Positions 1-64,000 of a stretch of 64,000 nucleotides of DNA are shown piece by piece. The stretch's first letter is position 1; each line of letters begins with the position of its first letter. A model generated the notes under the pieces. The model saw only the letters and a list, made by a program, of their open reading frames with translations, was not told the DNA's origin and searched no databases. The DNA is from Plastoroseomonas arctica (GTDB lineage Bacteria; Pseudomonadota; Alphaproteobacteria; Acetobacterales; Acetobacteraceae). The stretch is from contig NZ_JAAEDH010000011.1 in NCBI RefSeq assembly GCF_018128965.1, forward strand, positions 1 through 64,000, in the 5' to 3' direction. A program made the position numbers and the translations under genes.

Positions 1-89
1 CCGGCCGCGCGCCCACCGCGCCCGCCGCGACGCCGCCCGCCGCGACGACCCCGGCACCCGCGACGACGCCCCGCCGCACCACCCCCTGA
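1..89 (+). CDS. C-terminal tail of an Ala/Pro/Thr-rich protein (partial)
   Basis: Reading from base 3, an open frame runs to a TGA at 87-89 and encodes only Ala, Pro, Thr, Gly and Arg, in imperfect PAAT / PATT units. This looks like the flexible tail of a protein whose body lies outside the window. No function can be assigned from 28 residues. The next gene is convergent and ends 22 bases later. GC-rich DNA can stay open by chance, so confidence is moderate. Confidence 0.4.
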   Translation, partial: GRAPTAPAATPPAATTPAPATTPRRTTP

Positions 90-111
90 GGCGGTGCCGC
101 GCGACCCCGGC

Positions 112-798
112 TCAGCTGATCTCGCGCACCAGCTTGGTGCGCATGGCGCGGGCGAAGTCGCGCCGGTCGGTCGCGGTCAGCACGAAGGCGCCGGGGCCGC
201 CGATCACCGCGCGGCGGTAATGCTCGCCGAGCGACTCGCCGAACCGCGTCACCGGCGAGAGCTCGATCGCCAGCCCGTTCACCACGGTGCCGGCCGCCAC
301 CACGGCGTCGCGCGCCTCTGGCGCGGCGGTGAGCGAGCGCAGGTCCGGCCCGTCGCCGGAGACGTCGATCACCCGCTCCGCCGCGCGCCAGGGCGCCGCC
401 TGGATCAGCGCCTGCGCGTGCAGGATGGCGTCGCCGATCGCGTTGTAGCTCTGCGTGCTGCGCGGGACCGTGCGCAGCAGCTCCGCCACCCGGGCGGCAC
501 TCGCCGCGTCGCGCAGGATCTCCCAGGCCATGACCGTCTCGGCCCCGCCGGGCGTGCCCCATTCGACCATCGCGATGCCGATTGCGCCGATCGGCTGAGA
601 GCGCACGGCGGCGAGCACCGCGGGGTGGGTCACCGCCTCGGCCAGGCCCTCGCGCTGCAGGCGGAACTCATCGGCGTCGATCGAGCCCGAGGCATCGACG
701 GCGAGCACCAGCAGAAGGTCCACCTCGCCGGCTTGCGCCCGCACCTTCCGCGCCGCGATCGCGGCCCCCGCCGCCCCCAGGACCGTCCGGCGCCGCAT
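112..798 (-). CDS. DUF1194 family secreted protein (von Willebrand A-like)
   Basis: This 228-residue protein matches the alphaproteobacterial DUF1194 family. An N-terminal RRRTVLG stretch followed by a short Ala-rich segment ending ARKVRAQA looks like a Tat-type signal, so the protein is probably periplasmic. The mature part opens with LVLAVDASGSID, the DxSxS metal-site pattern of von Willebrand A folds, and SGDGPD lies in the middle. A longer frame starts at 840, but the ATG at 798 is preceded by a GAGGGGAGC ribosome site and puts the twin arginines at the N-terminus, so 798 is preferred. The cellular role of the family is not established. Confidence 0.8.
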   Translation of the reverse strand: MRRRTVLGAAGAAIAARKVRAQAGEVDLLLVLAVDASGSIDADEFRLQREGLAEAVTHPAVLAAVRSQPIGAIGIAMVEWGTPGGAETVMAWEILRDAASAARVAELLRTVPRSTQSYNAIGDAILHAQALIQAAPWRAAERVIDVSGDGPDLRSLTAAPEARDAVVAAGTVVNGLAIELSPVTRFGESLGEHYRRAVIGGPGAFVLTATDRRDFARAMRTKLVREIS

Positions 799-875
799 TG
801 CCTGCTCCCCTCGTGCTGTAGCGGATGTCGCCCTAGACATGGCACATCAGGCGAAACCGCCAAGGAAAACATGCC

Positions 876-1682
876 ATGGCCACCGAGCCCGCCGCTGCCC
901 CAAGCCCCGTCCTGCTCACCGTCGATGCGCGCGGCATCGCGACCGCGACGCTGAACCGCCCGCACAAGGGCAATGCCTATGATGAGGAGCTGCTGGACGC
1001 GCTGATCGCCGGCCTCGAATCCCTCGCGCAGAACCCCGAGGTGCGCGCCCTGGTGCTGCGCGGCGCGGGGAAGCATTTCCAGGCCGGCGCCGATCTCGAC
1101 TGGCTGGCGGTCGCCGCCACCTACACGCCCGAGCAGGCGTATCGGGCGTCCATGGCAACCACCCGGGCGATGCAGTTGCTGAACGAATTTCACCGCCCGA
1201 CCTTCGCGCTGATCCACGGTGCCTGCTTCGGCGGCGGGATCGGCATGGCCTGCTGCGTCGACGTGGCACTCGCCACACCCGACGCGGTGTTCGGCATCAC
1301 CGAGGTGCGGGTCGGCGTCGCGCCGACGCCGATCTCCACGCACATGGTCCACGCGCTCGGCCTGCGCCAGACCCGGCGCTATGCCCTGACCGGGGAGCGT
1401 TTCGACGCCGCCGAGGCACTGCGCATCGGCCTCGTGCATGAGGTGGTGCCGACGCACGTGATCGAGGCGCGGCTTGCCGATATCCTGGATGCGACGATGC
1501 TGTCCTCGCCCAGCGCCATCGCCGTGACCAAGGACAGCTTCCTGGGTGCGAACGGCCTCAAGCTCGATGCGCGGCAGATGAGCCTGCTCGCGCATGAAAG
1601 CTGGACGCAACGCGCCTCGGAGGAAGGCCAGGAAGGCCTCGCCGCCTTCCAGGAGAAGCGGCGGCCGGGCTGGTATCGCTAA
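876..1682 (+). CDS. Enoyl-CoA hydratase/isomerase family protein
   Basis: This 268-residue protein is a crotonase. These enzymes hydrate or isomerise acyl-CoA thioesters, using an oxyanion hole made by two backbone amides. The first oxyanion region is GAGKHFQAGADL (residues 63-74) and the second is GACFGGGIGM (115-124). A glutamate at 143 (ITEVRVG) occupies the usual catalytic position. KHFQAGADLDWL resembles methylglutaconyl-CoA hydratases of leucine or acyclic terpene breakdown, but no other gene of those pathways is adjacent, so the substrate is open. The start is set by AAGGA at 862-866, nine bases before the ATG. The gene stands alone and converges with the iron permease. Confidence 0.85.
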   Translation: MATEPAAAPSPVLLTVDARGIATATLNRPHKGNAYDEELLDALIAGLESLAQNPEVRALVLRGAGKHFQAGADLDWLAVAATYTPEQAYRASMATTRAMQLLNEFHRPTFALIHGACFGGGIGMACCVDVALATPDAVFGITEVRVGVAPTPISTHMVHALGLRQTRRYALTGERFDAAEALRIGLVHEVVPTHVIEARLADILDATMLSSPSAIAVTKDSFLGANGLKLDARQMSLLAHESWTQRASEEGQEGLAAFQEKRRPGWYR

Positions 1683-1688
1683 GCGTGG

Positions 1689-2477
1689 CTACTCGGCCGC
1701 GGCCAGGGCGGGGCGGCGGCGCGGCCAACCGGCAACCAGCGCCACTAGCGCGAGTACGCCCTGCAGCGCGAGCCCTTCCCACGACGGTGCGAAGCCAACC
1801 CATTCCAGCGCCTCGGGCAGGTTGGCCGGGGTGAAGGGTGCCAGCGCCTGCTCCTGGAACTCGCCCAGCCCCTGCGCCGCGATCCGCAGGGCGAGCACCA
1901 GCAGCAGCAGCGAGGTGCCCAGGAACAGCGGCCGCAGCGGCAGCCGCCGCGTCGCCCGGGCAATCAGGCGCCAGATGACGAACAGGGCGATCGCGGCGAC
2001 CAGCGCCGCCGAGAGTACCGGCCAGGCACCGGCGCGCTCGGCACCCGCGGCGCCGAGGAACAGCACCGTCTCCGCTCCTTCGCGGAAGACGGCGAGGAAG
2101 CCGATCCCCGCCACCGCCCAGGCGACCCGCCCCGAGCGCAGCGCACGCTGCGCCTGCCCGGCGAGTGCGGCCTGCCAAGCGCGCGGGTCGGAGCGCCGCG
2201 CCAGCCACCCGCCGGTCCACAGCATCAGCCCGGCGGCCGCGAAGCAGGTGAGGCCTTCGACCCGGTCGTCATGCGCCCCGTCGCGCCAAGCGGCATAGGC
2301 GGCCGCGGCGAGCAGGCTGGCGAGAATGCCCAGCGCGGCGCCCCAGGCCAGCGCGCCGACGCGCTCGGGCGCGGCACGGCGAAGGAAGGCGGCCAGTGCC
2401 GCCAGCACCAGCACGGCCTCCAGCCCCTCCCGCAGCAGGATCAGGAGCGTGTCGAAGGCGGCGGCGAGAAAGCCCAT
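1689..2477 (-). CDS. FTR1 family iron permease
   Basis: This 262-residue membrane protein has the two REXXE iron-binding motifs of the Ftr1/EfeU family: REGLE at residues 16-20 and REGAE at 132-136, each inside a hydrophobic helix. Several further hydrophobic segments give roughly seven membrane passes. Such permeases carry iron across the inner membrane, usually with a partner (EfeO/EfeB or a P19-type protein). No partner is encoded nearby, so this is a solo copy. The ATG at 2477 is chosen because GAGG lies upstream; the longer frame to 2519 would place a Fur-like box inside the coding region. It ends six bases from the convergent crotonase gene. Confidence 0.85.
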   Translation of the reverse strand: MGFLAAAFDTLLILLREGLEAVLVLAALAAFLRRAAPERVGALAWGAALGILASLLAAAAYAAWRDGAHDDRVEGLTCFAAAGLMLWTGGWLARRSDPRAWQAALAGQAQRALRSGRVAWAVAGIGFLAVFREGAETVLFLGAAGAERAGAWPVLSAALVAAIALFVIWRLIARATRRLPLRPLFLGTSLLLLVLALRIAAQGLGEFQEQALAPFTPANLPEALEWVGFAPSWEGLALQGVLALVALVAGWPRRRPALAAAE

Positions 2478-2493
2478 GGAAGCCTCGGCTAAA

Positions 2494-2513
2494 TTGAGAA
2501 CGCTTCGCATTAA
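2494..2513. promoter_or_regulatory. Candidate Fur/Mur-type operator
   Basis: TTGAGAACGCTTCGCATTAA lies 17-36 bases upstream of the chosen FTR1 start. Its core, TGAGAAC-G-CTTCGCA, is an inverted repeat matching at five of seven positions and resembles alphaproteobacterial Fur/Mur boxes. Iron control of an iron permease is expected, but binding is inferred from resemblance only. Confidence 0.45.
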
Positions 2514-2565
2514 CGTCAAAAGCGGCCGGCCTGTCGAGTGACAAAGGCGAAACTCATCCGGCCCG

Positions 2566-2583
2566 CCGTCATCGAAGCTTCAC
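2566..2583 (+). promoter_or_regulatory. Candidate Pho box upstream of pstS
   Basis: CCGTCAT-CGAA-GCTTCAC gives two seven-base half sites with an 11-base period, about 95 bases before pstS. The first differs from CTGTCAT at one position; the second keeps only the TCAC end. A PhoB site is expected here because phoB is the last gene of the operon, giving autoregulation. Confidence 0.45.
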
Positions 2584-2678
2584 CGTTCTGCAATCTGCAG
2601 GTCTTAACTCACCCCTAAACACTGGCCCGGTTCAAGGACGCCACTTCAGGGCGTTCCCCCCCGACCGGAGATCCTCCC

Positions 2679-3740
2679 ATGAATCGTCGTACTCTTCTGC
2701 TCGCCTCGGGTGCCCCCCTGCTTGGCCTCGGCGCACTCGCCCGCCCCGCTTTGGCCCAGGCCGCAACCGTCACCGGCGCCGGCGCCAGCTTTCCCCGCCC
2801 GATCTACGAGCGCTGGGGCCAGGCCGCCCGCGAGGGGCTGAGCCTCACCCTGAACTACCAGTCGATCGGCTCGGGCGGCGGCATCAACCAGATCACCAAC
2901 CGCACCGTCGATTTCGGCGCCTCCGACGCGCCGCTGCCGGCCGCTCAGCTCACCGAGCGCAGCCTGCTCCAGTTCCCGACCGTGATGGGCTCCGTCGTGC
3001 TCATCGTGAACATCCCCGGCGTGGCCGACAACACGCTGAAGCTGACGCCCGAAGTGATCGCCGACATGTTCCTCGGCCGCATCACGCGCTGGAACGATGC
3101 TCGCATCGTCGAGCTGAACTCCGGCATCCGGCTGCCCAGCCTGCCCGTCTCCCCGGCCTATCGCGCCGACGCCTCGGGCACGACCTTCGTGTTCACCACC
3201 TACCTCAGCCGCATCTCCGAGACCTGGAAGAACGGCCCCGGCTCGGGCACCTCGATCTCCTGGCCGGCCGGCAACGGCGCCCGCGGCAATGAGGGCGTGT
3301 CCAACACCGTCCGCCAGACGCCCGGCGCGATCGGCTACACCGAGAACGCCTACGCCACGGTGAACCGCCTCATCACCACCCAGATCCGCAACAAGTCCGG
3401 CGCCTTCGTCACCCCGGTGATGGCCTCCTTCCAGGCCGCCGCCGACGTCGCCAACTGGGACGTGCCCGGCTTCGCCGCCGACCTGATCGACCTCAACGGC
3501 CCGACCGTCTGGCCGATCGTCTCGCCGACCTTCATCCTGCTGCCGACCAACCCGACCGCCGATAAGGTGAATGGCAGCCTGAACACGATGCGGTTCTTTG
3601 ACTGGTGCTACAAGAACGGCGCCGCTGCCGCGACGCAACTCGAATACATGCCGCTGCCCGCCGCCGTGCAGGACCGCGTCCGCGCCGCCTGGCGCGCTCA
3701 GGTCAAGAATCCGGCCGGCCAGCCGATCTGGACCGCCTGA
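2679..3740 (+). CDS. pstS: Phosphate ABC transporter substrate-binding protein PstS
   Basis: PstS is the periplasmic protein that captures phosphate and delivers it to the PstCA channel. The 353-residue product begins with a signal peptide carrying adjacent arginines (MNRRTLLL) and a probable ALA-QA cleavage at residues 24-28. The mature start GAGASFPRPIYERW, the SIGSGGG loop (62-68) and VDFGASDAPL are family hallmarks, and a later DASGTT loop also contributes phosphate contacts in relatives. It is the first gene of the pst-pho operon, behind a candidate Pho box. The sequence looks complete. The twin arginines suggest possible Tat export, but Sec export is equally plausible. Confidence 0.95.
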   Translation: MNRRTLLLASGAPLLGLGALARPALAQAATVTGAGASFPRPIYERWGQAAREGLSLTLNYQSIGSGGGINQITNRTVDFGASDAPLPAAQLTERSLLQFPTVMGSVVLIVNIPGVADNTLKLTPEVIADMFLGRITRWNDARIVELNSGIRLPSLPVSPAYRADASGTTFVFTTYLSRISETWKNGPGSGTSISWPAGNGARGNEGVSNTVRQTPGAIGYTENAYATVNRLITTQIRNKSGAFVTPVMASFQAAADVANWDVPGFAADLIDLNGPTVWPIVSPTFILLPTNPTADKVNGSLNTMRFFDWCYKNGAAAATQLEYMPLPAAVQDRVRAAWRAQVKNPAGQPIWTA

Positions 3741-3898
3741 TCACTTGACGCGCCGGGGCGGCCCCAAGCCGCCCCGGTGCTCCCGTGACGTCCGGCATGC
3801 TCGCCGACGCGTCGCCGCGACGATCCGCGGACTGGCGCGCGGACCGACCGGACCAGCCTTCCGACACCTGATCCGCCATACAAGTTGGAGCCTCCCCC

Positions 3899-4891
3899 TT
3901 GAGCCAAGCCGTGATGGGCACGACCGCCCCGCCGCCGCCCGCAGCCACCGTCCGCGGCAGTTCAGGACGCCTCGGCGACACGATCTTCGAATGGATGTGT
4001 CGTGGTGCCGGCCTCCTCGTGCTCCTGCTGCTCGGCGGCATCATCATCACGCTGTTCATCGGCGGCCTGCCGGCGCTGCGCCAGTTCGGCATTCCCTTCG
4101 TCTGGAGCACCGCGTGGAACCCGGTGGAGGGTCGCGAGCAGTTCGGCGCCGGCATCGCCATCGTGGGCACCGTCGTCGCCTCAGTGCTCGCCATCATCAT
4201 GGCCGTGCCGCTGGCGTTCGGTGTTGCCTTCTTCCTCACCGAGCTGGCGCCGGAATGGCTCAAGCGCCCGGTCGGCACCGCGATCGAGCTGCTCGCCGCC
4301 GTGCCCTCGATCATCTTCGGCATGTGGGGCCTGTTCGTGATCGTGCCGATCATCCAGGGCTACATCCAGCTGGGCTGGATCGGCGAGGCGATGGCCGAGC
4401 TGCCCGGTATCGGCTTCCTGTTCGCCTCGAACAGCTTCACCGGCACCTCGCTGTTTGCCGCCGCGCTGGTCCTGGCCATCATGATCCTGCCGTTCATCGC
4501 GGCGACCATGCGCGACGTGTTCGACCAGGTGCCGCCAGTGTTCAAGGAGAGCGCCTACGGCCTGGGTGCGACGCGGTGGGAAGTGGTGCGCAACGTCGTG
4601 CTGCCCTACACGCGCACCTCGGTGGTCGGCGGCATCATGCTCGGCCTCGGCCGCGCTTTGGGTGAGACCATGGCGGTGACCTTCGTCATCGGCAACGCGA
4701 ACCGCATCGCGACCTCGATCTTCGACCCGACCACGACCATCGCCTCGGTTGTCGCGATGGAGTTCCCGGAGAGCCTGACCGGCAGCCTGCAGCAATCCTC
4801 GCTGTTGCTGCTCGGCTTCCTGCTGTTTGTCATCTCCTTCGTGGTGCTGGCGATCTCGCGCTACCTCCTCCGCTCGAAGCTGAAGGCCTGA
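3899..4891 (+). CDS. pstC: Phosphate ABC transporter permease PstC
   Basis: PstC is one of the two inner-membrane permeases of the high-affinity phosphate importer. The 330-residue protein shows about six hydrophobic segments. It carries the permease ATPase-coupling loop in the region ESAYGLGATRWEVVRNVVLP, followed by GRALGETMAVTFVIGN, both typical of PstC. The start is probably the TTG at 3899, with GGAG at 3887-3890 at good spacing; GTG and ATG codons in frame at 3911 and 3914 are alternatives. A 158-base spacer separates it from pstS, and pstA begins four bases after its stop. The pstS-pstC gap may allow more binding protein to be made than membrane components. Confidence 0.95.
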   Translation: MSQAVMGTTAPPPPAATVRGSSGRLGDTIFEWMCRGAGLLVLLLLGGIIITLFIGGLPALRQFGIPFVWSTAWNPVEGREQFGAGIAIVGTVVASVLAIIMAVPLAFGVAFFLTELAPEWLKRPVGTAIELLAAVPSIIFGMWGLFVIVPIIQGYIQLGWIGEAMAELPGIGFLFASNSFTGTSLFAAALVLAIMILPFIAATMRDVFDQVPPVFKESAYGLGATRWEVVRNVVLPYTRTSVVGGIMLGLGRALGETMAVTFVIGNANRIATSIFDPTTTIASVVAMEFPESLTGSLQQSSLLLLGFLLFVISFVVLAISRYLLRSKLKA

Positions 4892-4895
4892 GCCC

Positions 4896-5798
4896 ATGAG
4901 CACGACCTTCACCCCCTCCGCCCCGGTGCGGAACGCCGATGTCGCGAAGGGCCTCGCCGGCCGGCGCAAGCTGATGGATGCCGCGGTGCGCTGGTTCTGC
5001 ATCGCCGCGACCATCCTGGCGTTGGCTTTCCTCGCCTCGATCATCGTCACGCTGCTCTGGCGCGGTCTCGAGGCGATGGATTTCACCATCTTCACCTCCG
5101 AGTTCCGCCCGACCACCTATGGCGACGCCACCGCGCAGAAGGGCGGCCTGCTGCATGCGATCACCGGCAGCCTGCTGATGGTCTCGCTGGCCACGCTGAT
5201 CGGCACGCCGATCGGCCTGCTGGTCGGCACCTACCTGTCCGAGTACGCGCGCGGCTCGCAACTGGGAAACGCGGTGCGCTTCGTCTCCGACGTCCTGCTC
5301 TCGGCACCCTCGATCCTGATCGGGTTGTTCATCTACCAGCTGGTGGTGCTGCCGATGGGCGGCTTCTCCGGCATCGCGGGCGTCATCTCGCTGGCCATCA
5401 TCGTCATCCCGGTCGTGGTCCGCACCACTGAGGACATGCTGAGCCTGATCCCGAACACGCTGCGCGAGGCGGTGGTCGGGCTCGGCGCGCCGAAATGGAA
5501 GATGATCATCCTGGTGTGCTACAAGGCAGCGCTCGCCGGCATCGTCACCGGCGTGCTGCTGGCCATCGCCCGCATCGCCGGCGAGACGGCGCCGCTGCTG
5601 CTGACCTCGTTCGGCAACAACGTGGTGAGCGGCGACATGACCCGCGCCATGGCGTCCCTGCCGGTCGCGATCTACCAGCAGGCCAATTCCGGCTACCCTG
5701 ACCTCATCGCCATCGCCTGGTCCGGCGCGCTGATCGTGACGCTCGGCGTCCTTCTCATCAACATCGCTGCCCGCGCCCTGCTGCGCAACCGCGGCTAA
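4896..5798 (+). CDS. pstA: Phosphate ABC transporter permease PstA
   Basis: PstA pairs with PstC to form the phosphate channel. This 300-residue protein has a hydrophobic segment after a short cytoplasmic N-terminus, then five more. The coupling loop LREAVVGLGAPKWKMI and the following ARIAGETAPLLLTSFGNN are characteristic of PstA. It lies four bases after pstC and twelve before pstB, so the three are almost certainly co-translated. Length and motifs are normal, and nothing indicates damage. Confidence 0.95.
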   Translation: MSTTFTPSAPVRNADVAKGLAGRRKLMDAAVRWFCIAATILALAFLASIIVTLLWRGLEAMDFTIFTSEFRPTTYGDATAQKGGLLHAITGSLLMVSLATLIGTPIGLLVGTYLSEYARGSQLGNAVRFVSDVLLSAPSILIGLFIYQLVVLPMGGFSGIAGVISLAIIVIPVVVRTTEDMLSLIPNTLREAVVGLGAPKWKMIILVCYKAALAGIVTGVLLAIARIAGETAPLLLTSFGNNVVSGDMTRAMASLPVAIYQQANSGYPDLIAIAWSGALIVTLGVLLINIAARALLRNRG

Positions 5799-5810
5799 AA
5801 GGGGATCCCC

Positions 5811-6662
5811 ATGAGCACCACCGAAACCAACCCCGCCCAGACCTCCGCCGAGACCGGCAATGCCAGCTTCGGCGGCATGCAGGCTCGCTCCGAGGTCGTG
5901 ATCAACACCACCGCGCGCGTGTCGATCCGTAACCTCGATTTCTACTACGGTGACAACAAGGCGCTGAAGGCGATCAACTTCGATCTGCCGGAAAAGCAGG
6001 TCACCGGCATGATTGGCCCGTCGGGCTGCGGCAAGTCCACGCTGCTGCGCGTGCTCAACCGCATGTACAGCCTCTATCCGGGCCAGCGCGCCACCGGCGA
6101 GATCCTGATGGACGGCAAGAACATGATCGACCCCGCCGTCGACGTGAACGAGTTGCGCGCCAAGGTCGGCATGGTGTTTCAGAAGCCCACGCCCTTCCCG
6201 ATGTCGATCTATGACAACATCGCCTTCGGCATCAAGCTGCACGAGAAGCTGACCAAGTCGCAGATGGATGAGCGGGTCGAATGGGCGCTGACGCGCGCCG
6301 CCATCTGGGAGGAATCAAAGGATCGCCTGGACCGCTCCGCGCTCGGCCTCTCCGGCGGCCAGCAGCAGCGCCTGTGCATCGCGCGCACCATCGCGGTGCG
6401 CCCGGAAGTCATCCTGTTTGACGAGCCGACTTCCGCCCTCGACCCGATCAGCACGCTCAAGATCGAGGAGCTGATCGACGAGTTGAAGCGCGACTTCACC
6501 ATCGCGATCGTCACGCACAACATGCAGCAGGCCGCCCGCTGCGCCGACCAGGTGGCGTTCTTCTACCTGGGCGAAATGGTGGAGATCGCGCCGGCGGCGC
6601 AGATGTTCACCGCGCCCAAGCAGAAGCGTACGCAGGAATACATCACCGGCCGGTTCGGCTGA
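5811..6662 (+). CDS. pstB: Phosphate ABC transporter ATP-binding protein PstB
   Basis: PstB hydrolyses ATP to drive phosphate import and, in known systems, helps signal phosphate status through PhoU and PhoR. The 283-residue protein has Walker [10 protein letters not shown] (69-77), the Q-loop at VFQKPTPFP, the signature LSGGQQQR (180-187), Walker B ILFDEP (201-206) and a switch histidine in THNMQQ. An N-terminal tail of about 35 residues precedes the conserved domain and is longer than in many PstB proteins. A strong hairpin follows the stop codon, before phoU. Confidence 0.96.
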
Positions 6663-6667
6663 CCGCC

Positions 6668-6692
6668 GGCGCGCGCCGCAACGGCGCGCGCC
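6668..6692 (+). other. Perfect 11-bp hairpin between pstB and phoU
   Basis: GGCGCGCGCCG, a CAA loop and CGGCGCGCGCC form a perfect inverted repeat five bases after the pstB stop. No T-run follows, so it is unlikely to be a full intrinsic terminator. It may protect or cut the pst mRNA, or attenuate phoU-phoB expression relative to the transporter. Confidence 0.6.
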
Positions 6693-6724
6693 TCTCGGCC
6701 ACGGAACGCAGATAGGAGGGTTCG

Positions 6725-7447
6725 ATGCCCCAGGATTCCGACCACATCGTCCGCAGCTTCGACGAGGATCTCAAGAAGCTGCGCGACATGATCGTCCGCA
6801 TGGGCGGCCTCGCCGAACAGCAGGTTGCCGACAGCACCACCGCGCTGATGCGCCGCGACTCCAACCTTGCCCAGGAAGTGCTGACGCGCGACAGCCAGAT
6901 CGACCAGCTCGAGCGCGAGATCGAGGCCTACTCCGTTCGCCTGCTCGCACTGCGACAGCCGATGGGCGCCGACCTGCGCTTCATCATCGCCGCGATGAAG
7001 ATCAGCCACGACCTCGAGCGCATCGGCGACTATGCGCGCAACGGTGCCAAGCGCTCCATCGTACTCGCCTCCCTGCCGCTTACCGGCAGCCTCAACGGCT
7101 TCGGGCGCATGGCGCGGCTGGTGCAGGAAAACCTCACCGCCGCGATCGACGCGCTTGTGCAGGACGACGCCGAGGCCGCCAAGCAGGTCTGGGGTGCGGA
7201 TGAGCCCGTCGACGACATCTACACGGGCATCTTCCGCGAGCTGCTGACCCACATGATGGAAGATCCGCGCAACATCACCGCGGCGACGCACCTTTTGTTC
7301 GTGGCGAAAAACCTTGAGCGAATCGGCGACCATGCGACCAACATCGCCGAGACCGTCCACTACGCCGTGCTCGGCGACCAGCTGCCCGACGAACGTCCGA
7401 AATCGGACAGCTCCGCCTACACGGCGCTGCGTCCCCACGCCGACTGA
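6725..7447 (+). CDS. phoU: Phosphate signalling regulator PhoU
   Basis: PhoU is a cytoplasmic helical protein that links the Pst transporter to the PhoR/PhoB two-component system and restrains phosphate uptake when phosphate is plentiful. The 240-residue protein has the two repeated three-helix bundles of the family, each with a metal-binding motif of the E/DxxxD type: HDLERIGDYARN (near residues 98-109) and KNLERIGDHATNIAE (near 196-210). A GGAGG ribosome site lies directly before the ATG. phoB begins 11 bases downstream. Confidence 0.96.
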   Translation: MPQDSDHIVRSFDEDLKKLRDMIVRMGGLAEQQVADSTTALMRRDSNLAQEVLTRDSQIDQLEREIEAYSVRLLALRQPMGADLRFIIAAMKISHDLERIGDYARNGAKRSIVLASLPLTGSLNGFGRMARLVQENLTAAIDALVQDDAEAAKQVWGADEPVDDIYTGIFRELLTHMMEDPRNITAATHLLFVAKNLERIGDHATNIAETVHYAVLGDQLPDERPKSDSSAYTALRPHAD

Positions 7448-7458
7448 GAGAAGCACCG

Positions 7459-8178
7459 ATGTCCCTCGCGATGACCGGCAGCGCGGTTCGCCCCACGATC
7501 CTGATCGTGGAGGACGAGGCGCCGCTGCTGACCCTGATGCGCTACAACCTCGAGAAGCAGGGTTTCGCCGTCGAGGAAGCCACCGACGGGCAGGAAGCCC
7601 TCCTTCGCGTGTCCGAAGCCAGGCCGGACCTCATCCTGCTCGATTGGATGCTGCCGGCTATGTCGGGCCTGGAAGTATGCCGCCAGCTGCGCCGCCGGCC
7701 CAATACCCGCGACCTGCCGATCATCATGGTCACCGCGCGCACCGAGGACCAGGACACGGTCCGCGCGCTCGACACCGGCGCTGACGACTACATCGCCAAG
7801 CCCTTCGCGATGGAATCGCTGCTCGCGCGCATCCGCGCCCTGCTGCGCCGCTCCGGCGGCGTGCCGGAAAAGGGGACGCTGCGCTACAACGACCTTGCCA
7901 TGGACCAGGACGCCCACCGCGTCACACGCAACAGCCGCGCGCTGCACCTGGGGCCGACCGAATACCGGCTGCTGGAATTCTTCCTCCAGCACCCCGGGCG
8001 GGTGTTCACGCGCGAACAGGTGCTGGATGCGGTGTGGGGGCGCGACATCCATGTCGAGCCGCGCACGGTGGATGTGCACATCCGCCGACTGCGCAAGGCG
8101 ATCAATGCACCGGGTGAGGCAGACCTGATCCGTACGGTGCGGGCGGCGGGGTATGCACTGGATGCCGAGGGGACTTAA
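7459..8178 (+). CDS. phoB: Phosphate regulon response regulator PhoB
   Basis: PhoB is the DNA-binding response regulator that turns on phosphate-starvation genes. The 239-residue protein has a receiver domain with acidic residues E18-D19, phospho-acceptor D62 (LLDWMLP), T92 and K114, then an OmpR-type winged helix from about residue 137 ending RTVRAAGYALD. An N-terminal extension of about ten residues precedes the conserved TILIVEDE; a second ATG at codon 5 is possible. PhoR, its usual histidine kinase partner, is not in this window. An inverted-repeat element begins five bases after the stop. Confidence 0.95.
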   Translation: MSLAMTGSAVRPTILIVEDEAPLLTLMRYNLEKQGFAVEEATDGQEALLRVSEARPDLILLDWMLPAMSGLEVCRQLRRRPNTRDLPIIMVTARTEDQDTVRALDTGADDYIAKPFAMESLLARIRALLRRSGGVPEKGTLRYNDLAMDQDAHRVTRNSRALHLGPTEYRLLEFFLQHPGRVFTREQVLDAVWGRDIHVEPRTVDVHIRRLRKAINAPGEADLIRTVRAAGYALDAEGT

Positions 8179-8183
8179 AGCTT

Positions 8184-8339
8184 GGGGGAAATGAATTTCC
8201 CCCGAACCCGCATTCTTTCTTTTTTGGATTATTGGTGCGAGCTCGCAGCTCGCTCTGAGTTCGGCAAACAGGTGCTACCTCTCGGCCAGCACCAATAGAC
8301 CAAAACAAAAAAAAGCTCTGGGGGAATTTTTTCCCCCAG
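8184..8339. repeat. Long inverted-repeat intergenic element, copy A (full)
   Basis: The element fills the space between the convergent phoB and yajC genes. Its outer ends are hairpins: GGGGGAAAT-GA-ATTTCCCCC (8184-8203) and CTGGGGGAA-TTTT-TTCCCCCAG (8318-8339). Inside these, T-rich and A-rich arms lead to ATTGGTGC (8231-8238) and GCACCAAT (8289-8296), which are perfect complements around a 50-base centre. The same plan recurs at 63217-63373, and single arms occur at 20093-20148 and 24599-24650. Here it could end transcription from both sides, since the A/T-rich arms put T-runs next to stems. Confidence 0.8.
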
Positions 8340-8347
8340 CCTTGCTT

Positions 8348-8692
8348 CTACGCCGCCTTGCCGCTCTCATCATTGGCCGCCTGCGGCTTGATCACGCTGC
8401 CGATCGTCCCGCGTACCAGCAGCACGCGCACATTCGGCGCAATTTCGGCTTCGATCTCGTCCGAGCCTTCCTTCACCTTCGTGATGGTCGCCACGATCCC
8501 GCCCGCGGTGACCACCTTGTCGCCGCGCTTGAGCGCGGTGAGCATGGTGCGGTGCTCCTTCATCTTCTTCTGCTGCGGGCGGATCAGCAGGAAGTAGAAG
8601 ACGATGAAGATGAGGACCAGCGGTGCGAGCTGCGTCACCATCGCCATGGTCCCGCCGGCGGCGTCCTGGGCATAGGCGGGCGAAATCCACAT
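8348..8692 (-). CDS. yajC: Preprotein translocase subunit YajC
   Basis: YajC is a small inner-membrane accessory of the SecDF complex in protein export. The 114-residue protein has a short N-terminus, one hydrophobic helix (about residues 22-38, LAPLVLIFIVFYFLLI), and directly after it the signature RPQQKKMKEH. A conserved LKRGDKVVTAGGIVATI segment follows. The C-terminus ends in a short Lys/Ala tail. secD and secF, often downstream, are absent; repeat copy A and phoB follow instead. Confidence 0.95.
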   Translation of the reverse strand: MWISPAYAQDAAGGTMAMVTQLAPLVLIFIVFYFLLIRPQQKKMKEHRTMLTALKRGDKVVTAGGIVATITKVKEGSDEIEAEIAPNVRVLLVRGTIGSVIKPQAANDESGKAA

Positions 8693-8804
8693 GGCAGGTG
8701 ATCTCCGGCAGCGGCGGCGCGGCTTGCGCGGGCCGTGAATTGGGGCTGAAAGCTCGGGCGCAACCTACCCACGCCCTCTTGCGCGTCAACCGGATAAACT
8801 GGCC

Positions 8805-9665
8805 ATGGACGAAACCATCCTCCCTGCCCTGCTGCGCATCGCCGAGGCGCTGGAGCGCCTGGTGCCGCCGCAGGCCGCCGCACCCGATCTCGACGTCGCC
8901 GACGCTTATGTCTGGCACCCTGCCCCCGTGCCCCATCTCGCCCCGGTGCCGCGCGTGTCCGCAGTGCCGCTCGCTCTGCTACAGGGCGTGGAGCGTCAGT
9001 CGATGCTGGTGCTCGAAAACACGCTGCGGTTCGCGCAGGGGCTTCCCGCGAACAACGCCATGCTTTGGGGTGCGCGCGGCATGGGGAAATCCTCGCTGGT
9101 GAAGGCCGCCCATGGCGAGGCGAATGCGCGCCACCCGCATGCGCTGGTGCTGATCGAGATCCATCGCGAGGATATCCGCACCCTGCCGGAGCTGCTGAAC
9201 ATCCTGCGCGCCACCACGCGCCGCTGCCTGATATTCTGCGACGACCTGTCGTTCGAGCGCGAGGACCAGGACTACAAGGCGCTGAAATCGGTGCTCGATG
9301 GCGGGATCGAGGGGCGGCCGTCGAACACGCTGTTCTACGCCACCTCGAACCGCCGCCACCTGATGCCGCGGGACATGATCGAGAATGAGCGCAGCACCGC
9401 GATTAACCCCGGCGAGGCGGTGGAGGAGAAGGTCTCGCTGTCGGACCGATTCGGCCTGTGGATCGGCTTCCACAATTGCGATCAGCCGACCTATTTCGCG
9501 ATGGTCGAGGCCTATGCCGCGGCCTACGCGCTGCCGATCACGCCCGAGGAGCTGCGCGCCGCGGCGGTGGAATGGAGCGTGACGCGCGGCGGACGATCCG
9601 GGCGCGTGGCGTGGCAGTGCATCCAGGACCTGGCGGGACGGCTCGGCACCCCGATCCCGGCGTGA
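8805..9665 (+). CDS. DUF815 family AAA-type ATPase
   Basis: This 286-residue protein matches DUF815, a family of P-loop ATPases of unknown substrate found in many proteobacteria. Walker A is GARGMGKSS (89-97) and Walker B is LIFCDDLSFE (142-151). A conserved stretch around ATSNRRHLMPR resembles the sensor region of AAA proteins, and SLSDRFGLWIGF is a family hallmark. The gene is divergent from yajC. Its stop codon overlaps the GTG start of the next gene (GTGA), so the two are probably co-translated. Confidence 0.88.
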   Translation: MDETILPALLRIAEALERLVPPQAAAPDLDVADAYVWHPAPVPHLAPVPRVSAVPLALLQGVERQSMLVLENTLRFAQGLPANNAMLWGARGMGKSSLVKAAHGEANARHPHALVLIEIHREDIRTLPELLNILRATTRRCLIFCDDLSFEREDQDYKALKSVLDGGIEGRPSNTLFYATSNRRHLMPRDMIENERSTAINPGEAVEEKVSLSDRFGLWIGFHNCDQPTYFAMVEAYAAAYALPITPEELRAAAVEWSVTRGGRSGRVAWQCIQDLAGRLGTPIPA

Positions 9666-10609
9666 GGGCGTCGGCGCGCCGGGACGCCTCCGGCCGGTTC
9701 CTGAACCCCGATGGCAGCAATGGCGGCAAGACGCTTGGCGACATCTGGCGCCTTCAAAAGCATGAGGGTGTCGGCTGGCCGGCGGTGGTCGCGCCACCGC
9801 AGGTGACATCCCTGCCCGCGGTGCCGCCGGGCCATGCCGGCCTCACCCATATCGGGCACGCGACGACGCTGATCCAGATCGCCGGCGGTCCTACCCTGCT
9901 GATCGACCCGATCTGGAGCGAGCGGTGCAGCCCGGTCGGCTGGTTCGGGCCGAAGCGAGTGCGGCCCGCGGCGCTGGATTTCGACGCGTTGCCGCCGCTC
10001 GACGCGATCCTCGTCACCCACAACCACTACGATCATTGCGACCTGCCGACACTGCGGCGCCTGGCCGCCCGCGCGCGGGTTCCGGTCATCACCGGCCTGG
10101 GCAATGCAGGGCTGATCGCGCCCACCGGGCTGGCGCCGGTCACCGAGTTGGATTGGTGGGGCGAGCATGTCCTCGCCGATGGCACGCGCCTGACCTACAC
10201 CCCGACGCAGCATGGCTCGGCGCGCGGGCCCTTCGACCGCTGCAGGGCGTTGTGGGGAGGGTTCTGCATCGAGGCGCACGGCGGTCGCATCTTGGCGACC
10301 GGCGACACCGCCTGGGGGCCGCATCTCGCCGAGATCGGCGCGGAGCTCGGTCCCTTCGACGCGGCGCTGATTCCGATCGGCGCCTATGACCCGGAATGGT
10401 TCATGGGCAGCGTCCACATCACGCCGGAGCAGGCGGTGGTCGCCCACCACGCGCTGCGGGCGCGGGTGTCGCTGGCGATGCATTGGGGCGTGTTCCGCCT
10501 GTCTGGCGAGGCCATCAACGAACCACCGGCCCGCCTGCGCGAGGCACGAGGAGAGGCGGATTTCCGCGTGCCGGATTTCGGCGAGACGATGATGGTGCGG
10601 CTCGGTTGA
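9662..10609 (+). CDS. Metallo-beta-lactamase fold hydrolase (NAPE-PLD/RomA-like)
   Basis: This 315-residue protein has the zinc-binding HNHYDH motif at residues 120-125 and a later GDTAWG metal-ligand segment, so it is a metallo-beta-lactamase-fold hydrolase. GHATTLIQIAGGPTLLIDP and GWFGPKRVRP place it near the RomA / N-acyl-phosphatidylethanolamine phospholipase D branch; its true substrate is unknown. The reading frame is open much further upstream, but that part overlaps the DUF815 gene. The GTG at 9662, overlapping the preceding TGA, is the sensible start. It converges with serS and ends 12 bases from it. Confidence 0.85.
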   Translation: MRASARRDASGRFLNPDGSNGGKTLGDIWRLQKHEGVGWPAVVAPPQVTSLPAVPPGHAGLTHIGHATTLIQIAGGPTLLIDPIWSERCSPVGWFGPKRVRPAALDFDALPPLDAILVTHNHYDHCDLPTLRRLAARARVPVITGLGNAGLIAPTGLAPVTELDWWGEHVLADGTRLTYTPTQHGSARGPFDRCRALWGGFCIEAHGGRILATGDTAWGPHLAEIGAELGPFDAALIPIGAYDPEWFMGSVHITPEQAVVAHHALRARVSLAMHWGVFRLSGEAINEPPARLREARGEADFRVPDFGETMMVRLG

Positions 10610-10621
10610 CGGCCCGCGGCC

Positions 10622-11890
10622 CTACCCGCGCGCGATCCGCTCCAGCCCGCCCATGTAGGGCCGTAGCGCGGGCGGCACGGCGACCCCGCCATCGGCGTCC
10701 TGATGCGTCTCCAGCACCGCGATCAGCGCCCGGCCAACGGCGACGCCCGAGCCGTTGAGCGTGTGCACCAGCACGTTGTCCTTGCCGATCTTAACGCGCG
10801 CCTTCATCCGCCGCGCCTGGAAATCCCGGCAGTTCGAGCAGGATGAAATCTCGCGCCAAGCCTGCTGCCCCGGGAGCCAGACTTCCAAATCGTAGGTGCG
10901 CGCCGCGGAGAAGCCGGTGTCGCCGGCGCACAGGAACACCCGCCGCCAGGTGAGGCCGAGTTCCGTTAGCACGCGTTCCGCGCAGGCCGTCATGCGCTCG
11001 TGCTCGGCGTCGGACGCGTCGGGGGCGACGATCGAGACCAACTCCACCTTGGTGAACTGGTGCTGCCGCAGCATCCCGCGCGTGTCGCGCCCGGCGCTGC
11101 CGGCCTCGGAGCGGAAGCTCGGCGTCAGCGCGGTCGCGCGGATGGGCAGGTCGGCGGGCCCGAGGATGGTGTCGCGGACGAGGTTCGTGAGCGGCACCTC
11201 GGCGGTGGGGATCAGGTAGCGGCCATCGGTGGTGGCGAACAGGTCCTCCGCGAATTTCGGCAGCTGGCCGGTACCGTACATGGTGGCGTCGTTCACCAGC
11301 AGCGGCACGACGTGCTCGGTATAGCCGTGCTCGCCCGTGTGCAGGTCGAGCATCCATTGCCCGAGAGCGCGTTCGAGTCGCGCCAGCACGCCTTTCAGCA
11401 CCACGAAGCGCGAACCCGCGATCTTTGCGGCGCCGGCGAAATCCATCAGTCCAAGCGCCTCGCCGATCTCGAAATGCTCGCGCGCGACGAAATTGAACCG
11501 CGCCGGTTCCCCATGGGTGTAGAGGACGACGTTGTCACTCTCGTCGCGGCCTTCAGGGACTTCGGCATCAAGGATGTTGGGGAGCAGAGACATTAGCGAC
11601 GTCAAGCGGCCTTCGGCTACCTTTGCGCTATGCTCCAATGCGACTTGCGTGTCCTTAAATGAACGAGACTGCGCCTCGAGCAGAGCGGTATCTTCGCCCG
11701 CCTTGCGCATTTGTCCAATCAGCTTCGCTTGCTGGTTGGCATGCTCTTGCTGCGACTGCGCTTCGCCAATGTTGCGACGTCGAACGTCGTCAACTTCTAG
11801 CAAATCGTTGCTTTGCGCCGGCTGCCCCCGACGCGCCATCGCGCGGTCGAACGCGTCAGGATCAGCGCGGATCGCGCGGATATCGTGCAT
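10622..11890 (-). CDS. serS: Seryl-tRNA synthetase
   Basis: SerS charges tRNA-Ser with serine. The 422-residue class II synthetase has an N-terminal helical arm (about residues 1-105) and a catalytic core with motif 2 in [15 protein letters not shown] and motif 3 in [29 protein letters not shown] is also conserved. The length is normal. The arm region (about 11575-11830) uses visibly more A/T-ending codons (AAT, TTG, CAA, TCT) than the core or neighbouring genes, and its sequence diverges from the usual alphaproteobacterial arm. This hints at a mosaic gene. It is the last gene of the long minus-strand cluster, 62 bases after tatC. Confidence 0.95.
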
Positions 11891-11952
11891 TTTCTCTCAC
11901 TCGCTCAAAGCGCAAGAGGCTCCGCCTCACGCGCACCCCGTCGACGAAGAGA

Positions 11953-12735
11953 CTACTCCTCGTCCTTCTTCTTCTTCGTCATCCAGGTCGCGACCAGGAT
12001 CGAGATCTCATACAAAAGGATCAGCGGCACGGCCAAGCCCACCTGGCTGATGATGTCCGGCGGCGTCAGAATCGCCGCCGCGACGAACATGCCCACGATC
12101 GCGTAGCGGCGGCCCTTCTTCAGGCTCTCCACGCTGAGGATGTTCACCTTCACCAGCAGCGTCAGCAACACCGGCAGTTGGAACGCGACCCCGAAGGCCA
12201 GGATCATGTGCATCACCAGGGACAGATATTCGCTGACCTTGGCTTCCAGCTGAATCGGCAGCACGCCCTCGCTCGCCGGCGTCTCGAAGGTGATGAAGAA
12301 CTTCCAGGCGAGCGGGAAGATGAAGTAGTAGGCGAGTGCGGCGCCCATCACGAACAGGAAGGGCGAGGCCACCAGGAACGGCGCGATCGCCCGTTTCTCG
12401 CTCCGGTACAGCCCCGGTGCGACGAACAGCCACAGCTGCGTCGCCCAGATCGGGAAGCTGAAGAAGGTCGCGCCGAAGAAGGCCACCTTGAGATAAGTGA
12501 AGAACGCCTCGTACAGCGCGGTGAAGATCATCCGCCGCTCGCCGCCCTGCTGCATCAGGATGTCGGCCAGCGGGCGCGCCAGGAAGCCGTAGATGGCGGT
12601 CGAGAAGTAGTAGCACACCGCAAACGCCAGCCCGAAGGCGATCACCGACCACAGCAGCCGCGTGCGCAGCTCCATGAGGTGCTCTATCAACGGCATCGGC
12701 TTGTCGTCGATCGGATCGTCCTGCACGGTGGACAA
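11953..12735 (-). CDS. tatC: Twin-arginine translocase subunit TatC
   Basis: TatC is the polytopic inner-membrane receptor for folded proteins with twin-arginine signals. The 260-residue protein has six hydrophobic segments, the N-terminal HLMELRTRLLWS motif, the FTALYEAFFTYLKVAFF region and a lysine-rich acidic tail. The start is read as TTG at 12735, nine bases after AAGGA; a GTG three codons later is an alternative. It lies 12 bases after tatB. Several proteins in this window (PstS, DUF1194, the 49021 hydrolase, the 60168 binding protein) carry twin-arginine-like signals that this system could export. Confidence 0.95.
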   Translation of the reverse strand: MSTVQDDPIDDKPMPLIEHLMELRTRLLWSVIAFGLAFAVCYYFSTAIYGFLARPLADILMQQGGERRMIFTALYEAFFTYLKVAFFGATFFSFPIWATQLWLFVAPGLYRSEKRAIAPFLVASPFLFVMGAALAYYFIFPLAWKFFITFETPASEGVLPIQLEAKVSEYLSLVMHMILAFGVAFQLPVLLTLLVKVNILSVESLKKGRRYAIVGMFVAAAILTPPDIISQVGLAVPLILLYEISILVATWMTKKKKDEE

Positions 12736-12747
12736 GTGGCCCCGTCC

Positions 12748-13209
12748 TTACGCTGAATGTGGGCCAGGCGGCGGCGAGGCCCCCGGCGGGATGAAGGCGG
12801 GCGCCACCTGGGGCTCAGGCGGCGCGGGCGGCTCCCATGGCGCCGGCGGCGGCGGGATGAAGGCCGGCGCCTCGCCGGTGGGTGCGGGCGGGGGCGGCGT
12901 CCAGCTCGGCGGAGAGGGCTTCATCGGATCCGAAAAACTGTCGCGCAGCGTGCCGTCGCCATCCACCGCCTTGGTGAACTGGCCCTTGATGTCAAAACTG
13001 CGGATCTCGTTGATGGTGTTGCGCACGTCGTCGAGCTTCGCCTCGCGCACCAGCTCATCGGCCTGCTGCTGGAACTGCCCGGCCATGCGGCGCAGCTTTT
13101 GGATGCCCTGCGCGATCCCGCGGATCGCCGTGGGCAGATCCTTGGGGCCGATGACAAGCAATGCCACCACGGCGATCAGCGCGATTTCGGACCAGGCGAG
13201 GTCGAACAT
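12748..13209 (-). CDS. tatB: Twin-arginine translocase subunit TatB
   Basis: TatB is a single-pass membrane protein that works with TatC in recognising Tat substrates. The 153-residue protein has the membrane helix at residues 5-20 with the conserved glutamate E8, the hinge GPKDLP (21-26), an amphipathic helix, and a long Pro/Ala-rich tail containing AFIPPPPAPWEPP repeats. The ATG at 13209 is preceded by AGGGAG and places the helix at the N-terminus; a longer frame to 13245 would add residues in front of it. tatA does not precede it: an ABC ATPase gene does, 39 bases away. Confidence 0.92.
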   Translation of the reverse strand: MFDLAWSEIALIAVVALLVIGPKDLPTAIRGIAQGIQKLRRMAGQFQQQADELVREAKLDDVRNTINEIRSFDIKGQFTKAVDGDGTLRDSFSDPMKPSPPSWTPPPPAPTGEAPAFIPPPPAPWEPPAPPEPQVAPAFIPPGASPPPGPHSA

Positions 13210-13248
13210 GGGCTCCCTTTCGCCCCCAGATTCAGGGCGCCGCACCCG

Positions 13249-14328
13249 TTAGCAGGAAGCCGCGCCATCGCCTAGTTGGGGAGCCTCGGGCGGAAATACG
13301 AAGGCCCGCGACGTGTCGACCGTGACAGAAACGCGCTCGCCGCGCGCGAGGCCCGGGCCGGGCGGCATCCGCGCATGCACGTGCAGCAACCCGCCTGCGC
13401 CATCGGGCAGCGCCATGTGCACCAGCGTGGTCGCACCCAGCAGGCGGGAGGCCTCGACCTCGGCGACGGCGCCGCCGGCCTCCGGCCCCGCGACGCGGAC
13501 GCCTTCGGGGCGGATGAGCACCTCCACCGCGGCACCCTCGGGCAAGCCTGGGGCCGATACGCGGCACAGCGCGGTCACCGCCTCGCCCGCCACCACCCGC
13601 GCAGGCAGGCGGTTCACCTCGCCCAGGAAGATCGCGACGAAACGGTCCACGGGCTTGAGGTACAGCGCGTCGGGTGCGCCCACCTGCACGATACGTCCCT
13701 CCCGCATCAGCGCGATGCGGTCGCCCATGAACATCGCCTCCTCGGCGTCATGCGTGACGAGCAGCGAGGCGATTCCGGCCTCCTGCAGCACATGCAGCGT
13801 GTCGTCGCGCACCTGTTCGCGCAGCCGCGCATCGAGGCTCGCGAAGGCCTCGTCGAGCAGCAGCAGCTGCGGGCGCGGGGCGAGCGCGCGGGCGAGTGCG
13901 ACGCGCTGCTGCTGCCCGCCGGAGAGCATGTGCGGGAAGGCGTTGGAGAAGCTTTCCAGCCCGACGCGGGCGAGCGCATCCATCACTCGCCACACCCTCT
14001 CCCCCTTGGGCGAGAAGCGCAGGCCGAAGGCGACGTTCTCGGCCACGCTCAGATGCGGGAACAGCGCATAGTCCTGGAAGACGAAGCCCACATTGCGCCG
14101 CTCGGGCGGCACCTCGCGCCCGCCCTCGGCCATCACGGCGCCACCGATTTCCAGGCGCCCGCGCTGGACGCTCTCCAGCCCCGCGGCGAGACGCAGCAGC
14201 GTGGTCTTGCCGCATCCGGAGGGACCGAGCAGGCACAGGATCTCGCCCGGTGCGACGTCGAGGTCGATGCCGCGCAGGACGGACTTGGCACCGTAGGCGT
14301 GGTGGATATCCGCGAAGCCGAGGCTCAC
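13249..14328 (-). CDS. ABC transporter ATP-binding protein (Fe3+/PotA-type)
   Basis: This 359-residue ATPase has Walker A GPSGCGKTT (35-43), Q-loop FVFQDYALFPHL, signature LSGGQQQR (135-142), Walker B LLLLDEAF (155-162) and a switch histidine in VTHDAEEAM. A C-terminal domain of about 110 residues resembles the TOBE regulatory domain of FbpC/PotA-type importers. Walker B has Ala where DEP is usual. No permease or binding protein is adjacent, so it is an orphan or works with distant genes. The GTG start overlaps the scpB stop (GTGA). It occupies the place where tatA is normally found before tatB, and the frame continues upstream only as overlap with scpB. Confidence 0.88.
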   Translation of the reverse strand: MSLGFADIHHAYGAKSVLRGIDLDVAPGEILCLLGPSGCGKTTLLRLAAGLESVQRGRLEIGGAVMAEGGREVPPERRNVGFVFQDYALFPHLSVAENVAFGLRFSPKGERVWRVMDALARVGLESFSNAFPHMLSGGQQQRVALARALAPRPQLLLLDEAFASLDARLREQVRDDTLHVLQEAGIASLLVTHDAEEAMFMGDRIALMREGRIVQVGAPDALYLKPVDRFVAIFLGEVNRLPARVVAGEAVTALCRVSAPGLPEGAAVEVLIRPEGVRVAGPEAGGAVAEVEASRLLGATTLVHMALPDGAGGLLHVHARMPPGPGLARGERVSVTVDTSRAFVFPPEAPQLGDGAASC

Positions 14329-14858
14329 GGCGGCTCGTTCAGCGGAAGCTGGCTCTCCCCGGTCACCAGCTCCTCCCGCTTGGGCAGGTCGGTGAGCTGG
14401 CGAAGGCCGAATTTCTCCAGGAATGCCTCGGTGGTGCCCCACAGCGCTGGGCGGCCAGGGCTTTCCCGCCGGCCGCGCGGGGCGATGAGGCCGAGTTCCA
14501 GCAAGGCTTCCAGGCTGTTCTGCGACAGGGCGGTGCCGCGGATCTCCTCGATCTCGCCACGTGTGCAGGGCTGGTGGTAGGCGATGATGGCCAGCGCCTC
14601 CATCGCCGCGCGCGGCAGCCGGCGCGGCGCCTCGATCACCTTGGTCAGCCGCGCGGCCAGGTCGGGCGCGGTGCGGAAGGCGATGCCGCCGGCGACCTCC
14701 ACCACCTCCACCCCGCGCCCGGCGTAGCGGGCGGTGAGCGCCTCGATCACCGCCTCCACGTCGCTGGCATCGGGCAGCACGCCGGCGAGGACCTCCCGCG
14801 TGACGGGTTTTTCCGCGGCGAAGACCAGCGCCTCCGCGATGCGCACGGCCTCATCCAT
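14325..14858 (-). CDS. scpB: Segregation and condensation protein B
   Basis: ScpB is the winged-helix (kite) subunit that binds ScpA and the SMC ATPase in the bacterial condensin, which compacts and separates chromosomes. The 177-residue product has the tandem winged helices typical of the family, with MEALAIIAYHQPCTRGEIEEIRG in the middle and LLELGLIAPRGRRESPGRP after it. The ATG at 14858 overlaps the end of scpA by eight bases. A start at 14879 is possible but lies further inside scpA. The 3' end overlaps the ABC ATPase start. Confidence 0.93.
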   Translation of the reverse strand: MDEAVRIAEALVFAAEKPVTREVLAGVLPDASDVEAVIEALTARYAGRGVEVVEVAGGIAFRTAPDLAARLTKVIEAPRRLPRAAMEALAIIAYHQPCTRGEIEEIRGTALSQNSLEALLELGLIAPRGRRESPGRPALWGTTEAFLEKFGLRQLTDLPKREELVTGESQLPLNEPP

Positions 14859-15585
14859 GGCCTGATGCCCGCACCTCAATCGGCCCCCAGGCGGCGTCCT
14901 GGCGGAGTTCCACCAGGCCGCCGCGCGCCATCTCCAGCCCCGCGATCAGGGTCGCGGCCACTGCCGCGCGGCGCTCCACGGGGTCGCCGCCCTCGGGCAG
15001 GAAGCGGCTGAGCACCTGCCAGGAGGGCAGCTTGCCGACCATCGCCTGCAGCCGTGCGATCGCCTCCTGCACCGTCCACAGGCTGCGATGCTTGGGTCGG
15101 TAGGGCCGCCGCGCCAGCGCCCGGCGTCGCGCACCCACATAGGCTTGCAGCAGCGCGGGCACGTCCGCCACCACGCCGGAGCGGTCGAAGGTCGCAAAAC
15201 TCTCCGGCGCGCCGCGCGGGAACACGTCATGCCCGAGCCAGGGGCGGCGGTTCAGCCACAGCGCGGCACGGCGCATCGCCTCCAACGCGGCGAGTCGTTC
15301 GGTCAGCCGCGCGATCTGCGCCTCGGGGTCTTCCTCCTCGCCCGCGACCTCATCGGGCGGCAGCAGCAGGCGCGATTTCAACCAGGCCAGCCAGGCCGCC
15401 ATCACCAGCCAATCCGCGGCGAGTTCCAGGCGCACCTGCTCGCGCGCGATGACCTCCAGATACTGGTCCACCAGCGCCAGGATCGAGATGCGCGCGATAT
15501 CCACCTTCTGCGAGCGCGCGAGCTCCAGCAGCAGGTCGAGCGGCCCGTCAAAACCCTCCAGGTGCAGGGTCAGGCTCTCACTCAT
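14851..15585 (-). CDS. scpA: Segregation and condensation protein A
   Basis: ScpA is the kleisin that bridges SMC heads and carries ScpB. The 244-residue protein begins with the family hallmark LEGFDGPLDLLLELARSQKVDI and continues with WLVMAAWLAWLKSRLLLP. The C-terminal winged helix contains SWQVLSRFLP. It overlaps the upstream M50 protease gene and the downstream scpB by eight bases each, which indicates tight translational coupling. Length and motifs are normal. Confidence 0.94.
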   Translation of the reverse strand: MSESLTLHLEGFDGPLDLLLELARSQKVDIARISILALVDQYLEVIAREQVRLELAADWLVMAAWLAWLKSRLLLPPDEVAGEEEDPEAQIARLTERLAALEAMRRAALWLNRRPWLGHDVFPRGAPESFATFDRSGVVADVPALLQAYVGARRRALARRPYRPKHRSLWTVQEAIARLQAMVGKLPSWQVLSRFLPEGGDPVERRAAVAATLIAGLEMARGGLVELRQDAAWGPIEVRASGHG

Positions 15586-16276
15586 TGCCCGTCATCCGCA
15601 GGACCAGCCGCAGCACCGGCCAGACGACGTTTTGGACGAACCAGCTCATCGGCTGCCAGGCCGGGATGATCTGCGGCGCGATGAACAATCCGAGCAGCAC
15701 GATCAGGATGCCGTATCGCTCCAGCCCCGCCACCGCCATCGCGACGCGGTAGGGCAGCAGCCCCACCAGGATGCGCCCGCCATCGAGCGGCGGCAGCGGG
15801 ATCAGATTGAACAGCCCGAGCACCAGATTGGACAGGATCGACAGCGCACAAAACCGAACCAGAAACTCGGCCACCGCCTCTCCCGTCGCGGGCGCGGCCG
15901 CCTCCACGCCATGCACGGCGAATCCCGCGAACAGTGCGAGGACGAAATTCATCGCCGGGCCTGCGCCGGCCACCAGCATCATGTCGCGGCGCGGGTGCCG
16001 CAGCCTCGCGAAATCCACCGGCACCGGCTTCGCCCAGCCGAACATCGCCTGCACGCTGCCGATAGTGAGCAACTGCCCCACCAGCATCACCCCCGGCACC
16101 AGCAGCGTGCCTACGGGATCCACATGCCGCAGCGGATTGAGGCTGATCCGCCCCATCCGCTCCGCCGTGTCATCGCCCAGCGCGCGCGCCGCATAGCCAT
16201 GCGCCGCCTCATGCAGCGTGATGGCGAAGACCACCGCCAGCACGGCGGCGGCAAGTTCCGGCAACCATTCGGGCAT
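15578..16276 (-). CDS. Site-2 protease family (M50) membrane protein
   Basis: This 232-residue integral membrane protein is a minimal M50 metalloprotease. The zinc motif HEAAH is at residues 22-26 in the first helix, and the third ligand is D165 in NLIPLPPLDGGRI. These are short proteases without PDZ domains, and their substrates are mostly unknown. The ATG at 16276 shares its A with the nagZ stop (TGATG), and the 3' end overlaps scpA by eight bases. A longer frame extends to 16459, but it only shadows nagZ. The synteny nagZ-M50-scpA-scpB is common in alphaproteobacteria. Confidence 0.9.
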   Translation of the reverse strand: MPEWLPELAAAVLAVVFAITLHEAAHGYAARALGDDTAERMGRISLNPLRHVDPVGTLLVPGVMLVGQLLTIGSVQAMFGWAKPVPVDFARLRHPRRDMMLVAGAGPAMNFVLALFAGFAVHGVEAAAPATGEAVAEFLVRFCALSILSNLVLGLFNLIPLPPLDGGRILVGLLPYRVAMAVAGLERYGILIVLLGLFIAPQIIPAWQPMSWFVQNVVWPVLRLVLRMTGNE

Positions 16277-17289
16277 CAGGCCGCGTCCCGCCCCGTGGCC
16301 GTGGGGTCCGGGCCCGCGGCACCCGCCGCGACCACCCCACCCTCGAACCGCTCTCGCCGCGCGATCGCCCGCGCCAGGCCCAGCCGAGCACGCGACACAT
16401 CGCTCAGCGCCGGCGTCGCGCGCAGCAGCGCGGCACTCTCCGCAAGCCGGCCGCTGCAATGCAAGACCACGTCACACCCCGCCCCGATCACCGCGTCCGC
16501 CAGATCATTCGAGACGCCCGCCAAAGCCCCCATCGCCACATCATCGGACACCAGCACACCCTCGAACCCGACCGCGCCGCGGATCACCTTGGCGATGATC
16601 CGCGCCGACAGCGTCGCCGGCCAGTCCGCATCCCAGGCCGGGTAGAGCACATGCGCCGTCATCGCCCAGACGCCAGCCCCGCCATCATTGGCGCAGACCA
16701 CGCGAAACGGTTGCAGGTCCTGCTCCAGCTCCGCCACCCCCGCATCCACGCGCGGCAACTCATGATGGCTGTCCGCCAGCGCCCGCCCATGCCCCGGCAC
16801 ATGCTTCATGACCGGCGTAACCCCCGCCGCCCACAACCCCTCGATCACCGCGCCGCCCAATCGCGCCACCTCCCGCGGATCACCCCCAAACGAGCGATCC
16901 CCGATCACGTCATGCGCCCCCGCCATCCGCACATCCAACACCGGCGCACACACCACATCCAACCCGACCGCCAAACACATCGCCCCCATTGCCCGCGCCG
17001 ACTCCCGCACCGCCGCCGCCGCCCCACCCGCAAACGACGCCGCCGCCGGAAACGCCGGCCAATGCGGCGGCCGCAGCCGCGCCACACGACCCCCCTCCTG
17101 ATCGACCAACACCGGCGCCGCCTCGCCCAACACCTCGCGCACCGCACCCGTCAACGCCGCCACCTGCGCCACATCCACCACATTCCGCCGGAACAAAATG
17201 ACCCCCAACGGACGCTCCGCACGCAGCAGCGCCACCTCGTCCAAGGTTAGCTGCGGACCGGACAGGCCGATGATCGCGGCGCGGGTCAA
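16276..17289 (-). CDS. nagZ: Beta-N-acetylhexosaminidase NagZ
   Basis: NagZ is the family 3 glycoside hydrolase that removes GlcNAc from anhydromuropeptides during cell-wall recycling in the cytoplasm. The 337-residue protein has LGVILFRRN, the KHVPGHG loop (162-168), the catalytic dyad region DSHH (173-176) and the nucleophile segment SDDVAMGAL. The family usually has KHFPGHG, so Val replaces Phe. The TTG at 17289 begins just before AAIIGLSG, where family members begin; the frame continues to 17418 but through hairpin-rich non-coding sequence. No clear ribosome site was seen, so the start is uncertain. It follows the SPOR gene after a 298-base gap. Confidence 0.92.
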   Translation of the reverse strand: MTRAAIIGLSGPQLTLDEVALLRAERPLGVILFRRNVVDVAQVAALTGAVREVLGEAAPVLVDQEGGRVARLRPPHWPAFPAAASFAGGAAAAVRESARAMGAMCLAVGLDVVCAPVLDVRMAGAHDVIGDRSFGGDPREVARLGGAVIEGLWAAGVTPVMKHVPGHGRALADSHHELPRVDAGVAELEQDLQPFRVVCANDGGAGVWAMTAHVLYPAWDADWPATLSARIIAKVIRGAVGFEGVLVSDDVAMGALAGVSNDLADAVIGAGCDVVLHCSGRLAESAALLRATPALSDVSRARLGLARAIARRERFEGGVVAAGAAGPDPTATGRDAA

Positions 17290-17587
17290 GAAAGCGCGGG
17301 GGCGCCGCCCCCGGACCCCCGCCGGGGATCGCGCCGATCCCCGGGCCCCTGCGTGTGTTGGTCCTGGAATGGGAAGGGGTGTGCTTGCTTGAAGCGTCGG
17401 GTTGGGGAGGGAGCGCATCGAGGGACGTCGTGCAGCGCAGGCACCCGCTGCGCCCCCTCCCCAACCCGACTCGCCTCCGGCGAGAACCCCTCACCAGTCC
17501 GAAGAACCAACGCATGGAGGTCCAGGATCGACACGATCCTGGCGGGTCCAGGGCAGAGCCCTGGCCATCCTTCGCCCCGCATCGCGT
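17290..17587. repeat. Palindrome-rich intergenic spacer
   Basis: This 298-base gap between two minus-strand genes is packed with inverted repeats. A 10-bp perfect stem, CCGGGGATCG/CGATCCCCGG, lies near 17322-17344. A 21-base arm at 17396-17416 is repeated inverted at 17450-17470 with one mismatch (core GTCGGGTTGGGGAGGG) around a 33-base centre. CCAGGATCG/CGATCCTGG lies near 17523-17541 and CCAGGGC/GCCCTGG follows it. No coding region is convincing here. It looks like a mosaic of small extragenic palindromes that would form strong mRNA hairpins between the SPOR gene and nagZ. Confidence 0.65.
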
Positions 17588-18277
17588 TCAGGGCCGGATC
17601 ACGGTGCAGTTGCCGCCCTTGGCGCGGAGGGATTCGCAGAAAGTGCGGGCGGCTTCCGCGTCTGCGAACAGGCCGGTGCGCAGGCGGAAGAGGGCGGGTT
17701 GTCCTTCGCGTTCGAAGCGGGTGACGGCGGGGCGTCGGTCGCCGAGCAGTTCGGGCGCGCGGCGGGCGAGGCGGTCCCATTCGGTGCGGGCGGCCTCTTC
17801 GGTCGGCAGGGCGCCGATCTGGACCTGGATGCGGCCCGTGGTGGCGGGCGGGGGTGTGCGCGCGGCGGCTGGGGTGGCGGGCGTGGACGGTGCAGCCGCT
17901 GCCGGGGGCGTTGAGGGCGCGGGGGTGGGGGCGGGCGGAGGTGCGACTTGTTGGCGCAGTGCGTCGAGGCGCGGGCCTTCGGCTTCGGGGGCCAGGCGGG
18001 CACCGGTGTTGGTGGGGCGGCGGTCGCGGTCGAAAATGAGCTCGTCCTGGTTCTGCACGCGCAGGCCGCCGGGGTCGGTGGGGCGCACGCGCACGGGGCG
18101 CGGGTCGGCCTCGATGAGCGGGACCGATCCGCTGCCGTCGCGCGTCATGCCCCAGATGGCGAGCGCACCGAGACCGAGGGCTGCGAGCAGGCCGCCGCCG
18201 ATCGCCAGCATGCGCCAGGAGGAGCCGCCGCCGTCGCGTTCGGGCCGCAGGCGGTAGGAGGGTGTGATGTCGCTCAC
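17588..18277 (-). CDS. SPOR domain protein
   Basis: This 229-residue protein has a short cytoplasmic start, one membrane helix (about residues 22-44), a Pro/Ala-rich periplasmic linker (about 100-148) and a C-terminal SPOR domain (about 150-229) beginning IQVQIGALPTEEAA. SPOR domains bind denuded peptidoglycan glycan strands at the division site, so a role in cell division or wall remodelling is likely. Its ATG overlaps the argS stop (ATGA), so it is co-translated with argS. The cell-wall theme continues with nagZ downstream. Confidence 0.88.
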   Translation of the reverse strand: MSDITPSYRLRPERDGGGSSWRMLAIGGGLLAALGLGALAIWGMTRDGSGSVPLIEADPRPVRVRPTDPGGLRVQNQDELIFDRDRRPTNTGARLAPEAEGPRLDALRQQVAPPPAPTPAPSTPPAAAAPSTPATPAAARTPPPATTGRIQVQIGALPTEEAARTEWDRLARRAPELLGDRRPAVTRFEREGQPALFRLRTGLFADAEAARTFCESLRAKGGNCTVIRP

Positions 18278-20058
18278 CGCATTTCCTCGACCGGGGTCAC
18301 CCCCATCACGGCGAGGCCCGCGCGGATCACGCTGGCCGTGGCCGCCACCAACGCGAGTCGGGCCTGCGTCGCCGCCGGCTCATCCTCGCGAATGAAGCGT
18401 AGTGTCGCATCCTCGCGGCCGCGATTCCACAAGCCATGGAAATCCGATGCGAGATCAGCGAGATAGAAAGCCACGCGATGCGGCTCGCGGACCTCCGCGG
18501 CCGATTCGATCATGCGCGGGAAGGCAAGAATCCGGCGCAGAAGCGCGAGCTCGGCGGGGTCGGTCAGGCTGTCGAGCGGGACGGCGGCGAGGGTCTCGGG
18601 CGTGGCGTCGGGGACCTGGCGCAGCACGGACCGGCATCGGGCGTGCGCGTACTGCACGTAGAAGACCGGGTTGTCGCGCGACTGCTCGATGACCTTGTCG
18701 AGGTCGAATTCCATCTGCGCGTCGGATTTGCGGGTGAGCATGGTGAAGCGCACCGCGTCGCGCCCGACCTCGTCGATGAGGTCGCGCAGCGTGACGTAGG
18801 TGCCGGCGCGCTTGGACATGCGCACGGGCTCGCCGTTCTTCACCACCTGCACGATCTGGCAGAGCACGATGTCGATGGTGACGGCGCCGTCGCTGAGCGC
18901 CTTGACCACCGCCTGCATGCGCTTGACGTAGCCGCCATGGTCGGCGCCCCAGACGTGCACGAGCGCGTTGAAGCCACGCGCGATCTTGTCGGCATGGTTG
19001 GCGATGTCGTTGGCGAAGTAGGTACCGGTGCCGTCGGATTTGCGCAGGGGACGGTCGGTATCGTCGCCGAATTGCGAACTGCGGAACAGGGTCTGTTCGC
19101 GCGGCTCCCAGTCCTCGGGCGTCTTGCCCTTCGGTGGTTCCAGGATGCCCTGGTAGACGAGGCCCTTGGCGTCGAGCGTGGCGATGGCCTGGGTGACGGC
19201 CTGGCGCTCGATCAGCGCGGCCTCGGAGATGAAGACGTCCATGGTGACGCCGAGGGCCGCGAGGTCCTCACGGATGGATTCCATCATGCGTTCGATCGTG
19301 AAGGCGCGGACGGTCGCGAGCCAGAGCTCCGCGGGAGCCAGGCCGATGCGGTGCTGCGCGTCGGGTTGCGCATAGGCTTCGCCATGCGCGGCGGCGAGCG
19401 CCTGGCCGACCGGCACCAGGTAGTCGCCGCGATACTGCAAACCACCCGGGATCAGCGCTGCGTAGTCATCCTCGGTCAACATGGTGCCGAGCGCCTGGAG
19501 GTAGCGGAAGTAGGCGGCATAGGCCAACGCCTGCACCTGCGCCCCGGCATCGTTGATGTAGTATTCCTTGGTCACGTCGAAGCCGGCCTTGGCGAGCAGG
19601 TTCGCCAGTGCATCGCCCACCACCGCGCCGCGGCAATGGCCGACATGCATGGGCCCTGTGGGATTGGCGGAGACGTATTCCACATCCACGCGCTGCCCGG
19701 CGCCGATGCTGCCCTGGCCATAGGCCTCACCGGCCAGCAGCACCGCCGGGAGCCGCCCTCGCAGCCAGGTCTCGTCAAGGCGGATGTTGACGAAGCCGGG
19801 CCCCGCGGGCGCGGCTTCGCGGATCATCGCCGTGCCGGCGAGGCGCGCGGCGAGTGCCTGCGCGATCGCCTGTGGTGCGAGGCGCAGCGGTTTCGCGCTG
19901 ACCAGTGCCGCGTTGGTCGCCATGTCGCCGTGCGTTGCGTCGCGCGGCGGCTCGACCACGATGCGCGCAAGCGCCTCCTGCGGCAGTTCCGGGTAGATCC
20001 CCCGCATGGCGTTCTGGATTTCGGCGTGGATCGCAGCGAAGATGTGGGGCTCGGTCAT
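18274..20058 (-). CDS. argS: Arginyl-tRNA synthetase
   Basis: ArgS charges tRNA-Arg with arginine. The 594-residue class I synthetase has an N-terminal tRNA-binding domain, the HIGH-type signature HVGH at residues 138-141 (SANPTGPMHVGH), a KMSKS-type loop VRMSKRAG, and a C-terminal all-helical anticodon domain. The ATG at 20058 gives the usual MTEPHIF-type start; a frame to 20106 would run into a repeat half-element. It heads the long minus-strand cluster that ends with serS. The half-element (copy C) lies in its leader, 34 bases upstream. Confidence 0.96.
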   Translation of the reverse strand: MTEPHIFAAIHAEIQNAMRGIYPELPQEALARIVVEPPRDATHGDMATNAALVSAKPLRLAPQAIAQALAARLAGTAMIREAAPAGPGFVNIRLDETWLRGRLPAVLLAGEAYGQGSIGAGQRVDVEYVSANPTGPMHVGHCRGAVVGDALANLLAKAGFDVTKEYYINDAGAQVQALAYAAYFRYLQALGTMLTEDDYAALIPGGLQYRGDYLVPVGQALAAAHGEAYAQPDAQHRIGLAPAELWLATVRAFTIERMMESIREDLAALGVTMDVFISEAALIERQAVTQAIATLDAKGLVYQGILEPPKGKTPEDWEPREQTLFRSSQFGDDTDRPLRKSDGTGTYFANDIANHADKIARGFNALVHVWGADHGGYVKRMQAVVKALSDGAVTIDIVLCQIVQVVKNGEPVRMSKRAGTYVTLRDLIDEVGRDAVRFTMLTRKSDAQMEFDLDKVIEQSRDNPVFYVQYAHARCRSVLRQVPDATPETLAAVPLDSLTDPAELALLRRILAFPRMIESAAEVREPHRVAFYLADLASDFHGLWNRGREDATLRFIREDEPAATQARLALVAATASVIRAGLAVMGVTPVEEMR

Positions 20059-20092
20059 GATCTCAATCGAGGTGTGCTGCGCCCGATGCCAA

Positions 20093-20148
20093 GCACCAAG
20101 TCGCAAAAATAAAAGAATGGAGGTCTGGAGGAAATTCTTTTCCTCCAG
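20093..20148. repeat. Inverted-repeat element, copy C (one arm)
   Basis: This is a single arm of the family seen in full at 8184 and 63217. Read on the plus strand it starts GCACCAAG, continues with an A-rich stretch (AAAAATAAAAGAATGGAGG), and ends with a perfect 10-bp hairpin CTGGAGGAAA-TTCT-TTTCCTCCAG (20125-20148). In the full copies the stem is GGGGG/CCCCC; here it is GGAGG/CCTCC, so both sides changed together. It sits four bases after the dgt stop and in the argS leader. The second arm is missing. Confidence 0.7.
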
Positions 20149-20152
20149 TCTG

Positions 20153-21307
20153 TCATCCCGGGATATCCGGGTCTGTCAGCCGCCGATGTTCCTCCAACGC
20201 GAACCGGTCCGTCATCCCCGCGATGTAATCGCTCACCGCCAGCGCACACGCCGCGCTACCCGCTTCCCCCGCGCGGGCTTGCCACCAGGGTGGCAGCATC
20301 GTCGGCGCGCCATGGAGCAGCGAGAACAGCAGCTGCAGCACGCGTCGCGACTTTGCCATGGAGCGGTTCACGCGCCAGTGCCGGTACATGCGGGTGAACA
20401 GGAAATCGCGCACCGCCTGGTTGGCGAGTGCCATGGTTTCGGAGAAGGCGACGACGGAGGTTTTCGCGGCGCGGACATCCTCGACGGAAGCGGGCCGAAG
20501 GGCGGCGATTCGCCGGCGCGTCTCGGCCGCCACGTCGTTGACCATGCGGTTGATCACGCGGCGGATCATCTCGGGAGCCAGGCGCTCGGGCGGCACTTCG
20601 CCCACGGTGGCGCGGGCATCGGTCAGTGCCTCGCCGAGCAGCGGCAGGGCGGCAACTTCGTCGAGGGTGAAGAAGCGCGCGCGGAGGCCGTCGTCGAGGT
20701 CGTGATTGTTGTAGGCGATGTCGTCCGCGATGGCGGCGACCTGCGCCTCGGCGGAGGCGAAGCTGCCGAGGTCCAGCGAATGCCGCCTGTCGTATTCGGC
20801 GATGTAGGGCGGGGGACGGCGCAGCGGGCCGTTGTGCTTGGCCAGGCCCTCCAGTGTTTCCCAGGTGAGGTTAAGCCCGTCGAAGGCGGCGTAGCGGGTC
20901 TCGAGCAGGGTCACGGCGCGCAGCGACTGGGCGTTGTGGTCGAAGCCGCCATGCGGCTTCATCATGGCGTTCAGCGCATCCTCGCCGGCATGGCCGAAGG
21001 GCGGGTGGCCGAGGTCGTGGGCGAGTGCGAGCGCCTCCGCCAGGTCCTCGTCGAGGCCAAGCAGACGTGCGATGGAGCGCGCGATCTGCGCCACCTCGAT
21101 ACTGTGCGTCAGGCGGGTGCGGAAATGGTCGCCCTCATGGAAGACGAAGACCTGGGTCTTGTACTGCAGCCGGCGAAACGCGGTCGCGTGGATGATGCGG
21201 TCGCGGTCGCGCTGGTAGGGCGAGCGTGCATCGCCTGCCGGCTCGGGGTGGAGCCGGCCGCGCGATTGTTCGGGGCTTGTCGCCCAAGGGACGCGCAGGC
21301 TGGACAT
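20153..21307 (-). CDS. dgt: Deoxyguanosinetriphosphate triphosphohydrolase-like protein (HD domain)
   Basis: This 384-residue protein belongs to the dGTPase-like HD family that cleaves dNTPs to nucleoside and triphosphate. Conserved features are YQRDRDRIIHATAFRRLQ, RTRLTHS (63-69), the HD pair in LAHDLGHPPFGHAGE (96-110), and the IADDIAYNNHDLDDG region. The ATG at 21307 (MSSLRVPWATSP) is preferred over a frame to 21364 because it matches the usual start; no clear ribosome site was seen. It is divergent from erpA and lies just upstream of argS in the same direction, separated by repeat copy C. Confidence 0.92.
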   Translation of the reverse strand: MSSLRVPWATSPEQSRGRLHPEPAGDARSPYQRDRDRIIHATAFRRLQYKTQVFVFHEGDHFRTRLTHSIEVAQIARSIARLLGLDEDLAEALALAHDLGHPPFGHAGEDALNAMMKPHGGFDHNAQSLRAVTLLETRYAAFDGLNLTWETLEGLAKHNGPLRRPPPYIAEYDRRHSLDLGSFASAEAQVAAIADDIAYNNHDLDDGLRARFFTLDEVAALPLLGEALTDARATVGEVPPERLAPEMIRRVINRMVNDVAAETRRRIAALRPASVEDVRAAKTSVVAFSETMALANQAVRDFLFTRMYRHWRVNRSMAKSRRVLQLLFSLLHGAPTMLPPWWQARAGEAGSAACALAVSDYIAGMTDRFALEEHRRLTDPDIPG

Positions 21308-21424
21308 GGCGCCGCGTAGCACCCTGTCGCGGCGGTCGGCAACCGCTGCGCGGGGCGGCGGCAACCGGGCCGCTAGGAAAGCGCCCTTCCCTGCCCTATC
21401 TTACGGCCTCAGGAGTCCGCACCC

Positions 21425-21778
21425 ATGCCCGATGGCACCATCGTTGCCCCTTTCCGCATCACCCCGCGCGCCGCGGCCCAGGTCGCCGAAATCGCCGTAC
21501 GCGAGGGCAAGCCCGGCGCAGGTCTGCGCTTGGCTGTCGATGCCGGCGGCTGTTCGGGGTTCCAGTATCGCTTCGCCATCGAAGAGGCGCCCGCCGAGGA
21601 TGACCTGGTGGTGGAGGGTGAGTCGGCGCGGGTGTTCGTCGACCCGGTGTCGCTCGACCTGCTCGCGGGCTCCGAGCTGGATTGGAACGAGGCGCTGATC
21701 GGGGCGCATTTCGTGGTGAAGAACCCGCAGGCCGCCTCCGGCTGCGGCTGCGGGGCGTCCTTCGCGCTGGCTGGATGA
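21425..21778 (+). CDS. erpA: A-type iron-sulfur cluster carrier (ErpA/IscA-like)
   Basis: This 117-residue protein is an A-type carrier that delivers Fe-S clusters to apo-enzymes. The three cluster-ligand cysteines are all present: C43 in GGCSGFQY, and C107 and C109 in SGCGCGASF. The spacing matches ErpA/IscA/SufA. With no isc or suf genes nearby, ErpA is the best name, as is usual for a stand-alone copy in alphaproteobacteria. Its stop overlaps the start of xthA (ATGA), so the two are co-translated. Confidence 0.9.
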   Translation: MPDGTIVAPFRITPRAAAQVAEIAVREGKPGAGLRLAVDAGGCSGFQYRFAIEEAPAEDDLVVEGESARVFVDPVSLDLLAGSELDWNEALIGAHFVVKNPQAASGCGCGASFALAG

Positions 21779-22542
21779 AGCTCGCCAGCTTCAACGTGAA
21801 TTCGGTGCGCAAGCGCGTGCCGCATCTGCTGCGCTTCCTCCAGCGCGCCGAACCTGACCTGGTCTTCCTGCAGGAACTGAAGTGCCAGACGGCCGAGATG
21901 CCGGCGCTGGAATTCGAAGCACTCGGCTATCGATGCCACGCGGTCGGACAGACCGGCGGGCGCAACGGCGTGGCCGTTCTCGCGCGTATCCCCTTCGAGC
22001 TTGTCGCAGATCGCCTGCCGGGCGAGGCCGACGACGCGCAGGCGCGCTACATCGAAGTGGCCGCTGCCGGGATGAACGTCGCGGGCATCTACCTGCCCAA
22101 TGGCAATTCCGGCGGCGAGGAGGGCTACGCCTACAAGCTTCGCTGGATGGAGCGGCTTCGTGTTCTGGCGCAGGAGCGCCTTGACAGCTTCACGCCCTTT
22201 GCGGTGCTGGGCGACTTCAACGTCTGCCCGACCGAGCTGGACCTGGCCGAGGGGACGCTGCCGCCGACGGACGCGCTGTGCCGCCCGGAATCACGCGCCG
22301 CCTGGCGCGCCCTCGAATTCCTGGGCCTCACCGACGCGCTGCGTGCATTGCACCCGCGCGAGGCGATGTACACCTACTGGGATTACGGCCCCGCCTTTGA
22401 GCAGAATCGCGGCCTGCGCATCGACCACGCGTTGCTCTCGCCCGACTTGGCCGAGCGCCTGCATGATTGCCACGTGGACACTTCGCCGCGCAGCGAGGAG
22501 CAGCCTTCTGACCACACCCCGCTGCTCGTCGAGATTCAGTAG
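21775..22542 (+). CDS. xthA: Exodeoxyribonuclease III
   Basis: This 255-residue enzyme is a class II AP endonuclease / 3'-5' exonuclease acting in base excision repair. Catalytic residues are visible: N7, metal ligand E34 (FLQEL), Y106 (IYLPNG), D147 and N149 (GDFNV) and the D246-H247 pair in SDHTPL. The ATG at 21775 overlaps the erpA TGA; a frame to 21682 only shadows erpA. The 3' end overlaps the convergent lipoprotein gene by seven bases. Confidence 0.94.
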   Translation: MKLASFNVNSVRKRVPHLLRFLQRAEPDLVFLQELKCQTAEMPALEFEALGYRCHAVGQTGGRNGVAVLARIPFELVADRLPGEADDAQARYIEVAAAGMNVAGIYLPNGNSGGEEGYAYKLRWMERLRVLAQERLDSFTPFAVLGDFNVCPTELDLAEGTLPPTDALCRPESRAAWRALEFLGLTDALRALHPREAMYTYWDYGPAFEQNRGLRIDHALLSPDLAERLHDCHVDTSPRSEEQPSDHTPLLVEIQ

Positions 22543-22736
22543 CGGCGCGCAGGCTCGACCACGACGGTCGAGGAAGGCTGGCCCGGCGTGATGTAGGTGG
22601 TGGTGCCGGGTGCGGGCACCGGCGCGGCTTCGCGCTGGATGACGACCGGCTGCGGGTCGGCGCTGCGGCGGTCGACATAGCAGCCGGACAGCGAAGCAGC
22701 GGCGACGATGAGTGCGGCGGCGATGGGGAGACGCAT
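22536..22736 (-). CDS. Small lipoprotein of unknown function
   Basis: This 66-residue product has a lipoprotein signal with lipobox LSGC at residues 16-19, so it is predicted to be lipid-anchored at C19 facing the periplasm. The mature part is about 48 residues, rich in Pro, Thr and Val, and ends VVVEPARRY. The ATG at 22736 has AAGGAA eight bases upstream, which settles the start against a longer frame to 22904. No domain is recognised. It is convergent with xthA and lies downstream of ilvD in the same direction. Confidence 0.75.
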   Translation of the reverse strand: MRLPIAAALIVAAASLSGCYVDRRSADPQPVVIQREAAPVPAPGTTTYITPGQPSSTVVVEPARRY

Positions 22737-22810
22737 GGGACTGTTCCTTCGATCGTTGAAGCAGTCCGTCAACGCTCCTTCATTCCGCAAGTTTCCGTGA
22801 GCCCCGCTGC

Positions 22811-24529
22811 TCAGATGTCTGCGTAGGTGTGCGTCTCCGCGCTGGCACCCGGATGCGTTACCGCGCCGAGATAGGCGGGCCCGACTGTCTGGGCGTATTT
22901 CCACAGCACGCCGGAATTATAATCCGTCTTGCGCGGCACCCAGGCGGCGCGGCGGGCTTCGATCTCCGCCTCATTCAGCATCATGTCGATGGTGCCCTTC
23001 TCCGCGTCGATGATGATGCGGTCGCCGTTCCTGAGCAGCGCGATGGGCCCCCCGATCGCGGCCTCCGGCCCGACATGGCCGATGCAGAAGCCGCGCGTTG
23101 CACCCGAGAACCGACCATCGGTGATCAGCGCGACCTTGTCGCCCATGCCCTGGCCATAGATGGCAGAAGTGGTGGACAGCATCTCGCGCATGCCAGGCCC
23201 GCCCTTGGGGCCCTCATAGCGGATGACGATGACGTCGCCGGGCTTGTAGGCGCGCGCATCGACCGCGGCGAAGGCGTCCTCCTCGCTGTCGAAGCAGAGT
23301 GCGGTGCCCTCGAAGCGCAGCTTCTCCAGACCGGCGATCTTCACGATCGCGCCCTCGGGGGCCAGGTTGCCCTTGAGGTCCACCACGCCGCCGATCGGCG
23401 AGATCGGATCCGAGACGGGACGCACCACGTCCTGGTCCTTCGGCACGATCACTTCGCGATGGTTCTCCGCGAGCGTTTTGCCCGTCACCGTCATGCAATC
23501 GCCGTTGAGCAGCCCGCCCTCGAGCAGCGCCTTGATGATCACCGGCACGCCGCCGATCTTGAACACGTCATAGGCGACGTAGCGCCCGCCGGGCTTGAGA
23601 TCAGCGATGTGGGGCGTGCGACGCATGATCTCGGCCACGTCCTGCAAGGTGAAGCGGATGCCCGCCTCGTTTGCCAGCGCCGGCAGATGCAGCCCGGCAT
23701 TGGTGGACCCACCGGTCGCACCGACGATGATCGCGGCATTCTCGAGCGACTTCAGCGTGACGATGTCGCGCGGGCGCAAATTCTTGCGGATGAGCTCCAC
23801 CACGGCCTTGCCGGAGAGGTAGGCGAAGTGGTCGCGGTCGAGATCGGGAGCCGGCGCGCCGGCGGAATTCGGCAAGGCCAGGCCGATCACTTCGCTGATG
23901 CAGGCCATCGTGTTCGCCGTGAACTGGCCGCCGCAGGCACCCTCGCCCGGGCAGGCATGGCGTTCGAGCTGGCAGAGGCGCTCTTCCGAGATCGTGCCCG
24001 CGGCGAACTGGCCCACCGCCTCGAACACGTCGACGACGGTGACGTCCTTGCCCTCGAAGGTGCCGGGCATGATGGAGCCGCCATACATGAACACGGACGG
24101 CACGTTCAGCCGCACCATCGCCATCATCAAGCCAGGCAGCGACTTGTCGCAGCCGGCGATGCCGACCAGCGCGTCATAGCAATGCCCGCGCATGGTGAGC
24201 TCGACGGAATCAGCGATCACGTCGCGCGACACAAGCGAGGACTTCATCCCCTGGTGACCCATCGCGATGCCGTCGGTGACCGTGATGGTCGTGAACTCGC
24301 GCGGCGCGGCGCCGGCTTCCTTCACGCCACGCTTGGTGGACTGCGCCTGGCGCGACAGTGCCGTGTTGCACGGTGCGGCCTCGTTCCAGCAGGTGGCGAC
24401 ACCCACCAGCGGGGAGGCGATGTCCTCATCCGTCATGCCCATGGCGTAGTAGTAGGAGCGGTGCGGCGCACGCTCCGGCCCGACCGTCACGTGACGGCTC
24501 GGCATGCGGGACTTGTCCCATTGGGTCAT
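22811..24529 (-). CDS. ilvD: Dihydroxy-acid dehydratase
   Basis: IlvD removes water from 2,3-dihydroxy acids in isoleucine and valine biosynthesis and needs an Fe-S cluster. The 572-residue protein has the cysteines in [22 protein letters not shown] and the [16 protein letters not shown] block, plus [15 protein letters not shown] and [20 protein letters not shown] near the C-terminus. Length and motifs are normal. No other ilv genes are adjacent. A half copy of the intergenic repeat (copy D) lies 70 bases upstream of the start. Confidence 0.96.
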
Positions 24530-24598
24530 GGCGGCGTTCCTTTGGCTTGAGGCGAATTAGGCCAGGGAACTGGATGGGGGCAAGGGCAAGGAAGCAGC

Positions 24599-24650
24599 GG
24601 GGGAAAGAATTCCCCCTGCGCACCTTTCTTCTATTCTTGGTTACTGGGGG
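24599..24650. repeat. Inverted-repeat element, copy D (one arm)
   Basis: GGGGGAA-AGAA-TTCCCCC (24599-24616) is followed by GCACCTTTCTTCTATTCTTGG and ACTGG, which aligns with the left arm of copy A (GCATTCTTTCTTTTTTGG, then TTATTGG). It lies between the 55-residue membrane-protein gene and ilvD, both on the minus strand, 18 bases after the stop of the former. This copy is the most diverged, and the GGTGC end is replaced by GGGGG. Confidence 0.55.
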
Positions 24651-24668
24651 CTGGGAAGGCAGCGCCGA

Positions 24669-24835
24669 TCAGCTGAAGACCAGCAGATAGGGCAGCGCGA
24701 CGGCTAGGCCGACCAGCGCGCCGATGAACTCCGCCTGCCGTGTCCCGATGCTCGTGCGCCGCGGCAGCTGGTCGCGTAGCGTCACCACCGCGATCATGAA
24801 CAGCGTCAGCGCCGCGAAGAGGTGCAGCGTCCCCA

Positions 24836-24836
<1 letters not shown>
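24669..24836 (-). CDS. Small membrane protein coupled to valS
   Basis: This 55-residue reading frame begins at an ATG that shares its A with the valS stop (TGATG), a strong sign of translational coupling. The product has two hydrophobic segments, HLFAALTLFMIAVVTL (5-20) and FIGALVGLAVALPYLLVF (37-54), joined by a charged loop with RDQLPRRTSIGTRQ. It is predicted to be a two-pass inner-membrane hairpin with the basic loop in the cytoplasm. I do not recognise a family. The coupling and clear topology argue that it is real despite its small size. Confidence 0.6.
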
Positions 24837-27532
<2,696 letters not shown>

Positions 27533-27621
27533 GGGCGCATCCCTTCCGCGCCCGCGACGTCACGTCAAGGGTGCGCGCGCAACGGGCAGGCCAGTCTCAG
27601 CGGCTCCACCTGAAACCATCC

Positions 27622-27704
27622 GGCCCGCGCTGCGGGCCCCCAGCGCGAATGGGCGAAGGCCGGCAGCCGGCGAGGCAAGCGGCCGGAGGCCGCGCCCGCC
27701 GCTT
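27622..27704. repeat. Cluster of small GC palindromes between popZ and valS
   Basis: Four inverted repeats are packed here: GGCCCGC-GCT-GCGGGCC (27622-27638), GCCGGC-A-GCCGGC (27659-27671), GCGGCC-GGA-GGCCGC (27679-27693) and the outer pair AAGCGG/CCGCTT (27677-27704). None is followed by a T-run. They resemble repetitive extragenic palindromes and could separate popZ and valS messages. The rest of the 188-base gap shows nothing else clear. Confidence 0.5.
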
Positions 27705-27720
27705 GAGGGCGCAGAAAGCT

Positions 27721-28293
27721 CTACCCGCCGCGGGACACAACCCGTTCGATCTCCGAACGCACCGCGCGCTCCACGATCGGGGGCAGGTGCACGTTGAGCC
27801 ATTCGCGCAGCATCAGGCGCAGCTCCTCGCGCACCAGGCGCTCGGCGACAGGCTCGGCGTGCTCGGTGAGCCAGTCTTTCAGCAGCGGGGCCAGCTCCGC
27901 GCGGACCAGGTCCTCGATGGTGGGTCCGCCGCCGGGGCGCACCGCGGCGTGGCGATCCTGGCTCACGGCACGCAGCAGGCTGCCCACCGAGGCGGCCGCC
28001 GCGGCGGCCACGGCGGGGGCGAGCAGGTCCACATTCTCCTCGCCCGGGGTTGCGGCCGGCGTGATGCGGGTCTCAGTCGCGGGCGGGGGCGCCGGCGACG
28101 GGTCGGCCTCCTCGGCGAGGATGTCGCGCGGTGGGCTGACGAGCATCGATTCCGTCAGCGCGAAGGGCTCGGGCGAACTCGTCGTGCCGGGCATGGTCTG
28201 GTCCTCCGTCAGGATGCGCCGGATGGAGGCCAGGATGTCCTCCATCGATGGATCGGCCGGTGCTCCCGGCTCCGTCGCCGACGCGCCGCTCAT
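27721..28293 (-). CDS. popZ: Polar organizing protein PopZ (DUF2497)
   Basis: PopZ self-assembles into a matrix at the cell pole and anchors the ParB-parS chromosome origin in alphaproteobacteria. The 190-residue protein has the conserved N-terminal helix MEDILASIRRIL (17-28), an acidic Pro-rich disordered middle (about 35-90), and the C-terminal oligomerisation helices with LVRAELAPLLKDWLTEH and LNVHLPPIVERAVRSEIERV. Its position just before valS matches Caulobacter. The ATG overlaps the tolC stop (ATGA). Confidence 0.88.
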   Translation of the reverse strand: MSGASATEPGAPADPSMEDILASIRRILTEDQTMPGTTSSPEPFALTESMLVSPPRDILAEEADPSPAPPPATETRITPAATPGEENVDLLAPAVAAAAAASVGSLLRAVSQDRHAAVRPGGGPTIEDLVRAELAPLLKDWLTEHAEPVAERLVREELRLMLREWLNVHLPPIVERAVRSEIERVVSRGG

Positions 28294-29720
28294 CGCACCG
28301 GCGCGGTGAGTTCGGGGGCGACCGAGGCGGGCGGCGGGGCGTAGTCGCCGGTGCCGGCCCAGCGATCGCGCACCGCGCGGTAGTAGGCCTCGTAGTCGTA
28401 GCGCTGCACCGGCAGGTTGAGGTCGATGGCATTGAGCCGCCCGACCGAGGCGGTCAGCGTGTAGGAGGCGGTGACCACGTTCGCCAGCGCCTGCACCAGG
28501 CTGACGCGGGCGACCAGCAATTCCTGCTCGGCGTTGAGCACGTCGAGCGTGGTGCGGCTGCCCACCACCGCCTCGCGCTGCACGCCGTCAAGCGCGATTT
28601 CCGCGGCGCGGATCTGGGCGCGCACGGAATCGACCTGGGCACGGGCCGAGGAGACCGTCTCCCAGGCCGCCTGGGCCTGCTGGCGCGCGGCGAGGCGGGC
28701 ATCGTCAATCGCGGCGCGGGCCTGTTGCGCCTGCTGGCGCGCCTGCCGCACCAGCGCGTGTTCCGAGCCGCCCTGATACAGCGGCACGGACAGGGTCGCG
28801 GTCACCTGGCTGCCAGTCGCCCGCGTGCCGCGGCCGATCGAGTTGTCATTGCGGAACAGCTGTGCCTGGACCGTCGCCTGCGGTAGCAGGGTCGAGAAGT
28901 TGACGTCGATCAGGTCGCGCGCGGCGGCCTCGTCGAACAGCGCCGCGACGACGGTGGGATTGTTCATCCCGGCACGCTCGACCGCCTCGGCCGAGGTGCG
29001 GGTGGGGTTCGACAGCGGTTGCGGCGGGCTCAGCTGGCGCGGCGGGATGCCGATCTGGCGCTCGAAGGTCGCGCGCGAGGTTTGCAGGTTCCCCTCCGCC
29101 TGGGCGCGGTCGGCGCGCGCGCCGGCGAGGCGGCTCTCCGCCTGGGCGACGTCCGTGCGGGTGATCTCGCCCACCCGGAAGCGTTCATTGGTGGCCTGCA
29201 GCTGGCGCGTCAGCACCGAGACGTTGTTGTTGCGCAGCCGCAGCAGCTCCAGGTCGCGGATCATGTTGGCGTAGGCGGTGGTGCTGTCCTGAAACACCTG
29301 CTGCTCAGTCGCGAGCAGCCGGGCGCGCTGGGCAAGCACCTGGTTCTCGGCGCGCCTGGTCGAGGCGACGGTGCGGCCACCGCGATAGATGGGCTGGCTG
29401 ACCGTGGCGGCCGCCGTCAGCCCGTCGCGGTTGATGTCGGTGTAGACCGAGAAGGGTCCGGTCGGGCCGTTCACGCGGCTGCGTTGCGTCGCCTCGGTAT
29501 AGCTGGGCGAGGCAGACATGGTCACCGTGGGACGCCAGCCGGCCAGCGCCTGGGGGACGTTTTCGTCAACCGCGCGCAGCTGGGCGCGGGCCGCAAGCAG
29601 GGAGGGGTTGTTGGCATAGGCGGCGGCCAGCGCCTCGCGCAGTGTCTGCGCATCGGCGGGTACGGCGTGCAGGGCAAGCGCGCCGATGCCGGACAGCAGG
29701 ACGGTTCGAAGAGCCATCAT
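28290..29720 (-). CDS. tolC: TolC family outer membrane protein
   Basis: TolC proteins form the outer-membrane channel and periplasmic tunnel used by type I secretion and efflux pumps. The 476-residue precursor has a signal peptide ending AVPADAQ, then two repeats of the outer membrane efflux domain rich in Ala, Gln and Arg helices; YANNPSLLAARAQLRAVDE and VVGSRTTLDVLNAEQELL mark equivalent positions. A Pro-rich tail ends the protein. Two adjacent ATGs (29720, 29717) are possible starts. It lies 152 bases after pcm and overlaps popZ by four bases. Confidence 0.93.
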   Translation of the reverse strand: MMALRTVLLSGIGALALHAVPADAQTLREALAAAYANNPSLLAARAQLRAVDENVPQALAGWRPTVTMSASPSYTEATQRSRVNGPTGPFSVYTDINRDGLTAAATVSQPIYRGGRTVASTRRAENQVLAQRARLLATEQQVFQDSTTAYANMIRDLELLRLRNNNVSVLTRQLQATNERFRVGEITRTDVAQAESRLAGARADRAQAEGNLQTSRATFERQIGIPPRQLSPPQPLSNPTRTSAEAVERAGMNNPTVVAALFDEAAARDLIDVNFSTLLPQATVQAQLFRNDNSIGRGTRATGSQVTATLSVPLYQGGSEHALVRQARQQAQQARAAIDDARLAARQQAQAAWETVSSARAQVDSVRAQIRAAEIALDGVQREAVVGSRTTLDVLNAEQELLVARVSLVQALANVVTASYTLTASVGRLNAIDLNLPVQRYDYEAYYRAVRDRWAGTGDYAPPPASVAPELTAPVR

Positions 29721-29872
29721 GGGCAACTCAATCTCCCGACACCGGGTGCGCAATCGGCGCCCGCGTCGCGCGAGGGACAGGAGGTTGGCAGATTAGAGCG
29801 GTGGCACCCGAGAAGGCCAGCATGGCTGATGTGACATTGCGACAAAGCTGGTTGGCAAAGTGTTGCGAAGTC

Positions 29873-30553
29873 TCAGAAAGCGAACCGCGGCGCCGGCATG
29901 AACGCCGGCAGCGGCACCGCCGAGCAATCGAAATCCGGCATGGTCGTCACCGTCGCGCCGACGCGCCGCGCCAGAATCGCGTGCCGCGCTGGCGGGCGGT
30001 CACGCAGAACGGTGACCAGGCGGCCGCCCTCGGCGAGCTGGTCGAGGATGGCCTGCGGCACCGCCGCGACCTCGCCCTCGATCATGATGCCGTCGTACGG
30101 CGCGCCCTCGGCGTGGCCGGCAACCGGCGAGGCTTCAATCAGCGTGATGCTGCCGGCCTGGGTCAGCGCGGGCAGCACCGCGCGCGCCACCGCCATCAGG
30201 CCCGCATCATCCTCGACCGCCACGACGGAGACCCCCATGGACGCAAGCACGGCCGCGCCGTAGCCGGCGCCCGAGCCGAGCACCAGCGCACGCTCGCCGC
30301 GACGGATCGCCATCAGCTGGATCAGTCGCGCGAGCACCATGGGCTCCATCAGCGCGCGGCCGCCGGGCAGCGCCACATCCTCATCCTGGTAGGCGCGTGG
30401 CGCGAGGCCGGCGGGCAGGAAGCGCTCACGCGGCAGGTGCCCCATGGCGCCGAGCAGCCGCGGATCGGTGACCCGGTTAGGCTTGAGCTGGCCGTCGATC
30501 ATGAAACGGCGCGCGGCGGCGGTGTGCGCGGCGAGATCCTCGGCGGCGGTCAT
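29873..30553 (-). CDS. pcm: Protein-L-isoaspartate O-methyltransferase family protein
   Basis: This 226-residue protein belongs to the isoaspartyl methyltransferase family, which uses SAM to repair damaged Asp/Asn residues. It has RRFMIDGQLKPNRVTDPRLL near the start, motif I ALVLGSGAGYGAAVLA, and GEVAAVPQAILDQLAEGGRLV further on. Motif I reads LGSGAGY where repair enzymes usually have IGTGSGY, and the usual TAA motif is replaced by MIEGEVA. The enzyme may therefore be a diverged relative rather than a classical Pcm. Its place before tolC is common in alphaproteobacteria. Confidence 0.82.
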   Translation of the reverse strand: MTAAEDLAAHTAAARRFMIDGQLKPNRVTDPRLLGAMGHLPRERFLPAGLAPRAYQDEDVALPGGRALMEPMVLARLIQLMAIRRGERALVLGSGAGYGAAVLASMGVSVVAVEDDAGLMAVARAVLPALTQAGSITLIEASPVAGHAEGAPYDGIMIEGEVAAVPQAILDQLAEGGRLVTVLRDRPPARHAILARRVGATVTTMPDFDCSAVPLPAFMPAPRFAF

Positions 30554-30686
30554 GGCGGCTCCTTCGCGGTCCCGCGCTTATAGGGGCGGCGACATGCGCA
30601 CGCCAAGCGCGCGCGTGCAGCGCAGCGAGCGCTTGACCGGGCGGGCATGGCACCCGATACAGACGTCCCGCGCGGCGAGCCCTTGC

Positions 30687-30757
30687 GGTCCGGTGGCCGA
30701 GTGGTCAGGCACAGGTCTGCAAAACCTGCTACGGCGGTTCAATTCCGCCCCGGACCT
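30687..30757 (+). tRNA. tRNA-Cys (GCA)
   Basis: The sequence folds as a tRNA: acceptor GGTCCGG/CCGGACC, anticodon stem CAGGT/ACCTG with loop CTGCAAA (anticodon GCA), T arm GGCGG-TTCAATT-CCGCC, and discriminator T as in tRNA-Cys. CCA is not encoded; TTGG follows the acceptor. Confidence 0.93.
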
Positions 30758-30832
30758 TGGGCGCGCGCGGGATCGGCCAACGGGGGTCTTTTGCATCCCG
30801 ACGGCCTCTGTTATAGGGCGCGCCCCGGCTAT

Positions 30833-30908
30833 TCCTCGATAGCTCAGTTGGTAGAGCAAGGGACTGTTAATCCCTGGGTCGTAGGTTCGAGTCCTACTCG
30901 AGGAGCCA
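30833..30908 (+). tRNA. tRNA-Asn (GTT)
   Basis: Acceptor TCCTCGA (30833-30839) pairs with TCGAGGA (30898-30904). The anticodon stem AGGGA/TCCCT holds the loop CTGTTAA with anticodon GTT at 30866-30868. The discriminator is G, and CCA is encoded at 30906-30908, unlike the neighbouring tRNA-Cys. It lies at the edge of the glycan locus. Confidence 0.95.
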
Positions 30909-31098
30909 GCGGGGCATCTCCGCACCGCGGCCAGATGACACAGCGGCAAACCCTGCTATGCAGCCCGCGCGCCGATCCGCGCGCCTCCGATGCCGCCTCC
31001 CTCGTGAGCGCATCCCGGCGCCGTAGGCACATCGATCCCTCACGGCGCGCTGCGCTCGGCTGTCGTGAACCCCGAGACGCTCGCCTGGGAGGCCCTGC

Positions 31099-32256
31099 AT
31101 GCCCGAAACTCTCCGCGCGCGGCTGCGCGACCTGGCATTGCGCGCCTTGCCGCCGTACCGCACGCTCGTCAGCGGTTTTGAGCAGACGCGCGCGCGCCTG
31201 GCCCGCATCGAGGAAGAGCAGCGCACCACCACGGCCCTGGTGCGCAGCCTCTCGGATCGCGTCGGAGGCCCTGTAAATGAAGGGTCCAGCGGACGGCAAT
31301 TCACCATCCGGATCCAGCGCGGCGACTTCTACTGGGACATCGCGCCGGAGGATTTCGCCGCCTTCGGCTTCGCCGATGGCGACGCCCTGGAGGTGCAGCC
31401 CGCCGCGGCGGCCGTGAAGCTGCCCCACATCTGGGACGCCCTGTGCCTGCCCTGCGCCGACGGTACCTCGATCCGCGTGCCGCCGGTCTACAAGTTTTAC
31501 GCCTACAAGGGCTTCCGCATCCCCAGCCACCTGATCGCGCTGACCGGCGGCCCCGCCGAGCAGCTCGAGCAGACCGGCGCGGCCCACATTGCGAATTTCC
31601 AGCGCCATGTCGGCATCGAGGCCGGGATGTGCATCGTCGACGTTGGCTGCGGCATCGGCCGGGATGCGTTCCAGCTGTTCGATATCCTCGGCCCCACGGG
31701 CGCCTACGTCGGCATCGACGTGACACCCGATTCCATCCGCTGGTGCTCGGACAACATCACCAGGCGCGACCCGCGCTTCACCTTCCATCACTTCAACGCC
31801 CATAACGAGCTGTACAATCCGTTCGGCGACCAGACGTCGATGGATTTCGTGATGCCCATCGCCGACGCCTCGGTCGACCGCATCGTGCTGTCCTCGGTGT
31901 TCACGCACATTCTCGAGGACGAGATCCTGCACTACATGAAGGAGTTCCGCCGGGTGCTGAAGCCCTCGGGCCTGGTCTATGCGAGCTTCTTCCTGCACAC
32001 GGCCGAGGCGCTGGAAGCGGCCCAGACCAAGGGCAACACGGCCTGGCTCGCCAAATTCGACATTCCGCTCGGCAACGGGCTCTTCGCCAATGATCCCACC
32101 TACCCGCGCGGCGCCGTGGCACTCACCGACGACGCCGCCCGCCGGCTGATCGCCGCCGCCGGCCTGCGGCTGGACCGGCCCTACCTCAAGGGCTGGTGGT
32201 CGGGGCTGCACGAGACTGCCGAGGACGGCCAGGATGTGATGATCCTGGGCGTGTAA
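31099..32256 (+). CDS. Class I SAM-dependent methyltransferase
   Basis: This 385-residue protein has a possible coiled coil near residues 25-50 (FEQTRARLARIEEEQRTT) and a middle region of unknown fold. From about residue 160 a class I methyltransferase domain follows, with motif I IVDVGCGIGRD and downstream PIADASVDRIVLSSVFTHI and FRRVLKPSGLVYASF. The acceptor is unknown. As the first gene of the glycan locus, directly after tRNA-Asn, it probably methylates a sugar or a lipid-linked glycan. A GGGAGG site precedes the ATG. The CmcI-like gene follows 73 bases later. Confidence 0.8.
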   Translation: MPETLRARLRDLALRALPPYRTLVSGFEQTRARLARIEEEQRTTTALVRSLSDRVGGPVNEGSSGRQFTIRIQRGDFYWDIAPEDFAAFGFADGDALEVQPAAAAVKLPHIWDALCLPCADGTSIRVPPVYKFYAYKGFRIPSHLIALTGGPAEQLEQTGAAHIANFQRHVGIEAGMCIVDVGCGIGRDAFQLFDILGPTGAYVGIDVTPDSIRWCSDNITRRDPRFTFHHFNAHNELYNPFGDQTSMDFVMPIADASVDRIVLSSVFTHILEDEILHYMKEFRRVLKPSGLVYASFFLHTAEALEAAQTKGNTAWLAKFDIPLGNGLFANDPTYPRGAVALTDDAARRLIAAAGLRLDRPYLKGWWSGLHETAEDGQDVMILGV

Positions 32257-32329
32257 CGCGGCCGTGTTGTGACCGGCGCCGCGCGGCGCCATAACGCGGC
32301 GGCAGGCACCTCATCGAGCGAACGAACCC

Positions 32330-33106
32330 ATGGCAAGCTTCCTGACGCGGCTGCAGCATCTGTTCCGACCCGCGCCGGAGGCGCCGCCGCCGTCGCCCTG
32401 GCAGGCCGGCAACATCGGCCCCGTCCGGCCGAAGCTCTCCGAGCCACGGCTCGATGACGTCGAGCGCGGTATCGCCGACCGCTTTCACGACCTCTACTAT
32501 TCGAAGCTCGACGGCGGCATGGGCCTGCACACCATCGTCCTGTCCTGGATGGGCTACGAGATGTTCAAATGCCCGCTCGACCTGTGGACCTACCAGGAGC
32601 TGATGGTCACCCACCGGCCGGACGTCATCATCGAGACCGGCACCTACAAGGGCGGCAGCGCGCTGTATCTCGCCTCGATCTGCGACATGTTGGACCATGG
32701 CGAGATCATCACCATCGACATCGACACCACGCACGACGCGATCCGTCCGCGCCACCCGCGCATCACCTACTTGGCGGGATCGAGCACCGATGCCGGCATC
32801 CTTGACCAGGTAAGCGCGTGCGTGGGAGGGCGGCGCAACGTCATGGTCATCCTCGACTCCGATCACCGGCGCGACCACGTCGCCGACGAGCTGCGCGCCT
32901 ATCGCGGCTATGTGCCCGTGGGCGGGCTGCTGATCGTCGAGGACACCAATATCAACGGCCACCCCACTTACCCCGGATTCGGGCCGGGCCCATGGGAAGC
33001 GGTGGATGATTTTCTCGCCGAGGATGCAGCCTTCGTCGCCGACCGCAGCTGCGAGCGCTTCATCCTCACCATGAACCCGCGCGGCTACCTGCGGCGGGTT
33101 GCCTGA
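32330..33106 (+). CDS. CmcI family (cephalosporin hydroxylase-like) methyltransferase
   Basis: This 258-residue protein matches the CmcI family, named for a cephamycin enzyme but common in polysaccharide clusters, where members are thought to be SAM-dependent methyltransferases. Visible features are YQELMVTHRPDVIIETGTYKGGSALYLA (a motif I equivalent near residue 100), ITIDIDT, VILDSDH (near 175) and VGGLLIVEDTNINGHP. A beta-lactam role is not suggested; a sugar O-methyltransferase is more likely here. It lies between a methyltransferase and a large glycosyltransferase on the same strand. Confidence 0.82.
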   Translation: MASFLTRLQHLFRPAPEAPPPSPWQAGNIGPVRPKLSEPRLDDVERGIADRFHDLYYSKLDGGMGLHTIVLSWMGYEMFKCPLDLWTYQELMVTHRPDVIIETGTYKGGSALYLASICDMLDHGEIITIDIDTTHDAIRPRHPRITYLAGSSTDAGILDQVSACVGGRRNVMVILDSDHRRDHVADELRAYRGYVPVGGLLIVEDTNINGHPTYPGFGPGPWEAVDDFLAEDAAFVADRSCERFILTMNPRGYLRRVA

Positions 33107-33140
33107 GCGGCGCGCACGCGCTTTGAGAAAGTTCCCGGCC

Positions 33141-36100
33141 ATGACCCGCCCGCTCTTCTCCATCCTGCTGCCCAGCCGCAATCGCCACGAGCTGCTGCGC
33201 CACGCGGTCGACAGCGTCCTCGCCCAGAACTTCGGCGAGGAGGCCGAGATCATTATCTCGGACAACGCCTCCGAGCCGTCCTACGCGGCCTATGTCGCCT
33301 CGCTCGGCGCCATCGCGACGCGCTCGGTGCGCAGCGAGGCGGCGCTCCCGGTCACCGAGAACTGGAAGCGCGCGCTCGCCGCCGCCACCGGGCGCTACGT
33401 CATCATGCTGGGCGACGACGACGCGCTGGCGCCGGGCTGGCTCGCCCGCGCGCGCGGCCTGATCGGGCAGTTCGACCAGCCCGCGGTGCTCTACGCAATG
33501 GCATTCCACTACGCCTATCCGGGCGTGGCGCCGAGCCACCCGCAGGGCTACCTCGCCACCGTCGACAATGCCGAAATCTTCCGCGGCGCCGATGCGCCCT
33601 ACGTGCTGCCGCGCGCGACCGCCAGGTCGCTCGCGACCCAGGCGATGCGGTTCCGCCACCGCTTCAGCTTCAACGCCCAGCACTTCGTCTGGAAGCGCGA
33701 CTTCGTCGACAGCCTGGAGTTGCGCGGGGGCCTGTTCCAGAGCCCCTACCCCGACTATCACGCAGCCATCCTGACCATGGCCGAGGCGGCGTCCATCGTC
33801 GTCGTTCCCGCGCCCGAAGTGATCATCGGAATCTCGCCGAAATCCTTCGGCTTCTTCTACCAGAACCGCCAGTTTGAGGCCGGCCAGGCCATGCTCGGCA
33901 ATGATGGCGGCGCGGCCGGGCTGGGCGAGGTTCCCCAAGCGGTGCGCGACACGCTGGCCTTTCCCGGCTCGGCGCATTACCGCAACTGGCTGATCGCGGC
34001 GCTACAGGCGGCACGCAGCCTCGCAAGGCCGCTCGACCAGGCGGTCGACCTGCGCCGCTACCGGCGCCTGCAGATCATCGAGATCCTCTCCGGCGGAGTT
34101 TCCAGTACGTCGGGCCTGGCACGGCCGGCAGTGCTGCTGCGCCCCCATCTCCAGCCCGTCGACGCGCGACTGCTCGACCGGCTGCGCTGGCTGGAGCGGC
34201 TGCGCCCGCGGATCGCGCTGCAGCCCGACGCCCTGCTGGACCGGCTGAGCTGGATGCGCGGCATCTACACGCGCCCCGAGGTCACGTTTCACGATATCCG
34301 CGTGCACCGCTCGATCAGTGATGCCTTTCGCTGGGTGGCACGAAATCTGCCGCGGCGACCGGCGGAGATCGGATTGCTGCCGCCCGCGGCGCCGCCACTG
34401 CCGGTCCTCGAACCCATTGCGATCGCGCCCGGCCGACCCAGCGTCGCGGTCGTCTACCTCGCCCGTTCGGGCGACGGGGAGGTTGGGCATTTCCAATCCT
34501 TCATCGCCTCGTATCGCGCCCATGCCGCGGGGATCGCGCATGACCTTGTCATCATCCGCAAGGGCCTGCTCGGCCGTCCCGGATCGCAGGCGGCACTCGC
34601 GACGATGCTCGACGGCATCGCGCACCGCACTGTCGACGTTAGCGACGATGGCTTCGACATCCAGGCCTACCTGAAGGTCGCGCCTTGGCTGCGCCATGAC
34701 CGCGTCTGCTTCCTCAACACCTTCTCGCAGATCAACGCTCCGGATTGGCTGCGCCATCTCGATGCCGCGCTCGACCGGCCCGGCGTCGGCGTCGCCGGCG
34801 CGACCGCATCGTATGAGAGCCTGTTCACCTCGCTCTCGCTGCTGGTCAAGGTGACCTGGCTGACCGGCGCCAAGGCGATCCCGTACTCAGCCAAGATCGC
34901 GCGGCAATACCGCGACCAGATCGCCGAGCACGCGGCCGCTTGGCTCGCCCGACGCGGCGGCCCGCTGGTGCAACTGCAGCGCGCGGTTTCGCGGCCATGG
35001 CTCGGACGCTCCGACAACACGAAGGCGCTCGAGGCGGCCTACCGCAAATACTGGGACCAGGAGACGCAGCCCGCGGGGGCCTGGTCCATCGTGCGACAGG
35101 TAAAACCCTTCCCCAACCCGCATTTGCGTAGCAACGCGTTCATCATCGACCGCGCTCTGATGGTCGAACTCGATTTCCACCTCGACAACACCAAGACCGC
35201 GTCGAACCTGTTCGAATGCGGCACCGACGGCCTGCCCGCGCGCCTCGCGCGGCGCGGGCTCGCACCGGTACTGGTGGGCGCGGACGGCACCGCCTACGAC
35301 GTCGCGCAATGGCCCGAAAGCCGCACCTTCCGGCTTGGTGACCAGGCCAATTTGCTGGTCACCGACAACCAGGTGCGCAACTTCACGGCCATGTCGCCAT
35401 GGCAGAGGGCGCTCCATGCACGCATGAGCTGGGGCGACTACCTGCGCGAGCCCACGCAAGGCCTGATCGATTTCGGCATCAAATTCCCCCGCGGCAGCCT
35501 CGACATCATCCCCGCCACGGTTCCGGACGCGGCGCCCACCGCCGCCGCGGTGCCTGCCGGCCCGCTGGTCTCGGTCATCATTCCCTTCCGCGAGGGGCTT
35601 GCCGCGTTGCGCGACACGCTGGGTTCCGTGGTCCGCCAGGCCGGCGGCGACTGGGAATGCGTCATCCTCGACAATGCCTCGGCCGAGCCCGTGGACGCGC
35701 AGGTCGCTGGCTTCGCCGATCCGCGCATTCGGGTCGAACGCGTCGCCGAGCGCCTTGGGCTCACCGCCAGCTGGAACCGCGCGATCGACCTCGCGCGGGG
35801 CACCTACGTGACCGTGCTCTCGCCCGGCGAAGCGCTGGTCCCGGACCACGGCGCGCGCGTCGCCGACCTCGCCGATGAATTCGGCCAACCGGATGTGATC
35901 TATTCGCCCTACCACCGCTTCATCCCGCCCGGCGTCGCGCCCGGCGCGCTGGCTGGCGCGGTGTCCACCATCCAGAACGCTGGCTTCCTGACCGACCGGC
36001 CGATCCCGTTCCTGCTGTTTCCCGACGCCACGCTTCAGGCCGCGACCGACGCGCTGAGCCTGCGACGGGATTTCTCGACGGTTCTGGCCTGCTTTCGTTT

Positions 36101-36719
36101 CCGCCGCGACTTCCTCGACACGCTGCGCCGCGACGGCGCCGTGTTCCACAGCGCGCGGCCGGACCACTATCTGGCCACGGTGGCCCTCGCGCTCAGCCAC
36201 AAATTCATCGTCACCCCGCAGCCGCTGGTCGTGCTCGGGCCCGGCGACGGCATCGTGGCCGCCGACAAGGATGGCTTCGACGCCGCCTCTCCCTACCTCG
36301 CGCGACTGCTGCCAGGCGCCGGGGGCGATGCCGCGGGCATCCTTGCCATGGTGGAAGCGGCGGAGAGGCTCGGCGCGCGCGCACCGGCCGATGCCGATGC
36401 CGAGCGCTACCGGAAGCGCCAGATGTTCGCGGCGGTCATCGCGGGCGGCGGCCTGCGCTGGATGCTGCGCCCAATGGGCGCGGCGATCTGGCCGCTTTTG
36501 TCGCTGCGCGAGAAGTCTTGGGCGCTGCGGACCGGAGTGATCGCCTGGCTGGTCCGCACCGGCAGGCTGGAGCGTGCGCGGCTCGAAGCGATCCTTCAGG
36601 CGCTGACGGTAGAAGACCGGCTCAATCCGGTCGAGACGCATCGCGTCATCGGCGCCTATGCGGAGCTGCCGGCGTTCCTCGACGCGCTCGCGGCCGGGCG
36701 CTACCCGCCGGTTGGATGA
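33141..36719 (+). CDS. Three-domain glycosyltransferase with duplicated GT2 modules
   Basis: This 1,192-residue protein appears to hold three GT-A-like modules. The first (about 1-330) is a GT2 domain with SILLPSRNRHELL, ISDNAS (39-44), TENWKRAL and the metal-binding triad GDDDAL (91-96). The middle module (about 430-700) begins SVAVVYLARSGDGEV and has VCFLNTFSQINAPDWL, resembling glycosyltransferases that act in rhamnan synthesis. The third (about 808-1060) repeats the first: SVIIPFREG, ILDNAS, TASWNRAI; but LSPGEAL replaces the acidic triad, so it may not catalyse metal-dependent transfer. The start at 33141 begins at MTRPLFS. Its 3' end overlaps the convergent reductase gene by 19 bases. 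Confidence 0.85.
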   Translation: MTRPLFSILLPSRNRHELLRHAVDSVLAQNFGEEAEIIISDNASEPSYAAYVASLGAIATRSVRSEAALPVTENWKRALAAATGRYVIMLGDDDALAPGWLARARGLIGQFDQPAVLYAMAFHYAYPGVAPSHPQGYLATVDNAEIFRGADAPYVLPRATARSLATQAMRFRHRFSFNAQHFVWKRDFVDSLELRGGLFQSPYPDYHAAILTMAEAASIVVVPAPEVIIGISPKSFGFFYQNRQFEAGQAMLGNDGGAAGLGEVPQAVRDTLAFPGSAHYRNWLIAALQAARSLARPLDQAVDLRRYRRLQIIEILSGGVSSTSGLARPAVLLRPHLQPVDARLLDRLRWLERLRPRIALQPDALLDRLSWMRGIYTRPEVTFHDIRVHRSISDAFRWVARNLPRRPAEIGLLPPAAPPLPVLEPIAIAPGRPSVAVVYLARSGDGEVGHFQSFIASYRAHAAGIAHDLVIIRKGLLGRPGSQAALATMLDGIAHRTVDVSDDGFDIQAYLKVAPWLRHDRVCFLNTFSQINAPDWLRHLDAALDRPGVGVAGATASYESLFTSLSLLVKVTWLTGAKAIPYSAKIARQYRDQIAEHAAAWLARRGGPLVQLQRAVSRPWLGRSDNTKALEAAYRKYWDQETQPAGAWSIVRQVKPFPNPHLRSNAFIIDRALMVELDFHLDNTKTASNLFECGTDGLPARLARRGLAPVLVGADGTAYDVAQWPESRTFRLGDQANLLVTDNQVRNFTAMSPWQRALHARMSWGDYLREPTQGLIDFGIKFPRGSLDIIPATVPDAAPTAAAVPAGPLVSVIIPFREGLAALRDTLGSVVRQAGGDWECVILDNASAEPVDAQVAGFADPRIRVERVAERLGLTASWNRAIDLARGTYVTVLSPGEALVPDHGARVADLADEFGQPDVIYSPYHRFIPPGVAPGALAGAVSTIQNAGFLTDRPIPFLLFPDATLQAATDALSLRRDFSTVLACFRFRRDFLDTLRRDGAVFHSARPDHYLATVALALSHKFIVTPQPLVVLGPGDGIVAADKDGFDAASPYLARLLPGAGGDAAGILAMVEAAERLGARAPADADAERYRKRQMFAAVIAGGGLRWMLRPMGAAIWPLLSLREKSWALRTGVIAWLVRTGRLERARLEAILQALTVEDRLNPVETHRVIGAYAELPAFLDALAAGRYPPVG

Positions 36720-37615
36720 CGTGCGGCGGCGATGGTGTCCGCGATGCCGCTTGCCATGTCGAAGCGGGGCGTGAAGCCCACCGCGTTCCGCAGCCGCGCC
36801 ACCTGGGCCGCGAGCCGCGCGGGCTCATTCGCCGGCATCGGCCGCGCGCCGAAGCGGAGCAGGTCGGCGCGCCCCGATTGCCGGCCGATCTCGCCCAGGA
36901 ACTCGGCGATCGGCCGGTCCTCGCCGGAGGCGATGTTGACCGGTCCCTCCATCTCCGAACCGACCAGGGCGGCCAAGGCGCCGGCCACATCCGCGACATG
37001 GAGGAAATCCCGCCGCTGGGTGCCGGGGGTGGTCTCGATGGGCTCGCCGCGCAGCAGGCGCACGACCGTGTCACTCACCAGCCGCCCCGGTTTTTCGCCG
37101 GGGCCATAGAGGAAAAACACCCGTCCCCAGGCGAGCGAGACGCCATCCAGCGCCGCCGCCGCCGCCAGCATCCGGTGCGTCGAGTCCTTCGCGATGCCGT
37201 AGAGCGTCGCCGGCCGGCACGGCGAGGCCTGCTCGTCGAGAGGCGCCGCCACGGCATCGGGCGACCAGTCATACTCGGCGCAGGACCCAACGCCGACGAA
37301 GCGCGCCCCGCCATTCGCGGCGAAGGCGCGGTACAGCGCGAGGGTCGCGCTCACCCAGTCGAGATTGTCTCGCGTGGTCCAGAAGCCGCCGGGTGCGACC
37401 GTCCAGGCAAGATGCAGCAGGTGGCTCGGTCGTAGCCGCGCCAGCAGCCCGCGCGTGGCGGCCACATCCATCAGGTCCACCGCGTGCGACGTCGCACCCG
37501 GCAAGACCGCGCCGCGCGTCACCGCATGCACCTCGAAACCACGCGCCGCGAGCGGGGCGAGCGCATGCCGACCGATGAAACCCGCGGCACCGGTGACGAG
37601 GATGCGCTGCGCCAC
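36701..37615 (-). CDS. NAD(P)-dependent sugar epimerase/reductase
   Basis: This protein of about 304 residues is an extended short-chain dehydrogenase. It has the Rossmann motif TGAAGFIG near the N-terminus and the catalytic YGIAK tetrad segment, plus RDFLHVADVAGAL. As the last gene of the CDP-sugar cassette it is the likely 4-keto reductase that finishes a deoxysugar. The GTG at 37615 lies just before the Rossmann strand and eight bases after the previous stop; no strong ribosome site was seen, so the exact start is uncertain. A longer frame to 37741 only shadows the upstream gene. Confidence 0.82.
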   Translation of the reverse strand: MAQRILVTGAAGFIGRHALAPLAARGFEVHAVTRGAVLPGATSHAVDLMDVAATRGLLARLRPSHLLHLAWTVAPGGFWTTRDNLDWVSATLALYRAFAANGGARFVGVGSCAEYDWSPDAVAAPLDEQASPCRPATLYGIAKDSTHRMLAAAAALDGVSLAWGRVFFLYGPGEKPGRLVSDTVVRLLRGEPIETTPGTQRRDFLHVADVAGALAALVGSEMEGPVNIASGEDRPIAEFLGEIGRQSGRADLLRFGARPMPANEPARLAAQVARLRNAVGFTPRFDMASGIADTIAAARHPTGG

Positions 37616-37622
37616 CGCCGCG

Positions 37623-38153
37623 CTAGCCCGCGAAGTCGGAATAGGCCGCGTCGCGCGGCGAGATGGCGCTGACCGGCAGCGGCCAGGATATGCCGAAGGC
37701 CGGGTCGTCCCAGCGCACGCCATCCTGCGCGCCGGGCTCAAATCGCGCGCCCATCATGTACAGGACCTCCGAGTCGTCGATGAGAGCCTGGAACCCATGC
37801 GCAAAGCCCGGGGGAACGTACAGCGCATCGCCGGACTCAGCATCGAGCGGCACGGCCAGGTGCGCGCGGAACGTCGCGGAGGCGGGACGCAGGTCGATCA
37901 CCACGTCGAGTATGGCGCCGCGCACGCAGCGCACCACCTTGGGCTCCTCGAAGGGCGGGCGCTGGAAATGCATCCCGCGCAGCGTGCCGGCCTTCGCGTT
38001 CACCGAGACGTTCATCTGCGGCCAGCGCTCAGGCAGTCCGGCGGCAGCAAATTCCTCCTCGCAGAAGCTGCGCGCGAAGTGACCCCGCGCGTCGCGGTGC
38101 GAATCCATCGCCACCAGCACCACGCCTTCGAGCGCGAGCGGCGTGAAGCGCAT
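37623..38153 (-). CDS. dTDP-4-dehydrorhamnose 3,5-epimerase family protein
   Basis: This 176-residue cupin belongs to the RmlC family, which epimerises 4-keto-6-deoxy sugar nucleotides at C3 and/or C5. It has DSHRDARGHFARSFCEEEF, the catalytic histidine in TLRGMHFQRPP, VVRCVRGAILDVVIDLR, and VPPGFAHGFQAL. In this cassette the substrate is expected to be CDP-linked and C-methylated rather than dTDP-rhamnose precursor. The ATG at 38153 shares its A with the stop of the upstream C-methyltransferase (TGATG). Confidence 0.86.
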   Translation of the reverse strand: MRFTPLALEGVVLVAMDSHRDARGHFARSFCEEEFAAAGLPERWPQMNVSVNAKAGTLRGMHFQRPPFEEPKVVRCVRGAILDVVIDLRPASATFRAHLAVPLDAESGDALYVPPGFAHGFQALIDDSEVLYMMGARFEPGAQDGVRWDDPAFGISWPLPVSAISPRDAAYSDFAG

Positions 38154-39385
38154 CAGAACACCTCGACCTGCGGGATGGCAGTCACGAAGCGACCGCCCCA
38201 GTCGCGGATTCCGCTCATCTGCTGCGCCACTTCGTCGCGCAGATTCCACGGCAGGATCATCAGGTAGTCGGGCTTGCGCTCGGCCACCGCCTCGACGCCA
38301 AAGACGGGGATGCGCGTGCCCGGCAGCAACGTGTTCTGCTTCACCGGATTGCGGTCCACCGCGAAGGCGATGAAGTCCGGCCCGATGCCGCAATAATTGA
38401 GCAGCGTGTTGCCCTTGGCCGCGGCGCCATAGGCCGCGACCGTCTTGCCCTCGCGCCGCGCCGCGATGAGGAAGTCCAGCACCGCGCACTTGATGGCGAC
38501 CACCTTCGGCGCGAAGGCGTCGTAGCGCGCAAGATCATCCAGCCCTTCAGCGTGCTCCTCGGCGGCCAGCGCCGCCACCGCCGGCGTCTGAACATGCGCC
38601 GCGCCCGCATGGCAGACAAACAGCCGCAGCGATCCGCCATGGGTGGTCAGCCGCTCCACGTCGAACATGCGCAGCCGCTGCGCCGCCAGCACCTTCGTGA
38701 TCGGGCCAAGGGCCAGGTAGGAAAAATGCTCGTGGTAGATCGTGTCGAACTGGTTGTGCCGCATCAGGGACAGCAGGTGCGGGAACTCGAAGGTGGCGAC
38801 ACCCTCGGGCAGCAGCAGCTCACGGAAACCACCGAGGAAATCATGGATGTCGGGCACATGCGCGAGCACGTTGTTGGCCGCGATCAGCGATGCCTGGCCA
38901 CGGCGCGCCGCGATCTCGCGCCCGGTCTCGGTGCCGAAGAACAGGATCTCGGTATGGACGCCGCGCGCCTCCGCCGCCGCCGCGCAATTCGCCGCGGGCT
39001 CGATGCCGGTGACGCGCTTCCCGTCGCGCGCGAAATACTGGAGCAGGTAACCGTCGTTGCTGGCGACCTCGGCCACATGCGCGTCCGCTGCGAGGCCGAA
39101 GCGCGCCGTCATCGCCGCGCAGTAGCGCTCCGCGTGGGTGAGCCAGCTCGCCGAGAAGGATGAGAAATAGGCGTAGTCGTCGGAGAAGATCTTCCGCGGC
39201 TCCTCGAACTCCGCGAGCTGCACCAGATGGCACGCCTCGCAGACCTTCGCGTGCAGCGGATAGAAGGTCTCGCCCTCCTCCGCGCGGTCCAGCGGCACGA
39301 AGGAATTGGCCAGCGGCGACATGCCCAGGTCGACGAAGCTGCGGGTGAGCGGCGCGCCACAGGCGCGGCAGAGGGTGGATTTCAT
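38153..39385 (-). CDS. Sugar nucleotide C-methyltransferase (TylC3/NovU-type)
   Basis: This 410-residue protein matches the zinc-containing sugar C-methyltransferases (TylC3, NovU). Four cysteines at residues 6, 9, 49 and 52 form the N-terminal zinc motif. The SAM domain follows with VAEVASNDGYLLQYF. The region FEFPHLLSLMRHNQFDTIYHEHFSYL contains the YHEH catalytic segment of this family, and a C-terminal Rossmann-like domain begins near KTVAAYGAAAKGNTLLNY. It should add a methyl to a 4-keto-6-deoxy sugar nucleotide, typically at C3. It overlaps rfbG by four bases. Confidence 0.87.
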   Translation of the reverse strand: MKSTLCRACGAPLTRSFVDLGMSPLANSFVPLDRAEEGETFYPLHAKVCEACHLVQLAEFEEPRKIFSDDYAYFSSFSASWLTHAERYCAAMTARFGLAADAHVAEVASNDGYLLQYFARDGKRVTGIEPAANCAAAAEARGVHTEILFFGTETGREIAARRGQASLIAANNVLAHVPDIHDFLGGFRELLLPEGVATFEFPHLLSLMRHNQFDTIYHEHFSYLALGPITKVLAAQRLRMFDVERLTTHGGSLRLFVCHAGAAHVQTPAVAALAAEEHAEGLDDLARYDAFAPKVVAIKCAVLDFLIAARREGKTVAAYGAAAKGNTLLNYCGIGPDFIAFAVDRNPVKQNTLLPGTRIPVFGVEAVAERKPDYLMILPWNLRDEVAQQMSGIRDWGGRFVTAIPQVEVF

Positions 39386-40479
39386 GCGCGCTCAATCAGT
39401 CCCTGGTCCGCGTCCGCCATGCGGGCTCTGTAGCGGGCGATCTGGTCCAGGCACAGTTCGCGCGCATCCTCGCCGCGCGCCTGGCGGCGATACCAGTCCA
39501 CGGTCCAATCCAGCGCCTCGGTGACCCCGAGCGCCGGGCGCCAGCCGAGTTCGGCACGCGCCTTGGAGGCATCGACCTTGAGGTAGTGCGCCTCATGCGG
39601 CTGCGGCCGGGCGTCAAGTTCCCAACCTGCATCGTCGCCCCAGAAGCGAGCGAGAGTCGTGACCAGCTCGCCCACGGCGATCGCATCCGCCTCGGCGGGT
39701 CCGAAATTCCAGCCCGCGGCGAAGCGTGCGCGGTCTACACCCGTGGCGAGCCGTTCGGCGAGCGCGAGATAGCCGGCCAGCGGTTCGAGCACGTGCTGCC
39801 AGGGCCGCGTCGCGCCGGGGCTGCGCAGCGCCACCTTGCGGCCATCGGCGAAGGCGCGGATGCAATCCGGCACCACGCGATCGAGCGCCCAGTCGCCGCC
39901 ACCGATCACGTTGCCCGCACGCGCACTGGCCACCGCAGCGCCATCGGGATCGGCTGCGAAGTAGGAGCGCCGGAACGCCGCCGTTACCAGCTCCGCGCAG
40001 CCCTTGGAGCTGGAGTAGGGATCATGCCCGCCCATCGCCTCATCCTCGCGATAGGCCCAGTGCCATTCGCGATTCTCGTAGGCCTTGTCGGAGGTGACGA
40101 CGACCACAGCGGCGACGCCACCCTGCCGCCGCGCCGCGTCCAGCACATGCACCGTGCCCATCACGTTGGTCGCGTAGGTTGCCACCGGATCGGCGAAGGA
40201 GGGCCGCACCAGCGCCTGTGCGGCCAAGTGCAAAACCACCTCCGGCGCGGCGCGGGCGTAGGCCGCATCGACCGCGGCGGGATCACGCAGGTCGCCGATG
40301 ATGTCGTGCTCGAAGACGCTGGCGGAGGCGAGCGCGTGCAGGGAAGGATCCGACGGCGGAGGCAGTGCAAATCCGGTCACGCGCGCGCCCATCTGGGATA
40401 GCCACAGCGCGAGCCAAGCGCCCTTGAAGCCGGTATGCCCGGTCAGCAGGACGCGCCGCCCGCGCCAGAATTCGCTCAC
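39382..40479 (-). CDS. rfbG: CDP-glucose 4,6-dehydratase
   Basis: RfbG converts CDP-glucose to CDP-4-keto-6-deoxyglucose. The 365-residue extended short-chain dehydrogenase has the NAD motif TGHTGFKG (14-21), VTSDKAYENREW and the catalytic YSSSK segment, all typical of CDP-glucose dehydratases rather than RmlB. The start is GTG at 40479, overlapping the rfbF stop (GTGA). Its partner rfbF directly upstream supplies CDP-glucose. Confidence 0.93.
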   Translation of the reverse strand: MSEFWRGRRVLLTGHTGFKGAWLALWLSQMGARVTGFALPPPSDPSLHALASASVFEHDIIGDLRDPAAVDAAYARAAPEVVLHLAAQALVRPSFADPVATYATNVMGTVHVLDAARRQGGVAAVVVVTSDKAYENREWHWAYREDEAMGGHDPYSSSKGCAELVTAAFRRSYFAADPDGAAVASARAGNVIGGGDWALDRVVPDCIRAFADGRKVALRSPGATRPWQHVLEPLAGYLALAERLATGVDRARFAAGWNFGPAEADAIAVGELVTTLARFWGDDAGWELDARPQPHEAHYLKVDASKARAELGWRPALGVTEALDWTVDWYRRQARGEDARELCLDQIARYRARMADADQGLIERA

Positions 40480-41249
40480 GCCCAGAGCTTCCAGGGCGCC
40501 TTGCCCGAGGCCCAGAGATCCTCGAGCACTCGCTTCTCACGCAGCGTGTCCATGGGCTGCCAGAAGCCGTCATGGTGAAAGGCGGCAAGCTGGCCATCCT
40601 GCGCCAGGCCCTGCATCGGCGCCTGTTCCCACACCATGGTGTCATCCGCCACGCGATCCAGAGCGGAGGGACGCAGCACGAAGAAGCCGCCATTGATGTA
40701 GCTTCCGTCGCCCTGCGGCTTTTCCATGAAGCGATCGACGCGGCCGCCCTCGATCTCGAGCGCTCCGAAGCGGCCTGGCGGGCGCACCGCGGTCACGGTC
40801 GCGTCCCGCCCTTCGGCCTGGTGATGGGCGAGCAGCGCGTGAAGGTCGATGTCCGCAACGCCATCGCCATAGGTCATGAAGAATTCCGCCTCGCCAGAGA
40901 CGTAGTCACGGATGCGGCGCAGGCGTCCGCCGGTCATGGTCTCGAGCCCGGTCTCGACCATGGTGACGCGCCAGGATTCCGCGCCGCGGCGATGGATCTC
41001 TACCTCCCCCGTGCGCGTGTCGACGGTCAGATCGGAGACGTGATTGTGGAAGTTCACGAAGAACTCCTTGATCATGTAGCCCTTGTAGCCAAGGCAGATG
41101 ATGAATTCCGTCACGCCGTGATGGGCGTAGATCTTCATGATGTGCCACAGGATCGGCTTGCCACCGATTTCGATCATCGGCTTGGGCCGAATGTCGGTCT
41201 CCTCCGACATCCGCGTCCCGAGCCCGCCCGCGAGGATCACAGCCTTCAC
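40476..41249 (-). CDS. rfbF: Glucose-1-phosphate cytidylyltransferase
   Basis: RfbF makes CDP-glucose from CTP and glucose-1-phosphate, the first step of CDP-deoxyhexose pathways. The 257-residue protein has the nucleotidyl-transfer motif LAGGLGTRMSEET near the N-terminus, IRPKPMIEIGGKPILWH, MTYGDGVADID and FWQPMDTLREK. The GTG at 41249 follows GAGG at good spacing and gives the length usual for the family; a longer frame to 41342 is rejected. It begins the CDP-sugar cassette, 158 bases after the GT61 gene. Confidence 0.94.
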   Translation of the reverse strand: MKAVILAGGLGTRMSEETDIRPKPMIEIGGKPILWHIMKIYAHHGVTEFIICLGYKGYMIKEFFVNFHNHVSDLTVDTRTGEVEIHRRGAESWRVTMVETGLETMTGGRLRRIRDYVSGEAEFFMTYGDGVADIDLHALLAHHQAEGRDATVTAVRPPGRFGALEIEGGRVDRFMEKPQGDGSYINGGFFVLRPSALDRVADDTMVWEQAPMQGLAQDGQLAAFHHDGFWQPMDTLREKRVLEDLWASGKAPWKLWA

Positions 41250-41407
41250 ACCCGCACCTCTGCCTTGACGGTCGTCAGTGTCGCGCAGCGATCCGTGCAC
41301 CGTCGAGAGCGCTGCGGGCCGGTCGTTGCGCCATGCGGCCACACACGCGTCTGGTATCCGAAGGCGGGCGGTGACGCAACCGAGAGGCGGTAGGCGTGGT
41401 TCAGCTC

Positions 41408-43333
41408 TCAGGCCCAGCGCCGCACGAAGGCGTAGGCGCTTTCGGGAGCGAAGCGGCGCAGCCGTTCATGAAACTGAGTCAAAGCCTCGGCATCAGCAGC
41501 AGCATCGGGAATGGCGCCCACCTGGTCCACGAAGCCTGCCTCCTGCAGCGCCGCCATCGCGCCCCCGACATCGATCGCATGCGGCGCGCGATACACCCGA
41601 AAACGCGCAGCCCCCGGCGCGCGATCTTCGAAATGCCCAGTGACCGCGTCGATCCAGGTGACCCGCGCCGCCCCCATCGCCCGCAGCTGATCGTCGAACA
41701 GGCCGTCCTGGCTCGGGTTGCGCTTCAGCAGCGCCACCTGCTGGTGCCCGCGCATCGCCATTGCCGCGATATGGGCCGCGGTGCCGGTGGCGGTGATAAT
41801 GTGCGTTGCGTTCCAGTACAGCCGCAGCTGCTCATCGAGCGAAAGCGCCTCGGGGTAGATGATCGCGTAGCCCTGGGCCTCCAGGCACCGCTCCAGTGCC
41901 TTCTCCTGGAACAAGGGCCCGCGATCCTCGCGCAGCCGCGCGCGGGACACGTAGAGACGCGGCGGCGTGGGCGGCCCCGGACCGTCGCAAACCGCTTGCA
42001 CGGAGCGACGGATGAAGGCGCGGAACAGCGGATGGCTCGCGGCGTCGCTGGGCCGCAAGCTGAGCAGCTGGCTCGGCACCAGCAGCTCCGCCACCCTCAT
42101 CGGCCTTACTGCGACGCGATGCTTGGTGATGCCGCCGAAGATGCGCAGCAAGTTGGCGACAAAACCGCCCTCGCTATTCATGAAATGTGTGTGGCGCTCG
42201 GGCGAGCGGAAATCAAAGCCGCCGGCGCCGAGCGTCGGGTTGTAGGCTGTGAGGAAGATCAGACCGTCCACCGGACCACCGGCGCGCTCGGCCGCCCAGA
42301 CACGTCCGAGGCAATCCATGAGGAAATGCCCAATATGGCCGTAGATGTGGCCCGCGGCGTAGATCCAACGACCAGGCAACGGCTCGAAGGCGGCGAGCGG
42401 GCCAAACGGGGCATCGGGCACATGCGGGCGCACCAGCTGGATGGCGTTGGGCACGATCCGGCCGTCGGCATCGAAGACGCCGCCGCGCATCGTGCGGGCG
42501 AATTCCGGCGGCGCATCGGACGGTTGCGGCATATGCGGCATCAAAAGTGCGCCCTCGATGATCTCGATGCTCGGGACCGGGGCGATCGGGCGCAGGTAGC
42601 GCAGTGGCGCCTCGGCGCGGAGCGCGTCGTTCCATGCCTGCACCTCGGACGAGGGCAGAAAGTAGCCGGACGCAGCTTGCGGTTCGCCGGCCGCGCGCAG
42701 CGCCGGCCCCGCATGCCAGGCGGCCGCCAGCGCCGCTCCGACTAGCCCCGGGTGGCGACCGGAGCGTTCCAGCGCCGCAGTCCAGAGCCGGCCCGCGAGC
42801 GCGTGATCGCCACGCGCGGTCGCGATATCCGCCGGCAGACGCAACAGCGCCAGGTTGTCAGGATAGAGGGCCAGCGCCTCGCCCCAAGCCGCCTCCGCCT
42901 CGGCATCGCGGGCGTCGTGGTACAGCGCCTCGACATGGCGCAACCAGGGGGTCACCGGCTCGGGCCGCGGTTCGAAGCGCATCCAGCGCGTGTAGGTGCG
43001 CGGCTTGCCGGAGGCCACACGACGCCAGCGAACGGCGGCCGACGGCCAGTCCGCGCGCATCGTCGCGATCTCGGCCGCGATGATCAGCGGCACGATGTTC
43101 TTCAGGCGCAGCGCGAGGGCGGGTGCGATCGCCGCCTCGGCCACGTCCAGGCGCCCGAGCTTGGCGAGTGCCATAGCGTGGAAAGCATGAAGATCGGTGT
43201 CGAGCGGGGTGGCCCCGATCAGCGCCGCGTAGGCAGCCGCCGCCGGCTCGAAGGCACCCGCCGTGAGAAGGTCCCAGGCGGCAGCCGCATCCGTCACCGG
43301 TGCCACGACGCTCCCGCCCTCGCCCCCCGCCAT
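41408..43333 (-). CDS. GT61 (DUF563) glycosyltransferase with TPR-like N-terminus
   Basis: The product of about 641 residues has an N-terminal half made of Ala-rich helical repeats (AFEPAAAAYAALIG, AEAAWGEALALYPDNLAL), which look like TPR repeats. The C-terminal half matches glycosyltransferase family 61: GHIGHFLMDCLGR, PRLYVSRARLREDRG, EALSLDEQLRLYWNATHIITATGTAAHI. The sugar donor is unknown. An ATG at 43333 is used; a TTG at 43345 overlapping the stop of the upstream methyltransferase is also plausible. A 158-base gap separates it from rfbF. Confidence 0.83.
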   Translation of the reverse strand: MAGGEGGSVVAPVTDAAAAWDLLTAGAFEPAAAAYAALIGATPLDTDLHAFHAMALAKLGRLDVAEAAIAPALALRLKNIVPLIIAAEIATMRADWPSAAVRWRRVASGKPRTYTRWMRFEPRPEPVTPWLRHVEALYHDARDAEAEAAWGEALALYPDNLALLRLPADIATARGDHALAGRLWTAALERSGRHPGLVGAALAAAWHAGPALRAAGEPQAASGYFLPSSEVQAWNDALRAEAPLRYLRPIAPVPSIEIIEGALLMPHMPQPSDAPPEFARTMRGGVFDADGRIVPNAIQLVRPHVPDAPFGPLAAFEPLPGRWIYAAGHIYGHIGHFLMDCLGRVWAAERAGGPVDGLIFLTAYNPTLGAGGFDFRSPERHTHFMNSEGGFVANLLRIFGGITKHRVAVRPMRVAELLVPSQLLSLRPSDAASHPLFRAFIRRSVQAVCDGPGPPTPPRLYVSRARLREDRGPLFQEKALERCLEAQGYAIIYPEALSLDEQLRLYWNATHIITATGTAAHIAAMAMRGHQQVALLKRNPSQDGLFDDQLRAMGAARVTWIDAVTGHFEDRAPGAARFRVYRAPHAIDVGGAMAALQEAGFVDQVGAIPDAAADAEALTQFHERLRRFAPESAYAFVRRWA

Positions 43334-43341
43334 CGGCTCGC

Positions 43342-44146
43342 TCAAATCCGCCCCATCGCGACTTCGTAGGCGATGAGCCCGGCCAGCTTATCCCGGCCCA
43401 AGCCAGGCCCGGCGCCATCGGCGGACAGTGCCACGAAGAACTCATGCGTTCCGTGGTGGCGGAAGGCAGCCTCGCGCAGCGTCGTCATGCCCAAGGCGCG
43501 CAGATCCTCGATCAGCAGGCGGAAGCTCGATGGAACGAAGCGCCAGCAATGCACGTCCACATACTCCGGCGACGCGCGCGCATGCTCGGCGAGTTTCATT
43601 GCCTTGTCGAGCTTGCCGGCGAAGACCGGCGGACGGGCCTCCTGCGGCAACCAGCCGATCGCGCCGCAACCGCGCAGCACGTCGTAAGCGACCGACGTCA
43701 GCACTGCCATCGGCGTGGGCCGGGTCCGCTGCTCGGCATGTGCCTGCAGCACCTCGCCCCACGGAGGTCAGCGGATGGATCAGGTCGGACCAGAAGCGCT
43801 TGCCCAGCACCGCGAGCACCAGCCGGCCGCCGGGCCGGAGGAAGCGCGCGCAATCGGCGAGGAAGCCGATCAGGTCGGGCGTGTGCCCGATCACGTGGCT
43901 CGCGAGGATGAAGTCGTAGGCGCGGTCGGGCGGGATGGTCTCGGTGAGGGGGCGACCGCCGGTCACGTGGTCCACGACCTCGATGCGCGCAATGTCCACG
44001 TTCACGGTAGAAGCGTATTTCGACCGCAGGGTGGCTTGATCCGCGTAGTCCACCGTCTCGATGTTGAATCCTTCGGATTTCGGCAGCAGCAGGTTGTAGC
44101 TCGGTCCGATATCGAGGCCGAAGCTGCCCGGGGTCAGCATCGACAA
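43342..44146 (-). pseudogene. Methyltransferase gene interrupted by a one-base frameshift
   Basis: Two frames together encode one methyltransferase-like protein of about 267 residues. The upstream part (from 44146, TTG with AGAGGA upstream; or ATG at 44140) has DFILASHVIGHTPDLIGFL and FLRPGGRLVLAVLGKRFWSDLIHPLTSVG. It then goes out of frame at a run of four C on the plus strand (43757-43760). The downstream frame continues EVLQAHAEQRTRPTPMAVLTSVAYDVLRG to a normal end at 43342. Removing one base of the run restores a continuous gene. This may be a true inactivating mutation, slippage-based switching or a sequencing error. Confidence 0.75.
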
Positions 44147-44149
44147 AAT

Positions 44150-45397
44150 CTATTCCTCTCGCGCATCGGGTGCTGGCGCGGCAAGGCTGCTCCGGGTGCC
44201 GGCAGGCAGGAGCGGCGGCAGCGAGGCAAGCTCGCCGAACGCCGCGCGCTCGATGGCAGGCAATTGCGCGTCGCTGCCATAGCGCGCCATCGCGGACTCC
44301 GCAGCCGCGAGCACCACCGGCTGGTAGCGTCCGTCATCGATCATGCGGATCGCCTGGCGGATCTTGTCGGCCCATTCCAGCTCGTTCGCGAGCAGGCCGG
44401 TGCGGCCCTCGTCGATCGCCTGGCGGAAGGTGAAGGTGGGCGAGGCGATGGTGAGGGTCGCGACCGCCGCCGCCTCGAAATACTTCAGCTCGGACTTGCT
44501 GTTAGTAAAGATGTTGTCCTGCAGCGGCGCGAGGCTGATCTCGGTCGAGCCCACCAGCCGCTGCAGGGTGAGGAAGTCGGTGAAGGGATGGACCTCGATC
44601 CGGTGCCGCCAGGGGGCGAGCGCCGGGTGCGGGTCGAGCATGCCAACCAGGCGCACGATCAGGCGCGGCTCCTCGGCCAGTAGCGTCGCGAGGCTCGACG
44701 CAACGATCGCGAAATCCCGCGTATGGGTGGGCGAGCCGCTGAAATAGCCGACGTGGATGCGGCCGTTGCGCGCCCAGTTGCCGTCGCGCTTGGCCGCGAC
44801 GATGGCGCGCGAGACGGCTTCCTGTTCGCGGTTGAGGTAATTGGGCACGATCGCGACAGGCAGGCCGCTGTCGCGCGCGATCTGCTGGCCGAGAAAGGCG
44901 TTCGTCGTGATGACGCCGTCGCACAGCCGCAGCGCCGCGCCCATGCGCCCGATATAGGAAAACCAGTAATCCCAGTTGCCGGCCGGCCCGGTGTCCTGGT
45001 TGAGCGAGTTCATCAGCAGCTCGATGTGGCGCGTGTCGCAGACCAAATCGTCGACATCGAACAGGATGCGCGCGCCTCCGGCCCGCGCGCGCGCCACCAG
45101 CTGCACGACCGGCGTGTCGTAGCGCACGCGGCCGAGGATCAGCACGTCGGCCGCATCGGCGACGCGCCCGAGCCGCTCGCCATCGGCGCGGCAGAACCAG
45201 GCCGCGCCGGTGTCGGGCGCGACCGCGTTCACCGTCTGAACCATGTTGTAGCAGCGGTAGCGGAAGGTGCTGTTGTCCGGCTCGGTGTAGTAGTACGCGA
45301 TGCGGCGCCGGCGCGCGGTCAGCGCCTGGAAGCGCGTTTCGAAATCATCCTGCCACGGATCGGTGTAGCGGGCGGCGAACGGCAAGCCGATGAACAT
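44150..45397 (-). CDS. Glycosyltransferase (GT-B, GT4-like)
   Basis: This 415-residue protein has a GT-B layout. An N-terminal half carries IAYYYTEPDNSTFRYRCYNM and ILFDVDDLVCDT, and a C-terminal half carries IHVGYFSGSPTHTRDF, IRLVGMLD-like and ISLAPLQDNIFTNSKSELKYFEAAAV; the last is the donor-binding E-x7-E-like region of GT4 enzymes. The acceptor and sugar are unknown. It lies three bases after the WsaF-like gene and three before the frameshifted methyltransferase, so all belong to one operon. Confidence 0.85.
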   Translation of the reverse strand: MFIGLPFAARYTDPWQDDFETRFQALTARRRRIAYYYTEPDNSTFRYRCYNMVQTVNAVAPDTGAAWFCRADGERLGRVADAADVLILGRVRYDTPVVQLVARARAGGARILFDVDDLVCDTRHIELLMNSLNQDTGPAGNWDYWFSYIGRMGAALRLCDGVITTNAFLGQQIARDSGLPVAIVPNYLNREQEAVSRAIVAAKRDGNWARNGRIHVGYFSGSPTHTRDFAIVASSLATLLAEEPRLIVRLVGMLDPHPALAPWRHRIEVHPFTDFLTLQRLVGSTEISLAPLQDNIFTNSKSELKYFEAAAVATLTIASPTFTFRQAIDEGRTGLLANELEWADKIRQAIRMIDDGRYQPVVLAAAESAMARYGSDAQLPAIERAAFGELASLPPLLPAGTRSSLAAPAPDAREE

Positions 45398-45400
45398 CGC

Positions 45401-47548
45401 TCAACCGGCCTCGAGCCAGTCGAGCGTGCTCGCGAAGGCCGAGGTCCAGGAGCGCTGCAGCCCCTGCCTCGCGTGGTTGGCCGCACGCCGCTCAGCGTCG
45501 CGGGCCAGGGCCACGCCGGCGCGCAGCCCCTCGACCAGGGCCGCGACGCTGGGCTCGGTGCAGATCAGGTTCTCCGAATAGGCATCGAGGGCCTGCTTCG
45601 CGCCGAAGCGGTTGGTCACCGCCACCGCGCCGCAGGCGACGAGGTCGAGCGGCGGGTAGCTCGGATGCGGCGTGAGCATCAGCGACAGCCCGAGATCCAT
45701 GCGGCGCATCATCGCCACGTAGCGATCCCAGGTCAGCCCTTCCACCACGGTGACCGGCACGCCGCCCGGAAGCGTCAGGCGCGGCAGCTCGCGTCCGACG
45801 AAATGGAAGTGCCAGTCATCGGGCGCGAGGACCCCCTGCCCGATCGCGGCGCCGAGCGCCTCCATGCCGCGCAGATAGAGGTTCCGCGGATTGTTCGGCC
45901 GTGCGTAGAAGAAGAAGTTCATCCGGCGGCGCGCGCTGCGGTCGGGGTAGTAGGCGGCATCGGGGAAGGCCGGCTCGAACCAGTGCGCCTCGGTGTCGAG
46001 TCCAGCGATCCCGGTAGCGGCGAGATGGTCGCGCAGCAGGCGTGTGTTGACCGCGCGCTTCAGGCCGGGCGTGCCCATCACCTCCTGCGCCCGCAGCCAG
46101 TCGTCGCCGAGCGGATAGAACATCCGCTCATCCTCCTGCACGATGTAAGCGACCTTCTCGGGCTTGATGGCGCCAAGCGTATTGGCCGTGGACCACCAAG
46201 AGGTGGTGAGGAACATGTCCTCGGACGCGACGTCGACCGGTTTGCCGCCGTCGAACAGGGCCGCGTCGCGGAATTCCACATGCTCGGGCGGCACCACGCC
46301 CAGCGCTCCGAGCAGTGCGGCGACATTGTCGCGCACGGGTTCCGCGCGCAGGGTCACGATGCGCAGCCCGGCACCGCGCCGCCGGGCCCAGAGCGCCGCC
46401 AGGATGGTTGCCGTGCCGACACCGCCGAAGAAGCTGTCGGCGGCGATCGAGTCCGTCACCAGCGTCAGGCGCGGGCGCAAGGCGTGGTCGATGGCGAAGA
46501 CCGGCAGCGGTCGCAGCGTGTCGAGGCGGCGGGCAAGGATATCGGCGGTCGAGACCGACGCGGGCGCCACGGCCTCGACATCAACCACACGCAAAACCGT
46601 CTCCGTCTGCGGCGCGAAGCTCACTTCGATCGGCAGAGTCAGCTCGGGCGGTGGCGGGGCGATCAGGTTGCGCAGGGCATCCACGGGCGACACGCCGCGT
46701 GCGCGCAGCCGTCGCAGGCGCGCGGGCATGCGGTGCGGCGTCGCGGCCCACCAGCCGATCCGCGCCCCGGCGACCACCACGCGCCCAACCGGTGCGGGCA
46801 TGCCGGCCACGATCCCCCGCACCATGGCACTGGCCCGCGCGGTGGGGTTGAGGCGCGACGCCTGCGGCGGCGCCGGGGGCGGGGCCGCGGGCGGCGAAGT
46901 GGCGTGGGCGTAATGGGCGCGCAGCGCCGCGATGCCGGCGAGCTGATCCCGGGCCATGTCCAGCTGCTCGCCCAGTGCGATGCTGGCCGCATGCAGCCGC
47001 TCGACCATGCGCGATCCTTCGGCGCCGTCGCCTGACGCGCCGGGACGCGAAGCCCGCGCATCGGCAAGGCCCTGGCGCAGGCGCAGCGTCTCGGCATGGG
47101 CGAGCAGCGCCGCACCCGACGGCGCCTCGCCCCGGCGCAGCAGCATCGCCCGCGGCGCGAGGAAGGAGGCGTCGTAGAGCAGGTCCGGCCAGAGGCCATG
47201 CGCGCCGAAGGCCCGCATCCAGTCGATTGCGCTGCCGTCGGGCGCCAGCGCGAGCACCACTGCCTCGGCCGTCGCCGCGAGCCTGCCGATGGCGCCCTCA
47301 TCGGCCGCCATTTCCTGCGCCCAGGGGCCGGCGATGACCAGGTCGTGGCGGAACCCGGGCGGGGCGGCGAGAGGATCGACCGTGTCCGCGGCCACCGCCT
47401 CCACCCCGCGCGCCTTGAAAGCCGGCGCCAGCGGCTCGGCAACCGTCCCGGTCAGGAACACGCGGCGCGGCGCCAGGCCATGGATGATGCGCTGAACGAG
47501 GGCCTCATGGCCATCGGCGCATGTGGCGTCATGGGGCGCTTCGGCCAT
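45401..47548 (-). CDS. WsaF-like glycosyltransferase with N-terminal methyltransferase-like domain
   Basis: This 715-residue protein has a C-terminal half (about 355-715) like the S-layer rhamnosyltransferase WsaF: SFFGGVGTATILAALWA, TTSWWSTANTLG, VAYIVQEDERMFYPLGDDWL, FFFYARPNNPRNLYLRGMEA and the donor-site segment PPLDLVACGAVAVTNRFGAK. The first 190 residues resemble a degenerate Rossmann methyltransferase fold (RRVFLTGTVAEPLAPAFKARG, HDLVIAGPW) without a clear SAM motif. A Pro/Ala linker near 215-235 joins them. WsaF transfers rhamnose; here the sugar may be the deoxyhexose made by the nearby cassette. It heads the nine-gene minus-strand operon. Confidence 0.85.
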   Translation of the reverse strand: MAEAPHDATCADGHEALVQRIIHGLAPRRVFLTGTVAEPLAPAFKARGVEAVAADTVDPLAAPPGFRHDLVIAGPWAQEMAADEGAIGRLAATAEAVVLALAPDGSAIDWMRAFGAHGLWPDLLYDASFLAPRAMLLRRGEAPSGAALLAHAETLRLRQGLADARASRPGASGDGAEGSRMVERLHAASIALGEQLDMARDQLAGIAALRAHYAHATSPPAAPPPAPPQASRLNPTARASAMVRGIVAGMPAPVGRVVVAGARIGWWAATPHRMPARLRRLRARGVSPVDALRNLIAPPPPELTLPIEVSFAPQTETVLRVVDVEAVAPASVSTADILARRLDTLRPLPVFAIDHALRPRLTLVTDSIAADSFFGGVGTATILAALWARRRGAGLRIVTLRAEPVRDNVAALLGALGVVPPEHVEFRDAALFDGGKPVDVASEDMFLTTSWWSTANTLGAIKPEKVAYIVQEDERMFYPLGDDWLRAQEVMGTPGLKRAVNTRLLRDHLAATGIAGLDTEAHWFEPAFPDAAYYPDRSARRRMNFFFYARPNNPRNLYLRGMEALGAAIGQGVLAPDDWHFHFVGRELPRLTLPGGVPVTVVEGLTWDRYVAMMRRMDLGLSLMLTPHPSYPPLDLVACGAVAVTNRFGAKQALDAYSENLICTEPSVAALVEGLRAGVALARDAERRAANHARQGLQRSWTSAFASTLDWLEAG

Positions 47549-47748
47549 GCGGGAGAGCCTCGGAGTGGGAGCCTGGCCGCCTCGATGGCGGATATGTGCC
47601 CGTGACTAGACTGCACGGGCATCGGTAACAACCCTTGATGGCTCCCATGTGATGGCGCACCACCTGCCGCCGCATGGCTGGCCCAACCCGCCGTTTCACG
47701 CCAAGCTCCCCTCTCCCCCGCCGGTCCGGCGCAGCAGGAGCCCCCCGC

Positions 47749-48993
47749 ATGGCCACCATCGCCTTCGCCAATCCGCCGCTGCCCGAGGCCGAGCCCGCCG
47801 CCCAGGGCGTCTCCCCCACCCGCCTCGCCCGCCTCGGCGCCGCCCTCGAGCGAGAGATCGAGGCCCGCCGCCTGCCCGGCTGCGTGGTCGCCATCGCCCG
47901 CCACGGCAAGCTCATCCACGCCGCCGCGCATGGCGCGATCGACCCCGAGTCCGGCCGCCCGATGCCCGCCGACGCGGCCTTCGCCATCGCGTCCATGACC
48001 AAGCCCATCACCGGCGCCACGGCGCTGTCGCTGATGCAGGAAGGCCGGCTGCTGGCGACCGATCCGGTCGCCGAATACCTGCCCGCCTTCGCGAAGATCC
48101 GCGTCGCGATCGAGACCCAGGCGATGCTCTCCGGCTCCGGCCCGCTGGAGACCCGCCCCGCGACCCAGACCATGACCGTGCTGGACGCAATGCGGCACAC
48201 CACCGGATTCGTCTATGGCGGCGCCGGGCGCGGGACCACCGCCGTCCACACCTCCTATCCCGGCGGCTCGGGCCTGTTCCAGGACGGCCCCACCTCGGAC
48301 CAGGCCGAAGCCCTGCTCGCCGGACTGGCGCTGCGCCATGAGCCCGGCACCGTCTGGGAATACGGCTTCTCGACCGACGTGCTCGGCCTGGTGGTCGAGC
48401 GCGCCTCCGGCCTGCGGCTGGGCGATGCGATGGTTCAGCGCATCACCGGCCCGCTCGGCATGGCCGAGACCTCGCAGACGCTCGATCCCGCGCGCCTCGA
48501 GCGCTTCGCCAAGCCCTTCGCGGCCGACCCGCTGACCGGGGCGGCGCAGAAGGTGCCGCACTACACCACGCAACCGGCGATGGACCCCGGCGGCACCGGC
48601 CTCACCTCCACCGCCTCGGACTATCTCCGCTACGCGCAGATGCTGCTCGACCGCGGCCGCTGGGGCGGCGAGCAGGTGCTCGCGCCCCGCATCGTGGACT
48701 GGATGGCGTCCGATCACCTCGGCCCCGACGTGCGCAATACCATCGCGAGCTTCGACGCGTCGCTCGCCGGCTATGGCTTCGGCGCCACGGTCGCCGTGCG
48801 CACCCGCCCGGGCGTGGCGGGGCTGCTCGGCAAGACCGGGCTGTTCGGCTGGTCGGGCGTGTACGGGACGAATTTCTGGGTGGACCCGGCCTCGGGCCTC
48901 GCGGTGGTGTTCATGGCGCATGCGCCGGGCGAGCTGCGCAAGCGCTACCGCCGGCTGGTCAATACGCTGGTCTACCAGGCGCTTGACGACTAG
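47749..48993 (+). CDS. Serine hydrolase, beta-lactamase/esterase family
   Basis: This 414-residue protein belongs to the class C beta-lactamase / EstB-type serine hydrolases. The SxxK nucleophile motif is SMTK (82-85), WEYGFSTDVLG supplies the YxN-like position, and LLGKTG near the C-terminus fits the third motif. No signal peptide is evident, so it is probably a cytoplasmic esterase rather than a resistance enzyme. The ATG at 47749 has GGAG eight bases upstream; the longer frame to 47674 lacks this. It is divergent from the glycan operon and 27 bases ahead of an alpha/beta hydrolase gene. Confidence 0.85.
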   Translation: MATIAFANPPLPEAEPAAQGVSPTRLARLGAALEREIEARRLPGCVVAIARHGKLIHAAAHGAIDPESGRPMPADAAFAIASMTKPITGATALSLMQEGRLLATDPVAEYLPAFAKIRVAIETQAMLSGSGPLETRPATQTMTVLDAMRHTTGFVYGGAGRGTTAVHTSYPGGSGLFQDGPTSDQAEALLAGLALRHEPGTVWEYGFSTDVLGLVVERASGLRLGDAMVQRITGPLGMAETSQTLDPARLERFAKPFAADPLTGAAQKVPHYTTQPAMDPGGTGLTSTASDYLRYAQMLLDRGRWGGEQVLAPRIVDWMASDHLGPDVRNTIASFDASLAGYGFGATVAVRTRPGVAGLLGKTGLFGWSGVYGTNFWVDPASGLAVVFMAHAPGELRKRYRRLVNTLVYQALDD

Positions 48994-49020
48994 TCCGCAA
49001 CGCATTCGAGGAGGAACACC

Positions 49021-49812
49021 ATGGACCGCCGAGCCGTCTTCGCCGGGGCCGCCGTGCTGGCCGCCGCCGGCGCCGCCCAGGCCCAGACACCCGCCACGGC
49101 GGGAAAAACCTTCGTGCTGGTGCACGGCGCGTGGGGCGGCGGCTGGATCTGGAAATTCACCGCCGATGGGCTGCGCCAGAAGGGCCACCGCGTCTTCACG
49201 CCCACCCAGACCGGCCTGGGCGAGCGCCGCCACCTCCTCGCGCGCACCATTTCCATCGACACCTTCGTCGATGACATCGCCGGCGTGCTGGAGGCCGAGG
49301 AACTCACCGACGTGATCCTGGTCGGCCATTCCTTCGGCGGCTTCGCGGTCACGGGTGTGGCCGATCGCCTGCCCGAGCGTATCCGCCACCTGGTCTACCT
49401 CGACGCACTGCTGCCCGAGAACGGCGAGACCGCCTTCTCCGTGCTGCCGCCAGGCATCGAGGCCGCGCGGCGCCAGACGGTGAACGAGCAGGGCGGTGGC
49501 GTCGCACTCCCGGTGCCCCCGCTCTCCGCCTTCCCGCTGCCCGAGGACGTGCGGCAATGGTTCGGCCGCCGCCTCGCGCCGCACCCCTTCGGCACCTACG
49601 ACACGCCGATCCGCCTCAAGGCGCCGCCCGGGGCCGGCCGCCCGGTGACCTACGTGTCCTACACCAACCCCGCGCTGGCCTCGATCGAGCCCAGCCGGGC
49701 GCGGGCGCGGGCCAAGCAGGGTCCGGACTGGCGCTACATGGAACTCGACGTGCCGCACGATGCCCAGGCCGCGGTGCCCGCACGGATCATCGCGCTGCTC
49801 GAGGGGATGTAG
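49021..49812 (+). CDS. Secreted alpha/beta hydrolase
   Basis: This 263-residue protein has an N-terminal signal (DRRAVFAGAAVLAAAGAAQAQ, possibly Tat type) and an alpha/beta hydrolase fold with oxyanion HGAWGGG (35-41), nucleophile elbow GHSFGG (S104) and probable catalytic histidine in DVPHDAQ. It resembles periplasmic esterases of the pheromone-esterase-like (PIR7B/EstC) group; the substrate is unknown. It lies 27 bases after the serine hydrolase gene, so the two probably form an operon. A 12-bp hairpin after the stop may end transcription. Confidence 0.85.
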   Translation: MDRRAVFAGAAVLAAAGAAQAQTPATAGKTFVLVHGAWGGGWIWKFTADGLRQKGHRVFTPTQTGLGERRHLLARTISIDTFVDDIAGVLEAEELTDVILVGHSFGGFAVTGVADRLPERIRHLVYLDALLPENGETAFSVLPPGIEAARRQTVNEQGGGVALPVPPLSAFPLPEDVRQWFGRRLAPHPFGTYDTPIRLKAPPGAGRPVTYVSYTNPALASIEPSRARARAKQGPDWRYMELDVPHDAQAAVPARIIALLEGM

Positions 49813-49827
49813 GCGGCGCGGATCCTG

Positions 49828-49855
49828 GCCGGTGCGCTGCGAACAGCGCGCCGGC
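49828..49855. terminator. Hairpin between convergent genes
   Basis: GCCGGTGCGCTG-CGAA-CAGCGCGCCGGC forms a 12-bp stem with one G-T pair, lying between the convergent hydrolase gene and the SUOX-like gene. No T-run follows on either side, so it is a weak or factor-assisted terminator at best. Confidence 0.5.
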
Positions 49856-49862
49856 GCCCATG

Positions 49863-50333
49863 CTAGGGCAGCTGCACCAGCTCGATCCGGTTAACCCGGA
49901 ACACCGACCGGGCGCGGCGCAGATCGCCCTCCACCACCAGCCGGAACGGCCCCTCGGCGGCGTCGAGCGGCTCCGCGGCGCGGCGGTCGGCCAGGATCAC
50001 CTGCGTGCCGCGCGCGCCGGGGTCGATCTCCGCAAGGCTGAGCGTCGCGGCATAGCCATCGCTCGCGCGCACGACGACGACCACGCGCAGCGCCGCGCCG
50101 CGCATCGCCTGGCCGAAGGGTGCGCCCACGCGTTCGAGGAGCGCTACCAGCGGCACGCCGCTGTAGGAGGCCGCCTCCCGCCCCGGGCCACGCACCGTCA
50201 CATGCGGCAGCGCCGCGATCTCGGCCGCGGGAACGCTCACCTCGCGCCCATCGATGCCGCGCACCACCACCTCCTGCGCCATGGCGGGCAAGGCGAGCAG
50301 CAGCAGAACACCGATCAGGACTATCCGACGCAT
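49863..50333 (-). CDS. Small periplasmic SUOX-like (molybdopterin-binding fold) protein
   Basis: This 156-residue protein has a signal peptide (IVLIGVLLLLALPAMAQ) followed by a compact domain resembling the oxidoreductase molybdopterin-binding fold: YSGVPLVALLERVG, RASDGYAATLSLAEID and GPFRLVVEGDLRRARSVFRVNRIEL. The protein has no cysteine at all, so the cysteine that holds molybdenum in sulfite-oxidase enzymes is missing and a catalytic role is unlikely. ATG codons at 50339 and 50333 are both possible; GGGGAG is better spaced for 50333. Confidence 0.7.
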   Translation of the reverse strand: MRRIVLIGVLLLLALPAMAQEVVVRGIDGREVSVPAAEIAALPHVTVRGPGREAASYSGVPLVALLERVGAPFGQAMRGAALRVVVVVRASDGYAATLSLAEIDPGARGTQVILADRRAAEPLDAAEGPFRLVVEGDLRRARSVFRVNRIELVQLP

Positions 50334-50402
50334 CGTCATTCTCCCCAGTCGTGCGCGCACATATCGCATGGCACCGGAGGCGCTGCCCAGATAGGCTTGC
50401 GC

Positions 50403-50600
50403 ATGGCCGAGACCACGCGAATCTCCCTCACCCTGTCCGCCGATCTCGCGGAGACGCTGCGCGAGGCCGTCGCCTCGGGCGACTACGCGAACCGCGCCGA
50501 AATCCTGCGCGACGCGCTGCGGCAGTGGCGGGACAAGCGCTCCCAGGTGCAGATCGCGACGCCGCTGCGCACCCGCGGCAAGGAAATCTGGATCAAGTAG
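50403..50600 (+). CDS. Ribbon-helix-helix (ParD/CopG-like) DNA-binding protein
   Basis: This 65-residue protein has the ribbon-helix-helix pattern: strand TRISLTLSADL, helix AETLREAVASGDYANRAEI and helix LRDALRQWRDKR, like type II antitoxins of the ParD class and CopG repressors. A basic C-terminus follows. ParD genes normally precede a ParE toxin, but the next gene is on the opposite strand and does not resemble ParE, so this is an orphan. It may be a solitary regulator or a relic of a toxin-antitoxin pair. Confidence 0.7.
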   Translation: MAETTRISLTLSADLAETLREAVASGDYANRAEILRDALRQWRDKRSQVQIATPLRTRGKEIWIK

Positions 50601-50606
50601 CCGGGC

Positions 50607-50888
50607 TCAGTCGCCGAGCTTGGAAAAATTCCGCCGCACCGCGCGCCGCGCCGGCGCCAGGGCCGCCGCCTGGACGTGGGCCGGCGACGCGCCGCGCATG
50701 ACCGCGCGTCCGGCCGCGAAGGCGCCCTCGGTGAAGGCCCTCTGCTTCTCCACCGCCATGCCGGCAAGCGTCTTCGCCGCCTGTGGGTCTGTGAACAGCT
50801 GCGCGCCGCGGGTCATGAACACCATCCCGGCACTCCATGCGAACAGGCCCATGGACCAGGGAGAAGGCACGCGTGATTTTTTTGCCAT
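50607..50888 (-). CDS. Hypothetical protein, 93 residues
   Basis: The product begins MAKKSRVPSPWSMGLFAWSAGMVFMTRGAQLF, with a short hydrophobic stretch, then an Ala-rich amphipathic region (AAKTLAGMAVEKQRAFTEGAFAAGRAVM) and a basic end. I do not recognise a family. The helix pattern is loosely like small phasin-type proteins, but that is speculation. The ATG at 50888 is preferred to the frame start at 50933 because the sequence before it looks non-coding. It converges with the ribbon-helix-helix gene, six bases apart. Confidence 0.55.
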   Translation of the reverse strand: MAKKSRVPSPWSMGLFAWSAGMVFMTRGAQLFTDPQAAKTLAGMAVEKQRAFTEGAFAAGRAVMRGASPAHVQAAALAPARRAVRRNFSKLGD

Positions 50889-51018
50889 GCGCAGAGTGTG
50901 GCGTCGCATCGTGCCGCTGCCCAGGCGGGCCACGCGCCGAAGCGATCATTTCGGGTCGCTCGGCATGCTTCTCGCGCGGGTTTGACCACGGCTGGGCGTT
51001 TCGCCGCGGCGCGCGTGC

Positions 51019-51897
51019 TCAGGGCGCTTCGGCGAAGCCGCGCACGATGCCTGCAGCAAGCGCCATCGCGGCGGGGCTGCCGGCCACGCTGCGGCTCTGC
51101 AGCAGCTCGATCCCCATGTCAGGCAGCGCCGGCAGGCCATCCGCCGCCCCGAGCCAGGCGAGGCCCTCGGGCAGCGGCGCGGTGGTGCTGACCGTGACGC
51201 CGAGTCCCGCGAGGGCCAGAGTGAAGCAGCCGGCCTGCGTCGCGCTGTTGTAGGTGACGCGGCAGGCGCGCCCAATCCCGTGCAGCGCATCCAGCGCCGC
51301 CTCGCGCCAGGTGCAGCCGTGATGGGCCAGCACCAGCGGCATCGGGTCGCGCCGATGCGTGCCGTGGCGCGTGCTGCCGACCCAGCGCAGCGGTCCTCGC
51401 CAGACCTCCTGCCCCGTCCAGCCCGGTGCCGCATGCCCTTCGGTCAGCAACGCGAGGTCGAGCAGGCCGACCTCCATGCGTCCGGCCAAAGTTTCGGAGT
51501 TGAAGCACACCACCTCGACCTCGACGGCCGGGTGGGTCTCAGCGAAATCGGCGAGGATGGTCGGCAGCCAGCGCAGCGCGTAGTCGTCCGGCACGCCGAG
51601 GCGCACATGGCCGACCAGTGCGGGTTCCCAGAAGCCGGTCCAGATCTGGTCGTTCAGCGCGAGCACCTGGCGCGCGCGGTCGAGCAGCCAGGCGCCGTGC
51701 GGCGTCGGCGACAGGCCGCGCCCGTTACGGTGCAACAGCGGCTTGCCCAAAAAATCCTCCAGCCGCTTGATCTGCATCGACACGGCCGACTGCGTGCGGC
51801 CAACGCGCGCGGCCGCGCGGGTGACGGAGCCACCCTCGGCGATGAGCACGAAGGCGCGGAGCAGATCGGGGTCGAGGCCCGGCGGGACGGCCAGCAT
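51019..51897 (-). CDS. LysR family transcriptional regulator
   Basis: This 292-residue protein has an N-terminal winged helix-turn-helix (about residues 7-66, LLRAFVLIAEGGSVTRAAARVGRTQSAVSMQIKRLE) and a C-terminal substrate-binding-like domain with LRLGVPDDYALRWLP-type sequence. The inducer is unknown. It is divergent from a DUF1127 gene with 100 bases between the starts; LysR-DUF1127 pairs are frequent in proteobacteria, and the regulator probably controls that neighbour. The ATG at 51897 is used; a TTG three codons upstream sits too close to the AAGGA. Confidence 0.9.
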   Translation of the reverse strand: MLAVPPGLDPDLLRAFVLIAEGGSVTRAAARVGRTQSAVSMQIKRLEDFLGKPLLHRNGRGLSPTPHGAWLLDRARQVLALNDQIWTGFWEPALVGHVRLGVPDDYALRWLPTILADFAETHPAVEVEVVCFNSETLAGRMEVGLLDLALLTEGHAAPGWTGQEVWRGPLRWVGSTRHGTHRRDPMPLVLAHHGCTWREAALDALHGIGRACRVTYNSATQAGCFTLALAGLGVTVSTTAPLPEGLAWLGAADGLPALPDMGIELLQSRSVAGSPAAMALAAGIVRGFAEAP

Positions 51898-51997
51898 GAA
51901 GATCAATGTCCTTGATGATTCACCTCAACACTATGCATTTCTCTTATCTCCATTGCAACGGCAGAGTATCGGCACATCGCAACCCAAGGAGGATCCG

Positions 51998-52231
51998 ATG
52001 TCCGGCCTGACCCTGACCCGCTCTGCCACCGCCCCAGTGGCCGCCACCCGCCTGAACCCGTTCCGCGTCTTCGCACGCGTGGTCGGCGCGGCGTACCGCG
52101 CCGCAGCGACGCGCCAGGAGCTGGTCGGGATGGATGACCGGATGCTGCGCGACATCGGCATCACCCGCGTCGACGCGCTGCGCGAGGCGGCGCGCAAGCC
52201 CTGGGACCAGGCGCCGACACGGCGGGATTGA
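51998..52231 (+). CDS. DUF1127 family small protein
   Basis: This 77-residue protein ends with the DUF1127 (YjiS-like) motif: RQELVGMDDRMLRDIGITRVDALREAARKPW. Such arginine-rich small proteins are associated in other alphaproteobacteria with RNA turnover and with phosphate or carbon metabolism. A very strong ribosome site, AAGGAGG (51986-51992), precedes the ATG. The gene is divergent from LysR and followed by an intrinsic terminator at 52251, so it is a single-gene transcript, probably well expressed. Confidence 0.88.
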   Translation: MSGLTLTRSATAPVAATRLNPFRVFARVVGAAYRAAATRQELVGMDDRMLRDIGITRVDALREAARKPWDQAPTRRD

Positions 52232-52250
52232 CCGCGCAGTACCGACAGTG

Positions 52251-52288
52251 TCCGGCGCCCGGCAACGTGGCGCCGGATCTGTTTTCTT
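52251..52288 (+). terminator. Intrinsic terminator after the DUF1127 gene
   Basis: TCCGGCGCC (52251-52259), a nine-base loop and GGCGCCGGA (52269-52277) form a perfect 9-bp stem, followed by TCTGTTTTCTT. This is the clearest rho-independent terminator in the window. Confidence 0.85.
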
Positions 52289-52322
52289 GAGATCGGAGCG
52301 GCGGTAAGGTCGCCTTACTGTT

Positions 52323-53006
52323 TTACGCGGCATTGTGGAATATCACGCCGAGCGTGTGCCGCGCCCCCCAGGTCACCCGACTGACCCCGTGGCGCAGCTT
52401 GACCCGGTAGGTGCCGCGCGTGCCCTGCACCGGACGCTCGGCGACGGCGAAAACCACAGCCTCGCCCTGCCGGAGAGGCACGACCTCGGCGCGGGATTGC
52501 ATGCGCGGGCGCTGCTCGGTGAGGACGAAGGCGCCGCCGCCGAATTCGGCATCCGGCCTGGAGAGCAGGATCGCGACCTGGAGGGGAAACACCTCCGCGC
52601 CGTAGAGGTCCTGGTGCAGGCAATTATAGTCGCCGGCGCCGTAACGCAGCAGCAGCGGCGTGGGCTTCTGCTGCCCCGCCGCGTGGCAGCGTTCAAGGTA
52701 TTCGGCGTGGGTCGCGGGATAGTCGCGCCCGGTCCAGCGATGGGCGATGCCCACCAGGCGGGGCCAGAATCCGGTGCGCATTCCGGCGACGAGCGGCGGC
52801 AGTGGATGCGCGAAATACTGGTACTCGCCGCGCCCGAAGCCGTGGCGCGCCATGACCACGCGGCTGCGGAAGTGTTCGGGTTCGTCGTAGAGCGCAACCA
52901 GCGCGGCGCATTGTTCGGGGCTGAGCAGCGGCCCCGTTGCGGCGGCGCCATAGGCGTCGAGATCGGCCTCGATGCGGGGCCAATCGAGCGTGTCGATATC
53001 GGTCAT
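52323..53006 (-). CDS. 2OG-Fe(II) oxygenase
   Basis: This 227-residue protein has the facial-triad start HQDLYG (near residue 130, HxD) and a later RHGVSRV with the distal histidine and 2-oxoglutarate-binding arginine, so it is a 2-oxoglutarate-dependent iron oxygenase. PLLSPEQCAALVALYDE is typical of the N-terminus, and PLQVAILLSRPDAEFGGGAFVL follows the iron site. It resembles the prolyl 4-hydroxylase-like group; the substrate is unknown. The ATG at 53006 is chosen; the frame extends upstream to 53195 only by shadowing the neighbouring hydrolase gene. Confidence 0.85.
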   Translation of the reverse strand: MTDIDTLDWPRIEADLDAYGAAATGPLLSPEQCAALVALYDEPEHFRSRVVMARHGFGRGEYQYFAHPLPPLVAGMRTGFWPRLVGIAHRWTGRDYPATHAEYLERCHAAGQQKPTPLLLRYGAGDYNCLHQDLYGAEVFPLQVAILLSRPDAEFGGGAFVLTEQRPRMQSRAEVVPLRQGEAVVFAVAERPVQGTRGTYRVKLRHGVSRVTWGARHTLGVIFHNAA

Positions 53007-53058
53007 GCCGCGGATGGAAGCATGCCGGCGCGGCGGCGTCCCTCCGCCGGTTGCGCCG

Positions 53059-54114
53059 CTACGCCAGCGCCGCGCGCACCTTGCCGATGAAGCCATCGAG
53101 TGCCGCCGGGTCCAGCCAGCGGCTGACCGCGACGATGCCGCTCGACGGGTCGATCCAGATGGTGTTGCCGCCGGCACCGGAGGCGAAGAGCGCATCCTTG
53201 GGCGCCGAGGGCAGCCGCTTGCCGTCGGAGTTCAGCCACCACAGGAAGCCGTAGCTCGGGTTCAGCGCGCAGGGCGTGGTGCTGGCCTCGATCCAGGATT
53301 CCGGCAGGATGCGCACACCGTTCCACGCGCCGCGGCCGAGCATAAGCATGCCGATGCGCGCCTGGTCCTCGGCATGCATCACCACGCCGCCGCCCCAATG
53401 CCCGCCGCCAGAGACCGACTGCATGCGCTGCCCGTCGATCTCGACCCAGCTGGTGCGATAGCCCTCCCAGCGCCAGTCGGCGGAGCCGCCGAGGGGACCG
53501 AGGATGCGTTCGCGGAATACGTCAGGAAGCGGCCGGCGGAACAGCCGCAGCAGGCACAGCGCGAGGCGGTTCACGCGCACGTCGTTGTATTCCCAATAGC
53601 TGCCGGGCGGATTCATCGGCCGCGCCTGGCCTTTCTGGCCCTTGCCCTCGACGACGAGGTTGCGGCCGCGATCGATGATGTCGGACTTGCCGAACAGCGT
53701 GCCTTCCCATTCGGAGGTGTTCGTCAGGATGTGGCGCCACGTGATCGGTGCGTTCTGCGGCGTCTCGAACCCGCCATCGGTGATGGTCGCGCCGATGCGG
53801 GCATCGAGATCGGGGATCAGCCCATCGGCATGGGCGAGGCCCGCGAGCAGCGAGAGGTAGGATTTCGCGACCGAGAAGGTCATGTCCGCCTGGCGCGTGT
53901 CGCCCCAGGACGCGACCAGCTTGCCGTTGCGGGTGATCAGACCATTGGGCGCGCCGCGCGGGCTCACGGGGCCGAGGATCTCGTTGTCCGGCGGCCCTTC
54001 GAAATAGCCATGTGCAATGTGCGACGCGATGTCGTGCGGCCAGGGCGTCTCATGCGCGGCGGCGAAGGCCACGGCGTCCGCGAGCTTGCGCGCATCGGAA
54101 CCGGTCGTGCTCAT
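53059..54114 (-). CDS. Serine hydrolase (beta-lactamase family) coupled to ureG
   Basis: This 351-residue protein is a class C beta-lactamase-like serine hydrolase. The nucleophile motif SVAK is at residues 81-84 and [10 protein letters not shown] gives the Tyr-Asn motif; [13 protein letters not shown] near the C-terminus replaces the KTG motif. No signal peptide is seen. Its ATG overlaps the ureG stop (ATGA), so it is translated as the last gene of the urease operon although no urease role is known for this family. Amide or ester hydrolysis that yields urea or ammonia is one possibility, but it is only inference. Confidence 0.85.
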
Positions 54115-54734
54115 GCCGGGATACCGCCCTGCTCAAGGATGAAGGCGGCGATTTCTGGCACGCCCTGCTCGATCTTGAGGTTGGTGAAAATGAACGGCCG
54201 CGCGCCGCGCATGCGCTTCGCGTCGCGGTCCATCACGCCGAGATCCGCACCCACGAGCGGCGCCAGATCAGTCTTGTTGATGATGAGCAGATCCGAGCGT
54301 GTGATGCCCGGCCCGCCCTTTCGCGGGATCTTGTCGCCGGCCGAGACGTCGATGACATACAGCATCAGGTCCGCCAGCTCCGGACTGAAGGTGGCGGCGA
54401 GATTGTCGCCGCCGGATTCGATGAACAGCACCTGCAGCGCAGGAAAGCGCTCGCTCATCTCCGCGACGGCAGCGAGGTTGATCGAGGCATCCTCGCGGAT
54501 CGCGGTGTGCGGGCAGCCGCCGGTCTCCACGCCCATGATGCGCTCGGGCGCAAGCGCGCCGGAGCGGGTGAGGAATTCGGCATCCTCCTTGGTGTAGATG
54601 TCGTTGGTGATGGCGGCGATGTCGTGCGTCGCGCGCAGATGCTTGCAGAGCCGGTCGACCAGTGCCGTCTTGCCCGACCCCACGGGACCGCCGACGCCGA
54701 CGCGGAAAGGGCCGTGGGGATAGGGTGCGCTCAT
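54111..54734 (-). CDS. ureG: Urease accessory GTPase UreG
   Basis: UreG is the GTPase that carries nickel to the urease active site. The 207-residue protein has the P-loop GPVGSGKT (16-23), the nickel-binding CPH motif in [14 protein letters not shown], the switch segment [19 protein letters not shown], and NKTDLAP for guanine recognition. It overlaps ureF at its start and the serine hydrolase at its end by four bases each. Length and motifs are normal. Confidence 0.97.
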
Positions 54735-55402
54735 GAGCGGAACAGCCTCGTGTATTGCGTCTCGTGACGCATGGAAAACAGGTCGATCATCGGCGATGCG
54801 GTGCCCAGATCGTCGAGATCGGCCGCCAGCGCGGCCTCGGTCGCGGCGGTGATGGCGGGCAGCAGGCCCGCCGTCACGCGCTGCCCATCGGTCTGACCGA
54901 GCGGCACCAGCCGCACGCCGGCGGAGGTGAGGTTGGCGGCAAACGCTGTAAGATAGGCGAAGACCGCGTCGCGCGGTGGAATGGCGGCGAAGCGGCAGGC
55001 GGCGCCGAAGGCGGACGCATGCGCCAGCCGCTTGGGATGGCGCGCGCAGAATGCGGCGAAGCCTGCGTCCGGCCAGGCGGCCATCGTGACCAGCGCGAAG
55101 GCGTTGCCCTGCGCCGTGCTCTCCAGCGCCGTCTCGGCGGTGCCGCGCCAGGCGAAGGCGAGTTCGGCAATGGCGTCGAGAGCGGCGTCATCCACAGCGG
55201 CGATCGCAGCGGCGCAGAGCGCACCATCAATGTGGCCGGCGCCGTCGTGCAGCACGGTGCGGATGTAGGCGGCGAGCGTCGCGGCGTCGCACACCGCGCC
55301 ATCCTCGACCGCCGCCTCGATGCCGTGGCTGTAGGTATATGCGCCGACCGGATAGGCGGGCGAGGTCCAGGCGAGCAGGCGCGCGAAATCCTCAGTGGTC
55401 AT
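54731..55402 (-). CDS. ureF: Urease accessory protein UreF
   Basis: UreF bridges UreD and UreG in the nickel-insertion complex. The 223-residue helical protein has [27 protein letters not shown] near the N-terminus, the family hallmark, and ends [14 protein letters not shown], also typical. The ATG at 55402 overlaps the ureE end by 11 bases; a frame to 55462 would add a Met/Thr-rich stretch translated from the His-tail codons of ureE. Confidence 0.94.
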
Positions 55403-55904
55403 GGTGGTGGTGATGGCCGTCGCCATGATCATGCGAGTGGCCATGGCCCTTGTGCTCGCCATAGGCGCCGCCTTCGGGATGGAAGGGCGCCTGAACCGCT
55501 TCGACGGTCGCGCCCAGGCCGCGCAGCATGGCGGTGATGACGTGGTCCTCGCGGATCAGGATGCGGCTGCCTTCGATCTGCGTCGGCAGATGCCGGTTGC
55601 CCAGGTGCCAGGCGAGCCGCATCAGCAGTTCCGGTGTGGCCGCGGTGATCTGCGTGAGCGGTTCGGGCGCCGCGCGCACCAGGATGACGCCGCCGCCTTC
55701 GAGCAGCAGGCCGTCGCCATCGCGCAGTGCCACCGCCTCATCGAGATCAAGAAGAAATTCGGTGCCGTTCGCGCCGGTGTAGCGACGGCGGCGACGGAAC
55801 CGCTCGTCGAAGTCGAGCGTGACGGTGTCGCGCGCGGTCCGTGCCACCCAGTCGCCGGCGGGCAGGACGCGGGTCGCGCGGGGCAGAAATTCTTTGGCGC
55901 CCAT
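55392..55904 (-). CDS. ureE: Urease accessory protein UreE (nickel chaperone)
   Basis: UreE binds nickel and hands it to UreG. The 170-residue protein has the UreE N-terminal domain (DTVTLDFDERFRRRRRY, DLDEAVALRDGDGLLLEGG), the metal-binding domain with AWHLGNRHLPTQIE and EDHVITAMLRGLG, and a His-rich tail with 12 histidines in its last 30 residues. The ATG at 55904 lies one base after the stop of the AT-rich foreign gene; a GTG at 55922 inside that gene is less likely. Its own upstream region appears to have been displaced by the insertion. Confidence 0.92.
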   Translation of the reverse strand: MGAKEFLPRATRVLPAGDWVARTARDTVTLDFDERFRRRRRYTGANGTEFLLDLDEAVALRDGDGLLLEGGGVILVRAAPEPLTQITAATPELLMRLAWHLGNRHLPTQIEGSRILIREDHVITAMLRGLGATVEAVQAPFHPEGGAYGEHKGHGHSHDHGDGHHHHHDH

Positions 55905-55905
55905 T

Positions 55906-56787
55906 TTACCCAACTTTTTCACTATACGCCGCTTGCACTAATTCCCTAAGTTGATCGAGTTTTTCTGGTTTGCCGTCTACGTCAGCAGGCCTGATCAAAA
56001 ATCGATAATTTTTGAACCAATTGTCATAAGGCAATGTATCGAACCCTGTCGATTCAACCCAGGAGTCGTATTGCTGTATTTGCGGTAAAGCCACTTGAAA
56101 TTCCAAAGATTTTTTCTTTGGCTTGAATAGCACAAAGTTATTTGCAATTTTATTTATTGTAATACCGACATAGTGTTTAGTATAATTTAGCTCGCATTTA
56201 CTATCTATTTTCCGTATTATGTTTGCATGAATTTGTTTCATTATTCCAATGATCTCAAGAGGATAATTTTTCTCCCATTTGGTTGGGTCAATAGTTGCCT
56301 GCTGAAGATCTTCTTCGTCCAGCGGGGCTCTAATATTTTCGTCTAGCACCTTTGTGAAAACCACGGTAACTGCATCTTTAACCTTTATAGCTTGGACCTG
56401 CATAGCGATAAGTGGAATATGTCCGTTGAACAGACTAATTACGTTCAAGAATCTAGCATTTATCTCCTCAGCAATTATAACTGCACAGTGGTCATATTGA
56501 GGATATCTTTTTTTTTCGATATTCCAATACTCAATGGTTCGAACAATATGAGTTTCGTCAACGGCTCCTAACTGAAGTTCAACTTCATATCGCCGACGAC
56601 CCTCAGAATCTGCAAGAAGTAAGTCTAACCGACCGGCTCTTGGTTGGCGTCTCTCTTTCGAAAGGAGTTCAACATCCCCCAAACCCAAGACGGAAGGATC
56701 ATTTGCAATAATTCCTTGCAACCATTTCTCAGTATATTTTGCATCAATTTTCATTCGTATAGGCTCTAAGCGAACGTAATCAGACAT
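55906..56787 (-). CDS. AT-rich PD-(D/E)XK nuclease-like gene inserted in the urease operon
   Basis: This 293-residue protein has no relation to urease. Its codons are strongly A/T-rich, unlike every neighbour, which points to recent horizontal transfer. Residues about 15-110 look like a PD-(D/E)XK nuclease core: KYTEKWLQGIIANDPSVLGL, then RAGRLDLLLAD (Asp) and RYEVELQLGAVDETH (Glu-x-Glu/Gln), then TIEYWNIEKKRYPQYDHCAVIIAEEI. The classical lysine is not obvious, so activity is uncertain. The C-terminal half is of unknown fold. It starts ten bases after ureC with GAGGG upstream and ends one base before ureE. Defence against foreign DNA is one guess; no partner gene is present. Confidence 0.75.
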   Translation of the reverse strand: MSDYVRLEPIRMKIDAKYTEKWLQGIIANDPSVLGLGDVELLSKERRQPRAGRLDLLLADSEGRRRYEVELQLGAVDETHIVRTIEYWNIEKKRYPQYDHCAVIIAEEINARFLNVISLFNGHIPLIAMQVQAIKVKDAVTVVFTKVLDENIRAPLDEEDLQQATIDPTKWEKNYPLEIIGIMKQIHANIIRKIDSKCELNYTKHYVGITINKIANNFVLFKPKKKSLEFQVALPQIQQYDSWVESTGFDTLPYDNWFKNYRFLIRPADVDGKPEKLDQLRELVQAAYSEKVG

Positions 56788-56797
56788 TTGCGGTCCC

Positions 56798-58509
<1,712 letters not shown>

Positions 58510-58510
<1 letters not shown>

Positions 58511-58815
58511 CAGAGCGGCCCCTCGATGGCGCCATGGAAGCCGTGCACGATGCGCGCGCCGCCGAAGGGGATGAGGTTCACGCTGCGGGACTGCCCAGGC
58601 TCAAAGCGAATGGCGGTGCCGGCGGCAATGTCGAGGCGCATGCCGCGCGCCTGGGCACGGTTGAAGCTGAGCGCTGGGTTGGTCTCGAAGAAATGGTAGT
58701 GGCTGCCGACCTGCACCGGGCGATCGCCGGTATTGGCGACCTCCATCGCGACGGCCACGGCGCCGACGTTGATCTCGATATCGCCATCGCCGGTGATGAT
58801 TTCGCCTGGGATCAT
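58510..58815 (-). CDS. ureB: Urease beta subunit UreB
   Basis: This 101-residue structural subunit packs against UreC in the (abc)3 enzyme. It begins [18 protein letters not shown] and has [18 protein letters not shown], hallmarks of the family. It is separate from ureA, as in most proteobacteria rather than fused as in Helicobacter. It starts ten bases after ureA and overlaps ureC. Confidence 0.97.
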
Positions 58816-58825
58816 GGGGGGCGCC

Positions 58826-59128
58826 TCAGCGGATCGGGTTGTGGACGGTGACGAGCTTGGTGCCGTCCGGGAAGGTCGCCTCGACCTGGATCTCGTGGAC
58901 CATCTCGGCGATGCCCTCCATCACCTGCTCGCGCGCCAGCACCGTGCCGCCGTCGCGCATGAGCTCGGCCACGGAGCGGCCATCGCGCGCACCCTCGACG
59001 ACGTAATCCGTGATCAGCGCGATGGCTTCTGGGTGGTTCAGCTTCACGCCGCGTGCGAGGCGCTTGCGCGCCACCTCCGCCGCCATGGAGATCAGCAGCT
59101 TGTCCTTCTCGCGCGGCGTCAGATGCAT
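58826..59128 (-). CDS. ureA: Urease gamma subunit UreA
   Basis: This 100-residue structural subunit begins [23 protein letters not shown] and has [24 protein letters not shown], the family signature. It is complete and of normal length. It lies 42 bases after ureD and ten before ureB. Confidence 0.97.
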
Positions 59129-59170
59129 GCGGGTCTCCTGGGGCGTGGCGCCATCATGGAAGGGAATGCC

Positions 59171-59977
59171 TCATGCCGTCCACAGCCGCGGCAGCCGCGC
59201 CGGCAGCCCGAAGACCGCCGCGCGCACCAGGCCGATGGCGGACCCAAGGCCGCGGCGCACGTCGCGGGCGGCGCCGAGCCAGCGGGCGACCACCAGCCCC
59301 CGGGTCGGCAGCGTGACCTGCGCCCCGGCCTCGCGCAGCAGCGCCTGCATCGCAGGCGCCTCGTCGCCACAGAACAGCAGCGTCGCCAGCGACTCGGCAC
59401 CAGCGAAGCCGAACCGGTTGCCGAGCGCGCGCGGAGGGTCGACCGCAACGCCATCGGCCCAGACCAGCACGCCGTCGCGCCGGATCCGCCAACTGTCGCG
59501 CAGCGCGCCGCGGGTGAAGGCCTCGCCGCGGGCGGCACGGCCAAACACCAGCGTCTCCGCGGCGAGCAGACGCGCGCCGGCGGCAAGGTCCGCGGAGATG
59601 CGGCGCTGCAGCCGGGCACCGTCGAACAGGATCGTCTCCTGCGGGATCCACTCCATCACCGCACCGGCGCCGAGCTGGAGCGCGCAGTCGATGCGGCTGG
59701 GCGGCCCCAGGCTGCGGTAGATCTTCTCCGCGGCGGGGGCGCTGATGGTCGCACGCGCACCCACCTCGGCCTCGATCATGATGCGCAGGTGATCGCCCCC
59801 AGCCAGCCCGCCGCCGGTGTTGACGAGCGCGAGGGTCAGCGCCTCGTCGCGCTCTGGGGTCGGGAATAGCGCGCGCAGCGGGGAGACCTGGTGCAGGTTG
59901 CGTAGCGTGGTGCGCCCCTCGCGGAGGGCGAGCGTCACGTCCAGAATCCCGCTGCCGCGCTGATGCAATGATGACAC
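59171..59977 (-). CDS. ureD: Urease accessory protein UreD
   Basis: UreD binds apo-urease and, with UreF and UreG, prepares the active site for nickel. The product of about 268 residues has NTGGGLAGGDHLRIMIEAEVGA, TISAPAAEKIYRS, and MEWIPQETILFDGARLQRR, all typical. The start is uncertain: a GTG at 59977 gives the usual length, with a TTG nine bases later as an alternative; the open frame to 60271 shadows the upstream divergent gene. It is the first gene of the urease operon. A 190-base divergent spacer separates it from the transporter gene. Confidence 0.9.
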   Translation of the reverse strand: MSSLHQRGSGILDVTLALREGRTTLRNLHQVSPLRALFPTPERDEALTLALVNTGGGLAGGDHLRIMIEAEVGARATISAPAAEKIYRSLGPPSRIDCALQLGAGAVMEWIPQETILFDGARLQRRISADLAAGARLLAAETLVFGRAARGEAFTRGALRDSWRIRRDGVLVWADGVAVDPPRALGNRFGFAGAESLATLLFCGDEAPAMQALLREAGAQVTLPTRGLVVARWLGAARDVRRGLGSAIGLVRAAVFGLPARLPRLWTA

Positions 59978-60167
59978 GGCGCGAAACTGGCACAGGCGGC
60001 GGCGCCCACAAAACGCGTAACTTCGACCGTGCCGTGCGCGGGGCTCGCAAATTTTCGCTTTTTGGTGCTGGTCCTCAGACCGGAGGCCATCGATAAATAC
60101 GGGCGGATGGGCGCAATGTGCGAATGCAGGGCCAGTTCCGGCGCTTTGCGATGACGGGAGACAGGAC

Positions 60168-61382
60168 ATGGTGGGTTTCGACCGGCGTACGCTCCTTGCA
60201 GGTGGCACGGCTCTCGCCATGCCGCGCATCGTGCATGCCCAGGGGGACGTGATCCGGATCGGCGAGGTCAATTCCTACACCTCGCAACCCGCCTTCCTCG
60301 CGCCCTATCGCAATGGCTGGATCCTCGCGATCGAGCAGGTGAATGCTGGCGGCGGCGTCAATGGCCGCCGGCTCGAGACGATATTCCGCGACGATGCCGG
60401 CCGCCCCGAGGACGCCGTGCGCCACGCCGGCGAGTTGATCAATTCGGAACGCGTGGCCCTTCTGGCCGGCGGGTTCCTGTCCAATGTCGGCCTCGCACTC
60501 GGCGACTTCGCCAACCAGAACAAGAAGCTGTTCGTCGCGTCCGAGCCGCTGACCGACGCGCTCGTCTGGGCGCGCGGCAATCGCTACACCTTCCGCCTGC
60601 GCCCCTCCACCTACATGCAGGCCGCGATGCTGGTCGAGGAAGCCGCGAAGCTCCCCGCCCGGCGCTGGGCGACGGTCGCGCCCAATTACGAATACGGGCA
60701 GAGCGCGGTGCGCTGGTTCAAGGAATTGCTCACCCGCGCGAAGCCTGACGTGACCTTCGTGGGTGAGCAGTTTCCCGCCCTTGGCCGCATCGATGCGGGG
60801 GCCACGGTGCAGGCGCTGGCGAGCACGACGCCGGATGCGATCTTCAACGTCACCTTCGGTGCGGACCTCACGAACTTCGTCCGCCAGGGCAACACGCGCG
60901 GGCTGTTCGAGCGGCGGCGCATCGTCTCCATGCTGACTGGCGAGCCGGAATACCTGCTCCCCCTCGGCGACGAGGCGCCGGAGAACTGGATCGTCACAGG
61001 CTATCCCTGGGAAGACCTCAACACGCCCGGCCATACCGCCTTCCGCGACGCCTATCGCGCGCGCTTCAACGAGGCACCGCGCCTTGGGTCCGTCGTGGCC
61101 TTCGACACGGTGAGCGCCATCGCCGCGATGCTGCGCAAGACGGGCGCGGATACCGAGACGGAGAAGATGGTCGACGCCATGCGCGGCCTGACCTTCCCCA
61201 CCGCCTTCGGCACTGGCGACGTGACCTTCCGCCCGATCGACCATCAATCCACGCTCGGCGCCTATGTCGGGCGCACGGCGCTGCGCAACGGGCGCGGCAC
61301 CATGGTGGATTGGCGCTATGCCGATGGCGCCGCCTATCTGCCGGCCGATGACGTGGTGCGCACGCTGCGTCCCCAGAGCTGA
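60168..61382 (+). CDS. Branched-chain amino acid/amide-type ABC transporter binding protein
   Basis: This 404-residue periplasmic binding protein has a signal with twin arginines (FDRRTLLAGGTALAMPRIVHAQ) and a type I periplasmic fold: IRIGEVNSYTSQPAFLAPYRNGWILAIEQVN, then a later YEYGQSAVRWFKELL. It belongs to the LivK/UrtA/AmiC class that binds amino acids, urea or amides. Divergence from the urease operon favours urea or an amide as ligand; the sequence alone does not settle it. GGGAG precedes the ATG. The fused permease gene starts immediately at the next base after its stop. Confidence 0.85.
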   Translation: MVGFDRRTLLAGGTALAMPRIVHAQGDVIRIGEVNSYTSQPAFLAPYRNGWILAIEQVNAGGGVNGRRLETIFRDDAGRPEDAVRHAGELINSERVALLAGGFLSNVGLALGDFANQNKKLFVASEPLTDALVWARGNRYTFRLRPSTYMQAAMLVEEAAKLPARRWATVAPNYEYGQSAVRWFKELLTRAKPDVTFVGEQFPALGRIDAGATVQALASTTPDAIFNVTFGADLTNFVRQGNTRGLFERRRIVSMLTGEPEYLLPLGDEAPENWIVTGYPWEDLNTPGHTAFRDAYRARFNEAPRLGSVVAFDTVSAIAAMLRKTGADTETEKMVDAMRGLTFPTAFGTGDVTFRPIDHQSTLGAYVGRTALRNGRGTMVDWRYADGAAYLPADDVVRTLRPQS

Positions 61383-63227
61383 ATGGAGGACCTGCTGATC
61401 CAGGCCCTCAACGGCCTGGCGAGCGCCTCGTCCCTGTTCCTGGTGGCATCCGGGCTGACGGTGATCTTCGGTGTCTCCCGCATCGTCAACTTCGCCCATG
61501 GCAGCCTCTATATGCTCGGCGCCTATGTCGGCTGGAGCCTGGTGACCCAGCTGCCGGAGGGCCTGGCCGGCACATCGGTAGGCTTTTGGGGCAGCATCCT
61601 CCTCGCGGCGCTGATCGTGGGCGCGATCGGCATGGTCATCGAGGTGTTGCTGCTCCGCCGCATCTACGAGGCGCCGGAGCTGTTCCAGCTGCTCGCGACA
61701 TTCGGCGTGGTGCTGGTCGTACAGGATGTGGCGCTGCTGATCTGGGGGCCGCAGGACCTGCTCGGGCCGCGAGCGCCGCTGCTGCGCGGCAGCACCGAGA
61801 TGCTGGGCGTGCGGTTTCCGCGATACGAGTTGTTCCTCATCATCGTGGGCCCAGTGGTCCTCGGCCTGCTGTGGCTGCTGTTCCACCGCACGCGCTGGGG
61901 CACGCTGGTGCGCGCGGCGACGCAGGACCGGGAGATGGTCTCGGCGCTCGGTGTCGATCAGCGGCGACTGTTCACTTCCGTATTCTTCCTCGGCGCGATG
62001 CTCGCGGGGCTGGGCGGGACGCTGCAATTGCCGCGCGAGAGCGTGAATTTGCAGATGGACCTCGCCATCATCACCGAGGCGTTCGTGGTGGTGGTGGTGG
62101 GTGGCCTCGGCTCGCTGCCAGGCGCCTTCCTGGCCGCGCTGCTGATCGGCGAATTGCACGCCTTTGGCATCCTCATCCTGCCGCGCATCACGCTGGTGCT
62201 GGTATTCCTGGTCATGGCCATCGTGCTGGTGGCGCGACCGCATGGTCTGCTCGGCCGCGCCAGCGCACCGTCGCGCGGGGCCGCCGCGGCGCCCGACCCG
62301 CCGATCGGGCCGACACCGCGGCCGCTGATCGTCGCCGGTGCAATCGCGCTTGCCCTCCTCATCGCAGCACCCCTGCTGCTGCGCGACTACGAGATCTCCG
62401 TCCTCACCGAGCTGCTCATCTTCGTGCTGTTCGCGGCCAGCCTGCACTTCATCATGGGCCCGGGCGGCATGGCGAGCTTCGGCCATGCCGCGTATTTTGG
62501 CGCCGGGGCCTATGGCGCGGCCCTTCTCGCCAAGCACCTCGGCGCGCCCATGCTGCTGGGCCTCGCTGCCGCACCTGCCCTCGCGGGTCTGCTGGGCATC
62601 GCCTTCGGGTGGTTCTGCGTGCGGCTATCGGGCGTGTATTCCGCGATGCTCACCCTCGCCTTCGCGCAGATCGCCTGGTCGGTCGCCTTCCAGTGGGTCG
62701 AGGTGACCGGCGGCGACAACGGCATCCTCGGCGTCTGGCCGGATGGCTGGGCGCGGGACAAATCCGTCTTCTTCTATCTCACGCTGGTCCTGTGCATCGG
62801 CGCGTCGCTCATGCTGCGCCGCGCGGTGCGCGCGCCCTTCGGTTACGCACTGCGCGCCGGGCGCGACAACGCGCTGCGCGCCGAGGCGATCGGCATCGAC
62901 GGCTTCCGCATCCGCTGGCTCGCCTTCACCGTCGCGGCTGTCGCCGCCGGTATCGCCGGCGGGTTGTTCGCTTATTCGAAGGGCAGCGTGTTTCCCTCCA
63001 CGCTCGGTATTCCGCGCAGCGTGGATGCGCTGCTGATGGTGCTGCTCGGCGGTGTCCAGACCTTGTCCGGACCCATCGTCGGGGCCTTGGCCTTCGCCGG
63101 GTTGCAAGAACAATTAATGCGCGCGACAGAGTTGTGGAGGCTCATCATGGGCAGCGTGATCATCGCGCTGGTGCTGTTCTTTCCGCAGGGGCTGGCGGGT
63201 GCTGTGCAGAAAGCATGGGGGAAATGA
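61383..63227 (+). CDS. Fused LivH-LivM type ABC transporter permease
   Basis: This 614-residue membrane protein joins both permeases of a branched-chain-type importer. Residues 1 to about 290 are LivH-like (GLTVIFGVSRIVNFAHGSLYMLGAY; EAFVVVVVGGLGSLPGAFLAA). A Pro/Ala linker near 295-312 follows. Residues from about 315 to 614 are LivM-like (MGPGGMASFGHAAYFGAGAYG; GGVQTLSGPIVGAL). Such fusions occur in alphaproteobacteria. Its last codons (TGG GGG AAA TGA) are the outer end of repeat copy B, so the C-terminus may have been reshaped by the element. Confidence 0.93.
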   Translation: MEDLLIQALNGLASASSLFLVASGLTVIFGVSRIVNFAHGSLYMLGAYVGWSLVTQLPEGLAGTSVGFWGSILLAALIVGAIGMVIEVLLLRRIYEAPELFQLLATFGVVLVVQDVALLIWGPQDLLGPRAPLLRGSTEMLGVRFPRYELFLIIVGPVVLGLLWLLFHRTRWGTLVRAATQDREMVSALGVDQRRLFTSVFFLGAMLAGLGGTLQLPRESVNLQMDLAIITEAFVVVVVGGLGSLPGAFLAALLIGELHAFGILILPRITLVLVFLVMAIVLVARPHGLLGRASAPSRGAAAAPDPPIGPTPRPLIVAGAIALALLIAAPLLLRDYEISVLTELLIFVLFAASLHFIMGPGGMASFGHAAYFGAGAYGAALLAKHLGAPMLLGLAAAPALAGLLGIAFGWFCVRLSGVYSAMLTLAFAQIAWSVAFQWVEVTGGDNGILGVWPDGWARDKSVFFYLTLVLCIGASLMLRRAVRAPFGYALRAGRDNALRAEAIGIDGFRIRWLAFTVAAVAAGIAGGLFAYSKGSVFPSTLGIPRSVDALLMVLLGGVQTLSGPIVGALAFAGLQEQLMRATELWRLIMGSVIIALVLFFPQGLAGAVQKAWGK

Positions 63228-63373
63228 ATTTTCCCCAAACCCCCATTCTTTCGTTTTTGATTAATTGGTGCGAGCTTCAAGGTCGCGCTACGGTAGGTGA
63301 ACGAGTGCTAAGCCTCCAACCAGCACCAATAGATAAAAATAAAAGATGGGGGTTTGGGGGAATTCATTCCCCC
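63217..63373. repeat. Long inverted-repeat intergenic element, copy B (full)
   Basis: The best-preserved copy. The left arm (63217-63271) starts GGGGGAAATGAATTTTCCCC and ends ATTGGTGC; the right arm (63323-63373) starts GCACCAAT and ends GGGGGAATTCATTCCCCC. Reversed and complemented, the right arm matches the left over almost its full length of just over 50 bases, including AAACCCCCAT and the T-rich stretch, around a 51-base centre. The element includes the stop codon of the fused permease gene and ends 11 bases before the livG ATG, inside a transporter operon. Confidence 0.85.
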
Positions 63374-63384
63374 AATCTGTCGTC

Positions 63385-64000
63385 ATGACCACCATCCTCG
63401 ACGTCGAGCGCATCGAAAAATCTTTTGGCGGCGTGCGTGCCGTCCAGGGCGTGTCCTTCTCTATCGAAGCGGGTGAAATGCTCGCCCTCATCGGTCCCAA
63501 TGGTGCCGGCAAATCCACCTGTTTCAACATGCTCAACGGCCAGCTTCGTCCCGATGCGGGCCGCGTTCGGCTGCTCGGCCAGGACATCACCGGTCTCGCG
63601 CCCCGTCGCGTCTGGCGTCTTGGCGTCGGGCGGACGTTCCAGATCACCGCGACCTTCGGTTCCATGACGGTGCGCGAGAATGTGCAGGTGGCGCTGCTCT
63701 CCCATGCCCACCGGCTGCTGCGGTTCTGGCGTCCGGCGCCGGAGCATTTCGCGGACGAGGCGGATGCGCTTCTTGCTCGTGTGGGCATGGCGGAGCAGGC
63801 GGAGCGCGCGTGTGGCGTGCTCGCCTATGGCGATCTCAAGCGGGTTGAGCTCGCGATCGCGCTCGCCAATGCGCCGCGGCTGCTGCTGATGGACGAGCCC
63901 ACGGCGGGCATGGCGCCGCGCGAGCGCGTGGCGTTGATGGCGTTGACCCGCGACATCGCGCGCGAGCAGGGCATCGCGGTGCTGTTCACCGAGCACGACA
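63385..64000 (+). CDS. livG: LivG-type ABC transporter ATP-binding protein (partial)
   Basis: The frame opens at ATG 63385 and runs off the window end. The 205 visible residues include Walker A GPNGAGKST (38-46), the Q-loop region GRTFQITATFGSMTVRENV, the family-typical signature AYGDLKRVELA in place of LSGGQ, Walker B LLLMDEPTAGMAP and the start of the switch region LFTEHD. It is the ATPase for the fused permease upstream. No ribosome site is visible; the right hairpin of repeat copy B ends 11 bases before the ATG. The second ATPase, livF, is presumably downstream. Confidence 0.9.
   Translation, partial: MTTILDVERIEKSFGGVRAVQGVSFSIEAGEMLALIGPNGAGKSTCFNMLNGQLRPDAGRVRLLGQDITGLAPRRVWRLGVGRTFQITATFGSMTVRENVQVALLSHAHRLLRFWRPAPEHFADEADALLARVGMAEQAERACGVLAYGDLKRVELAIALANAPRLLLMDEPTAGMAPRERVALMALTRDIAREQGIAVLFTEHD

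Follow-up and report, generated by a model that had tools for sequence, protein, structure and literature searches.

Nucleases of the PD-(D/E)XK superfamily have as the third active-site residue a lysine or, in some restriction enzymes such as BglII and BamHI, a substitute such as glutamine or glutamate, and BglII, which carries E-x-Q, is an active enzyme. Two of the candidates modelled in PADLOC are relevant here: PDC-S18, a single-gene phage defence candidate that we treat as a predicted defence family, and PDC-S11. In the literature that we searched PDC-S11 is named in two papers, and no naming of PDC-S18 or of DUF5655 was found. The nuclease of NucS occupies the C-terminal portion of that protein (PMC8228993). 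Here we describe a gene that lies as an insertion inside a urease operon and encodes a predicted NucS-like nuclease domain followed by a C-terminal DUF5655/YjbR-like domain.

The gene is an AT-rich open reading frame (ORF) of 293 aa on the minus strand (55906–56787) of the window, by which we mean the whole 64-kb stretch of Plastoroseomonas arctica DNA that was analysed. It is intact, with an ATG start, a TAA stop at 55906–55908 and an open frame free of stops. Its upstream neighbour is ureC (urease alpha, 56798–58510, minus strand) and its downstream neighbour is ureE (55392–55904, minus strand); UreE, UreC, UreB and UreA were identified in the window by Pfam, whereas the labels ureF, ureG and ureD come from sequence and position, with no Pfam basis. 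From the end of ureC at 56798, a 10-base spacer (gggaccgcaa; 56788–56797, minus strand) leads to the inserted ORF, and together with the GA of the ureC TGA stop it gives GAGGG; on the other side the single base 55905 separates the stop from the ureE ATG at 55904. The seat is thus the one described in an earlier note on this DNA, ten bases past ureC behind a GAGGG and one base before the ureE ATG. The sharply lower GC content claimed in that note was equally apparent: GC and GC3 are 0.39 and 0.345 in the inserted ORF, against 0.658 and 0.884 in ureC and 0.69 and 0.818 in ureE, and 55751–56950 is the single segment of the window in which GC, measured over spans of 400 bases, falls below 52%. Both direct neighbours are urease genes, with no second foreign gene and no methylase, antitoxin or restriction–modification (R–M) partner adjoining the ORF in the window. 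Three promoter-like sites (shuffle mean 1.2, s.d. 1.3) and two terminator-like sites (shuffle mean 2.3) were counted. Because the ORF runs in the sense of the urease operon, it is probably transcribed with urease.

Comparison of the ureC–ureE junction in relatives indicated how the operon looks when the gene is absent. A UreE search of genomes from the same family as the source gave matches in 45 of 80 genomes and yielded 30 loci, one of which was the window's own; among the other 29, 24 also include ureC and 5 have no ureC in the available stretch. In 22 of these 24 relatives, ureE follows ureC directly, with an extrapolated gap of −28 to +101 bases, and in the remaining two (L099 and L101) another ORF of about 1.0 and 0.7 kb (GC 0.70 and 0.61, respectively) intervenes, which differs from the inserted ORF as judged by eye on the translations. 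None of the 24 carries the inserted ORF at this position, and the different ORFs in L099 and L101 indicate that the junction tolerates insertions. After the ureC TGA comes the spacer GGGACCGCAA, which is similar to those found ahead of ureE in relatives such as L091, so that the inserted stretch is close to a bare coding sequence, and from this resemblance the 10-base spacer with its GAGGG is probably the former ribosome-binding region of ureE. Within the 300-base flanks of the ORF, neither direct nor inverted repeats scored above shuffles (n = 100; direct, 13.0 against a shuffle maximum of 15.6; inverted, 11.5 against 15.9). The junctions in relatives and the flanks thus agree with a clean insertion without visible target duplication, as the earlier note had described, and the inserted ORF is an insertion, foreign in composition.

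Relatives of the protein are rare near its host. A protein search of 60 relatives, a set that partly overlaps the genomes searched for UreE, recovered the copy in the window itself and two further matches, one of 35% spanning residues 19–210 in one genome (G019), on a contig other than the one with its ureE, and one that is marginal (E = 5e-4). When the 289 genomes of the class were searched with an 80-row profile of the homologues described below, a single genome, the source itself, passed at E = 1e-20. A genome of the same genus (G001) was set aside as an empty-site reference, as its ureE, on contig C146, is partial and is not preceded by ureC within the stretch read. That stretch (L129; C146, 1–3000) contains ureD-like frames with apparent frame changes and, within about 1 kb, the partial ureE, with no ureABC seen, an arrangement that may reflect loss or an assembly error.

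The inserted protein had no match in Pfam, NCBIfam or PDB sequences at the thresholds used, its only PHROG match was at E = 0.17, and in PADLOC it gave a weak match to PDC-S11 (E = 0.011, residues 7–64) and none to PDC-S18. A PDB sequence search likewise returned nothing meaningful, either with the protein or with a profile (A1). An AlphaFold2 model was obtained with a mean pLDDT of 90.2 and a pTM of 0.57, the latter leaving the relative placement of the two domains uncertain. The closest fold to residues 16–141 of the model was that of EndoMS/NucS (5gke_A and 2vld_A; Z 13.5, rmsd 2.2 over 112 residues), and the Foldseek TM-scores to EndoMS were low (0.31 and 0.37), with one domain aligned. 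The alpha-beta-beta-beta-alpha-beta core of the PD-(D/E)XK superfamily is present in the model, and no homing endonuclease was among the fold-search matches listed. The PD-(D/E)XK core that the earlier note had seen in the N-terminal half is accordingly supported by the predicted fold, at Z 13.5, and the structure prediction that the note called for points to a nuclease-like protein rather than an unrelated one. For residues 166–293 the matches were DUF1801/YdhG (2oc6, Z 10.0; 3h9x, Z 9.0), yjbR (2fki, Z 7.9) and T4 MotA (1kaf, Z 7.1), of which the YjbR and MotA values, below a Z of about 8, may reflect only a common arrangement.

The predicted active site is strongly conserved. Residues E20, D55, E68 and E70 are identical in all 80 aligned rows, and position 72, which replaces the catalytic lysine, is glutamine in 78 rows and methionine in 2. 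The motif GGRIDTLG...VIIEYKR of a PDC-S18 protein encoded at one homologue locus (L061) aligns both with HGIVDVMG...VVLELKR of Pyrococcus abyssi NucS (2vld; a weak match, E = 0.54) and with AGRLDLLL...YEVELQLG of the inserted protein, and through this alignment D55 and E70 are likely to be the active-site acidic residues, with Q72 in the place of the lysine. D55 and E70 form an acidic pair on adjacent strands, as in PD-(D/E)XK enzymes. The N-terminal nuclease part (residues 1–150; 56338–56787, minus strand) thus carries E20, D55 and E70-x-Q72 together with the invariant residues E68, H80, R83, Y87 and E91, and is followed by the C-terminal domain (residues ~166–293; 55909–56292, minus strand), with a DUF1801/YjbR/T4 MotA-C-like fold, which diverges fast.

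When 84,980 species genomes were scanned with a pattern, 109 loci encoding relatives came to light, and the best 80 of the 109, which are 40–50% identical to the inserted protein in the best segment, were kept. They form a compact family, mostly of 285–297 aa, with 33 invariant columns over the 80 rows, and none of the libraries searched has a curated model dedicated to it. When the rows were scanned singly, matches at E = 0.05 or better were found to DUF5655 in 45 of 80 (best 5.5e-8), to a PDC-S18 model in 41 (best 4.9e-13), to a PDC-S11 model in 31 (best 3.1e-7) and to NucS_C in 8 (best 0.0015). The two halves have changed at different speeds: the inserted protein has a mean identity to the other 79 rows of 62.2% over residues 1–150 and of 25.5% over residues 151–293, and the other rows among themselves (every third sampled) of 69.0% and 42.5%, respectively. 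A conserved cutter joined to a fast second half could fit a target-recognition part engaged in an arms race, the alternative being relaxed constraint. The other 79 rows show conservation of at least 90% at 81 columns; of these, the inserted protein keeps 70, the proposed catalytic ones included, and differs at 11, of which 6 lie beyond residue 150; these changes, together with a long branch (below), make a change or loss of function possible.

The homologues span 21 phylum-level groups, among them Patescibacteria, Bacteroidota, Bacillota, Planctomycetota, Pseudomonadota and an archaeon, as read from record titles, and bins can be contaminated. In a tree built by a quick method, phyla cluster but are split, with 6 changes for Pseudomonadota and 5 for Bacteroidota. 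The inserted sequence falls within a set of 15 rows (SH-aLRT 97), 10 of them from Pseudomonadota, on an end branch of length 1.27 that leaves its exact place unsure. In the tree its best match reaches 49% identity, which leaves it without a known close donor. In 50 of 80 loci the homologue has a GC content more than 0.03 below that of its flanks, and in 2 a higher one. Thirteen plasmid records had a match, 2 of them covering 80% or more of the query; one, from Priestia megaterium, covers 98% and is annotated as a hypothetical protein. On sequence, carriage by phages was considered and set aside: no match was found in 50,697 phage records, and in a pattern scan of IMG/VR three stretches fitted a pattern, none of which was confirmed; by fold, however, a phage protein is similar (Gp54 of Bacillus phage G, below). 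In the reading that we favour, the family moves from one distant lineage to another as a single gene.

The genomic contexts of the homologues were then compared, as the earlier note had proposed. None of the 80 homologue loci (stretches of 3.1 to 20.9 kb) encodes any of the seven urease proteins sought, so the constant association with urease operons that the note had named as decisive against its reading is not seen, and several homologues lie in R–M operons. On clustering of neighbours, a group of methylase or type I–IIG ORFs flanks 21 loci and an HsdR-like group 13, by labels of ours that agree with Pfam. Among 111 adjacent ORFs, the top 25 of 114 Pfam families included N6_Mtase (5), Eco57I (4), HsdM_N (3) and HSDR_N_2 (3), and also ribonucleotide reductase (2), gyrase A (1), transhydrogenase (1) and hydantoinase B (1). 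In a seed search R–M genes made up 12 of 119 genes within 300 bases, 7 of 184 at 0.3–2 kb, 9 of 193 at 2–4 kb and 12 of 476 at 4–10 kb, an enrichment in the nearest bin that is an upper bound, because the seeds were partly picked from near neighbours; by this screen, an R–M gene occurs within 5 kb in only 19 of 80 loci. In ten loci (L008, L018, L022, L027, L035, L037, L044, L047, L056 and L059), an R–M gene lies 11–72 bases away on the same strand.

Other kinds of neighbourhood were also seen. In a Candidatus Binatia genome (L009), the homologue lies between the genes hyuB and hyuA, 120 bases after hyuB and 7 before the hyuA ATG. Nine relatives with a closely similar or related hyuB locus were found and seven read: none has the homologue there, and the hyuB–hyuA gap is 2 bases in six and longer in the seventh, which is more distant. 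The stretch between hyuB and the homologue (L009, 9875–9994) contains, inside a mini-ORF, what by eye appears to be a second, diverged copy of the hyuB 3′ end, possibly a scar left by the insertion. The homologue of Moraxella lacunata (L050) follows gyrA and its terminator, and since the two near Moraxella relatives read carry other DNA after gyrA, the exact edges of the insertion are not set. Across the homologue loci the sites differ widely, with no shared boundary motif by eye. In two Patescibacteria loci (L031, 10865–11614; L037, 4482–5231), similar genes of 250 aa lie 6 and 17 bases past the family gene; they are probably the two PDDEXK_1 matches among the adjacent ORFs and possibly a recurrent partner. 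At L061 (9013–10867), a full PDC-S18 protein (E = 9.3e-148) is encoded in tandem with the family member, 28 bases upstream of it.

Some settings resemble integron cassettes. A total of 81 flank pairs were screened for attC-like sites against 200 shuffles each (lowest possible p, 0.005): 11 were at p = 0.05 or less, where about 4 are expected by chance, and 4 (L040, L053, L062 and L077) at p = 0.005. L040, L062 and L077 are convincingly integron-cassette-like, and L053 was left out, its upstream box having 3 mismatches in 8. In Fusibacter ferrireducens (L062), a matching GTTAGAC box precedes the homologue and an imperfect hairpin of about 120 bases follows it; the hairpin starts with GTCTAAC and ends with GTTATAC, the R'' and R' boxes of the textbook attC layout, and, folded as DNA, it has a z of −4.70, with none of 200 shuffles as good. 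In a Cytophagales metagenome-assembled genome (MAG; L077), a tyrosine recombinase (8136–9335) precedes, on the same strand, three attC-like repeats: those at 9795 and 10886 have about 170 bases each, and the third, at 13583, is shorter. The homologue lies exactly between the first two. The single-strand fold of 150 bases from one of the repeats is not exceptional, with a z of −1.25. The whole of L077 from 8136 to 13700 is an integron-like array in a Bacteroidota MAG, with a recombinase that has an N-terminal extension of about 110 aa. The integron integrase model TIGR02249 had matches in 14 of 14 homologue genomes, none over the cut-off of 265, and the same was true of all 14 controls; in the genome of L062 the matches were all under the cut-off, as in controls, and in L077 the two pieces of the match, of 140.7 and 90.1 bits, fall by their coordinates on the recombinase directly upstream of the homologue and its repeats.

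Four further loci (L020, L032, L038 and L043) resemble cassettes by eye, L020 and L043 also by flank repeat, and failed the attC screen. Flank repeats scored above shuffles in 8 of 81 pairs; those of L014 and L060 are inverted, and those of L050 and L070 were rejected as cassette ends, being a terminator and tRNA genes by sequence. For the copy in the urease operon, an integron cassette was also rejected, as there is no attC candidate in its flanks and a single base lies between its stop and the ureE ATG. The suggestion in the earlier note that the gene travels as cargo therefore holds for the family, through the three integron-cassette-like loci, several R–M operons and some plasmids, and is not supported for this copy, which has no attC beside it.

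We suggest, with somewhat better than even confidence, that the inserted gene arrived recently and encodes a DNA nuclease that works as a single protein, most likely as a restriction factor in anti-phage or anti-plasmid defence. It was acquired horizontally and encodes a predicted, probably functional nuclease of a widespread family, and its distance in base composition from the genome indicates that it is probably young at this site. Defence is the most likely role given the R–M neighbours, the candidate-defence relatives, the patchiness and the fast second half; the single-gene defence element suggested in the earlier note is in part supported, its defence activity being inferred. In the mechanism we propose, the NucS-like domain, with its predicted acidic site intact (E20, D55 and E70-x-Q72), would cleave DNA, and the C-terminal domain would recognise foreign DNA by some trait, be it sequence, base modification or structure, and direct the conserved nuclease domain to it. 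Because no methylase or antitoxin lies beside the gene, self-protection should come from a reader that ignores host DNA, by analogy perhaps as in modification-dependent (type IV-like) enzymes. For its expression the gene would take over the old ribosome-binding region of ureE.

Other readings of the same evidence have to be set against this one. The nearest fold to the nuclease domain is EndoMS/NucS and NucS_C is matched, at E = 0.05 or better, by 8 of 80 members, both of which would suit a NucS-type mismatch or damage repair nuclease that moved horizontally and benefits its host without acting in defence; however, its domain order and second domain are unlike those of NucS, and the patchy presence, R–M neighbours and fast-diverging second half speak against repair, which we consider improbable. 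About as improbable, in our view, is a passenger in decay, a defence-type nuclease that has lost its function since arriving here: the long branch of 1.27 and the 11 changed columns of the 81 near-invariant ones argue for it, but the open frame, the GAGGG before the start, the retained putative catalytic residues and the compact fit in the operon argue against, as does a base composition so far from that of the genome that the gene is probably young here.

A selfish, homing-like nuclease, one that enters operon junctions with the help of its own cutting and does nothing for the host, would explain lone insertions at different sites (ureC–ureE, hyuB–hyuA and after gyrA in Moraxella) and also the urease genes as direct neighbours, with no other foreign gene beside the ORF. 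Yet the sites vary widely, no boundary motif is shared by eye, and R–M pairing and integron-like cassettes offer other vehicles, so that we give this reading little credence. Position and sense inside the urease operon would be expected of an accessory gene linked to urease, but that role was rejected as extremely unlikely: no homologue locus encodes a urease protein (0 of 80), and the relatives with both ureC and ureE have either no insert (22 of 24) or a different ORF (2 of 24).

A bolder form of the preferred reading, a restriction factor acquired as one gene, can be put forward tentatively and is doubtful as a whole. The protein would be a self-contained restriction enzyme in which a constant NucS-like cutter is joined to a rapidly changing YjbR/MotA-C-like reader of phage DNA modification or structure, and it would spread across phyla singly, through integron-like cassettes and near-scarless insertion between the genes of metabolic operons, whose promoters it would use. 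A compact one-gene nuclease that combines a conserved cutter with a variable second domain would suit tests of self/non-self discrimination without a methylase. That two unrelated metabolic operons each carry a clean insertion suggests that defence islands are not the only home of candidate defence genes, which can lie in places where neighbourhood-based discovery does not look, and it raises the question of how single genes are placed so precisely.

Among predicted structures of viral proteins, the best match to the inserted protein was Gp54 of Bacillus phage G, a protein without a listed function and of nearly the same length (296 versus 293 aa; 283 columns, E = 4.6e-13), and the two differ in sequence (14% identity) and as whole chains (rmsd 16.3, TM-score 0.38). 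The C-terminal half is predicted to share the fold of DUF5655, YjbR, DUF1801 and the C-terminal domain of T4 MotA, at 6–14% identity to the matched structures, and is here fused to a nuclease. Similarity of the inserted protein and its family to PDC-S11 is weak and mostly confined to the first half. PDC-S18 is built alike by profile, with a nuclease-like first half and a DUF5655-like second half, whereas the PDC-S18 protein of L061 is 16% identical to the inserted protein, which has Q and not K in the active site; the inserted protein matches neither the PDC-S18 nor the PDC-S11 profile over most of its length, and relatives match them in part. With EndoMS/NucS it shares the nuclease fold, the active-site D and E aligning through the PDC-S18 protein of L061. 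The order seen in those enzymes, a NucS N-terminal domain and then the nuclease, is not the order found here: in the inserted protein the predicted nuclease comes first, followed by a DUF5655/YjbR-like partner, and E-x-Q replaces E-x-K.
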